Assembly (NCBI GenBank): GCA_019233375.1
Contig: JAFAMM010000083.1
Coordinates: 1 to 42,348 of the forward strand
Source of the DNA: Acidobacteriaceae bacterium
Lineage (GTDB): Bacteria; Acidobacteriota; Terriglobia; Bryobacterales; Bryobacteraceae
DNA length: 42,348 nucleotides
Direction: 5' to 3'
Positions 1 to 42,348 of the stretch are shown here, piece by piece. Within the stretch, counting starts at the first letter, position 1; each line of letters begins with the position of its first letter. Below the pieces are notes generated by a model, which ran no database searches, was not told the origin of the DNA, and saw only the letters and a list, made by a program, of their open reading frames with translations. Made by a program: the position numbers and the translations under genes.

Positions 1-687
1 CGGACAAAGGCGGTCGTGATTGTCAACCCGAACAACCCGACGGGTTCGTTCCTGAAACCGGCGGAACGGAGAGCGCTCGCCGAACTGGCCAGCAAATACT
101 CACTTCCTGTTATCTGCGACGAAGTCTTTTTGGATTACCCGCTGGCGGAAGCTGCACCCGGAGGCACCTTGCTTGGCTGCGGAGCGCCGCTTACGTTTTG
201 CCTGAATGGCTTATCGAAAATGGCCGGCATGCCCCATCTCAAGCTTGGGTGGATCGTGCTGGACGGAGATCGAGCCAAAGTACGAGCAGCGCGCGACCGG
301 CTGGAATTGATCCTTGACACGTATCTATCCGTGAACCTTCCCGTCCAATCCGCGCTCAGCGACCTGTTCGCCGTGGGCGATGAGATCCGCGCAAAGCTAC
401 TCGCGCGCATCAGAGGCAATTTCGCTTTCTTGAAGGCTGAACTCACCGCGAGCGCGGTCCACGTGCTTACCACCGAGGGTGGCTGGTCGGCTATTTTGCA
501 ACTGCCCAAAGTGCTGACCGAAGAGGTCTGGGTCGAGCGTCTCTTGACAGAACAGGACATTATCGTTCAGCCCGGCTACTTCTTCGACATGTTCTCCGAA
601 CCGTATGTGGTGGTGAGCCTGATCGCGGAACCGGAGGCGTTCAGAATCGGCGTGCGACGGTTGAAAACCCTCTCGAGTGCCGGTTAG
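1..687 (+). CDS. PLP-dependent class I/II aminotransferase, 3' part
   Basis: The reading frame is open from base 1 (it begins RTKAVVIVNPNNPTG), so the start and N-terminal part lie before the window; 228 residues are present. NPNNPTG near the left edge is the substrate/PLP-binding loop of fold-type I aminotransferases. The CDE motif (Asp40 of the fragment) should contact the pyridine nitrogen. The Lys in LNGLSKMAG (about residue 73) should form the Schiff base, and an Arg-rich C-terminal helix (RIGVRRL) fits the carboxylate-binding end. The family transfers amino groups between amino acids and 2-oxo acids in the cytosol. The substrate cannot be told from this fragment. The stop TAG at 685-687 overlaps the end of the opposing secreted-protein gene by 4 bases. 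Confidence 0.88.
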   Translation, partial: RTKAVVIVNPNNPTGSFLKPAERRALAELASKYSLPVICDEVFLDYPLAEAAPGGTLLGCGAPLTFCLNGLSKMAGMPHLKLGWIVLDGDRAKVRAARDRLELILDTYLSVNLPVQSALSDLFAVGDEIRAKLLARIRGNFAFLKAELTASAVHVLTTEGGWSAILQLPKVLTEEVWVERLLTEQDIIVQPGYFFDMFSEPYVVVSLIAEPEAFRIGVRRLKTLSSAG

Positions 688-1544
688 CGCTCAAGACTAA
701 AGGCGCGTTTTATTTCGTATGCTGTGTTTCCGATAAGATCGTGCACGGTCAGCACGAGCGTATACGCTCCCGCTGGACTGTCTTTTTTCGTCGTCAGGTC
801 AAGGTTACCCGGCACATAATGCGCGGGGTAGAAACTGCTCGATTGCAACTCGGCGGCATGAGGTTGTTCGATGAACGGTTTGCCGTCCGGTCCTATCACC
901 GTCAATCCATACGCAAGACGGTAGGCGTTTCCAAGGTTGAACTTGTAGCCGGTCATGTCGAAACGCACGTAGACGGTATCACCCGGGCTGTAAGCGGGCA
1001 CCGCGAGTGGCTCGCTATCTTCTTCGCTTCTCAGAAAGCGAAAGTTCTCAACTGTGATTGAGCGCGATGTTTTGATTTGCACGCCGCCGATACGGAAGGG
1101 GAAATCCGCCGTGGTTTCCGCTTTCGAAATACCATCCTGCACATACACGTGGATGCGATAATCGCCGGCCGCCAGGAATGAGGGCAATAAGAACGAGGCG
1201 CGGCGCTTCGGCATCCAGTTCTTGTCCTCCGGATGAAGCTCCTCTTTGATCTCGCCTTTCACAGGCGCCGTGAGGGCAATCCCGCTCATGTCTTCGGGAA
1301 CCAATTCGTACGTCAGAGCGATTTTCCGCGTCTCGGTCTTCGGATCCGTATCGCTGCTGAACCCAGCCACTTCAAACGTGAAGTAAACAAAATCACCCGG
1401 CAGAAATTTATAGTCCTGGCTCACGGCGGGCGCATCTTCTCCTGCTTCCACACCTCCCGCCAACACCGCAAGCGATGATCTGGCGGGCTGACAGAAGGCG
1501 GCCGAAAGGAAGCACAGTGACAAGAAACTTGCCCACGCAACCAT
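684..1544 (-). CDS. secreted protein with two tandem beta-sandwich-like repeats
   Basis: I do not recognise a named family. The start is placed at the ATG at 1544 because MVAWASFLSLCFLSAAFC is a convincing signal peptide; a longer open frame reaches 1889 but would run through the divergent methyltransferase. The mature protein (about 255 residues) contains two similar halves. Each opens with a PGD-(F/T)-VY-x-F pattern (LPGDFVYFTFEVAGF, SPGDTVYVRFDMTGY) and closes with an AGxY strand plus a V-x-D turn (AAGDYRIHVYVQDG, PAGAYTLVLTVHDL). This suggests a duplicated Ig-like or jelly-roll domain working outside the cytoplasm. It is divergent from the methyltransferase gene with a 48-base gap, so the two may share a promoter region. 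Function unknown. Confidence 0.7.
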   Translation of the reverse strand: MVAWASFLSLCFLSAAFCQPARSSLAVLAGGVEAGEDAPAVSQDYKFLPGDFVYFTFEVAGFSSDTDPKTETRKIALTYELVPEDMSGIALTAPVKGEIKEELHPEDKNWMPKRRASFLLPSFLAAGDYRIHVYVQDGISKAETTADFPFRIGGVQIKTSRSITVENFRFLRSEEDSEPLAVPAYSPGDTVYVRFDMTGYKFNLGNAYRLAYGLTVIGPDGKPFIEQPHAAELQSSSFYPAHYVPGNLDLTTKKDSPAGAYTLVLTVHDLIGNTAYEIKRAFSLER

Positions 1545-1592
1545 GGCGACGCCCAGGGCATCGAAATGACGAAGTTTTCCCAGCACAGCGGT

Positions 1593-2306
1593 ATGAGCCG
1601 AACTCAAATCTTCAATAAGCGCCCGCAACGAGCGGCGATTGGCCGCTGGTTGCTGGTTTTGATGACAGCGGCTCTGCCGGCGCCGGGAATCGCTCAGTCC
1701 GTCCATCCGATCACCGGGCGGCGTATCGCTCCCGTGATGGGCGCGGGCGGCGCTGACTGGCTTGACCGGGAAGAGCGAGAAGGCGAAGAACAGCCGCAGA
1801 AAGCCATTGCTCAACTTCATCTTAAACCCGGCATGTACGTCGCCGATGTCGGCGCCGGAACCGGTTATTACAGCATTCGAATCGCGCAAAGCATTGTGCC
1901 CGGCGGTCTCGTGTATGCGAATGATATCCAGCAGGAGATGCTTGATCGATTAGCGAAGAACGCGGCAGCACAGCACGTCACAAACATAGTTCCCGTGTTG
2001 GGGACGGAGTCGGATCCGCGGCTGCCTGCCGGCAAGATCGATTTAATAATTCTGGTCGACGTCTATCACGAATTTTCGATGCCGGAGCGCATGCTGGACC
2101 GGTTGCGAAATTCCTTGAAGCCCAATGGCGAACTGGTGCTGCTGGAATACCGGCAAGAGGACCCTTCGATACCGATCCGCCCCGAGCACAAGATGACGGT
2201 GGCGGAGATAAAGGCGGAAGTCATACCCCAAGGGTACCGGTTCGAGAAACTGGTGGAAGTTCTTCCCAGGCAGCACATGGTGTTCTTCCTCAAGCCTCAG
2301 TCATGA
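1593..2306 (+). CDS. class I SAM-dependent methyltransferase with N-terminal signal peptide
   Basis: A 237-residue protein from the ATG at 1593; an in-frame ATG at 1566 would add nine residues. From 1593 the N-terminus reads as a signal peptide: basic n-region, hydrophobic GRWLLVLMTAALPAPG, then a possible cleavage after GIAQ. The catalytic domain follows. Motif I is VADVGAGTGYYS (about residues 83-94), an acidic residue at the end of beta2 lies in YANDIQ, and a motif-IV-like segment is LIILVDVYHEF. The C-terminal half has the usual alternating strands. The family transfers a methyl group from S-adenosylmethionine; the acceptor is unknown. Export of a SAM-using enzyme is puzzling, because SAM is a cytosolic cofactor. 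A membrane-anchored cytosolic enzyme is an alternative reading. Confidence 0.85.
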   Translation: MSRTQIFNKRPQRAAIGRWLLVLMTAALPAPGIAQSVHPITGRRIAPVMGAGGADWLDREEREGEEQPQKAIAQLHLKPGMYVADVGAGTGYYSIRIAQSIVPGGLVYANDIQQEMLDRLAKNAAAQHVTNIVPVLGTESDPRLPAGKIDLIILVDVYHEFSMPERMLDRLRNSLKPNGELVLLEYRQEDPSIPIRPEHKMTVAEIKAEVIPQGYRFEKLVEVLPRQHMVFFLKPQS

Positions 2307-2363
2307 GCGCCCGCGATGGCTAAACAACGCGAATAACATGGAATCAGGACGGAAACCAACCCA

Positions 2364-3326
2364 GTGGGGCTCATAACCGGCGCTCCTCCGCTACCGATTA
2401 GCAGATATACAGAGTTTGACCGCGAACGCTGGAAAGCGCTGCGCGCCAACACACCGTTGTTGCTGACGGAAGAAGAGCTGGAGGGTTTGCGCGGCATCAA
2501 CGAGCAGGTCTCGCTGCGGGAAGTGGAGGATATCTACGTTCCGCTATCGCGTTTACTGAATTTGCATGTTGCGGCGGTGCAACATCTCTATGAAGCGCGC
2601 CGGGAATTCCTGGGGATTTCGCAGCCGCAGAAGACGACATACATCATCGGAATCGGCGGCAGCGTAGCGGTTGGGAAGAGCACTTTCTCGCGCGTGTTGC
2701 GCGCCGGCCTTGCACGCTGGCGGAATCATCCGCGAGTCGAATTGGTCACCACCGACGGATTTCTTTATCCAAACGAAATTCTGGAACGGCGCGGTTTGAT
2801 GGGGCGAAAAGGCTTTCCCGAAAGCTATGACCAGCGATCGCTTCTAAGATTCCTGGCCGATATCAAAGCGGGCGTGGCAACGGTGCAAGCGCCGGTCTAT
2901 TCTCATCTGCAATACAACATCGTTCCCGGGTTGATGCAAGCCATCTCTCAGCCGGATATTCTCATCCTTGAAGGCTTGAATGTGTTGCAAAGTCCGGACG
3001 CGCAGCGCGGGTCTACGCGCGTGTTTGTGTCGGATTTTTTTGACTTCTCGATTTACCTTGACGCTGAAGAAGGAACAATCGAGCGCTGGTATATAGAGCG
3101 ATTTCTGCGTCTGAGAGACACAGTTTTTCAGAACGAAGCATCATATTTCCATCGCTACGCCGCGCTCTCTGAGATGGAAGCTATGGAGACCGCCCGCAAA
3201 ATATGGGCTGAAATCAATCTCGTAAACCTGCGCGAGAACATCCGGCCGACGCGCGAACGGGCGCACCTCATCCTCGAGAAGACCGGCGATCACTACGTGA
3301 ACAGAGTAAAGCTCAGGCGCGTTTAA
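2364..3326 (+). CDS. coaA: type I pantothenate kinase
   Basis: Phosphorylates pantothenate with ATP, the first and controlling step of coenzyme A synthesis, in the cytosol. The 320-residue protein matches the bacterial type I CoaA length and follows the E. coli sequence closely: [13 protein letters not shown] at the N-terminus, P-loop GSVAVGKST at residues 99-107, TTDGFLYPN (catalytic Asp region), [37 protein letters not shown] and the closing NLRENI-PTRERA block. The start is GTG at 2364, with a weak purine-rich stretch (AGGACGG) about 12 bases upstream; no better start fits the family N-terminus. It converges on the tRNA-Ala gene. Confidence 0.97.
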
Positions 3327-3402
3327 CTGCGGTGGTGGTGCTGTGTTCGCGAGCCGCGGCCGCGCGAGCAGAAGTACTTGTAGTTTGAGATTTGAGTAGA
3401 AC

Positions 3403-3478
3403 TGGTGGACCTGGAGAGATTCGAACTCTCGACCTCTTCCATGCCATGGAAGCGCGCTCCCAACTGCGCCACAGGCCC
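3403..3478 (-). tRNA. tRNA-Ala (anticodon GGC)
   Basis: Read on the minus strand, the 76-base sequence folds as a tRNA. The acceptor arm is GGGCCTG with CAGGTCC, discriminator A, and an encoded CCA end at 3403-3405. The anticodon arm is CTTCC with GGAAG around the loop ATGGCAT, giving anticodon GGC (alanine, codons GCC/GCU). The T arm is GAGAG with CTCTC around TTCGAAT. Reading the plus strand here gives a well-known false ORF (GEIRTLDLFHAME). It stands between coaA and the orphan HisKA gene. Confidence 0.96.
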
Positions 3479-3499
3479 TCTCGAAGGTTTTACGTCCCG

Positions 3500-3508
3500 A
3501 GAATAGCA
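3500..3508 (-). promoter_or_regulatory. extended -10 promoter of tRNA-Ala
   Basis: On the minus strand TGCTATTCT lies 21 bases upstream of the first tRNA base, which is right for a short leader. It is an extended -10 (TGN plus TATTCT, 5 of 6 consensus). No good -35 is visible. The tRNA-Arg gene at 26150 has nearly the same element. Confidence 0.5.
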
Positions 3509-3672
3509 CATCACAGTACCGGGAAACTTGCGGCCGAGGTAAGAACGATTACCACAGATATGCGGACATCAGCTATTGACTCCAAGCTTGAGACGGAGCA
3601 CAATCGAACGGGTAAAAGCTTCCGGGCGCGCGGAAAAACACCAGTGATAGCCTGGAAGCTCCGTAGCTCTCA

Positions 3673-3975
3673 ATGAACAACGTGTCTCCGTTTGCCATTC
3701 CAGGGCAGGAGGTTTCCTCTGCTCAATCCGACGTTGCGGGTGTTCACCCCGACACGCTTGATCAACTCATTCACGAACTGCGGCAGCCGCTAAGCGTGAT
3801 AGAGTCCCTTGCGTATTATCTGGAACTGACGGTTAGCGACAATACCTGCTGCACGCATCTTCAGAAAATCCGGCTCATGCTGCTCAAGGCCCATGCGATT
3901 CTGGAACAGGCTTCCGGGTACTCAAGGCCGCCGGATCTGGTCGCTCACAGGCGCTCACTGGTACAGGGGCACTGA
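3673..3975 (+). CDS. stand-alone HisKA (DHp) domain protein, no ATPase domain
   Basis: A 100-residue protein whose centre is an H-box of histidine kinases: LIHELRQPLSVIESLAYYLE, with the candidate phospho-accepting His at residue 34. A second helix follows (HLQKIRLMLLKAHAILEQA), as in a dimerisation/histidine-phosphotransfer hairpin. There is no sensor domain before it and no HATPase domain (N, G1, G2 boxes) after it; the frame ends with TGA and the opposing lpxD gene follows at once. It cannot phosphorylate itself by the usual route. It may dimerise with a full kinase, act as a phosphotransfer adaptor, or be a remnant. Start is ATG 3673. The partner is not in the window. Confidence 0.6.
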   Translation: MNNVSPFAIPGQEVSSAQSDVAGVHPDTLDQLIHELRQPLSVIESLAYYLELTVSDNTCCTHLQKIRLMLLKAHAILEQASGYSRPPDLVAHRRSLVQGH

Positions 3976-3982
3976 AGTTATT

Positions 3983-5044
3983 TCATCCGCCGTTCTTAGT
4001 TTCTAAGTCTCGTTCTTCCGTCAATTGATCCAGCCTGCGCTTGAGTTCGCGCACGCCGTCGCGAAGTTCCTGTAACTTCGCGACGTGCGCCAGGCCCTTC
4101 AGGTGCTGTCGAAGCGGTCGGGCGGGTATACCCCACACCGGTTCGCCGGCGCGGACCCGCTGCGATGTCAGAATGCCCGCTTTCCCGCCGACAACAGCCC
4201 GAGCTTCAATCGATGCCTTTTCGCCTATACCTGCCTGGCCGCCGATCATCGCGAAGTCTCCTACCGTGACGCTGCCCGAAAAACCGGTCTGGGCCGCCAC
4301 GAGTACATGCTTGCCGATTCTGCAGTTGTGCCCGACGTGTATCAGATTGTCGAGTTTCGTTCCGTCGCCGATGCTCGTCACGCCCAGAGCAGCGCGATCA
4401 ATGCAGCAGTTGGCGCCGATCTCCACGTCGTCACCGATTTGGACAGTTCCGATCTGTGGAAATTTCTCATAGCCCTCGCCGCTCGGCGCGAAACCGAAGC
4501 CATCCGCACCAATGACACACCCCGAGTGCAGGATGACTCGCGAACCGACGGTCACCCGCTCATAGATGGTCACGCGCGCATGCAACGTACAGTCCGGACC
4601 AAGGCGTACGTACGCCCCGATGCTGCAGCCGTCAGCCAACAGACAGCCGCTCTCAATAACAGCTCCTTCGCCAATGACACAGTACGGGCCCACCGAGCAA
4701 CCGGGCGCAATGCTTGCCGTCGACGCAATCAGTGCTGTCGGGTGAATCACTCCGCTGCGGGTTTGCCGCGGGAAGAGAGCGCCAACAGCTTTTGCAAATG
4801 CGCCGCGCGGATCGGACACGCGGATTAGCGTCGAAGCCCCTTCTCGATCGAAAGACGCGTCTACAATCAGGCAGCCCGCTCGCGATTTATGCGCTTTGGC
4901 ATGCGCTTTTTTGCCGGTGACAAATGACAGGTCATCGCTCGATGCGTCTTCGAGCGAATTCGCGCCAGTAATGATTTTCGCGGCATCGCCCTCAACCGAA
5001 CCAGTGCACAAATCAGCTATTTGAGCGGCCGTGAGGGCGGGCAT
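3983..5044 (-). CDS. lpxD: UDP-3-O-(3-hydroxyacyl)glucosamine N-acyltransferase
   Basis: Third enzyme of lipid A synthesis: adds the N-linked hydroxyacyl chain from acyl-ACP to UDP-3-O-acylglucosamine. The 353-residue protein has the LpxD order: uridine-binding N-terminal domain (about 1-98), then a left-handed beta helix of hexapeptide repeats (about 99-310, IGxxxxI pattern), then a charged C-terminal helix ([18 protein letters not shown]). The catalytic His falls at residue 239 (HVGHN), the same number as in E. coli. An in-frame TAA lies just upstream of the ATG, so the start is fixed at 5044 or later. GGAGG directly abuts this ATG with no spacer, an odd ribosome site. Only 14 bases separate it from divergent lpxA. 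Confidence 0.96.
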
Positions 5045-5058
5045 CCTCCATACTTAGC

Positions 5059-5874
5059 ATGTATATGGCCGTGGAGAGCTCAGCCTATATCGCGCCGACC
5101 GCGCGCGTTCATCCGGACGCCATTATCGGTGCGGGAACGCGCATCGGAGAATTTTGCGTCATCGAATCGAATGTCGTAATCGGCGCGCGCTGCCTCCTGG
5201 AACCGTACGTGTATGTGAAGCGCTGGACGACTCTCGGCGAGCAAAATGAGATTTCCGCCGGCACAGTGTTAGGAACCGATCCCCTGGATAAAGCGTTTGG
5301 TGGCGAGCGCAGCTATTTATTCATCGGAGACGGAAATAAGATTCGCGAGCATTACACGATCTCGCGCGGCACGCAGCCGGAATCAGAAACGCGTATCGGC
5401 AATCATAATTACATCATGACGTCCGGCCATATCGCACACAATTGCACCATGGGAGACAACATTGTCGTCGCAAGCTGCGCCCTGGTTGCGGGGTATGTGG
5501 ATATCGAGAGCCAGGCATTTATCTCCGGAGGCGTCGTAATCCATCAGCATTCAAAGATTGGAAGGCTGGCGATGGTCGGAGGAAATTCACGTGTAAACAG
5601 TGATGTCCCGCCTTTTTTCCTTTACTCCGATTTCAATGCGGCGCCTAAGGGGCTCAACACCGTGGGCTTGAGGCGCGCTGGATTTTCCCATGAAGACATG
5701 AAGAAATTAAAGGCTGCATATCGAATTTTGTACCGGTTGGGCCTCAAGCAGGACGAAGCTCTCCGGCGGATCGAAGCCGAGGCATTTTCAGAGCACACGA
5801 TGCATTTGATCAAATTCGTGCGTGAGAGTAAGCGAGGGATCTGCCGGGAAAGCACAAAAGGCGCGGAGGATTAG
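5059..5874 (+). CDS. lpxA: acyl-ACP--UDP-N-acetylglucosamine O-acyltransferase
   Basis: First enzyme of lipid A synthesis: moves a hydroxyacyl chain from ACP to the 3-OH of UDP-GlcNAc. The 271 residues form a hexapeptide-repeat beta helix (about 10-195), with the HIAHNC motif carrying the catalytic His. They then form the family's helical C-terminal domain (NTVGLRRAGFSHEDMKKLKAAYRILY). The KIREHYTISRGT and GGVVIHQHSKIGRLAMVGG segments are typical LpxA. Two starts are possible: ATG 5059 and ATG 5065. The second puts the catalytic His at 125 as in E. coli, but neither has a clear ribosome site. lpxA is divergent from lpxD instead of in the usual lpxD-fabZ-lpxA order; fabZ and lpxB are not in the window. 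Confidence 0.95.
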   Translation: MYMAVESSAYIAPTARVHPDAIIGAGTRIGEFCVIESNVVIGARCLLEPYVYVKRWTTLGEQNEISAGTVLGTDPLDKAFGGERSYLFIGDGNKIREHYTISRGTQPESETRIGNHNYIMTSGHIAHNCTMGDNIVVASCALVAGYVDIESQAFISGGVVIHQHSKIGRLAMVGGNSRVNSDVPPFFLYSDFNAAPKGLNTVGLRRAGFSHEDMKKLKAAYRILYRLGLKQDEALRRIEAEAFSEHTMHLIKFVRESKRGICRESTKGAED

Positions 5875-5889
5875 CGGCCCACCGATTCT

Positions 5890-7359
5890 CTACTGACCGG
5901 CACGCGCGAGCTGGGTGTGACTCAACGAGCCGGCGTACTGCGAGACACCTTTGAACAGAGCCTCCGCGATTCGTTGCCTTTGATCGCTCCGGCGCAGCAG
6001 GTGTTCGTCATGCGCATTCGAGACGAACCCGATTTCAGCGAGAATGGACGGCATCGTCGCCCCGATAAGGACAACGAACGGCGCTTGACGAACGCCCCGG
6101 TTTTTCGACTTTGCATTCATCCGGACAGAGGCGGCCCAGAGCGAAGCCTGCACTCTTTGGGCGAATTCGCGCGACTCTTCCAGCTTCGTTTCAAGAACCG
6201 CACGATGCAGCAGATCATTGAGATCCGAAATGGAGCTGGTGGAAGTTGCATTTTCCCGCATTGCCAGGTCGATCCCCGCCTTATCCGAGGTCAGGTTGAA
6301 ATAGTAGGTCTCGACACCCGTGGCCGAACTCTCGGGAGATGAGTTGGCGTGAATTGAGATAAAGAGATCAGCCTTCTGTTCGTTTGCGATGTGCGTGCGG
6401 TCCTCGAGAGGAATAAAAACATCACTCGACCGCGTGTAGACGACATCGGCTCCGAGCTGGCGGGTGATCAATTTTCCAAGACGAAGAGCAACGTCCAGAA
6501 CCAGCTCTTTCTCCATCAGACCATCCGGGCCGATCGTGCCTGTATCATGGCCGCCATGCCCGGCGTCGATGACCACACGGCCGAGTTTTAGGCCGAAGAC
6601 ACGAACCAGCGAACGATCGCCGCTGCTGTCGATCTTTGCGGGGGCTGAAAGCTGGCGACCTTTGGCCGAGTTCGGACGCGGAGCGAGTTCGCGGGTGGCG
6701 ACATTGACGCCGGGCGTCGCCACAGGCGTCGCAATTACAGTAGTAGCCGAGGGCTGCGCAGGCAGAGGCTGCAGTTGCAGCGTGTTCAGAACCATCAATT
6801 GCCGGTCTACCACGAGAATCGGATCTCGCGGAGCACTGAAGGCGGGCGCCGCGTCTTCGGCCGCGCCAGGAGCTGACGAGAGATCGATTACCTCGGATCC
6901 GGTCACGCTGCGCGCCACGGAAACACTTCCCGCTCCCGGGTTCTTGGGTCGAATTTCGATCATGAGCCGGTCGGGGTTTACGAGCTGGGATGAGACCACT
7001 TGCACGGGAGCAACGAGATCGAAGACAATGCGGGTCTTTCCCGGGCTGACTTCCGCGATTCGAATTTGCTTCAAAAGCCGGTCGCCGACCTGAATGGTCT
7101 GGACACCGCGATGCGCAGCCGAGGGAGGCAGCAATCCGCTCAGGTCAAAATAGAGCCGCGCGGGATTGTCGATCTGATCGGATGAAAGCTTGTACTCGCC
7201 TTGAGTTTGAACTGCGACTCGCGTCACATCGCCGAAGGACCAGAACCGAACCGCTTGCACGCGGGCGGGTCCCGCCGATTGTGCGAGCAAGTGAAACAGC
7301 AAAGGTTGCAGCGTAACGAGAACAAGAGCGGGGACCGGGCATCGGGGGAGGCGAGGCAT
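5890..7359 (-). CDS. amiC: N-acetylmuramoyl-L-alanine amidase with AMIN domain
   Basis: Periplasmic zinc amidase that cuts the lactyl-amide bond between MurNAc and the stem peptide, usually at division. Signal peptide at about 1-28 (VPALVLVTLQPLLFHLLAQS). The AMIN domain (about 35-138) has paired strands of the form VxRVAVxTQGxY. A Pro/Ala/Thr-rich linker covers about 145-255. The Amidase_3 domain (about 260-480) shows zinc ligands His in IDAGHGGHD, Glu in GLMEKE and His in ISIHAN, and the catalytic Glu in ILAEIGF. About 489 residues from ATG 7359; a GTG one codon earlier is also possible. The symbol follows domain architecture (AmiB/AmiC type). The 15-base gap to convergent lpxA leaves no room for a separate terminator. 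Confidence 0.93.
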   Translation of the reverse strand: MPRLPRCPVPALVLVTLQPLLFHLLAQSAGPARVQAVRFWSFGDVTRVAVQTQGEYKLSSDQIDNPARLYFDLSGLLPPSAAHRGVQTIQVGDRLLKQIRIAEVSPGKTRIVFDLVAPVQVVSSQLVNPDRLMIEIRPKNPGAGSVSVARSVTGSEVIDLSSAPGAAEDAAPAFSAPRDPILVVDRQLMVLNTLQLQPLPAQPSATTVIATPVATPGVNVATRELAPRPNSAKGRQLSAPAKIDSSGDRSLVRVFGLKLGRVVIDAGHGGHDTGTIGPDGLMEKELVLDVALRLGKLITRQLGADVVYTRSSDVFIPLEDRTHIANEQKADLFISIHANSSPESSATGVETYYFNLTSDKAGIDLAMRENATSTSSISDLNDLLHRAVLETKLEESREFAQRVQASLWAASVRMNAKSKNRGVRQAPFVVLIGATMPSILAEIGFVSNAHDEHLLRRSDQRQRIAEALFKGVSQYAGSLSHTQLARAGQ

Positions 7360-7502
7360 CACACAGAAAGCAGCCGGTCAGTCAGGCCGCCGCTCCTCAT
7401 GCCGGTATTTTAAAGAACTGGACCCCATAATACGATGTGTCGCGATTTTGTTTTATATGAATTATAGCCGGGATTGATGGTTTCGGGTGCTACCATTTGG
7501 GC

Positions 7503-8093
7503 ATGCGGACGGCAGGATTCGTCCTGGCAGGCGGCCAAAGTACGCGGATGGGGACCGATAAGGCACGTCTCCCCGCCGGCTCACATTTCCTGGTAGAAGA
7601 CGTCGCGCAAAAGGTGATGGTTGCGGCGGGCAACGTGGCCCTGATAGGACCGCCCCAACGGTATGCTGATCTGCCACTTGAGTGTCTCCCGGACCAGCGC
7701 CCGGGCTTTGGCCCCATTTCCGGGATTGAAACCGCGCTGGCCAGCGGCCGCGGCGAACTCAATTTGATAGTGGCCTGCGACATGCCACAATTGCAGACCG
7801 TCTGGTTGCGGGAGTTGCTCGCGAAAGCAGCCAATACCTACTCACTTTGTGTTGCCGGACGAGACGCGACCGGCGCCCTACACCCCCTTTGCGCGGTGTA
7901 CAGATCTTCCTGTCTGCCGTTTGTGGCCCGCGCAATCGACGAGGGCAGACTCAAGCTCTTGGACCTGCTGGCCCAATTGCGCAGCGATTTCTATTACATT
8001 GATGACACGGTTCTCAACCTGAACAAGCCGGAGGACTGGAGTTCGTGGCATGAGCACTGCTGTTACAGCTTTGAGCGAGTCAAGCCAGTTTAG
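7503..8093 (+). CDS. mobA: molybdenum cofactor guanylyltransferase
   Basis: Links GMP from GTP to molybdopterin, giving the guanine dinucleotide form used by enzymes such as formate dehydrogenase. 196 residues from ATG 7503; the TTG two codons earlier is unlikely. The nucleotide-binding signature LAGGQSTRMGTDKARL sits at the N-terminus. It is followed by GFGPISGIETAL, VACDMPQL (metal-binding Asp) and GALHPLCAVY, and near the end NLNKPEDW, all usual in MobA. The reading frame continues 14 residues past this and runs 44 bases into the next gene in another frame. fdhD at the right end of the window would need the same cofactor. Confidence 0.92.
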   Translation: MRTAGFVLAGGQSTRMGTDKARLPAGSHFLVEDVAQKVMVAAGNVALIGPPQRYADLPLECLPDQRPGFGPISGIETALASGRGELNLIVACDMPQLQTVWLRELLAKAANTYSLCVAGRDATGALHPLCAVYRSSCLPFVARAIDEGRLKLLDLLAQLRSDFYYIDDTVLNLNKPEDWSSWHEHCCYSFERVKPV

Positions 8094-8874
8094 CCGGATC
8101 CCGGAAGACCCGTATCCGCACTACATCGAGTTTCGCCACGTTCACAAGAGCTACGATCATCCAGTCCTGCGGGACGTGAGCTTCCATGTGGACACCGGCC
8201 AAACGCTGGCCATCATTGGGCGCAGCGGAGTCGGCAAATCTGTGAGCCTCAGCCACATCATGGGTTTCCAGAAGCCGGATAGCGGCGAGGTGATTGTGGC
8301 TCATACCGACATCACCCGGCTATCCGAAGAAGAGCTTCGGGCTATTCGCCGCAAGGTCACGATGGTGTTCCAATCGGGTGCGCTGTTTGACTCACTGTCG
8401 GTTGGCGAGAACATTCTGTTCTCGCTAGAACTGCGCGAAGATTACAACGAGCAGAATAAAGAAGACGTCGTCGACGGATTGCTGCAGATGGTAGATCTAC
8501 AGCAGGTCAAGGACTTATATCCGGCGGACCTTTCCACCGGATACAAGCGCTCTGTCGCGATTGCACGCTCGCTGGCGGCGCAGCCCGAGTGCATCCTTTA
8601 CGATGAGCCGACTACGATGGTGGACCCGATCATGTCCGATGACATCGGTAATCTGATGCTGCGATTGAAACGCCAGCTCGGACTGACATCTATCGTCGTT
8701 ACGCACGACCTCGACCTGATGCGCAAAGTGGCCGATACCGTCATGTTTCTTTATCAGGGCGAGGCGATTTACTTCGGGCCGACGGCGGAATTGGAGAAAT
8801 CACGCCATCCGCATGTGCAGCAGTTCCTGGCGATGGACCGTGTCGAGATAGTGGGGCGTATCGTCGAGACTTAG
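8050..8874 (+). CDS. MlaF-like ABC transporter ATP-binding protein
   Basis: A 274-residue ABC ATPase of the Mla/Ttg2A type, which in Gram-negative bacteria powers phospholipid movement between the membranes. Walker A is GRSGVGKS (57-64), the Q-loop lies in MVFQSGALFDSLSV, Walker B is CILYDEP (181-187) and the H-loop is VTHDLD. FQSGALFDSLSVGENI is typical of MlaF. The signature is LSTGYKRS (161-168) where LSGGxxxR is expected, and the D-loop reads TTMVDP. GGAG lies about nine bases before ATG 8050, which supports the 44-base overlap with mobA. No permease (MlaE) or MCE protein (MlaD) is adjacent, so its partners must lie elsewhere. Toluene-tolerance-type transporters are the alternative naming. 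Confidence 0.85.
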   Translation: MSTAVTALSESSQFSRIPEDPYPHYIEFRHVHKSYDHPVLRDVSFHVDTGQTLAIIGRSGVGKSVSLSHIMGFQKPDSGEVIVAHTDITRLSEEELRAIRRKVTMVFQSGALFDSLSVGENILFSLELREDYNEQNKEDVVDGLLQMVDLQQVKDLYPADLSTGYKRSVAIARSLAAQPECILYDEPTTMVDPIMSDDIGNLMLRLKRQLGLTSIVVTHDLDLMRKVADTVMFLYQGEAIYFGPTAELEKSRHPHVQQFLAMDRVEIVGRIVET

Positions 8875-8888
8875 TACTTTACGAAAAG

Positions 8889-8909
8889 GATCGAGATAGG
8901 GTGTCGATC
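8889..8909. repeat. inverted repeat between convergent genes
   Basis: GATCGA (8889-8894) and TCGATC (8904-8909) can pair across a nine-base loop, in the short gap between the ABC ATPase stop and the end of the SH3 lipoprotein gene. The place suits a two-way terminator, but there is no T run on either side. Confidence 0.3.
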
Positions 8910-10209
8910 ACGCGCCGCCTAACAACCGGCGTTTCAGTGCTGCCCAGTTTCTGGCGAGCCAGCCGGTATGCGGAGTCTTAGCGGCTTGCGCGTCCATTCC
9001 CGCACTTGCTGCGTTCGTGGCCGCCGGCGGCCGATAGTCCTCGGTAGCGGTCAGATGAACGCGCACACCGTCGAACAGATAAGTGCGCCGGCGCATCCTC
9101 CCGTCGTCATCTTTGGTGATGAGCGAAAATGTCCGGCCGGCCTCGTTGGTGTCCGGCGGATCGACATGCACCGGGAAATAGCCCTCGACATCGCGCTTCC
9201 GGTATGAAGTCTCATACCGGTGGCGGCGGCGGTTCCAGAGAAAAACGCGCCAGGCATCGAAATCGAACGGATCCTCGCTTCCAAGCGTCGTCCAAAGCCA
9301 GTTGTGCTTCAGACCTTTTTCCTCATCGTTGACGGCGCCCAGGTCAAAATACGACGTGATGCGGTGGCCTTCCGCGTATTGGGCCACCTCATCGGGTATG
9401 CCCATCATCAGATTGCGCGCCACGACCCAGCCGACCTGATTGCTCTTTGTGCGCACCAGCGCCCATTCCTCAATAACCGGACGCTTCTGCGGCGCGGCTG
9501 GCGTGGCTTTCGATACGCCCTCCTGAACGGCGCCGTTCGCCGGCTGCGCCGAACGTTTGGCGCCGGAATCGAAGCCATAAGACAGCGCCTGCCAGTTCGC
9601 CGGAGGTTTCGGCGCCGGTGGCTTGGGTGGGAGGCGGGAAGCGTTTCGCGCCTGCTTTTCCTTATGGCCTTTACGGGCAGGCTCAGCCGGGCGCTCGAAG
9701 CTGAACACCGGAGGCTTCGCCGGTCCATTGGTCCGGGCGACAGCGCGGTACGTCAAGACCGATACCGGCCCCCCCTCGGGAATCTGAGCGAATGCCGGTG
9801 ATTGGCGACTGGGCTCGAGGTGAATGTTCAGAGTTTCATACGCGGTTGCTGTGCCTTGTGATGGAAGACGCAGCGCCTGTTCCCGCTCTTGTTGAATGGC
9901 TTGCATCTGCTCCGGAGTTAGCAGATCGAATGAGTCCACCCATCCCTCGGCGCCACTTTGGGTGCGTATTTTCACGAAGCGCCGGCGTACGTCAAGGATG
10001 CTCACGCGCTGGCCGTGTTTCAAAATCGCGACCGTACTGTTCTTCTGTGCTACTTGTGCACGCAGGTTGACGGATGCGGGTGCAACGAAGGCGGTGCCTA
10101 AGGCGTCATCGGGTTCCGTGCGGCAACCGGTCAACACCAGCAGCGCAAACACGAGCGAAGCCAAAGCCGCCCGGCGCACAGGCAGCCCCAGCAGCAGGGA
10201 CGGACGCAT
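8908..10209 (-). CDS. SH3-domain lipoprotein
   Basis: A 433-residue predicted lipoprotein: hydrophobic signal (ALASLVFALLVLTGC) with lipobox LTGC and lipidated Cys29. Residues about 40-98 form a bacterial SH3 domain (SVNLRAQVAQKNSTVAILKHGQRVSIL, then GAEGWV). A second SH3-like unit is split by a Pro/Lys-rich insert (about 160-215). Its first half is ETLNIHLEPSRQSPAFAQIPEG and its end is WALVRTKSNQVGWVVARNLMMG. The C-terminal 150 residues (YFDLGAVNDEEKGLKHNWLWTT onward, rich in Arg/Tyr/Trp) are not a domain I know. The SH3 units suggest binding to cell wall or protein; the role is unknown. It follows the CoA-binding gene by 61 bases and may be the last gene of the scpA unit. Confidence 0.82.
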   Translation of the reverse strand: MRPSLLLGLPVRRAALASLVFALLVLTGCRTEPDDALGTAFVAPASVNLRAQVAQKNSTVAILKHGQRVSILDVRRRFVKIRTQSGAEGWVDSFDLLTPEQMQAIQQEREQALRLPSQGTATAYETLNIHLEPSRQSPAFAQIPEGGPVSVLTYRAVARTNGPAKPPVFSFERPAEPARKGHKEKQARNASRLPPKPPAPKPPANWQALSYGFDSGAKRSAQPANGAVQEGVSKATPAAPQKRPVIEEWALVRTKSNQVGWVVARNLMMGIPDEVAQYAEGHRITSYFDLGAVNDEEKGLKHNWLWTTLGSEDPFDFDAWRVFLWNRRRHRYETSYRKRDVEGYFPVHVDPPDTNEAGRTFSLITKDDDGRMRRRTYLFDGVRVHLTATEDYRPPAATNAASAGMDAQAAKTPHTGWLARNWAALKRRLLGGA

Positions 10210-10270
10210 CGCAAGAAGTGGTCAGAGAGTAGTCTAGCGCGCCGCGCTCACGCGGAGATGACGAAACACG

Positions 10271-10675
10271 TTATGGAAGCAGCCGCGCGAGTTCCTTCAG
10301 AATGCACCGGTCCATCACGACCGGAACGCCGGCCTGCTCCGCAGTCTGTGCCGCAGCTTCATTCACGATGCCTTCCTGCATCCAGATACACCGGACGCCC
10401 TTTTGCAGCGCTTCTTCCACCACCTCCGGAACGCGCGCCGGACGCCGAAAGATATCGACGATATCAACGTGCTCCGGGACATCTTTCAGGGACGGGTACG
10501 CCTTCTCGCCAAGCACCTCGGTCTCGTTTGGGTTCACGGGGATGACGCGGTAGCCTTGCCGCTGCAGGAATCGCGAAACCCCGAGACTTGCACGCGACGG
10601 GTTGCTCGAGGCGCCGATCACGGCAATGGTCTTGGTGCTTGCGAGGAGCTCCGTTAACGTTTTATCGTCCATCAT
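10271..10675 (-). CDS. YccU-like CoA-binding protein
   Basis: A 134-residue single-domain Rossmann protein of the CoA_binding_2 family. The N-terminal TIAVIGASSNPSRASLGVSRFL is the dinucleotide/CoA-binding loop, and YRVIPVNPNETEVLGEKAYPSLKDVP and VDIVDIFRRPARVPEVVEEAL are family blocks. The C-terminal half keeps IWMQEGIVNEAAAQTAEQAGVPVVMDRCILKE, given here as its recognisable parts. It resembles the CoA-binding domain of succinyl-CoA synthetase without a catalytic partner; the role of the family is not settled. The start ATG overlaps the rluB stop (ATGA), so translation is probably coupled. Confidence 0.88.
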   Translation of the reverse strand: MMDDKTLTELLASTKTIAVIGASSNPSRASLGVSRFLQRQGYRVIPVNPNETEVLGEKAYPSLKDVPEHVDIVDIFRRPARVPEVVEEALQKGVRCIWMQEGIVNEAAAQTAEQAGVPVVMDRCILKELARLLP

Positions 10676-11466
10676 GATGCTTTTACACCCGCTGCTTTCG
10701 GTTCACCTTCCTCAAGTTTCATCAACTTGCGAAAACGGGCGACTTCCGCGTTCGTCAGTGTCCGGTAGGCACCCGGTTTCAACTCACCGAGCTCCAGAAA
10801 TCCTATTTTGACGCGCTTCAATTTCTCGACCAGGCGACCGAAATGCTTGAACATGATGCGGATTTGATTTTGCCGTCCTTCTACCAGCCGCACCTCGTAC
10901 CACGGATTCAAACCCTTCCGTATCAGCTTCAGGCCCGCGGGAGCAGTCCTGCGTCCATGCATCGGAATGCCCTTGCGGAACTGCTCTTCCTGGTCGGGCG
11001 TAAGCGGCCCGTTCGCCTTCACGAGATATGTCTTCGGAACATGGCTTGCAGGCGACATCAGCCGATTTGCAAATTCACCATCATTTGTGAGCAGCAGTAA
11101 ACCTTCGCTCGCATAATCGAGCCGTCCGACTGGATAAATGCGCTCATCGAAACCCTTGAAAAACGACATAACCGTTTGGCGCCCTTCCGGATCGTGCACC
11201 GTGGTGACGCAGTTCTTCGGCTTATTCAGAGCGATATAGAGGTGATGCTGCGGAGCGCTGAGCACGCGGCCGTCTACTTTGACCTTGTCGACCGCCAAGT
11301 CTGCTTTAGACCCGAGCTCCGTGATCGTCTTTCCGTTCACGGATACGCGGCCGCCCGCGATCAACTCTTCCGCCTTGCGCCGGCTCGCGACGCCTGCATT
11401 CGCCAAAATCTTCTGCAGGCGTTCCTCAGGCATCGGCTTTTCGGACTGGTTCATCTGCGTCCGCAA
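10672..11466 (-). CDS. rluB: 23S rRNA pseudouridine synthase, RluB/RsuA family
   Basis: Changes a uridine in rRNA to pseudouridine (position 2605 of 23S rRNA in E. coli RluB). An S4 RNA-binding domain (about 15-62, RLQKILANAGVASRRKAEELI) precedes the synthase domain, with catalytic Asp117 in GRLDYASEGLLLLTNDG and later NQIRIMFKHFGRLVEKLKRVKIG. Length 264. Three starts are possible: 11466, 11454 and 11433; the last lies across the scpB stop (ATGCCTGA). The first gives a 41-base overlap with scpB. The scpA-scpB-rluB order is common in bacteria and supports RluB over the closely similar RluE/RsuA. Confidence 0.93.
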   Translation of the reverse strand: MRTQMNQSEKPMPEERLQKILANAGVASRRKAEELIAGGRVSVNGKTITELGSKADLAVDKVKVDGRVLSAPQHHLYIALNKPKNCVTTVHDPEGRQTVMSFFKGFDERIYPVGRLDYASEGLLLLTNDGEFANRLMSPASHVPKTYLVKANGPLTPDQEEQFRKGIPMHGRRTAPAGLKLIRKGLNPWYEVRLVEGRQNQIRIMFKHFGRLVEKLKRVKIGFLELGELKPGAYRTLTNAEVARFRKLMKLEEGEPKAAGVKAS

Positions 11467-12322
11467 AAGGTGCGGGGGAGCCGCCAGTGGTTGCCGGCAT
11501 CAGTTCCATCTGACCTTCCGACTTCGCCGGCTCCGCCGAGGTTACGGGGGCAGATTCTGTGTCGTTTTCCGAGTCACTCAACGCAAGCCGTCCCAGATCC
11601 TCGAACTCTTTCAGCGTCGGCAATTCCGTAAGCGAATTGAGACCGAATTGAATCAGGAACTCGCGCGTTGTTTTGTACATTATGGGCTTGCCAAGCACGT
11701 CTTTGCGCCCCGCCGCTGCGATCAGCTTGCGATCGAGCAGGGTCTTCAAAACACCCGCGCCTTGCACGCCGCGCACTTCCATGATTTCCGGCGCGGTGAT
11801 CGGCTGTTTGTATGCGACCACCGCCAGCGTTTCGAGCGCCGCGAGCGATAGCTTCAAGGGCGGCTGAAGCCTCTTAACGAACCGGCGAATGGATTCGTGA
11901 TGCTCGGGCTTGGTCGCCATTTTGTAACCGCCGGCGATCTCACGAACGGATAAGCCGCGATCGGGGGCAGAGTACTCGGCCACGAGCGCGCTGAGTATCG
12001 CCGTCACTTCTTCGATCGGCTGTTCGATAGCGGCGGCAATCTGTTCCGCGCTAAGGGGCTCGTCGGTGATGTAAATCGCTGCCTCGATGATAGCTTTGAG
12101 CGCTGCGTACGAGTTGTCCGCGGCGGCAGGTTCGGTGACGGCCTCCGCGATAATCACGTCGTCATCGGAGACCCCGGGCGTATGTTCTGTTTCGTCAGGC
12201 CCTGAGTGCTGTTCTTCCGATTCCGAATTTAGCGTTCCGGAATCACCTTCTTGTTGCCCATCCGGCTCGGCCGCTGGCGCCTCTTCCACCGAGATCGCGG
12301 CCCGTTGTACTTCTTCTTCCAT
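11426..12322 (-). CDS. scpB: segregation and condensation protein B
   Basis: Winged-helix kleisin partner of SMC; with ScpA and Smc it compacts and separates chromosomes. The conserved core (about 70-235) has LKAIIEAAIYITDEPLS, the two winged helices, LAALETLAVVAYKQPITAPEI, VRGVQGAGVLKTLLDRKLI, GRKDVLGKPIMYKTTREFL and the closing GLNSLTELPTL. At 298 residues it is about 100 longer than a usual ScpB. The extra length is an acidic, low-complexity N-terminal tail (first 65 residues, mostly Glu/Asp/Ser/Pro) and a disordered C-terminal tail (about 50 residues). Nine bases after scpA. Confidence 0.95.
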   Translation of the reverse strand: MEEEVQRAAISVEEAPAAEPDGQQEGDSGTLNSESEEQHSGPDETEHTPGVSDDDVIIAEAVTEPAAADNSYAALKAIIEAAIYITDEPLSAEQIAAAIEQPIEEVTAILSALVAEYSAPDRGLSVREIAGGYKMATKPEHHESIRRFVKRLQPPLKLSLAALETLAVVAYKQPITAPEIMEVRGVQGAGVLKTLLDRKLIAAAGRKDVLGKPIMYKTTREFLIQFGLNSLTELPTLKEFEDLGRLALSDSENDTESAPVTSAEPAKSEGQMELMPATTGGSPAPFADADEPVRKADA

Positions 12323-12331
12323 GCGTGACGG

Positions 12332-13117
12332 CTATTGGTAATCCTGTTCTACAGTGGCCAAGTCCCGTGCACTTTCCTTCAAATCGTCGAAGGCTGGGCC
12401 GCGGCGCAGTCCTATATCGCCGAAAGCTTCTCGCTGCGTGAGCTCGACGGCGTTGCGTTTCACCAATTCCAGTATCGCGAGGAAGAGTGAAATCATGTTC
12501 CGCCGGCTGCGCTGGCGTTCAAACAAGTGCGTGACAGAGATATTTTCCTGCCGGCGTGAATGCGCCAGATGATTTCTGACGAATTCCATCATCTCCGGAA
12601 CACTTACGGTCTCTTTGCCGATTTCATACATCGGCCGGTTCTTTGCACGCTCGAGAACACCCTGGAATGTTTTAACCAGATCAAAGATCGTGGCGGCTAA
12701 CGCCGGACCTTCATCGTCTGCGAGGAACTCGCGGATCTGCGGATTCGACCAGGTCGCGTCTTCCACGACGCGCTTTTGCTGCAGCATCTCGGCGGCGTTC
12801 TTGAAGCGCTCATGTTCGATCAACCGTTCGACGAGCTCGACGCGCGGATCCTCTTCGGGCGCAATCTTGTCAAGCTCCGGATCACGAGGAAGCAGGAGCT
12901 TGCTCTTGATGTGTATCAGCGTGGCCGCCATATAAACGAACTCGGAGCTGAGCTCGATGTCGAGTTCCATGGCCTTCTGCACGTAGTCGAGGTACTGCGC
13001 GGTAATGCGGGCGATCGGGATGTCGTAAATGTTGATTTGCTGCTTCCGAATCAGGTCCAGCAGCAGATCCAGGGGCCCCTCGTAGTGCTCGAGGTGAAAG
13101 TTCAAGGCCGATGACAC
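12332..13117 (-). CDS. scpA: segregation and condensation protein A (kleisin)
   Basis: The kleisin that bridges the Smc heads. 261 residues with the family N-terminus FHLEHYEGPLDLLLDLIRKQ, then INIYDIPIARITAQYLDYV and FVYMAATLIHIKSKLLLPR. The C-terminal winged helix is SVTHLFERQRSRRNMISLFLAILELVKR. The start is GTG 13117; an in-frame TAG two codons upstream rules out a longer form. No clear ribosome site is visible. First gene of a same-strand set scpA-scpB-rluB-CoA-binding protein; smc is not in the window. Confidence 0.95.
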   Translation of the reverse strand: MSSALNFHLEHYEGPLDLLLDLIRKQQINIYDIPIARITAQYLDYVQKAMELDIELSSEFVYMAATLIHIKSKLLLPRDPELDKIAPEEDPRVELVERLIEHERFKNAAEMLQQKRVVEDATWSNPQIREFLADDEGPALAATIFDLVKTFQGVLERAKNRPMYEIGKETVSVPEMMEFVRNHLAHSRRQENISVTHLFERQRSRRNMISLFLAILELVKRNAVELTQREAFGDIGLRRGPAFDDLKESARDLATVEQDYQ

Positions 13118-13160
13118 TAGCTACACCATAACATGTAGAACGGCTTGGATTCGGGTGCGA

Positions 13161-13193
13161 ATTGTCGTGTACGAGAGTGGCTTATGCGACAAT
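13161..13193. repeat. 7-bp inverted repeat between the Uma2 gene and scpA
   Basis: ATTGTCG (13161-13167) and CGACAAT (13187-13193) are perfect inverse copies around a 19-base spacer. They lie in the 172-base gap upstream of scpA and downstream of the Uma2 gene. There is no T run, so an operator or transcript processing site is as likely as a terminator. Confidence 0.35.
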
Positions 13194-13289
13194 CACGAAC
13201 GCTGCGTTACGAATAGAATACTTCGGAATTATCCTGCACGACCAAAAGCCGATCTGTCGCCACCGCTAATTTTGCGCGAGATGTAGATG

Positions 13290-13832
13290 TCAGATTTCGA
13301 AAAAATCGCCTGCCCGAAACCGGCATCCAAGCACGCTTTCGAACTCGTCGTCTTCTCGAAACATGAGCGGCTGCTGATCCTGCGAATACACATGGACCTC
13401 AAGGGTATCCGGGTAGAGAATCCAGACTTCCTCCGAACCGGCCGCAAGATACTGCTTGATTTTGCGGTCCATGTACTCAGGCGTGTTGCTCGGCGAGACG
13501 ACCTCGATGGCAACGAACGGCGACCCGGGGAACAAGCCTGCCGGGACCGGAGTGCCGCGGCGATTCACTGCAACGTCCGCACCTCGAACCGTGGCGGCTT
13601 CCGGTTTCGGTTTCAAGAGAAAGCCAGCATCGCCGGTGGCTACTACGAAGCGAGCACGGTCCAGCCTGGTTCGCAGGAGGGTTGCGATATTGGTGATGAT
13701 TAATGCATGCCGGTATCCGGGCGGTGACAATCTGATCAGCTCTCCATCGCTCAATTCGTAGGTTGTGCCGTCTTCCTCACGCTCAGGAAGTGCGAGAAAC
13801 TGATCCAACGAGAGTGTCGTTCGCGCGGCCAT
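13290..13832 (-). CDS. Uma2 family (DUF820) putative PD-(D/E)xK nuclease
   Basis: A 180-residue Uma2-family protein: N-terminal SLDQFLALPEREEDGTTYELSDGELI, then HALIITNIATLLRTRL, then the nuclease-like core. The core holds the Asp in RGADVAV, the Glu in FVAIEVVSPSNTP and a Lys in MDRKIKQYLAAGSEEVWILYP. The fold is that of restriction-type nucleases, but no cellular role is known for the family. It is numerous in cyanobacteria and in several soil bacteria. It starts four bases after leuD, so it is probably transcribed with the leu genes, although no link to leucine is known. Confidence 0.85.
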   Translation of the reverse strand: MAARTTLSLDQFLALPEREEDGTTYELSDGELIRLSPPGYRHALIITNIATLLRTRLDRARFVVATGDAGFLLKPKPEAATVRGADVAVNRRGTPVPAGLFPGSPFVAIEVVSPSNTPEYMDRKIKQYLAAGSEEVWILYPDTLEVHVYSQDQQPLMFREDDEFESVLGCRFRAGDFFEI

Positions 13833-13836
13833 TTCT

Positions 13837-14445
13837 TTACGCCAGCGTGTTCACAGTTATGGGCCGGCGCGCTTCGTATGCGCTGATGGCGTCTTGTTGC
13901 TGCAGGATATAACCCAGCTCATCCACACCTTCCAGAATGCAATGCTTGGCAAATGCGTCGATAGGAAAATTTGTAATTGATCCGTCAGGCAGTGTCAGCA
14001 CCTGCTGCTCGAGATCTACCGTGACGGTAGCTGCCGGATCCGCTGTCACGGCCACAAACAAGGCCTCAAGCTTATCCAGCGGAATGACAATCGGCAGCAG
14101 GGAATTCTTCAACGCATTCCCGCGGAAAATATCGGCGAAGGAAGAGCTGATCACCGCGCGAAAGCCGTATTGCGTCAATGCCCAGGGCGCATGCTCGCGC
14201 GAACTGCCGCAACCAAAGTTATCTCCCGCCAAAAGAATATGCGCGGCGCGGCCCTCTGGTTTGTTCAGAATGAAATCCGGATTCGGTTTCCCTGACGCGT
14301 CATAACGCCAGTCATAGAAAAGCTGGTCGCCCAATCCGGCCTTGGAGATCGTTTTTAGAAAGCGTGCAGGGATGATCTGGTCGGTATCGATATTGTCGAT
14401 CGGCAGAGGAGCCAGGCGGCTTGTGAACTTGTTTGATCTCTCCAT
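13837..14445 (-). CDS. leuD: 3-isopropylmalate dehydratase small subunit
   Basis: Swivel-domain subunit that with LeuC isomerises 2-isopropylmalate to 3-isopropylmalate. 202 residues, normal length. Family blocks are IDNIDTDQIIPARFLKT, LLAGDNFGCGSSREHAPWAL, and FADIFRGNALKNSLLPIV with the substrate-binding loop. The ATG is at 14445, nine bases after the leuC stop, so it is almost certainly cotranscribed with leuC. Confidence 0.97.
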   Translation of the reverse strand: MERSNKFTSRLAPLPIDNIDTDQIIPARFLKTISKAGLGDQLFYDWRYDASGKPNPDFILNKPEGRAAHILLAGDNFGCGSSREHAPWALTQYGFRAVISSSFADIFRGNALKNSLLPIVIPLDKLEALFVAVTADPAATVTVDLEQQVLTLPDGSITNFPIDAFAKHCILEGVDELGYILQQQDAISAYEARRPITVNTLA

Positions 14446-14454
14446 ACCAATTCC

Positions 14455-15879
14455 CTAGAGCAGCGTGCGCGCGTCAGTCACGACGCCGGTCACCGCACTC
14501 GCCGCCGCCGTCAACGGGCTGGCAAGAAACGTCCGCCCGCCCTTGCCTTGCCGCCCTTCAAAGTTGCGGTTGCTAGTCGATACGCTGTATTCACCGGGTT
14601 GCAGTTGATCGCCATTCATGGCGATACACATCGAGCAGCCTGCCTCCCGCCAATCGGCTCCGGCTTCTTTGAAGATGCGATCGAGACCCTCAGCCTGCGC
14701 CTGGGCCTTCACAGTCTGCGAGCCGGGCACTACCATCACACGTACCTTCGGGCTGACCTTGCGTCCTTTGAAGATAGCCGCCGCCGCGCGCAGGTCAGAA
14801 ATGCGCGAATTCGTGCAGCTTCCGATGAAAACCACATTGACCGGATGGCCCAGCAACGGTTTGCCCGCCGGAAGATCCATATATCGCAGCGCCTTGCCTA
14901 ACGATTCGCGTTCCAATGGATCACTGATCGACGAAGGGTCGGGAACCGAGGAGGTGATCGGGATTCCCATGCCTGGATTTGTCCCGAACGTGATCATCGG
15001 TTCTAGCGCACTCGCGTCGATTTCGATCCGCTCATCAAACTGCGCTCCGTCATCGGAGGGCAACTGCCGCCAAAAATTCAGCGCGCGCTCCCACGCCGGC
15101 CCCGCCGGAGCATAATGACGGCCTGCGAGGTACTGGTAGGTGGTGTCATCGGGTGAGACGAGCCCTGCACGGGCGCCGCCTTCGATGGACATATTGCAGA
15201 TGGTCATGCGCTCTTCCATCGAGAGCGCGCGAATCGCCGAGCCTGTGTACTCGAACACGCAGCCAGTGCCACCGCCGATGCCGATCCGCGAAATCAGATT
15301 CAGGATGATGTCTTTCGCACCCACCCCCGGCTTGAGCGTGCCGTCCACGCGCACTTCGTACGATTGCGAAGGCGTTTGGAGCAGACACTGCGTTGCCAGA
15401 ACATGCTCCACCTGGCTGGTTCCAATCCCGAACGCGAGCGCTCCGAAAGCGCCGTGCGTAGCCGTGTGGCTGTCGCCACAGACGACCGTCATGCCTGGCT
15501 GTGTCAACCCTTGCTCGGGGCCAATAATGTGAACAATGCCTTGGTTGTTGCTATGCGGACCGTAAAAGGGAATGCCAAAATCACGGCAATTCTTCTCGAA
15601 TTGCGTGATCTGCGCCTCGGCCACTTTGTCGAGGATGGGGAGCGAACGGTCGTGAGTCGGGATACTGTGATCCGTGGTGCCGATCGTCAGGTCCGGCCGC
15701 CGTACTTTCAGGCCTCTCTCGCGCAGACCCGAAAAGGCCTGCGGCGAAGTCACCTCGTGGACCAGATGCAAATCAATGTAGAGCAGAGTGGGAGCGCCCG
15801 CGCGCTCCGCGACAACGTGTTGGTCCCAAACTTTTTCGATGATTGTGCGGGGTCGCCGCACGCCGTTCCCCTGTGACAT
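14455..15879 (-). CDS. leuC: 3-isopropylmalate dehydratase large subunit
   Basis: Aconitase-like catalytic subunit with a [4Fe-4S] cluster. 474 residues, typical of the bacterial long type. The opening [12 protein letters not shown] and [19 protein letters not shown], then [30 protein letters not shown], are standard. Cluster cysteines are in FIGSCTNSR and [14 protein letters not shown], and the end has [17 protein letters not shown]. It sits 51 bases after leuB; this gap holds a small hairpin (GCCGC-TCAC-GCGGC at 15899-15912). Confidence 0.97.
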
Positions 15880-15930
15880 ATCCGTACCGATCTGAGCAGC
15901 CGCTCACGCGGCGTGCTTCCTCAATGATTC

Positions 15931-17034
15931 TCAAGCCGTCGCGGTATGGGCGGAGAAAGCCGCGGCAACCGCATCGCCGACTTCACTTGTAGTCGCGGGC
16001 GGGCCGAAGGGTTTCAAATCACCCGTGACCCGTCCGCTGTTCAAAACCGCCTCAATAGCGCCGTACACCGTCTGCGCTTCCTGGGTGAGGCCGAAACTGT
16101 ATTCGAGCATTGCGGCCACTGATCCGATAGCGCCCAAAGGATTCGCCTTGTTCTGGCCTGCAATGTCGGGCGCCGAGCCGTGAACCGGCTCATACAAACC
16201 GGTCCAGGCGCCAGACGGCCGGCGGCTGCCGATCGATGCAGAGGGCAGCATGCCAATCGAACCTGCCAGCACCGCGCCTTCATCGCTCAAGATATCGCCG
16301 AACAGATTTTCCGTAAGCACCACATCAAAGCGCTTTGGATTCAACACAAGCTGCATCGCGCAGTTATCGACCAGAATGTGGTTCAGAGTGACGTCCGGGT
16401 AGTTCGCCGCCATTTCAGTCACCACCCGCCGCCAGAGCTGCGAGTTTTCGAGCACGTTGGATTTGTCAACGCTCGTGACTTTCTTCCGGCGCTTTCGCGC
16501 CAGCTCGAATGCCATTCGGGCCACTCGCTCGATCTCGGGCCGCGTGTAAACCATGGTGTTCACTGCGCGTTCCTCCGGGCCGGTTCCCGAGATCCCGCGC
16601 GGCGTTCCGTAATACAACCCGCCTGTCAGCTCGCGCACGATGATCATATCGGTGCCGTCTACCAGTTCATTCTTCAGCGGGGAGGAATCCACCAATGCCT
16701 TGTACGAACGCACCGGACGTAAATTGGCGTAGACCTCTAACGCTTTACGGATGCCGAGCAGACCGCGCTCCGGTCTTTTCTCGGGCGGCGCATCATCGAA
16801 CTCCGGAAGACCGACCGCACCGAGCAAAGTAGCATCGGCTTGCAGCGCCTTTTCACGTGTCTCGTCGGGAAATGGAGTGCCGGTCTGATGAATGGCGGCC
16901 CCGCCCAGCAGCCCTTCGCTCAAACGCAGGCGGTGGTTGCCAGCCGACGCGACCGACCGCAGGACTTTGACTGCCTCGCGCGTAACCTCCACGCCAATGC
17001 CGTCGCCCGGCAAGATCAGGACGTTCAGATCCAT
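15931..17034 (-). CDS. leuB: 3-isopropylmalate dehydrogenase
   Basis: Oxidises and decarboxylates 3-isopropylmalate with NAD+ to the keto acid precursor of leucine. 367 residues with ILPGDGIGVEVTREA at the N-terminus. PEKRPERGLLGIRKALEVYANLRP is the leucine-specific substrate region that separates LeuB from isocitrate dehydrogenase. VTSVDKSNVL, the metal-binding LTENLFGDILSDE, and the cofactor site HGSAPDIAGQNKANPLGAI follow. This diagnoses the cluster as leucine synthesis and not the alpha-aminoadipate pathway. It begins 15 bases after leuA. Confidence 0.97.
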   Translation of the reverse strand: MDLNVLILPGDGIGVEVTREAVKVLRSVASAGNHRLRLSEGLLGGAAIHQTGTPFPDETREKALQADATLLGAVGLPEFDDAPPEKRPERGLLGIRKALEVYANLRPVRSYKALVDSSPLKNELVDGTDMIIVRELTGGLYYGTPRGISGTGPEERAVNTMVYTRPEIERVARMAFELARKRRKKVTSVDKSNVLENSQLWRRVVTEMAANYPDVTLNHILVDNCAMQLVLNPKRFDVVLTENLFGDILSDEGAVLAGSIGMLPSASIGSRRPSGAWTGLYEPVHGSAPDIAGQNKANPLGAIGSVAAMLEYSFGLTQEAQTVYGAIEAVLNSGRVTGDLKPFGPPATTSEVGDAVAAAFSAHTATA

Positions 17035-17049
17035 CGATTACAGGGTATG

Positions 17050-18216
17050 TCAGCGCCCGACTGCCGCCGCCCGCCCGACCACTTCCTCAACGAGAGCGAT
17101 GATCTCATCGTTCCGAAGACCTTTCTTGTTATCGGCCAGGTGGGTAAACCGATGATAGACTTCGTCCAACTCTTCCTTCGATAGCCGAAATCCCAGGTCT
17201 TCGGCGCGTTTTTTCAGCGCATGCCGGCCGCTGTGTTTGCCCAACACGATGCGGCTCTCCGGTACTCCCACCGAAGCCGGGCTCATAATCTCATATGTCG
17301 ACGGATTCTTTAAGTAGCCATCCTGATGAATCCCGGCTTCATGCGAGAAGGCGTTCTCTCCCACAATCGATTTGTTGGGCTGCGGCCCGAATGTGATGAA
17401 TTGCGTCAAGAGCTGGCTCGCTGGGAACAGCTTCTCCGAATGGATTTTGGTTTCAAACGGCAGGCGGTCATGACGCGTCTTCAACGCCATCACGATCTCC
17501 TCCAGTGCGGCGTTGCCTGCCCTCTCGCCGATGCCGTTAATCGTACATTCCACCTGGCGGGCCCCGGCGGCGATAGCGGCAAGCGAATTGGCCACCGCAA
17601 GGCCAAGATCGTCGTGGCAATGGACGCTAACGGTCGCCCGGTCACCGAGCACGCCGACCATGCGGCGGATCAGAGCGGCGTATTCCTCCGGAATCGAGTA
17701 TCCGACGGTGTCGGGCAGGTTTACCGTTCGGGCACCCGCCTCCACAACAGCCAGGCAGATCTCTTCCAAATACTCCGGATCAGTGCGGGTTGCATCCTCC
17801 GCCGAGAATTCAACATCATCCGTATAGTTACGCGCCAGCGTGACCGCAGCGACGGCATCATCAAACACCTGCTGCCGGGTCTTTCGTAATTTATGTTGCA
17901 GATGGATGTCGCTAGTTGCGATAAACGTGTGAATGCGGGGGCGCCTTGCGTGCTGAAGTGCCTTGGCGGCACGTTCGATGTCGGGGGTATATGCACGCGC
18001 CAGCGCCGCGACCTGCAGCCAGTGGAATTGGCGGCTTACCGCATCAACAGCTTCATAATCTCCGTCGGAAGCAATTGGGAAGCCCGCCTCCAGAACGTCT
18101 ACCCCGAGATCGGCCAGCGCGGCCGCCATTTTCAGCTTTTCTGGCGTGGTCATGCTGCATCCCGGAGACTGCTCCCCGTCGCGCAACGTGGTGTCAAAGA
18201 TGTAGACTCGGCTCAA
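17050..18216 (-). CDS. leuA: 2-isopropylmalate synthase, short form lacking the regulatory domain
   Basis: Condenses acetyl-CoA with 2-oxoisovalerate, the committed step of leucine synthesis. TIM-barrel domain starting [17 protein letters not shown] (residues 6-22). [12 protein letters not shown] carries the metal-binding His pair, [14 protein letters not shown] follows, and the linker region reads [18 protein letters not shown]. The chain stops at 388 residues, where the family normally (about 510-530) continues into the C-terminal LeuA dimer domain that binds leucine. leuB follows at once, so this is no frameshift. A NifV/homocitrate-synthase-like specificity is possible from length alone, but the leuBCD context favours LeuA. 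Start is TTG 18216, with AGGAG eight bases upstream. Confidence 0.93.
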
Positions 18217-18258
18217 GGATCTTGCTCCTATCGGGTAATCCGGCGTCGGAATAACCTT

Positions 18259-18287
18259 ATCGTAATTTAATGAGCTGGATTATGCAA
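18259..18287 (-). promoter_or_regulatory. candidate leuABCD promoter
   Basis: On the minus strand TTGCAT (18282-18287) and TACGAT (18259-18264) are separated by 17 bases. This gives a sigma-70-type promoter with 4 of 6 matches in each box, about 43 bases upstream of the leuA TTG start. The surrounding stretch is the most AT-rich of the region and is shared with the divergent LysR gene, as is usual for LysR-controlled operons. Confidence 0.5.
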
Positions 18288-18315
18288 ATTTATAGTTTTG
18301 TAGTCAGGTATTAGC

Positions 18316-18321
18316 TAGAAT
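18316..18321 (+). promoter_or_regulatory. candidate -10 box of the LysR-thiO unit
   Basis: TAGAAT (5 of 6) lies 30 bases before the LysR ATG at 18351. Correctly spaced upstream sequence (TAGTTT, 17-base spacer) is a poor -35, which would suit a weak or self-regulated promoter. Confidence 0.35.
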
Positions 18322-18350
18322 GATGGGATAAGCGCCTAGGTCGGGGGCGT

Positions 18351-19262
18351 ATGGAACTCTATCCTCTTAAAGTCTTTCTCACAGTTGCAACCGAGCGCAG
18401 CTTCTCGCGCGCCGGCGAAAAGCTTCTTCGGACGCAGCCCGCGATTTCGATCGCGATCCAGCGCTTGGAGAGTGATCTCAAGGAAAAACTCATTGACCGT
18501 TCCGGACGTGAGCTGCTGCTCACGGATGCGGGCCGCGTGGTGCTTGATTACGCGAGGCGATTCCAGAACCTCGAGTCGGATCTTGAGAATGCTCTGCGCG
18601 AGCTTAAGGACAATTACGCGGGCCGATTGTCGATTGGCGCCAACGAATCCACGTCGTTATATCTGATTCAACACATTGAGCAGTACCGCCGCCTTTTCCC
18701 AAAGGTGAAAATCCAGGTGCGCCGGACGGAATCGAGCAAGATTCCCTCCCAGTTGCTTGATGGCGAACTAGAACTGGGCGTGATCAGCTACGATCCGGGC
18801 GACGATCACCTGATGACGCAGATCATCTATACGGATCGATTGACGTTAATCATGTCCCCGCAACACCGCTTCGCAAATCGGAACGAGCTGTCGATTACCG
18901 AGCTGGACATGGAGACATTCATCGCGCACAACGTCATTTCACCCTACCGCGAGGCCGTGCTGCGGGAGTTTCAGCGTCACAAAGTGCCCCTGAACATGGA
19001 TGTCGAGATGCCTACGGTCGAAACGATCCGCCGCCTGGTGCAGGACAATGAGGGCGTTGCTTTCCTGCCGCGCATGTGCGTAGAGCAGGAAATCAGGCAG
19101 GGGCTGTTGTATGAGGTGCGCGTGAAAGAGCTTAACCTGGAACGCAAGATCCGCTTGATCTACCCCGGACGCCGGGCGCTTAGTCATGCGGCGAAAGCTT
19201 TTCTCGAAGTCGTGAAGCGCGGCAGCCTGGAGCCGGAGGAGCCTTTACAGGATTCAGCGTGA
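18351..19262 (+). CDS. LysR-family transcriptional regulator
   Basis: A 303-residue LysR regulator. The N-terminal winged helix-turn-helix (about 1-60) reads FLTVATERSFSRAGEKLLRT and PAISIAIQRLESDLKEKLIDR. A linker helix (about 60-90) and a two-lobe ligand-binding domain (about 92-290, GRLSIGANESTSLYLI; GVISYDPGDDH; NEGVAFLPRMCV) follow. It is transcribed away from leuA with a 134-base shared gap, the classic LysR layout, so leuABCD is its likely target. The stop overlaps the thiO start (GTGA), so the regulator and thiO share a transcript. The ligand is unknown; a leucine-pathway intermediate is an inference. Confidence 0.92.
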   Translation: MELYPLKVFLTVATERSFSRAGEKLLRTQPAISIAIQRLESDLKEKLIDRSGRELLLTDAGRVVLDYARRFQNLESDLENALRELKDNYAGRLSIGANESTSLYLIQHIEQYRRLFPKVKIQVRRTESSKIPSQLLDGELELGVISYDPGDDHLMTQIIYTDRLTLIMSPQHRFANRNELSITELDMETFIAHNVISPYREAVLREFQRHKVPLNMDVEMPTVETIRRLVQDNEGVAFLPRMCVEQEIRQGLLYEVRVKELNLERKIRLIYPGRRALSHAAKAFLEVVKRGSLEPEEPLQDSA

Positions 19263-20344
19263 GCGAGGCGATGCCCTCGGCGCAGAGTGTTGCGATAGCC
19301 GGGGGCGGAATCATCGGGCTCACCATCGCATGGCGGCTGGCGCAACTTGGGTTGGCCGTTACGGTATACGACAAAGGTGCCCCCGGCGGTGAGGCTAGTT
19401 GGGCCGGCGCAGGAATGCTTGCTCCTGGTGGCGAGTTCGATGCCATCTCTGAGCTTGCGGCGCTTGCGCTTGAATCGCGACGGCTATATCCGGGGTTTGT
19501 CCGCAAACTCGAGGAGGCGTCGCGGCGGCCCATCGACTTTCAGGAACGCGGCGCCCTCGATCTGGCTTACTCTTCCGCCGAACTGGCGTCTCTGGAGAGC
19601 CGGGCGGCGGCCCAGCAGCGGCTTGGAATTCCTTCAAAGCCGCTCACGCCCTCGCAGGTCGCCACCTTCTGGCCGCACATCCGCAAGAGCAGCCTTGCGG
19701 GAGCGCGCTTTTACCGGCAGGACGCCATCGTGGATCCGCGCCATTTGGTGACAGCGCTGATGGAGGTCTGCCGCAAGTCCAACATAATACTGATGCCGGA
19801 TTGCCCCGTGGAGCGCGTTTCAGTGGGCGGAGCAGGGGTGCGGTTCCACACGTCGCAGGGAGTCTCCGATTGCGATTTCGCGGTCATTGCAGCTGGCGCG
19901 TGGAGCAGTTCCCTTGACGTGGAAGGGGTCCCAGCGCTTCCCCGCTGCGAGCCCGTCAGGGGACACCTGATTGCATATCAGCAGCCGGCTCACACCTGCG
20001 AGACGATTGTGCGCCACGGCCACACGTACCTGTTGCAGCGCGCCAACGGATTACTCATCGCGGGAGCCTCCGCCGAGCGGGTCGGATTCGTGCGGGACAT
20101 AGACCCCAGTGCAGTGGGCGCGCTCGCATCAGAGGCGAGTTTCGTGTTCCCACACCTGGCCGAAACAAGCCCGGCCGAGACCTGGGTTGGCTTTCGCCCG
20201 CTTAGCGATTCCGTGCATTTAGGAGCGTGGCACTCCCCGCGTCTTCTGCTAGCCTATGGCCATTACCGGAATGGCATTCTGCTGGCGCCGGTGACGGCGG
20301 CGCGCATTGCCGCGGCAGTCAATGCCAGTTCGCGAACGCAGTAG
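19259..20344 (+). CDS. thiO: glycine oxidase ThiO-like FAD enzyme
   Basis: FAD-dependent oxidase of the DAO family; ThiO turns glycine into the imine used to build the thiazole of thiamine. The 361 residues begin with the Rossmann motif VAIAGGGIIGLTIAWRLAQLG. GGEASWAGAGMLAPGGE is the block characteristic of ThiO, and PVRGHLIAYQ and WVGFRPLSDS are further family blocks. The end reads LLAYGHYRNGILLAPVTA. Start is GTG 19259, four bases overlapping the LysR stop. No other thiamine gene is in the window, so general D-amino-acid oxidation cannot be excluded. Its 3' end overlaps the convergent HipA-like gene by 26 bases. Confidence 0.87.
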   Translation: MSEAMPSAQSVAIAGGGIIGLTIAWRLAQLGLAVTVYDKGAPGGEASWAGAGMLAPGGEFDAISELAALALESRRLYPGFVRKLEEASRRPIDFQERGALDLAYSSAELASLESRAAAQQRLGIPSKPLTPSQVATFWPHIRKSSLAGARFYRQDAIVDPRHLVTALMEVCRKSNIILMPDCPVERVSVGGAGVRFHTSQGVSDCDFAVIAAGAWSSSLDVEGVPALPRCEPVRGHLIAYQQPAHTCETIVRHGHTYLLQRANGLLIAGASAERVGFVRDIDPSAVGALASEASFVFPHLAETSPAETWVGFRPLSDSVHLGAWHSPRLLLAYGHYRNGILLAPVTAARIAAAVNASSRTQ

Positions 20345-21152
20345 GCCGAGCCCGTCTTACCTCCTCAATCAGAGAAGGAACTCGGGCGCGCCTTTTAAGC
20401 AATTGCTCGAGCAAACGTTCGAGATCCGCGTCATCGTCTAGCAGCCACTGCCTCGGGATTCCCTTCCAGGCGGAATCAATCACCTCGACCGGGAAATTCT
20501 GCACCATTGCGAGCCATGGCTCAAACGAATCGAGCGCGGTGACTTCGTCATAAACTGTCGTCCGGAAGTACAGGCCGTGCCCCGGCGAATCATCAAAGGT
20601 CCAGTGTGGGCCGTTGAACGCGAAGCCGTGATCGATCATCTGGGCGAAGAAGCCGATGCGGGACGGTGCTTCTCCTTTGAGCGGCGTCCAGCCCTTTGCC
20701 TTGGCGCGGAAGAATACGGCCTGTCGCGAGTCGGCGTTGGCGGCCCATTTATCGAATACCAGGATTCCGAGGAAGTCAACCCGATTCTCGATCTTTCCGA
20801 GCAGCTTGTCTGGGAGAAAGTCGAACAGCGCGACCCGGTCGGGGTGGACAGCGAGCCTGGAGCCGAAATGAATCCCGGGTTCAGGCGGCTGGCGGGCGGA
20901 CCCCACGGACATGTAGAGATCCGGGTTGGCGGCGATGAACTCGGGCGTCAGCTCAATGAGCACGGTCTGCGGGACATGAATCTGCAGATAGCGAAGGAAT
21001 TCGCCTGCGAGCCACTCGTTGATCAAAATACGCCGGTGCTGCGGGTTGTTGACGAACTTCACGACATAGAATGCACCGTCATTGCCCTCCACCAGATGGG
21101 CCTGAGCGCCTCCCCGCATCTTTCTGATCAGACGATGAGCGCAAACCGGCAT
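20319..21152 (-). CDS. HipA-like kinase domain protein
   Basis: A 277-residue protein of the HipA-like kinase family (HipA_2 type) from ATG 21152; a TTG one codon upstream is also open. The N-terminal lobe has GAFYVVKFVNN (Lys33 as the ATP-binding lysine) and RILINEWLAGEFLRYL. The catalytic region is FLGILVFDKWAANADSRQAVFF, with Asp134, Asn139 and Asp141 as likely catalytic and metal residues. Unlike true HipA it lacks the N-terminal HipA domain and the glutamate-tRNA synthetase-specific insert. No small antitoxin (HipB) gene adjoins it, so a toxin role is not supported. Substrate unknown. Confidence 0.7.
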   Translation of the reverse strand: MPVCAHRLIRKMRGGAQAHLVEGNDGAFYVVKFVNNPQHRRILINEWLAGEFLRYLQIHVPQTVLIELTPEFIAANPDLYMSVGSARQPPEPGIHFGSRLAVHPDRVALFDFLPDKLLGKIENRVDFLGILVFDKWAANADSRQAVFFRAKAKGWTPLKGEAPSRIGFFAQMIDHGFAFNGPHWTFDDSPGHGLYFRTTVYDEVTALDSFEPWLAMVQNFPVEVIDSAWKGIPRQWLLDDDADLERLLEQLLKRRARVPSLIEEVRRARPTAFANWH

Positions 21153-21216
21153 CAAAAGAGGGCTAATGAGAGACTAGGGCTATAGCAAACGTCAGAAAAG
21201 GAGTTTTGACCCACGA

Positions 21217-21444
21217 ATGGCAGAAGACAAGACCGAGAAACCCGACACCCGCCCGCCCACGAGCCCTGACGAAATCGCTTTAGAACTCATGAAGTTTATT
21301 GCGGTGACGACCGGATACGGCAGAGGCACTACCTCTAGCGCAGGCTTCGGAAGCAAGGGACCGCGTTCGGCGGAAGAGTATGCGGACTCGCTTCTGGAAC
21401 TCTTTGACCGCTGCCGTTCCGTTGTTCGCAAAGCCCCCAAATAG
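21217..21444 (+). CDS. small unknown protein, 75 residues
   Basis: I do not recognise this protein. It starts at ATG 21217, with AGGAG about 13 bases upstream, a rather long spacing. The N-terminal 20 residues are polar and probably disordered (EDKTEKPDTRPPTSP). Next comes a helix (DEIALELMKFIAVTTGYG), a Gly/Ser loop, then an amphipathic helix (SAEEYADSLLELFDRCRSVVRK). No signal peptide, membrane segment or metal motif. It is divergent from the HipA-like gene (64-base gap) and convergent with the histone-like gene, with a strong hairpin after its stop. The balanced sequence, start signal and terminator support a real gene. Confidence 0.62.
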   Translation: MAEDKTEKPDTRPPTSPDEIALELMKFIAVTTGYGRGTTSSAGFGSKGPRSAEEYADSLLELFDRCRSVVRKAPK

Positions 21445-21458
21445 GCAAGCACACCTTT

Positions 21459-21499
21459 GGCCGGAATTCACGCCAGATGGATAAGGCGTGAGCCCGGCC
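21459..21499. terminator. long hairpin between convergent genes, probable two-way terminator
   Basis: GGCCGG (21459-21464) pairs with CCGGCC (21494-21499) and, inside, CACGCC (21469-21474) pairs with GGCGTG (21485-21490) around a ten-base loop; small internal loops separate the two stems. It lies between the 75-residue gene (plus) and the histone-like gene (minus), where a shared terminator is expected. No T run follows directly. Confidence 0.6.
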
Positions 21500-21505
21500 T
21501 GCTTA

Positions 21506-22192
21506 CTACCGTCTGTTTTTCGCTGCCGCTTTCTTCCCGGACGACTTCTTGGGAGCGGTCTTTTTTGAGAAAGCGCCCTTTGCCGCCGTCTTTTTACCTG
21601 CTGCTTTCTTCGGTGCGGGTCTCTTCCCGGCGGCCTGCTTCGTTGCGCGTTTGGCAGCGGCTTTCTTTCCAGCGGCCTTCTTGGCGGTGGCTTTCTTCTG
21701 CCCGGCACCCTTGGAAGCAGTCTTCTTCGCCGCGGTTTTCTTTACGGGAGCAGCCGTCTTCTTCTGACGCGCGACGCTCTTCTTTGCTGGGGCGGATTTT
21801 GCCGCGGTTGGCGCTGACGCTGCGTTCGTGGCAGCCTGGGCTGCTGTTTTCTTTGTCCCGGGTGCGCTTGTCTTTCTTGCTGCCTTCTTTGCAGGCCTGC
21901 TTTCTTCGCCCGTGCGCTCGTGCTCGCCGCCATGCTCGGCCGCCGCTTCTCCCTCAGCATGCGCAGGACGCGCCGCAGTGGACGGCGCCTCGGCTTCCGC
22001 ACCTGTTTCGCGTTTACCGGTTTCCGCAGGCGACGTTACAACTATCTCGGCTTCTTCCTCTTCCTCCTCGAGTTCGTCGTCCTCATCATCGTCGTCATAT
22101 TCGTCTTTATCAGACTCCATCTCGACGTGTTCGTCCTCGTAATCGAAATCGTCGTCTTCCTCTTCTGGTCTTAGCCAGTAAGTCAGGCTCAA
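21506..22192 (-). CDS. charge-polarised protein: acidic N-terminus, histone-H1-like Lys/Ala C-terminus
   Basis: The start is placed at TTG 22192 because a perfect AGGAGG lies five bases upstream (22198-22203). ATG 22225 would add 11 residues but has no ribosome site. In the 228-residue form, residues about 10-50 are almost all Asp/Glu, 51-98 are a neutral Ala/Glu/Thr linker, and about 100-228 are a Lys/Ala/Pro tail. That tail is built from KKxA-type units, like eukaryotic histone H1 tails and bacterial AlgP/Hc1-type proteins. The basic tail should bind DNA or RNA without sequence preference; the acidic arm could fold back on it or bind basic partners. Codons vary within the tail repeats, so it is unlikely to be an assembly artefact. 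Confidence 0.75.
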   Translation of the reverse strand: MSLTYWLRPEEEDDDFDYEDEHVEMESDKDEYDDDDEDDELEEEEEEAEIVVTSPAETGKRETGAEAEAPSTAARPAHAEGEAAAEHGGEHERTGEESRPAKKAARKTSAPGTKKTAAQAATNAASAPTAAKSAPAKKSVARQKKTAAPVKKTAAKKTASKGAGQKKATAKKAAGKKAAAKRATKQAAGKRPAPKKAAGKKTAAKGAFSKKTAPKKSSGKKAAAKNRR

Positions 22193-22344
22193 GCACTCCT
22201 CCTTTCGCTCATCCTTACTATGCATCCAGATGAAGCGAGAAGCAAAATGATTTCACAACCTGCTGGCGAGCGCAAGCGCAAACTGGCCACGACACTATGA
22301 AGGTGAGCGGGCGCGGACCTTCCGACCTCAACAGATGAGGGGCG

Positions 22345-24012
22345 TTACTGAAGACTAGCTGTGCGGACCGCGGCTTTGCGATGCAGGATTTGTGCAGGAA
22401 CGCGTCGCGCGGAGGCCGCGTGAGTGCCGTGGGCGGAACTCGATTTATGTGTGAGCAACACTGCCGTGCTGTTCTTGCCGCGAGAGGTTGAATGGACCCG
22501 GCGAACAGCTGGCGCGTCTTCGTGATAGATGGCTGGAATCAGCAGTACGTCACCGGCCGAAAGCGAATCTGCCGCCTGATTGACCGCGACGATACGTTCG
22601 GGCGTGAGATGGTACGCTTTCGCGATGGCCGCAAGGGTATCGCCGGATTCCACTCGATGCAGCCGCCATGCTTGGCGGTTTTCCGCGGGGACAGTATCCA
22701 GAGCCGCCCGCGCGCTGTCGCCGGTACCCTTGGGCACGTGCACGTCATAGCCTGCGGGCGCCAGGGACCTGAGCAGGGCGGGATTGAAATCGCGTATCAC
22801 TGAGACGGGCTGCATCGTGGCATCCGCAATCAGATTCATGTTCGTGGGGGCGGCCAAATGCAACGTGTCGTACTCAGCCGGCGCATCGGTCTGAATGTTC
22901 TCAAGCCCGTAATCGCCGGGGTTCTTCGCCATGATCGTCATGGCGAGGATGATCGGGACGTAATTGGCCGTTTCCTTCGGCAGCGCATGACGCTTCAGCA
23001 GTTCCCAATAATCGGCGTAGCCGGTTCGCTCCACCGCCCGGTCCACCACGCCCGGTCCGCAGTTGTACGCCGCCATGGCGAGATACCAGTCGCCGTAGCG
23101 CGCATGCATGTCTTTCAGGTATTTCGCAGCAGCACGCGTCGCGACCTCGGGATCGAAGCGCTCGTCGAGGATGTTGTTGCGCGTGAGGTTGTAGTCTACG
23201 GCGGCAGCTGGAGTGAATTGCCACATGCCACCGGCACTCTTATAAGAGATGGCGCGGGGCAGAAATCCTGATTCCGCCTGTGCCAGATACAAAAGTTCCT
23301 GCGGCACGCCCTCCTCCGCGAAGACGCGCTGGATCATTGCTTTATACTTGCCGGCGCGCTGGAAGCCCTCCAGCAGGATTCGCCGGCCGCGATCGCTCGA
23401 GAAGTAATGAATGTAGCTCAGAACCGGATCAGAAAGCTCCAGTGGAATGGCCGACGCCGTCTGGTCCAGCTCGCCTTTGACTTTCCAAGCGAGACTCGGG
23501 TCCACTGGGAATGTCATGTGGCTGATCTCATCGATCGGCGCTTTGTCAAAGCTCACGACAGCGTCTTCCGTTTGCCCCGCTCCCAACTTTTCCACATCGA
23601 AGCGGTAGACCATGTCACAGATCTCGTCCAGTCTGCGCTCAATTCGTGTGTGATCCGGCAGATTATCAGGCGCAGTCAGCAGGGCATCGACCGCGGCATC
23701 GAACTCGCGGCGGGCGCCTTCCAAATCTCCCTCGAAGTACAGCTGTCGTCCTGCGTTGAAGTGGCTGTCGGCGCGCGCAATACGGTCATCGGTCTCGGGC
23801 GTGTGCGGGCTGGAACCGTCGAGACTTGCGGGCGCGGTAATCGAGCCATCGCCCAACGGCTCAGGGCGTGGGTCCGGGCTGCCGGCGACTGCTGCCGCAC
23901 TTAGGCCGATATTCAGTGCTGTAGAAGCGGGTTTCACCGCCGCGACTGTAACGTTTGGAGCGGAGGCGGCGAATACGAACCCTGCCATCAGGTAAAAGGT
24001 CTTAGAAATCAT
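22345..24012 (-). CDS. mltD: membrane-bound lytic murein transglycosylase D-like, with LysM
   Basis: Cuts the MurNAc-GlcNAc bond of peptidoglycan in the periplasm. 555 residues: a signal peptide (about 1-25, MISKTFYLMAGFVFAASA, no lipobox Cys), a long variable region (30-215), then a family-1 SLT domain. The SLT domain has catalytic Glu247 in YLAQAESGFLPRAISYKSAGGMWQF and the MAAYNCGPGVV block. One LysM domain (about 450-497, HRVESGDTLAAIAKAYHLTPERIVAVN) binds glycan, and a basic tail follows. E. coli MltD is a lipoprotein with two LysM units; this one is soluble or anchored by an uncut signal. The ATG at 24012 has no visible ribosome site and lies beside an inverted repeat. Confidence 0.92.
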   Translation of the reverse strand: MISKTFYLMAGFVFAASAPNVTVAAVKPASTALNIGLSAAAVAGSPDPRPEPLGDGSITAPASLDGSSPHTPETDDRIARADSHFNAGRQLYFEGDLEGARREFDAAVDALLTAPDNLPDHTRIERRLDEICDMVYRFDVEKLGAGQTEDAVVSFDKAPIDEISHMTFPVDPSLAWKVKGELDQTASAIPLELSDPVLSYIHYFSSDRGRRILLEGFQRAGKYKAMIQRVFAEEGVPQELLYLAQAESGFLPRAISYKSAGGMWQFTPAAAVDYNLTRNNILDERFDPEVATRAAAKYLKDMHARYGDWYLAMAAYNCGPGVVDRAVERTGYADYWELLKRHALPKETANYVPIILAMTIMAKNPGDYGLENIQTDAPAEYDTLHLAAPTNMNLIADATMQPVSVIRDFNPALLRSLAPAGYDVHVPKGTGDSARAALDTVPAENRQAWRLHRVESGDTLAAIAKAYHLTPERIVAVNQAADSLSAGDVLLIPAIYHEDAPAVRRVHSTSRGKNSTAVLLTHKSSSAHGTHAASARRVPAQILHRKAAVRTASLQ

Positions 24013-24013
24013 T

Positions 24014-24039
24014 CGATAAGCGTTTTTTATGGTTTATCG
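24014..24039. repeat. inverted repeat just upstream of mltD
   Basis: CGATAA (24014-24019) and TTATCG (24034-24039) are perfect inverse copies around 14 AT-rich bases. The element ends one base before the mltD start codon and so covers the place where a ribosome site would be. An operator or a leader hairpin would both fit. Confidence 0.4.
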
Positions 24040-24210
24040 GATTCGTAACGGAACCATCACTGTAACCCAGCTCTGGTTCCGGGTCAAGCTCGGAAGCGGC
24101 ACACGCACTTCCAAAATGCGTAGACGCTCCAAAGTATCATAGTGTGTTTCGACAAATGCCGGTCTCAGGCCCAAAACGTCAGGAGCGTCGTAAAACATTG
24201 ATGCACAGTC

Positions 24211-24235
24211 ATTTAGGTGGATTATCCCCCTAAAT
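24211..24235. repeat. near-perfect stem-loop between clpP and mltD
   Basis: ATTTAGG at 24211 and CCTAAAT ending at 24235 begin an 11-base stem with one mismatch around a three-base loop. It is about 50 bases beyond the clpP stop in a 275-base gap with no gene. Without a T run it could be a terminator, a processing site or an operator. I see nothing else in this gap. Confidence 0.45.
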
Positions 24236-24287
24236 ACATCGCGGTGATGTTCGATGGACGTAAAAATTTGGCAGTAGGGCTACGCCG

Positions 24288-24884
24288 CTAGTTGCGACTC
24301 GTAATGATACGGTCGATCATTCCGTAATCCAGAGCGGCTTGCGGCTCCAAAATGTAGTCGCGATCGACATCCCGGGAAATCTTGTCGACGGGCTGACCCG
24401 TCGCATCCGCCAGAATCTGGTTCAACGATTCACGCATGCGCAGGATCTCTCGCGCATAGATGTCAATGTCAGACGCCTGGCCGCCAAGACCGCTCATCGA
24501 AGGCTGATGGATCAAAATACGGGAATTCGGCAAGCTGAACCGCTTGCCTTTAGACCCGCAGGCGAGAAGAACTGCCGCCATTGAAGCTGCCTGACCGATG
24601 CAGTAGGTAACGATATCGGGCTCGACCAGCCGCATCGTATCGAGGATCGCCAGCCCGGCGGTAATCGATCCACCCGGTGAATTGATGTAGAGCGAGATGT
24701 CGCGCTCCGGATCCTCGGCGGCAAGGAATAGCATCTGTGCCATCACCAGGTTTGCGACATTGTCGTCGATTGGAGTGCCCAGGAAAATGATATTTTCTTT
24801 CAGCAGGCGTGAGTAGATGTCGTAGGCGCGTTCGCCTCGCGACGTCTGCTCGACCACCATGGGCACGAGTACGGAATTTTGCAT
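24288..24884 (-). CDS. clpP: ATP-dependent Clp protease proteolytic subunit
   Basis: Serine protease that forms the 14-subunit chamber fed by ClpX or ClpA. 198 residues. The catalytic triad is visible: Ser101 in [10 protein letters not shown], His126 in ILIHQPS and Asp176 in VDRDYIL. The [10 protein letters not shown] oxyanion region and the GLGGQASDI handle are normal. ATG 24884 follows AAGGAG (about eight bases upstream). clpX does not follow, unlike the common tig-clpP-clpX order; the next gene on this strand is mltD, 275 bases on. Expression may be set in the 289-base region shared with the divergent response-regulator gene. Confidence 0.97.
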
Positions 24885-24905
24885 CTACAGCTCCTTCGTG
24901 AAGGC

Positions 24906-24941
24906 TCGTACGGCGAAGCTCCCCAGTGGCTGATCGTACGG
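24906..24941. repeat. two direct copies of TCGTACGG in the clpP leader
   Basis: TCGTACGG occurs at 24906-24913 and 24934-24941, 28 bases apart, 22 to 57 bases upstream of the clpP start. Each contains the palindrome CGTACG. They could be paired operator half-sites or leader RNA elements; the significance is unproven. Confidence 0.3.
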
Positions 24942-25004
24942 GCGGCACCCCCATGATATAGGATCGGTTTCGTTGGGCTCTAGGCCGGGATCTGCGGTGG
25001 GATA

Positions 25005-25033
25005 TTGACCCGAGCCACGGCTGTCATGATAGT
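25005..25033 (+). promoter_or_regulatory. candidate promoter of the diguanylate cyclase gene
   Basis: TTGACC (25005-25010) and GATAGT (25028-25033) with a 17-base spacer match sigma-70 boxes at 5 of 6 and 4 of 6. It would give a leader of about 130 bases before the ATG at 25174. The 289-base clpP-cyclase gap holds no gene. Confidence 0.4.
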
Positions 25034-25173
25034 AGGAAGGCAATACAGTTTGATCTGAAAGAGGTAAGTCGCGGACGATCCGCGCACTCAGAAACGAAAC
25101 TTTGCGTAAGAGGTGACTCACTACTCACGCTCGATGGACGATTAGGTTTGTAGCGAGGATTCTGAAGCGATCT

Positions 25174-26109
25174 ATGAAGGTTCTGGTAGCCGATGACAGC
25201 GCAACATCGCGACAGATGTTGCGGTCTGTGCTGGCGAAGTGGGGCTATGAAGTCGTTTTGGCTGAAAACGGTGCGGAGGCGTGGGACATTCTTGCGGATG
25301 CCGACCCGCCGCCGATGGCGATTCTCGATTGGGTGATGCCGCATTTAAGCGGGCCTGAGGTGTGCCGCCGGGTCCGCGATACACACCGGGAACCGTACAC
25401 CTACATCCTTCTTTTGACTTCAAAGAACACCAAAGGCGAAACGGTGGAGGGTCTCGAAGCGGGTGCCGACGATTACATCGTAAAGCCGTTCGATCAGCAT
25501 GAATTGCAGGTCAGGCTCCGGGCGGGCAAGCGCATCATCGACCTGCAGATGGATCTTCTCGAAGCGCGCGAGGAATTGCGGGAGCGAGCAAACAAAGACT
25601 TGCTTACCATGCTGCCGAACCGTTCCGCTATCTGGACGGTGCTTCGCCAGGAGATTTCCCGGTGTCACCGCGATAACCGGACGGTCGGAGTTATTCTGCT
25701 CGACATCGATCATTTCAAGCGAATCAACGACAGCTACGGGCACTTTGCCGGAGACACCGTACTGCGCGAGACCGCCATGCGCTTGAGAAGCAATATGCGG
25801 CCTTACGACCAAGTGGGGCGCTACGGTGGCGAGGAGTTCCTGGTTGTTCTTCCAAACTGCGACCTCGAGCAGGCCAGCCATCAGGCGGAGCGCATGCGAC
25901 ACCGTCTTGAGGAGACCTGCATCTCGCTCGAAGGCATTGAAATTACGATTTCGGCGAGCTTCGGCGTCACGGTTTCCGACGGCTCCGAAAAGGATCCAGA
26001 CGTGTTCGTCCGTGTAGCGGATGAAGCCCTATACCGGGCAAAAGCAACGGGCCGTAATTGCGTTTCCAGGCTTACGCTCGAGGAGTCGACTCACTGGCAC
26101 CCATGCTGA
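25174..26109 (+). CDS. response regulator with GGDEF domain (diguanylate cyclase)
   Basis: A 311-residue two-domain protein. Receiver domain (1-120): acidic pair in VADDSA, phospho-acceptor Asp52 in AILDWVMP, Lys104 in YIVKPF. A short linker helix follows. GGDEF domain (about 135-305): NKDLLTMLPNR, VILLDIDHFKRIND, RYGGEEF (active site 218-222), ASFGVTV. GGEEF is an active form, so it should make cyclic di-GMP from two GTP when phosphorylated. RPYD (209-212), five residues before GGEEF, is the inhibitory I-site seen in PleD. No partner kinase adjoins. The layout resembles PleD/WspR-type single-receiver cyclases. Confidence 0.94.
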   Translation: MKVLVADDSATSRQMLRSVLAKWGYEVVLAENGAEAWDILADADPPPMAILDWVMPHLSGPEVCRRVRDTHREPYTYILLLTSKNTKGETVEGLEAGADDYIVKPFDQHELQVRLRAGKRIIDLQMDLLEAREELRERANKDLLTMLPNRSAIWTVLRQEISRCHRDNRTVGVILLDIDHFKRINDSYGHFAGDTVLRETAMRLRSNMRPYDQVGRYGGEEFLVVLPNCDLEQASHQAERMRHRLEETCISLEGIEITISASFGVTVSDGSEKDPDVFVRVADEALYRAKATGRNCVSRLTLEESTHWHPC

Positions 26110-26130
26110 GCCGGCCGAAGTCGACGTGAC

Positions 26131-26139
26131 TGCTATACT
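26131..26139 (+). promoter_or_regulatory. extended -10 promoter of tRNA-Arg
   Basis: TGCTATACT, an extended -10 (TGN plus TATACT, 5 of 6), ends ten bases before the tRNA-Arg gene. No -35 is evident. The same TGCTATNCT form precedes tRNA-Ala at 3500. Confidence 0.5.
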
Positions 26140-26149
26140 GTGGTCTGTT

Positions 26150-26223
26150 GCGCCCGTAGCTCAGTTGGATAGAGCGTCTGGCTACGAACCAGAAGGTCGG
26201 GTGTTCGAATCACTCCGGGCGCA
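26150..26223 (+). tRNA. tRNA-Arg (anticodon ACG)
   Basis: 74 bases folding as a tRNA: acceptor GCGCCCG with CGGGCGC and discriminator A at 26223. The anticodon stem TCTGG/CCAGA encloses loop CTACGAA, giving anticodon ACG (normally read as inosine-CG, arginine codons CGU/CGC/CGA). The T arm GGGTG/CACTC encloses TTCGAAT. CCA is not encoded (CTA follows), unlike tRNA-Ala in this window, so CCA must be added after transcription. Confidence 0.95.
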
Positions 26224-26272
26224 CTAGTACCCACTCTGAGGCTCTACGGACCGGACCGGCTCTACGGACGAA

Positions 26273-27847
26273 ATGGGGGCAGACCAGCCTCTGACTGAAT
26301 CTAAGAACAAAGGCCCGATACGCCGCGGCGTTGCGATCGATGCCGCGCGCCAGCAGAATGCTCAAACACCTCTGAGGCGGGCTTGGTGGCTTCTCGCCGC
26401 TGCCGCTTTGGCGGTATTCCTCGTTCTCACCATCGGCTATTCGGTGACCCGCAGCCCCTGGTGGGACGAAGGGATGTTTGCCGACGTCGCCATGCACTTC
26501 CGGAACACGGGGCATCTCGGCAGCATCGTCCTCGCTCCGCACGGATACCTGAATTGGCCCGGCGTTCACGAGTACACTTACTGGCAACTCCCGCTATACC
26601 TGCTAACTGAAGGCGTTTGGCTGCGTATGGTTCCCGCTACCATTCAATACGCCCGCCTGCTTTCGGTCATATGGGGCTGTGTTTACTTGGCCGCCTGGTT
26701 TCTGTTTGTGCGAGGCCTCACCGGGGACGGAGCTCTGTCCACGTTTGTCACGGCGGTCGTTGCGATGGATTATGCGGTGCTGTCGGCCGCCTCTGATGCT
26801 CGGATGGATATGATGTGCGCAGCCCTGGGCGAATTGGGCCTGGCCAGTTATGTCAGTTTACGCACCTCGAAACCGATTCTGGCCACGGCATTAGCGGGCC
26901 TTTTCGGAGCCGCTTCGCTGTTCTGTCATCCAATGGGCGCGGTGACCACGGTATCCATAATCGCGATCATTCTCTTTCTTGATCGGCGCAGCATTTGCTG
27001 GCGCGGCGTGCCCTTCGCGGCCTTGTTCTATCTCGTTGGTTTCGCGCTTTGCATACGGTATGCAATGGAGAACGCCGCCATCTATCACGCGCAAAGCTCG
27101 GCAGCGGCATCTTACCGCATCGCGACGGTAGCCGGCGCGCTTCACAGCATTCTGTATGACCTCCGCAACCGGTATTTCGCGTATTACTTCTGGTTTCTTG
27201 AAGGCGCGGCTCGCCTGAAGGTTTGCTCGCTGCTGTTCGGATTAGCGGGAGTCGCAGGAATTGCACTGACGCCCCGGCTACGCTCAGAAGTACTCGGGAA
27301 GGTGCTGCTGTTGCTTGCCGCCATTACATACGTGTGCGTGGCGCTGGTTGATAATCAGGACTTTCCGATTTACTTTATCTACAGCGCTCCCGTACTGACC
27401 GTCTGCGGAGCATTTTGGGCTTATCGTTGCTGGGCGCGACCCCTGATCTGGCGGTCCGCGGCGGGCGCGCTGCTCGTCGCGGCAACCATCGCCTCAACAG
27501 GCGCGTTTGCGGTGAAGATACACGCCAACGATTTTCGCCGGCAATATCTGTCCGCAGTGCAGGTGATTAAGGCGAACCTGCCTGCCGGGGGTACGGTTTT
27601 TGGCGGCGCCGAACTAGGTTTCGCGCTAGGATTCGGACCGCAGCTTGTCGATGATCGTTACCTCGGCTATGGCTCGAGGGCGCCGTTACCCGCGCTTTAC
27701 GTGATGGATCCGAATTACGTCGGAATGCGGTCTGAAAAAACGGCGTGGCAGGAGTCGCGAAAGACTCTGGCCAAACAGTACCGCCTTATTTACCGGAATC
27801 AGATCTATCGAATTTATCTGCGCGACGATCTTCCGAAACGGTCGTGA
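26273..27847 (+). CDS. GT39/ArnT-like polytopic membrane glycosyltransferase
   Basis: A 524-residue membrane protein of the PMT_2 (GT-C fold) type, which moves sugars from polyprenyl-phosphate donors to lipids or proteins on the outer face of the inner membrane. The first membrane helix (about 38-58, AWWLLAAAALAVFLVLTIGY) is followed by an external loop with WWDEGMFADVAMHF; Asp65-Glu66 fit the catalytic acidic pair of GT-C enzymes. About nine to eleven further helices are seen, then a C-terminal soluble part (about 410-524). Donor and acceptor are unknown. It begins 49 bases after tRNA-Arg and converges on lptFG; being alone, it offers no pathway context. Confidence 0.8.
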   Translation: MGADQPLTESKNKGPIRRGVAIDAARQQNAQTPLRRAWWLLAAAALAVFLVLTIGYSVTRSPWWDEGMFADVAMHFRNTGHLGSIVLAPHGYLNWPGVHEYTYWQLPLYLLTEGVWLRMVPATIQYARLLSVIWGCVYLAAWFLFVRGLTGDGALSTFVTAVVAMDYAVLSAASDARMDMMCAALGELGLASYVSLRTSKPILATALAGLFGAASLFCHPMGAVTTVSIIAIILFLDRRSICWRGVPFAALFYLVGFALCIRYAMENAAIYHAQSSAAASYRIATVAGALHSILYDLRNRYFAYYFWFLEGAARLKVCSLLFGLAGVAGIALTPRLRSEVLGKVLLLLAAITYVCVALVDNQDFPIYFIYSAPVLTVCGAFWAYRCWARPLIWRSAAGALLVAATIASTGAFAVKIHANDFRRQYLSAVQVIKANLPAGGTVFGGAELGFALGFGPQLVDDRYLGYGSRAPLPALYVMDPNYVGMRSEKTAWQESRKTLAKQYRLIYRNQIYRIYLRDDLPKRS

Positions 27848-27862
27848 TGTTATAACGCCGCA

Positions 27863-30214
27863 TCAGGTCTTCATCCGCGCCATCAAATACAGACCGGCGA
27901 GCGAAAAGATAATATCCGGCGACCACGCCGCCATCACAGCGGGTAATTGGTTCAAGTCCCCCACCTGCTCGAACAAAGTGCCGATCGTCCAATACGCGAT
28001 CGCCACTCCAAAGCTGATGCCCACGCCCGTCATCGCTCCGCGGTTGCCGGCGATGAAGGCAAACGGGATACTCAGAATGGCCATGATGAGCGCGAAGAGC
28101 GGAACGGCGAATTTCTTGTAGTACTGCACCTGAAGCGGGATCGTATCGAGCCCACTGGCTTTGAGTTCGCGAATGTACTGGCCGAGTTCCTGAAAATTCA
28201 TCTCCTTGTACTCTTTCTCCTCGCGAACGAACCACGAAGGTGGTTCCGTCAGTTCCGAAAAAATCGCCGTTTTGCCATAAAAAGACCGGTAGCTATTACC
28301 GTTCTGCGTATCGATCTGGGTAATGCCATTTTCGAAGACCCAGGCGTGCTTTGCGTCGTTCCACCGGGCCCATTGCGCCGAGACTTGGCGTGCCACGCGA
28401 AAGGTGGCGGGGTCCAATTCGTACACGTTCACGTTCGACATGATCGACCTGCGGCCATCGAACGCCTGGTAATTATAGATCCTCGAGCCCTGGCCATACA
28501 CCCATTTGCGATTGGGATTGAGATAACTCGCCACCGCCTTATTCTTGATGATGGCCCGCAGACGTTCCTGCCGCCGGTTCGCCTCCGGAATATAGTAGTG
28601 ATCGAACGTGAACAGCAGGCCGCTTAAGACAAAGCTCACCACTAGCACCGGAGCCGCCAGCCGGTGCACACTGATGCCGCTCGCCTTGAACGCCGTGACC
28701 TCGTTGTATTTGGTCAGAATGCCGAAGCAGATCAACGAGGCAACGAGTGTGCCGATCGGTGTGAGCTGATAGACAAGACTCGGCGCCAAGTGCCAGAGAT
28801 AATCCACCATGGTTGACATAGCGATGTCGTTCTTGATCATGTCGCCCAGGAGCTCGAAAAACGTGAAAACCTCGATCAGCGCCACAAGCGCTGCCAGCAG
28901 CACGCAGAAATAGAACAGGAATCCGTTCAGGACGTACGCATCGATGAGCATTGGCCGGAGCCCGAAGCGCCGTATGCCGCCGAAACGGATCTGCCGTGCT
29001 CCGGGCACGGGGCGCAGGTCACCGAGACGCTTCCAGACTCTCTGTGCAATAGTTTTGAGCGCGCCCGCCCAGTCTCGGTCGCCGGGCCGCTCCAGTCTCG
29101 ATACAAGAAATAAACCGGCGATCAGGAATATGGCGTCGGGCGTCCAGACCGCTACCGGAACGGGAAGGCTTCCCTTCTTCGCCAGTCCGATCAAAGTGAT
29201 AAAGCCCAGATAGTAAACGAAGGCGAGCAGCACCGTCATGACGAAGGCCATGGACTTGCCGCCTTTGCGCGAAGAGACGCCGAGAGGGATGCCGACAAGC
29301 GCGAGTAGAACGCAGGCGAGCGGCAGTGCGAACCTTTGATGCAGCTCAATGGCGGCATCCACGTAGTCCTCGCGCGAAAGGTCATGCCGGCGATACACGC
29401 GTTTATATAAAGGGCCGGTATCCATCTCCTGCACGGTCTTGTTCACCTGCAGCTCTTCCGGCTTTTGCGCCTGCAGCGTCCAGACCTGGTTTGGGGCGGC
29501 GGTGAGAACAAAGTGGCCGTCTTTGTCCCGCTCCGTAGAGCGGTAGTTCCGCATGTCGAGAATAATCCGGTTATTGGCGGCATCGGCGTGCGGAATTGCC
29601 TCTTGCGCGACGATGATACGCGGTCCGGAGCCGCGGTTCTTTCCCTGCCGCTGCAATTCATCGGAAGGAGTCACGTCGGCGATGAACACCTGGCCCCAAA
29701 TGATCTGCTTCGCGACCGTCTCCACGTTGCCGACATACAGAACGGTGTTTGGAAACTGTTCATCGAAAATGCGCGTTTCGATATTGCCCGTTAACTGCGC
29801 CGCGGCAAAATTGCGCGCGACCATGGATTCGAGATGCAGCGAAAGCGGCGTGAGCCATAGGGACGCTATCGCGGTTAGACACAAAGCGCCAAACGCAAAC
29901 AACAGCACTGGACGCACGATGGAAACGCTGGAGATTCCGGCGGCGCGCATCGCGGTAATTTCGCTGTCGGCTGACATGCGGCTGAGGCCGATCAAAATAC
30001 CGACCAGCACGCCCAGCGGCAGCGCGAACGGAATGGTTGACGGCAGCGCATACAGCAGCAGCTTCGCCACCACCGCCGGCGGCGCCGATGTTTTCACCAG
30101 CAGCGACGAAAGCCGCTCGATCGTGCGGAGGAACAGAACAAAAATAAACAGCAGCGTGCCGAGCGTCGCGCTGGTGAAGATTTCCTTGAAGATGGCCCGG
30201 CTAAGAATGCGCAT
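27863..30214 (-). CDS. LPS export permease, LptF and LptG fused in one chain
   Basis: In most Gram-negative bacteria LptF and LptG are separate, roughly 360-residue permeases of the LptB2FG exporter that lifts lipopolysaccharide out of the inner membrane. This 783-residue chain contains both. The LptF half (about 1-370) opens MRILSRAIFKEIFTSATLGTLL in type and has the coupling helix SADSEITAMRAAGIS. A periplasmic jelly-roll part then leads into further membrane helices. After a linker (about 375-410) the LptG half starts with MLIDAYVLNGFLFYF and its own coupling helix YNEVTAFKASGIS, periplasmic domain and last helices. It starts four bases after the TldE-like gene, at the end of the uvrA unit. 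lptB is not in the window. Confidence 0.93.
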   Translation of the reverse strand: MRILSRAIFKEIFTSATLGTLLFIFVLFLRTIERLSSLLVKTSAPPAVVAKLLLYALPSTIPFALPLGVLVGILIGLSRMSADSEITAMRAAGISSVSIVRPVLLFAFGALCLTAIASLWLTPLSLHLESMVARNFAAAQLTGNIETRIFDEQFPNTVLYVGNVETVAKQIIWGQVFIADVTPSDELQRQGKNRGSGPRIIVAQEAIPHADAANNRIILDMRNYRSTERDKDGHFVLTAAPNQVWTLQAQKPEELQVNKTVQEMDTGPLYKRVYRRHDLSREDYVDAAIELHQRFALPLACVLLALVGIPLGVSSRKGGKSMAFVMTVLLAFVYYLGFITLIGLAKKGSLPVPVAVWTPDAIFLIAGLFLVSRLERPGDRDWAGALKTIAQRVWKRLGDLRPVPGARQIRFGGIRRFGLRPMLIDAYVLNGFLFYFCVLLAALVALIEVFTFFELLGDMIKNDIAMSTMVDYLWHLAPSLVYQLTPIGTLVASLICFGILTKYNEVTAFKASGISVHRLAAPVLVVSFVLSGLLFTFDHYYIPEANRRQERLRAIIKNKAVASYLNPNRKWVYGQGSRIYNYQAFDGRRSIMSNVNVYELDPATFRVARQVSAQWARWNDAKHAWVFENGITQIDTQNGNSYRSFYGKTAIFSELTEPPSWFVREEKEYKEMNFQELGQYIRELKASGLDTIPLQVQYYKKFAVPLFALIMAILSIPFAFIAGNRGAMTGVGISFGVAIAYWTIGTLFEQVGDLNQLPAVMAAWSPDIIFSLAGLYLMARMKT

Positions 30215-30218
30215 CGAA

Positions 30219-31997
30219 CTAACGCCGTGTGATCAGGGCGGGCGGCGGTACGGCCGGAGCCTTGGCAGCTTCGTTATCGGCTCTTAGCAGCTCGACATTA
30301 TTGAACAGCAGGGATGGACACACAACAGACGAAAGAGTCGCGTCCGAGCCGGCGTCGGCGATGTTGAAAGCCGATCCATTGGTGATGTAATTCAAAACGA
30401 AGCTCTCGCTCGATGCTCCCTCCAGCGCGCGAAGGTTTTTCGCGCTGAAATCGCCAAACCGAAAACCGCGTACCAACTCCTCCCGGCCGTCCGGATAGAC
30501 GCGGAAGGCGAGCAGGGGCGGCGTCAGCGTTCGGCTATAACCGTTCTTTTGCAACTGCTGCTCCAGGCCCTCGAGTTCTTCTACCCTGGCGGTAGATGGG
30601 AAGTCCAGGCGGCGGATCAACAGACCATACTTTAAACCGGCTGCCTTCACGTTTTCGATTAGTTTCGCTTTCAGTGCGGCGCCACTGACTGTTTCGGCGG
30701 CCTGAACGAAAAGGTTCCCGATCACCGCTTGTTCGGATTCAAACGGACCCGGCAACCGGCCGTGCCCGTTTGACGAATCGTAGCCCGCCACAGGTTCGCG
30801 GCTGGAAAGAAAGTTTTTCAGCGTACCTTTCTCCACCAGAGTAACCCGGGTTGCGGGAACGCCCTCATCATCCACGTCGTACTGGCCGGCCAAAACCTGA
30901 CCGTGAAATGAGCGCTCCCGGGCATCGTCCACAATGGTCAGCCAATCAGGGGCAACTTTTGCGCCTGCACGGGACGCCCACACGCTCTCGAGCGGCTGCG
31001 CACGCGCGGCCTCTTCCGGCGGCGCCAGCGGCTTTCGCTGTAGCCGCAGCGCGTCCGTGAGTACCTGGGCCATCATTTCGGCGGCCGCCTCGCCCTCGAA
31101 CAGCACCGGCCCGGTGTAGTCTTCCGCAACCGCCGCCCTCGTCAGATCGCGGGTCTCTCGCGCGACGGAATCTACCGCATTATTCAGATCTTCTTCCGAC
31201 GGTAGTTGGCCGGCTTCGAGCAAAGCGATCAGGCGGTGGTTCCATACTCGCGTCCCATTACCTGCCAAAGCAGTCGCGCGAATCTCTATATCGGCCAGAT
31301 CTTGCGGTATGCGGATCACTGTGCCTTCCGTATTCGCCACGCGGTAGGTAGAAGTGATTTGCCGCAGCCTGACATTCGAGGTCGCAACTTCAGGGAACAG
31401 CCGGAATCGCCCGGAAAGTCTTCCGGCGAGGGACTCCCACGCCTGCTGGTCCACTTCGCTGTTGGTGGACGAGAGAATCACCGTTGTGGGCTTGGCGGGC
31501 GCGAAGTCAGGGACGGGATCGGGTTCGGCGATCTCACGCAAAGCATTCCGCTTCCGCGCGATCTCATCGGTTGCTGCCTTATAGCTTGCGTCCGTCAGCA
31601 GCCACAACGCCGTGCGCATTGCGCCGTAATTATCATCGACAGGAAAGAGGCCGCTGTTCGCCTCCCTGGAAAAGACCGAATTTGTGTTGTCGAATTTGTA
31701 GCTTCCCACCCGAACCGCCACTCGTGGCTGCCGCAGGTGAAGGCGGTTTGAGCTGGTGATGCCGCCAAGGCTGGCAGTTACGGTCAGTTGATTGGAGTCA
31801 CTGACCGAATATTGAACGAAATATGGCTCGTCGAGATCCTTCAGGTGCAATGTCTTCGAGCGCTGCAGCTCGTCTAGCATCGCGCGAAGCTGGACGTCCC
31901 GCCGGATCTCGGCCGGCAGCGGCGTTTCTGCCGCTCTCATACCCACCGCGGCAGCGAGCAGCGCCGTCGCGTAGCGAAGCGCAGACAGGCGCGCCAT
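30219..31997 (-). CDS. TldE/PmbA-like inactive partner, predicted exported
   Basis: A 592-residue TldD/PmbA-family protein. The N-terminus (LSALRYATALLAAAVGMRAAE) looks like a signal peptide. The middle and C-terminal parts follow the family: YDVDDEGVPATRVTLVEKGTL, SSNGHGR and the YPDGREELVRG block. At the place of the TldD zinc motif it has FEGEAAAEMMAQ, with no HExxxH, so it should be the non-catalytic partner, as TldE (PmbA) is in E. coli. Known TldD/E complexes are cytosolic peptidases that trim ribosomal peptides and CcdA; an exported pair is unusual. GGAGGT lies ten bases before ATG 31997, one base after the TldD-like stop. Confidence 0.85.
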   Translation of the reverse strand: MARLSALRYATALLAAAVGMRAAETPLPAEIRRDVQLRAMLDELQRSKTLHLKDLDEPYFVQYSVSDSNQLTVTASLGGITSSNRLHLRQPRVAVRVGSYKFDNTNSVFSREANSGLFPVDDNYGAMRTALWLLTDASYKAATDEIARKRNALREIAEPDPVPDFAPAKPTTVILSSTNSEVDQQAWESLAGRLSGRFRLFPEVATSNVRLRQITSTYRVANTEGTVIRIPQDLADIEIRATALAGNGTRVWNHRLIALLEAGQLPSEEDLNNAVDSVARETRDLTRAAVAEDYTGPVLFEGEAAAEMMAQVLTDALRLQRKPLAPPEEAARAQPLESVWASRAGAKVAPDWLTIVDDARERSFHGQVLAGQYDVDDEGVPATRVTLVEKGTLKNFLSSREPVAGYDSSNGHGRLPGPFESEQAVIGNLFVQAAETVSGAALKAKLIENVKAAGLKYGLLIRRLDFPSTARVEELEGLEQQLQKNGYSRTLTPPLLAFRVYPDGREELVRGFRFGDFSAKNLRALEGASSESFVLNYITNGSAFNIADAGSDATLSSVVCPSLLFNNVELLRADNEAAKAPAVPPPALITRR

Positions 31998-31998
31998 G

Positions 31999-33774
31999 CT
32001 AATTGACCTCCGGCCGGGGCAGGATAGGCGGTCGCAACTGCTCGTTTTGCTTGCGCTGCGTCTCGATCTCGGATACGAGAATGGCCGGCGATGTCGCCGA
32101 AACAGGAACGTTCCCCGACTCGGCGCCGCAATACCCGTTGAACACCTCTTTCCTGTCTGATGTCGCGATGATCTTCTGAAAGCTGGCGAGCGGCGTCCCG
32201 ACTATATCTACGCCGCGGATCAGTTCGTCCGGCCGGCCATCCGGGTAGACGCGATACACAACGAGCGGCACTACTGTAAATGCCTGCAATCCGCGCCGGC
32301 CCGTGGTTGTGTATCCGCTCGACACTTCCTCGAAATATAGGCCGTAAGGTTTGCCCTGCCGCTTAACTTCTTCGATCAACCTCGATCGCAGCTCCTGGTT
32401 TGAGACCTGCTTTGACGACTCGACAATCAGGTTCGACTGGCGCGAGACGACTTCATAGCCGGGCTGACGGCGGCCATGCCCATTTGAATGCGCGAACTCG
32501 CCTACCGGCGAGCGCGAAAGCAGAAACGTCTTCAGGACGCCGCGATCGACCACCGTCACGGGCCGCGCTTTCACCCCCTCATCGTCATACTCGTACGCGC
32601 CGATGAGATCCATTCCGGCCTCCGCCTTCCGCGTCGGGTCAAACGCGACGCTCATGAAATCAGGCAGAACCTTCTGGCCGACCATTTTCGTGAAGGTCTG
32701 GCCATCTTCGATGTCCTTCTGTCTGTGCCCCTCTACCCGGTGGCCGAAAATCTCATGAAAGAACACCGCCGAAGCCCGGCCCGAGAGTATAGCCGGGCAA
32801 ACGATCGGCTCGGCGGGCGGCGCCGCGACCAGCCGGTCCAGCATGCTGGCCAGATCCTGCACCCGCTTCTGAATCAGATCATCGGCAGGAAAATGGCTCG
32901 GGTCGCTCGCCTCGAAGCCGGCAAAATCACTCAGGCCCATGCCGTCAGGAGCAAGCGCCGAGCCCTCTATCTCGACGCGAAACAGATCGCTGCCGAGCTG
33001 AATCGCGCTTCCCTCGGTATTGACAAAAGTCTTGATCTCCCGTTGTGCACGAAACGTCACGCTCGAGCCCAGGATCTTTGGGTGCTTGTTAAATTCGCCT
33101 GACCAGGTCCGAACTTTACCCGCCCATGCGTCCATATCGTAGCCGTATTTCTCTGGCAAGTGCGAATAAACTGCCGCGGGTTCTGAAGAAAAGTCGGGGT
33201 CTGTCTTGTCCTGCTGCGCAATCAACTGCTCGTCGGTCGTAAGCTGAAGCAGTCTTCGCGAAGCCAGTTTGTAGACACGGTCGGATTCGGCCCAGAGCGT
33301 TCGATTGATCTGATTCGCATCGTTGTCTATGCTCAGTGGTGCGAACATCGTAAACTCACCGCGCGACCCTTTATACGGATGGTAATTATCGAAGTCTGCT
33401 GATCCGACCCGAATCGTTGTGTCGACACCTCGAACGCGCGAATGCACGTTGGCCATGAGCGCTCCCAGGCTTGCGGCTGCCGAATCGACCTGCTCCTCTG
33501 TCACTTCGTACGCCATGTAATAAGGCGCCGGATCGGCTTTGTTTTTGAGAATCGCAAACTCGCGATTCAGCTCGCCTTTGAGTAGGTCTATCAGCGCGGG
33601 GGGCGCGTCCGGAACTGCGGCGGCTGCCAGCGAGAGTGCCGCCGCTCCCGTCAAGGCGAGCGCACAACACTTTAGCCCCCGCGCGCGCAGAGGCCGGAGA
33701 TCCCATGCACGCTGGGGTAAGTTCAGACGCAAATTAAAGGATAACAGCAGAGTTGAACGCGACGCGCGTGTCAA
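31999..33774 (-). CDS. TldD-like zinc metallopeptidase, predicted exported
   Basis: A 591-residue TldD-family peptidase. The zinc motif HExxxH is present (HEIFGH, residues 340-345, in [15 protein letters not shown]). It is followed by the family blocks [26 protein letters not shown] and [15 protein letters not shown]. It also has an N-terminal hydrophobic stretch ([18 protein letters not shown], about residues 36-53) and a possible cleavage site after it, preceded by a long basic region. The only in-frame start near the mtnA stop is TTG 33774 (TTGA overlap); another TTG 14 codons in is possible. With the neighbouring TldE-like protein it should form a heterodimeric peptidase. Substrate unknown. 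Confidence 0.87.
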
Positions 33775-34826
33775 CTACTCTTCGTTAACCTGCGCAGAGA
33801 GTTTTCATAAGGCGCCCGTGCTATGCCGTGTTCGGTAACAATGGCCGATATATAGCGGTTCGGAGTGACATCGAACGCCGGGTTAGCCACATGGACTCCG
33901 AGTGGCGCAATCGGCTCTCCTTGCAGGTTGGTTACTTCTGTTGCAGCGCGTTCCTCAATCGGGATATCGTCACCCGAGGCCAATGACAGATCGAGCGTCG
34001 AGATCGGCGCGGCAACATAAAATGGCACGCCGTTCTCCTTCGCCAGAACGGCTACGCCGTACGTGCCGATCTTGTTCGCCACATCGCCGTTTGCCGCGAT
34101 GCGGTCAGCACCCACCACAACGCACCCGATACGGCCGCTTTTCAAAAAATGCCCGGCCATGTTGTCCGTGATCAGAGTGGTCTCGATGCCATCACGCTGC
34201 AGCTCCCAGGCGGTAAGCCGGGCGCCTTGCAGCAATGGCCGAGTCTCATCCACCAAAACATCGATTTTCTTGCCGGCCCGCACAGCGGCGCGGATAACGC
34301 CCAGCGCCGTTCCGAAACCGGCGGTGGCCAGCGCGCCCGCATTGCAGTGCGTTAAGACCGTTTTGCGATCAGGGACCAAGGGCGCACCGTGCCGCCCCAT
34401 AGCCTCGTTGATGGCGATATCCTCCTCGCGAATTTTCTGCGCCTCGGCTATCAGCCGGTCGCGAATCTGCTCCAACCGCTCATGACGCACCGAAGCGTAC
34501 ACGCGCTGCATGCGATCGAGCGCCCAAAACAGATTCACCGCCGTCGGTCTTGTTTTCGCCAGCGTGTCACAGATGACCGGCATCTGCGCATCGATATCTT
34601 CGAATTCCAGAGCGCCTAGCGCGACCCCCATCGCCGCGGCAACGCCGATCGCCGGAGCACCGCGAATCACCATGCTCCGAATCGCCTCGGCCATCTCTTT
34701 ATACGTACGGCACGTCACGAATGTGGTTTCAAGAGGCAAACGCCGCTGATCGATCATGACCACACCGTCAGGTGTCCACTCGATCGTCTCAATTGTCTTT
34801 TGTGTAAGAACAGCAGTCTCGGTCAT
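33771..34826 (-). CDS. mtnA: S-methyl-5-thioribose-1-phosphate isomerase
   Basis: Methionine salvage enzyme turning the aldose sugar phosphate into the ribulose form. 351 residues from ATG 34826; the open frame reaches 35252, but that part lies under the CPBP gene and lacks family similarity. Diagnostic parts: [33 protein letters not shown], Cys161 in [12 protein letters not shown] and Asp241 in [19 protein letters not shown], matching the known catalytic Cys/Asp pair. Other salvage genes (mtnK, mtnB, mtnC) are absent from the window. The related eIF2B-like and ribose-1,5-bisphosphate isomerases are less likely. The start overlaps the CPBP stop (ATGA). Confidence 0.95.
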
Positions 34827-35650
34827 GAGGATGTATGTTTGAACGCGAGCGCGAAGAGTGAAACCGCATTGAAGCAGCCGTGCATCACGGTCGACGGGAT
34901 AATCGAATTGGTCTTCGCGCGCAACCAGCCGAAAACCGCACCCGCGAGCGATACCGCAACTGCATACTGCCAGGCCCAGGAGTACTCGGGTGCGTGCAGG
35001 CCGCCAAACAAGAGAGCCGTTAGCAGAATGCCTGCGATCACTCCGAAGGTGCGCGAAAGCAGCGGTTGAATGAAGCCGCGGAAAAACAGCTCCTCGAAGA
35101 ACGGTCCCAGTACTACTGCCATAATCCCGAACAGCACCGTTGAGACGGCTGAACTCGTTAGTTTGTCGAATGGCGATGCAATCGTTGGTGTATGCAGGGC
35201 GGCCGCAATCGCCGAGATCGCAAAGGCCAGGACAACTCCGCCTCCCGCGCATAAAAACAGATTGATTCGCGCCGGTTTCCAGCCCAGCGAGCGCAACACC
35301 GGTTTGTTATAGCGTGTCTTGAAATCGAGCCAGAAACTCAGATAGACGAATGCATACAAAGCGATCTGAGTCGGGATAAGGAGCGGTGTGGGATCGGTTC
35401 TCAGCTTCGGATAGAAAAATGCCAACGCGCCGACCGCCCCAATCATCGCGACCACGAACCCGATAAGAATGCCAAGTACGAGCGCAAGGTCGGTGTAACC
35501 CCAAAACGGATCATGCTCTCCGGTAACGGGCGGCGCTGACGCAGGCGGAACTTCCCCGGCTTCAGTTTCGATCGTCGGAATTTCGCCCGTCGCCGGCACG
35601 GGTTCAACATCTGAGTGCTCGGCCGCGGCTTGAACTTCGTCAGGCAGCAT
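34823..35650 (-). CDS. CPBP (CAAX/Abi) family intramembrane metalloprotease
   Basis: A 275-residue membrane protein. The first 50 residues are acidic and probably disordered. Several membrane helices follow (about 55-80, 92-110, 130-152, 172-186 and others). The ABI-domain motifs are complete: EExxxR at 186-191 (EELFFR), a His in LFGGLHAPE (219) and HGxxN at 257-261 (HGCFN). In the family these residues hold a metal inside the membrane and cut or process membrane peptides. The substrate is unknown. It overlaps uvrA by 11 bases and mtnA by 4, so it is part of the long minus-strand unit. Confidence 0.9.
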
Positions 35651-38399
35651 GTCCCGCCTTCATTATCTTGCGGAGCGCCTGCGCAGTGTGACTGCGCGGA
35701 TTCTGCAGCACTTCTTCCGGTGTGCCGGTGGCAACTACGGAACCGCCCTGTTCTCCGCCTTCCGGCCCGAGGTCGACCAGGTAATCCGCACTCTTGATCA
35801 CGTCGAGATGATGTTCAATCACCAGCACAGTGTTTCCAAGATCTACCAGCCGCTGCAACACATCGAGGAGATGCCGCACATCCTCAAAGTGCAGCCCGGT
35901 AGTCGGCTCATCCAGCAGGTAGAACGTCCGCCCGGTTTGGCGTTTGCTGAGTTCCTTCGCCAGTTTGATCCGCTGTGCTTCGCCGCCCGAAAGTGTCGTC
36001 GACGACTGCCCTAAATGCAAATATCCGAGCCCCACATCCTGCAGCGTCTTCAATTTTGCCTGAACCTGTGGAATGTTCTGCAGCAGGTCCAGCGCATCGT
36101 CGACGGTGGATTCCAGCAGATCGGCGATGCTCTGTCCCTTGTACTTCACTTGCAGTGTTTCCAGGTTGTACCGTCTGCCCCGGCACACATCACAGGTGAC
36201 GTACACATCGGGGAGGAAGTTCATCTCAATGCGTTTCAGCCCGTCCCCCTGGCATGCCTCGCAGCGGCCGCCTTTCACGTTGAAGCTGAACCGTCCCGCC
36301 TTGTACCCTCGCTCGCGGGATTCCGGCAGCATAGCGTACAGTTCGCGAATAGGCGCGAAAACGCCGGTATAGGTAGCAGGATTCGACCTCGGCGTGCGCC
36401 CAATCGGCGACTGATCGATCTCGATGACCTTGTCGATGTTCTCTAGCCCGAGAATCGCGCTGTGCGCTCCCGGTTCCGCGCTTGAACCATAGACCTCTTT
36501 GGCAAGTGCCCGATACAGGATGTCGTGAACCAGGGTCGACTTCCCGCTTCCCGAGACGCCGGTCACAACGATGAGCGTTCCCAGTGGAAAATCGACATCA
36601 ATCTTCTTGAGGTTGTGTTCGCGGGCGCCGCGCACCGAGACGCTCAGACCGTTTCCGGCGCGGCGCACCGGAGGCAGACTGATGCTCGCGAGCCCCGAAA
36701 GATATTCGCCGGTCAACGATCCGGGTTTTTTCATCAGCTCGGCAGGGCTCCCCTGCGCGATTAGATTTCCGCCCAGGCGTCCGGCACGCGGACCCAGGTC
36801 AATCACGTAATCCGCGCGCTCGATCGTTTCCGCATCATGCTCAACGACCAGCACAGTGTTCCCTAGATCTCTAAGATCGTGAAGCGTATCGAGCAAGCGA
36901 TCATTGTCGCGAGGATGCAATCCGATGGACGGCTCATCCAGAACGTAGAGAACGCCTCTCAGCTTGGACCCTATCTGGGTCGCCAGCCGGATTCTCTGCG
37001 CTTCGCCGCCGGAGAGTGTGGCCGAAGAGCGATCCAGGCTCAGGTAGTCAAGCCCTACGGCGCAGAGAAACTGCAGCCGGTTCTGAATCTCTTCGAGAAC
37101 GCGACTCACCACCTGCAGTTCACGCTCTGTGAAGCTCCAGGACTTAAGCAGTGGAAGAGCACGCGCTATCGACATCGCGGTGAAATCGGCAATAGAAACA
37201 CCTTTCACCTGAACGGCCAGGCTGGAGGGTTTCAGCCGCTTGCCTTCGCAATCGGGACAGGTAGTCGGCGACATGTACTCCATGAGCCAGTCGCGATAGC
37301 CCTCGCTCGCGCGTGAATAGTTCTCTTCGAGAATGTTGAGAATGCCCGGAAATTGCCCATTTCCGTAGACCAGCAGATTTCTTGTTTTCTTTGGTAAGTC
37401 CTCAAACGGGAGATTCAAGTCAATTCTGCATTCCTCGGCGATTTCGTTGAGCGCCGAGATCATATAAGATGAGCTGCCGCCCGGGCCCAGGCCGCCGTCG
37501 AATAGAGGCTTTGACGGATCGCAGATAACCTTCAACGGGTCGAAGGCCCAGGTGCTGCCCACGCCTTTACAGGTTTCGCAAGCGCCGTACGGACTGTTGA
37601 ACGAGAAGGAACGCGGTTCTAGTTGCGGAATACTCGTGCCGTCGTTGGGGCACGCCAGTTTTTCCGAATACAGCCTCTCCGGGCCGTTGATCACGGACAC
37701 AAGCACCAGACCATCAGCCCACTTCAAAGCCGTCTGGATCGAGTTTTCAAGCCGTTGTTCTATCCCGGGCTTCACGACCAGCCGGTCGATTACGACTTCA
37801 ATTGTGTGATTCTTGCGTTTATCGAGCTTCAAGGGCTCATCGAGTGTTCGCAGCTCACCATCGATCCGCGCCCGAAAGCCGCCTTTGGCAATCGCCTCGA
37901 GCTCTTTCTTGTACTCGCCTTTACGGCCGCGGGCGACGGGAGCCAGAACCATGATCCGCTCATTCTGATGCAGTGCGAAAACCTGCTCCAGAATCTGGTT
38001 CGGCGATTGTCGCGCGATCTCCGCGCCGCACAAAGGACAGTGCGGTACGCCTGCGGAAGCAAACAAGAGCCTCAGATAGTCGTAGATCTCTGTTACCGTG
38101 CCGACGGTCGAACGCGGACTGCGCGTCGTCGTTTTCTGTTCAATTGAAATTGCCGGACTCAAGCCGTCGATGGAATCGACTTCGGGCCGCTCCATCTGGT
38201 CCAAAAACTGCCGCGCGTATGGCGACAGCGTTTCTACGTACCGGCGCTGGCCCTCCGCATAAATGGTGTCAAAGGCGAGCGAGCTCTTGCCGGAGCCGCT
38301 GAGCCCGGTGATGACAGTAAAAGTGTTCCGCGGAATGTCAACACTGATATTTTTCAAGTTATGCTGGCGAGCGCCGTGCACGGAAATACGATCTAACAT
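35640..38399 (-). CDS. uvrA: excinuclease ABC subunit A
   Basis: DNA damage sensor of nucleotide excision repair; dimerises and loads UvrB. 919 residues, close to the usual 940. Walker A of the first ATPase is GLSGSGKSS (32-40) and of the second GVSGSGKST; signatures are LSGGEAQRI (twice). The zinc modules are CPLC at 121, then C250/C274/C277, and in the second half CEACQGDG and CDVCRGRR. In the second module the position of the second Cys of the first pair is Asp253 (CPND), a variant also known to me from actinobacterial UvrA. It is the first gene of the six-gene unit and is divergent from mbfA. Confidence 0.97.
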
Positions 38400-38427
38400 C
38401 GAAGAGAGCAGATTCTATTGTCTTCCA

Positions 38428-38444
38428 CCGGCAATCAGTGCCGG
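38428..38444. repeat. inverted repeat in the uvrA-mbfA divergent region
   Basis: CCGGCA (38428-38433) and TGCCGG (38439-38444) are perfect inverse copies with a five-base centre, in the 137-base gap between the uvrA and mbfA starts. It is a candidate operator for either gene. It does not look like an E. coli or Bacillus LexA box, nor like a Fur box. Confidence 0.4.
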
Positions 38445-38536
38445 CATATAGGTTTGATGATGGAGCCTGCGCCGAAGATCTCGGTAACATAGCGGTGCGG
38501 CCCGTCTGAACGCCGTAAGAGGTAGGCGTAAGCTCC

Positions 38537-39496
38537 ATGGCTAAGAACTTTAAGGACTTATCAGAACGCGAGGTACTGGCGCTGGCGGTGTCGCTCGAGG
38601 AAGAAGACGCCCGCATTTACGGCGAATTCGCTGAAGGTCTGCGTGAGAGGTACCCGGCAACCGCCAAAATGTTGGACGAGATGCAGGCGGAGGAATCCGA
38701 GCACCGCGCCAGCCTCATTGACCTGTATTGCCGGCGTTTCGGAAATCACATTCCGCTGATCCGGCGTCAGGATGTAAAGGGCTTCGTCACCCGCCCGCCG
38801 GTCTGGCTGGTGCAGCCCATAGGTCCGAACGCGGTTCGCAGGGCAATTGAATCAATGGAGTCCGAAACAAGACGCTTCTACGATTTGGCGATTCAAAAAA
38901 CCACCGATACGTCGACGCGCAAGCTGCTCGGCGACCTGGCGGAAGCCGAAGCCAAGCACACCGCGACTGCCGAAACGATTGAGCGGAGCCAGTTGACCCC
39001 GGCCGTGCAGCAGAGCGAAAAAGAAGCCGCCCGCCGTTCATTCGTTTTGCAGATCGTGCAGCCGGGCCTCGCCGGTTTGATGGATGGGTCCGTATCCACG
39101 CTGGCTCCGCTCTTCGCCGCTGCGTTCGCCACGCAAAAAACCCATGACGCGTTTGTGGTTGGCCTGGCCGCTTCAGTCGGTGCGGGTATCTCCATGGGAT
39201 TCGCCGAGGGTCTGTCGGACGACGGCTCGCTCACCGGGCGCGGACGGCCGTTGATTCGCGGCGCGGTCACCGGCGTCATGACGTTCGCCGGCGGTATCGG
39301 ACACACGCTTCCGTTTCTTATTTCGGATTTCCACATTGCTACCGCCGTCGCTGTCGGCGTGGTCGCGATCGAGTTGGCCGTTATCAGCTGGGTACGGCAG
39401 CATTATATGGAAACGCCGCTGGTCAGGGCTGCTTTGCAGGTTGTCCTGGGAGGCGTGCTGGTGTTCCTGGCGGGCATTTACATTGGAAAATCCTGA
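38537..39496 (+). CDS. mbfA: membrane-bound ferritin MbfA (ferritin-like plus VIT1 domains)
   Basis: An iron exporter joining a rubrerythrin/ferritin-like domain to a VIT1/CCC1 transporter. The ferritin part (about 8-150) shows the two Glu/ExxH sets: E21-E23 region with E53xxH56, and ESMESE near 105-110 with E138xxH141, which should form a di-iron site. The VIT1 part (about 165-319) has five membrane helices, starting VQPGLAGLMDGSVSTLAPLFAAAF and GAGISMGFAEGLSDDGSL. In alpha-proteobacteria MbfA protects against iron and peroxide stress and is Irr-controlled. Here an inverted repeat lies in its upstream region, but no Irr box is recognised. A GAGG stretch about 12 bases upstream precedes ATG 38537. 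Confidence 0.92.
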   Translation: MAKNFKDLSEREVLALAVSLEEEDARIYGEFAEGLRERYPATAKMLDEMQAEESEHRASLIDLYCRRFGNHIPLIRRQDVKGFVTRPPVWLVQPIGPNAVRRAIESMESETRRFYDLAIQKTTDTSTRKLLGDLAEAEAKHTATAETIERSQLTPAVQQSEKEAARRSFVLQIVQPGLAGLMDGSVSTLAPLFAAAFATQKTHDAFVVGLAASVGAGISMGFAEGLSDDGSLTGRGRPLIRGAVTGVMTFAGGIGHTLPFLISDFHIATAVAVGVVAIELAVISWVRQHYMETPLVRAALQVVLGGVLVFLAGIYIGKS

Positions 39497-39508
39497 ACGC
39501 ATTTATTT

Positions 39509-39907
39509 ATGCCGGCACTTGAATTGATTGAATACGCGGAAGCTAGCCCCGAAGTGCGCGCCGTCTACGACGATATTATGGCCACGCGCAAAACCGATTT
39601 CATAAACAATTTCTGGAAAGCTCTCGCCCGGGATCCGGCCACGCTGCGCCGCACCTGGGAGAGCATTAAGCAGATTATGGGTCCCGGCGCGCTCGACCCC
39701 CTGACGAAAGAGATGATTTATCTCGCGGTCAGCGCGACGAATCAGTGCCGCTACTGTATCGCCTCGCATTCCGCCTCCGCGCGAAAGAAAGGCATGACAG
39801 ACGAGATGTTCGGCGAGCTCATGGCGGTGATCGGCATGGCGAATGAGACGAACGCACTCGCAGTGGGATATCAGGTTGAAATCGACGAGCAGTTTCAGAC
39901 AAGTTAG
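39509..39907 (+). CDS. carboxymuconolactone decarboxylase/AhpD-like protein
   Basis: A 132-residue all-helical protein of the CMD/AhpD family. The redox motif CxxC with a nearby His is present: Cys80, Cys83 and His87 in NQCRYCIASHSASAR, the arrangement used by AhpD-type peroxidases and disulfide carriers. No partner peroxiredoxin is near. The place, 12 bases after the iron exporter mbfA and 3 before DNA ligase, suggests a joint oxidative-stress role, which is inference. Confidence 0.85.
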   Translation: MPALELIEYAEASPEVRAVYDDIMATRKTDFINNFWKALARDPATLRRTWESIKQIMGPGALDPLTKEMIYLAVSATNQCRYCIASHSASARKKGMTDEMFGELMAVIGMANETNALAVGYQVEIDEQFQTS

Positions 39908-39910
39908 CCG

Positions 39911-41446
39911 ATGCTGCTGGCGGATATCGTCGAGACGTCCGGTAAAATCGGCGCTACCAGTAAGCGTCTCGAGAAAATCGATCTGCTTGCGCGGCTGCTG
40001 AAACGGCTTCAACCAGAAGAAATCGAAGTTGCCGTTGCCTATCTGGCGGGTGCAACACGCCAGGGCCGTATCGGTATTGGATATGCAACGTTGCGTGATG
40101 CGTCGTCGGGAGCTTTCGAAACCGCCTCGTTGGAATTGCTAGATCTGGACCGCACACTGGAACAAATCGCTCAAACTCAGGGCGCGGGGTCAGATCAGGT
40201 GAAGCGCCAACTGCTGAGCTCTCTGTTCAGCCGGGCTACGCGCGAGGAACAGCAGTGGATGATGCGCCTGCTGGTCGGCGAAGTACGTCAAGGGGCACTC
40301 GAAGGGATTATGCTGGACGCACTCGCGAAGGCGACGGGGCTGTCCGGTGATCGCATCCGGCGCGCGGCCATGATGGGCGGCGGCTCTGCCGCGATCGCAA
40401 GAGCGGCGCTCGAGCAGCGTGAGGCCGGCCTGGCGCGCTTTGACGTCCGGCTCTTCCGTCCCGTGCAGCCCATGCTGGCACAGACCGCCGAGGATGTCTC
40501 GCAGGCATTGGAGGAACTCGGTGACACGGCGCTCGAATATAAATTCGATGGCGCTCGCGTGCAGGCGCACAAGTCGGGCGACGATGTTGTGCTGTACTCA
40601 CGAGGCTCCAATGACGTCACCGCGGCCGTGCCCGAAGTGGTTGCTGCGGTACGAACCCTCCCCGCGCGGGAAGTGATTCTCGACGGCGAAGTCCTGAGCC
40701 TGACACCCGATGGACGGCCGCAACCCTTTCAGGTTTCAATGCGCCGCTTCGGCCGTAAGCTCGATGTGGATGCATTGCGGAACGAACTGCCCATGACGCC
40801 GTTCTGGTTTGACGCTTTGTACCTGAATGGCGGCTCGCTCGTCGACGAGCCGCAGGCCAGGCGATTCGATGAGCTGACGCGCCTTGTGCCGCCGGAAAAT
40901 ATTGTTCCACACCTTGCAACCACGGAGCCCGGCCAGGCCGAAGCTCTTCTGCAACGCTCGCTCCGGCAGGGACATGAAGGCGTAATGGCAAAATCGCGAA
41001 CATCCGGTTACGCCGCAGGTTCCCGCGGGCAGAGCTGGCTCAAAATAAAACAAGCGCGCACGCTTGATCTCGTGATTCTTGCAGCGGAATGGGGCAACGG
41101 CCGGCGCCAGGGTTGGCTCAGCAACCTGCATTTGGGAGCTAGAGACCTTGTGAACGGAGGGTTCGCCATGCTGGGCAAAACGTTCAAAGGCCTGACTGAC
41201 GAGATGCTCGCTTGGCAGACGCAGGAGTTTCTGAAGCTCGAAATCGGCCGCGACAAGTACACCGTTTACCTTCGGCCGGAACTGGTCGCGGAGATCGCTT
41301 TCAATGAGATTCAAGTCAGCGCGCGCTATGTGAGTGGACTTGCGCTGCGGTTCGCCCGAGTGAAGCGCTACCGCACCGACAAAAGCGCCGCCGATGCCGA
41401 TACATTCCAAACGGTGCAGCGCATGGCGGGCATAGCAGCCGCCTAA
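39911..41446 (+). CDS. ATP-dependent DNA ligase
   Basis: A 511-residue ATP-type ligase, a second ligase beside the essential NAD+-type LigA expected elsewhere. Domains: N-terminal DNA-binding domain (about 1-175), nucleotidyltransferase domain (about 185-375) and OB fold (about 380-505). Motif I is EYKFDGARVQAH with the adenylated Lys211; motif III FWFDALYL; motif IV EGVMAK; motif V WLKIKQ. The architecture is like archaeal LigB and the bacterial LigB/LigC-like ligases. It starts three bases after the CMD-like gene, so a shared transcript with mbfA is likely, suggesting iron or oxidative DNA damage repair. Confidence 0.94.
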   Translation: MLLADIVETSGKIGATSKRLEKIDLLARLLKRLQPEEIEVAVAYLAGATRQGRIGIGYATLRDASSGAFETASLELLDLDRTLEQIAQTQGAGSDQVKRQLLSSLFSRATREEQQWMMRLLVGEVRQGALEGIMLDALAKATGLSGDRIRRAAMMGGGSAAIARAALEQREAGLARFDVRLFRPVQPMLAQTAEDVSQALEELGDTALEYKFDGARVQAHKSGDDVVLYSRGSNDVTAAVPEVVAAVRTLPAREVILDGEVLSLTPDGRPQPFQVSMRRFGRKLDVDALRNELPMTPFWFDALYLNGGSLVDEPQARRFDELTRLVPPENIVPHLATTEPGQAEALLQRSLRQGHEGVMAKSRTSGYAAGSRGQSWLKIKQARTLDLVILAAEWGNGRRQGWLSNLHLGARDLVNGGFAMLGKTFKGLTDEMLAWQTQEFLKLEIGRDKYTVYLRPELVAEIAFNEIQVSARYVSGLALRFARVKRYRTDKSAADADTFQTVQRMAGIAAA

Positions 41447-41526
41447 GTGGATACAAGCGAGAACCTGAAGTAGATCGCGCCAGGTGTGCGATGGGAAGAG
41501 TACGGCGGTGTTTCTGAGAAGCGAAT

Positions 41527-41547
41527 CCGGCGATACATCTCCGCCGG
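41527..41547. terminator. hairpin between ligase and fdhD
   Basis: CCGGCG (41527-41532) and CGCCGG (41542-41547) pair perfectly around nine bases in the gap between the convergent ligase and fdhD genes. No T run, so this is a weak call for a two-way terminator. Confidence 0.35.
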
Positions 41548-41555
41548 CTGATTAG

Positions 41556-42348
41556 TCAAACCCTGACGCGCCAATCGCCCGAATAAATGTTGAACCGCGA
41601 GTCACGCACGAAACCGACGAGCGTGATCCCGTAGTCTCTCGCCGCTTCCACTGCCAGGCTCGACGGGCCCCCGACGGTTGCGAGCACCCGCGCGCCCGCC
41701 ATCGCAGCCTTCTGAATCAGCTCGAAGCTGCTACGGCTGCTCATAAACAGGACGTGGTCACTCAGCGGAAATCGATCATTCAACAGACACCAACCGACGA
41801 GCTTATCGAGTGCGTTGTGCCTGCCAATGTCTTCAAAGGCAGTCTGAATTCGGCCATCTCTGTCCGCGAGGGCAGCGGCGTGCAGTCCGCCGGTTTGCTC
41901 GAAACCGGCCTGATGTTCGCGCAACTGCTCCGGCAGGCTTTCGATGACAGAGCGGGCGATCAGGAACTCTTCCTCCGTATTGCGGCGCACGTCCTGCGAG
42001 ATCGCGTCACGGCTTCGCTTGCCGCAGATGCCGCAACTGCTGCTGACGAATCCGGCGCGGCTCATCCGCCATGCCTCGAAATCGACGTGCGGCGCGAGTT
42101 CGGCCAGAATTTCATTCGAAGACTGTGCTCCCAAAATCCGCAGATCACGCAGATCGCGGCAGCCGTGAATGATCCCTTCCGCAACCAGAAAGCCCGCAGC
42201 CAGTTCCAGATCGGCGCCCGGCGTGCGCATCGTTACCGCCAGGCTCTGCGTGAGGGGAGCGTCCTTGAACCAATATTGGACGCGAATCTCGAGTGGTTCT
42301 TCCGCCGCAATCGTATCGATGACGCGCTCTGACCCGCCTGCACGGACG
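41556..42348 (-). CDS. fdhD: formate dehydrogenase accessory sulfurtransferase, 5' part cut by the window
   Basis: Passes sulfur from a cysteine desulfurase to the molybdenum cofactor of formate dehydrogenase. The frame stays open to the window edge: upstream of the internal ATG at 42230 it reads SERVIDTIAAEEPLEIRV, which is the real FdhD N-terminal part, so that ATG is not the start. Further blocks are ADLELAAGFLVAEGII, the active-site CGICGK loop (FVSSSCGICGKRS), ALADRDGRIQTAFEDIGRHNALDKLVG and VLFMSSRSSFELIQKAAMAG. About 263 residues are present, so only a short N-terminal piece is missing. mobA, which makes the guanine dinucleotide form of the cofactor, is near the left end. Confidence 0.94.
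   Translation of the reverse strand, partial: VRAGGSERVIDTIAAEEPLEIRVQYWFKDAPLTQSLAVTMRTPGADLELAAGFLVAEGIIHGCRDLRDLRILGAQSSNEILAELAPHVDFEAWRMSRAGFVSSSCGICGKRSRDAISQDVRRNTEEEFLIARSVIESLPEQLREHQAGFEQTGGLHAAALADRDGRIQTAFEDIGRHNALDKLVGWCLLNDRFPLSDHVLFMSSRSSFELIQKAAMAGARVLATVGGPSSLAVEAARDYGITLVGFVRDSRFNIYSGDWRVRV

Follow-up and report, generated by a model that had tools for sequence, protein, structure and literature searches.

The gene described here lies in a 42,348-nucleotide stretch of an Acidobacteriaceae genome (assembly GCA_019233375.1, contig JAFAMM010000083.1; this whole stretch is referred to below as the window) and encodes a protein of two oppositely charged parts, an acidic arm with a conserved motif followed by a long, loosely conserved Lys/Ala-rich basic tail. 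It belongs to a family with one match per genome and a conserved gene neighborhood. The reading we favor, with a probability of about 0.5, is a linker-histone-like protein that condenses nucleic acid, in which the arm would compete in cis for the tail and would probably also dock a partner. The coordinates of the gene, its parts and its neighbors are collected in Table 1.

Table 1. Features of the bipolar gene and its surroundings, in window coordinates.
Feature	Position	Strand	Basis or occurrence
Coding sequence, 228 aa plus stop, TTG start	21506..22192	-	Frame stays open up to ATG 22225
Acidic arm with linker, residues 1-97, 41 D/E and 6 K/R	21902..22192	-	Residue counts
Conserved arm motif, residues 15-32, DFDYEDEHVEMESDKDEY	22097..22150	-	Alignment of relatives, codon analysis
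Histone-H1-like Lys/Ala tail, residues 98-228	21509..21901	-	Composition; HC2 match below cut-off
Shine-Dalgarno AGGAGG	22198..22203	-	5 nt 5' of TTG; similar in closest relatives
Conserved leader block TTGTGAAATCATTTTGCTTCT, 21 nt, possible promoter/5' leader	22238..22258	-	Comparison of upstream regions
MltD-like lytic transglycosylase (SLT + LysM), upstream neighbor	22345..24012	-	In 73/80 loci
Convergent small conserved ORF, 75 aa	21217..21444	+	In 62/80 loci; precedes HipA_2 in 56
HipA_2-like kinase, downstream neighbor	20319..21155	-	Same strand, within 4 kb, in 67/80 loci

The initial annotation, made from the window alone, had described about 40 acidic residues in one block, some 130 residues of Lys/Ala tail and a strongly bipolar protein, and all three statements proved accurate, although of the 41 acidic residues in the arm and linker no more than 31 fall in residues 1-60. 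The translated tail (131 residues) comprises 36 Lys, 7 Arg (43 Lys/Arg together), 42 Ala, 9 Ser, 12 Thr and 8 Pro with no Asp or Glu. Charge segregation in the 228-aa form reached 78 units, whereas 10,000 shuffles of its residues averaged 17 and never exceeded 42; on a per-residue basis, the 239-aa ORF at 21506-22225 ranked first among the 102 window ORFs of at least 100 aa, the runner-up being a merely basic ORF split at residue 2. The same annotation had assigned a ribosome site to TTG 22192, and this was borne out: AAAGGAGG is located 5 nt ahead of that codon, and each of the 16 closest relatives has an ATG, GTG or TTG preceded by a Shine-Dalgarno-like sequence at the aligned place or within a few codons of it (the script that picked starts in relatives favored those with such a site). 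The protein alignable among relatives begins in the region of TTG 22192, and in aligned upstream sequences the frame from the earlier ATG at 22225 is stopped or lost in at least four of them (L053, L055, L060, L062). Translation thus likely starts at TTG 22192, as the relatives support, and the coding region would therefore be 21506-22192, within the given 21506-22225. AlphaFold2, run on single-sequence input, returned a mean pLDDT of 52.4 (low-confidence throughout), which, like the lack of a Pfam match over the cut-off, is weakly consistent with a disordered protein.

A whole-protein search found matches in 15 of 60 genomes at E ≤1e-4, the protein's own genome included, and an arm profile (A1) was built from the first 48 residues of 15 sequences. 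The profile matched 83 of 237 same-family genomes (30 of 76 genera), with a single match per genome; genomes lacking a match include three of the same genus, with a completeness of 62-78%. In a phylum-wide sample of 396 genomes, the only match at E ≤0.01 was the protein's own genome, and the other-family relatives discussed below came from position beside MltD or HipA_2, not from the profile. Eighty of the 83 matches were read, the window's own included and three weak ones (G175, G086, G205; E 0.005-0.01) left out, and a full basic tail was found in 78 of them. In L071 (G137) the arm is intact and the tail is shortened by an early stop; in L065 the tail is cut by the contig end. The acidic side carries a net charge of -14 to -44 (80 sequences) and the tail +20 to +73, and the protein as a whole is positive in 78 of 78 (+1 to +51). 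The comparison of repeat length proposed with the initial annotation gave tails of 67-244 residues (median 121.5, n = 78). Arm charge was correlated with tail charge (Spearman 0.45, n = 78, L065 and L071 left out; not adjusted for relatedness) but not with tail length (0.08). Since the profile is built from the arm, arm presence in the 80 profile matches is partly circular. Close relatives share the arm motif almost unchanged, and more distant ones keep the bipolar build at the same genomic place; the family is therefore judged real and conserved, and its sequence no chance product of low complexity.

A test of the arm that is independent of the profile was obtained from position. MltD flanks were read in 40 genomes, 20 of the same family (none among the 83 profile matches) and 20 of other families, using a criterion for the tail alone: a second half rich in Lys and in Ala/Pro, with no requirement for acid. 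In 31 of the 40 genomes this criterion selected an ORF distinct from MltD, lying downstream of it in the same orientation, and all 31 carried a net-acidic stretch (10-20 charges in 30 residues). Loss of the arm in all relatives, the outcome against which the initial annotation had set its reading, was therefore not what was found at this locus. A 32nd pick (G088, L177) was the basic end of MltD itself, had no acidic stretch (net 3) and was not counted. A second pass, which combined a looser tail rule with an acid requirement and read the HipA_2 flank where the MltD flank was empty, added one genome with the gene next to MltD (G524) and three with it next to HipA_2 (G115, G715 and, in divergent orientation, G660); the extra finds L181, L205, L207, L208 and L210 cannot test the arm because the search required tail and arm together. 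Both passes together placed a bipolar gene in 35 of 40 genomes (18 of 20 own-family, 17 of 20 other-family). It was not found in the MltD and HipA_2 flanks of the other five (G256, G088, G662, G688, G057), among which the kinase flank of G088 spans 900 bases only and G057 offers 1,041 bases only. MltD is likewise the neighbor of the gene in Granulicella (L017) and in L018, the latter with a short arm; a named relative, the Granulicella strain, thus has the same two-part build at the same genomic place. The arm profile was also compared with same-residue shuffles, standing out being defined as ≤10 of 200 shuffles scoring as well as the real N-terminus. Among same-family genomes, 14 more N-termini were examined in this way, namely L205, L210 and 12 of the 17 from MltD flanks; the profile stood out in 12 and did no better than shuffles in 2. 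The other 17 N-termini examined were 14 of the 15 from MltD flanks (all but L190) together with L207, L208 and L017, L018 being left out; here the profile stood out in 8 and did no better than shuffles in 9. With the test failing in some N-termini, only polarity and position are established across the class; on these comparisons, the motif belongs to the family, and polarity and position belong to the class.

The earlier description of the arm as a block of charge misses its conserved motif, which also holds Phe, Tyr, His, Val/Leu and Ser positions and reads DFDYEDEHVE[LM]ESDKDEY within the genus. Over the 18 motif codons of the 17 closest sequences (the window's included), pN was 0.06 and pS about 1, meaning saturated synonymous sites; saturation combined with near-zero amino-acid change indicates that selection acts on the protein, and from these codons the arm motif is judged to be under purifying selection. 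Alignment z scores against shuffles were 11-16 for the N-terminus in the 16 closest relatives (median 7.4 in 63 others), and for the tail -0.8 to 9.0 (the lowest being L065, with its cut tail) with a median of 3.5 in the 63 more distant relatives. The tail is conserved loosely and the motif at the protein level. Across 80 aligned rows, the motif keeps its final Tyr in 77, the Glu before it in 71, two Asp in 70 and 68, Phe in 68, two further Glu in 65 and 63, Ser in 61 (replaced in the other 19) and His in 60. As the motif keeps positions that are not acidic, their conservation suggests docking beside charge competition.

This conservation could be taken further, in an alternative that we consider possible though distinctly less probable than the favored reading: the tail would hold DNA and the motif would dock a cargo (RNA polymerase, a granule or the kinase), the whole acting as a tether with charge competition secondary. 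Retention of Tyr, Phe, Ser and His goes beyond what charge needs, and the published passages on CarD and on AlgP would supply precedents by analogy, CarD contacting DNA through an unfolded basic region and its partners through a separate domain, and AlgP/PhaF tying granules to the nucleoid. However, a search of solved structures with the arm profile gave 0 matches, and Pfam shows nothing in the present protein that would correspond to the N-terminal part of CarD or AlgP, folded or helical.

Comparison with known protein families located the protein near several of them. No entry of Pfam or NCBIfam passed its curated cut-off, and PADLOC returned nothing at E ≤0.1. HC2 (PF07382) scored 21.7 bits, or 32.3 bits in the genome search, against a gathering cut-off of 40 bits, and the Burkholderiales H1-like family NF038053 (hist_H1_lk_Burk) scored 16.3 bits against a cut-off of 80 bits; both are alike to this protein in tail composition, and the match covers the tail only. 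HC2 was the sole Pfam family listed at E up to 1, with neither the HU domain (PF00216) nor the CarD_CdnL_TRCF domain present, and RGRP AT-hooks are absent from the protein sequence. By its long Lys/Ala-rich, acid-free basic tail, the protein is of the broad H1-like tail kind. In the passages cited here, the mycobacterial HU protein HupB has a long PAKK/KAAK C-terminal tail that binds DNA and is needed for nucleoid binding (PMC5676037); it differs in having an HU domain, and those passages mention no acidic arm for it. HupS of Streptomyces can be grouped with HupB as an HU protein with an H1-like tail. AlgP likewise is described as binding DNA through a disordered Lys/Ala/Pro C-terminal region and as associating with polyP granules (PMC9239181). 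That type of region, which AlgP and PhaF of Pseudomonas share with this tail, is built of KPAA units in AlgP and follows a predicted helical N-terminal domain, not an acidic motif arm; the low-confidence single-sequence model of the present protein has no helix in residues 1-115. The mycobacterial protein HbhA, with Lys-rich repeats, is reported to be nucleoid-associated and to bind DNA, and the word "acidic" is absent from the main text of the source (PMC10665949). CarD of Myxococcus is described as having an acidic segment beside a disordered basic DNA-binding region (PMC4374960). Its RNA-polymerase-binding CarD domain and AT-hooks set it apart from the present protein. In CarD, an H1-like region can reportedly replace the HMGA-like one. 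For the arm, the precedent is the acidic tip of the Hfq C-terminal domain, which in the account cited vies with RNA for the basic core and keeps DNA from aggregating indiscriminately (PMC5606850). The likeness drawn here, an acidic disordered segment set against a basic partner, concerns proposed function. The acidic tail of HMGB1, and prothymosin alpha with H1, likewise set a disordered acidic segment in competition with nucleic acid for binding to a basic partner, and such oppositely charged disordered pairs that regulate chromatin binding are best known from eukaryotes. Unlike Hfq, HMGB1 and prothymosin alpha, this protein has both charges in one chain and no recognized folded domain. By their defining features it is a member of none of the named families, and by analogy it probably works like the known H1-like tails, with an acidic regulator. 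Among the matches listed in the literature search, no paper on this family was found.

The autoregulated linker-histone-like reading is favored because the tail resembles the DNA-binding tails of HupB, HbhA and AlgP in composition, because Hfq offers a precedent for the arm and because arm and tail charge are correlated. Such a protein would presumably be cytoplasmic, and probably binds and organizes DNA or RNA. Its Lys/Ala/Pro tail would bind nucleic acid through charge, without sequence specificity, and would tend to condense it; the acidic arm may fold back onto the tail as a nucleic-acid mimic, and when folded back could limit non-specific binding, speed exchange and prevent aggregation, with the aromatic-acidic motif probably docking a specific partner as well. 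The genome (4.79 Mb in 492 contigs) has three HU matches, all on other contigs; the bipolar protein would thus act in addition to HU, and the cell need not rely on it to package its DNA in general. With both charges in a single chain, a conserved motif in the arm and tails that vary naturally in length over the range given above, such a bacterial family would permit a direct test of how a built-in acidic competitor affects condensation of the nucleoid. A periplasmic or cell-wall role, suggested by the MltD neighbor, was set aside because no signal peptide is visible in the sequence (judged by eye, no predictor).

Action of the tail on ribosomal RNA, mRNA or polyphosphate instead of the chromosome, possibly with formation of condensates, seems unlikely to us; nothing seen in the tail would favor DNA above RNA or polyP, and AlgP, in the source already cited for it, associates with polyP granules, but the neighbors tested and found conserved comprise a transglycosylase, a kinase and the small ORF, not translation or polyP genes. 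The neighborhood was read in 80 loci, the window's included, with up to 4 kb per side. HipA_2 lies within about 430 nt in most loci and 1.9-2.9 kb away in two or three; of the 13 loci without it, 8 have <800 bases of downstream sequence and 5 have >3 kb. One of the 7 loci without MltD has only 279 bases of upstream sequence. In 11 loci lacking the small ORF, HipA_2 follows on the same strand at 22-261 nt (distance to the tblastn match). Relatives of the small ORF are 50-73% identical, and it had no Pfam or PADLOC match. Across the class, relatives of MltD occurred in 189 of 200 genomes and relatives of HipA_2 in 232 of 299. The two named relatives of the window's MltD, in the Granulicella strain and an Acidobacteria MAG, would likewise make an acidobacterial host probable. 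In PADLOC, the kinase of the window weakly matched the candidate PDC-M66A (E 1.5e-7, 28.9 bits).

Proximity to the kinase invites the idea that it phosphorylates Ser/Thr in the tail or motif and thereby toggles condensation, which is compatible with the linker-histone-like reading and which we rate as improbable, slightly below action on RNA or polyP. In most of the 80 loci HipA_2 is found downstream in the same orientation, it follows MltD within about 2.2 kb in 7 of 20 other-family genomes, and the bipolar gene adjoins HipA_2 and not MltD in 3 of the 40 genomes read by position (divergently in G660) and in G087. Residues K33, D135, N140, D142 and D175, which we take to be of catalytic type, are ≥95% conserved over 67 kinases, and the tail of the window protein is 16% Ser/Thr. 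Across relatives, however, median tail Ser/Thr is 5% and the minimum 0, the motif Ser is replaced in 19 of the 80 rows, HipA_2 is missing from the five loci with ample downstream sequence, and it lies >12 kb from MltD in three of the other-family genomes read (G721, G333, G524). Conserved gene order may be inherited and need not imply joint function. An equally improbable and broader proposal is a class-wide bacterial chromatin module, in which an H1-like tail with its own chaperone arm and docking motif would come under HipA-like kinase control, phosphorylation or docking freeing the arm and condensing the nucleoid, for instance in dormancy. A drifting, non-functional low-complexity ORF, for which only the low complexity and weak alignment of the tail would speak, is very improbable: each genome has a single match, the gene recurs at the same place in different families, its start region is conserved and, strongly against such drift, the codons point to purifying selection on the motif.

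Comparison of upstream regions bears on transcription of the gene. The leader block has 0-4 mismatches in the window and the 16 closest relatives and was not found in the other 63 loci (>6 mismatches, 260 nt searched). A scan for the sigma-70 consensus gave no site at the block, so a promoter there is only suggested. An operon with MltD is doubtful because in the window and these 16 relatives the conserved block separates MltD from the gene. In L050, L055 and L061, a hairpin followed by a T run is seen by eye between MltD and the gene, which suggests separate transcription. The MltD relatives themselves end in Ser/Lys- or Arg-rich basic tails (the window's copy; L017, 5743-7650; L018, 3363-5309).
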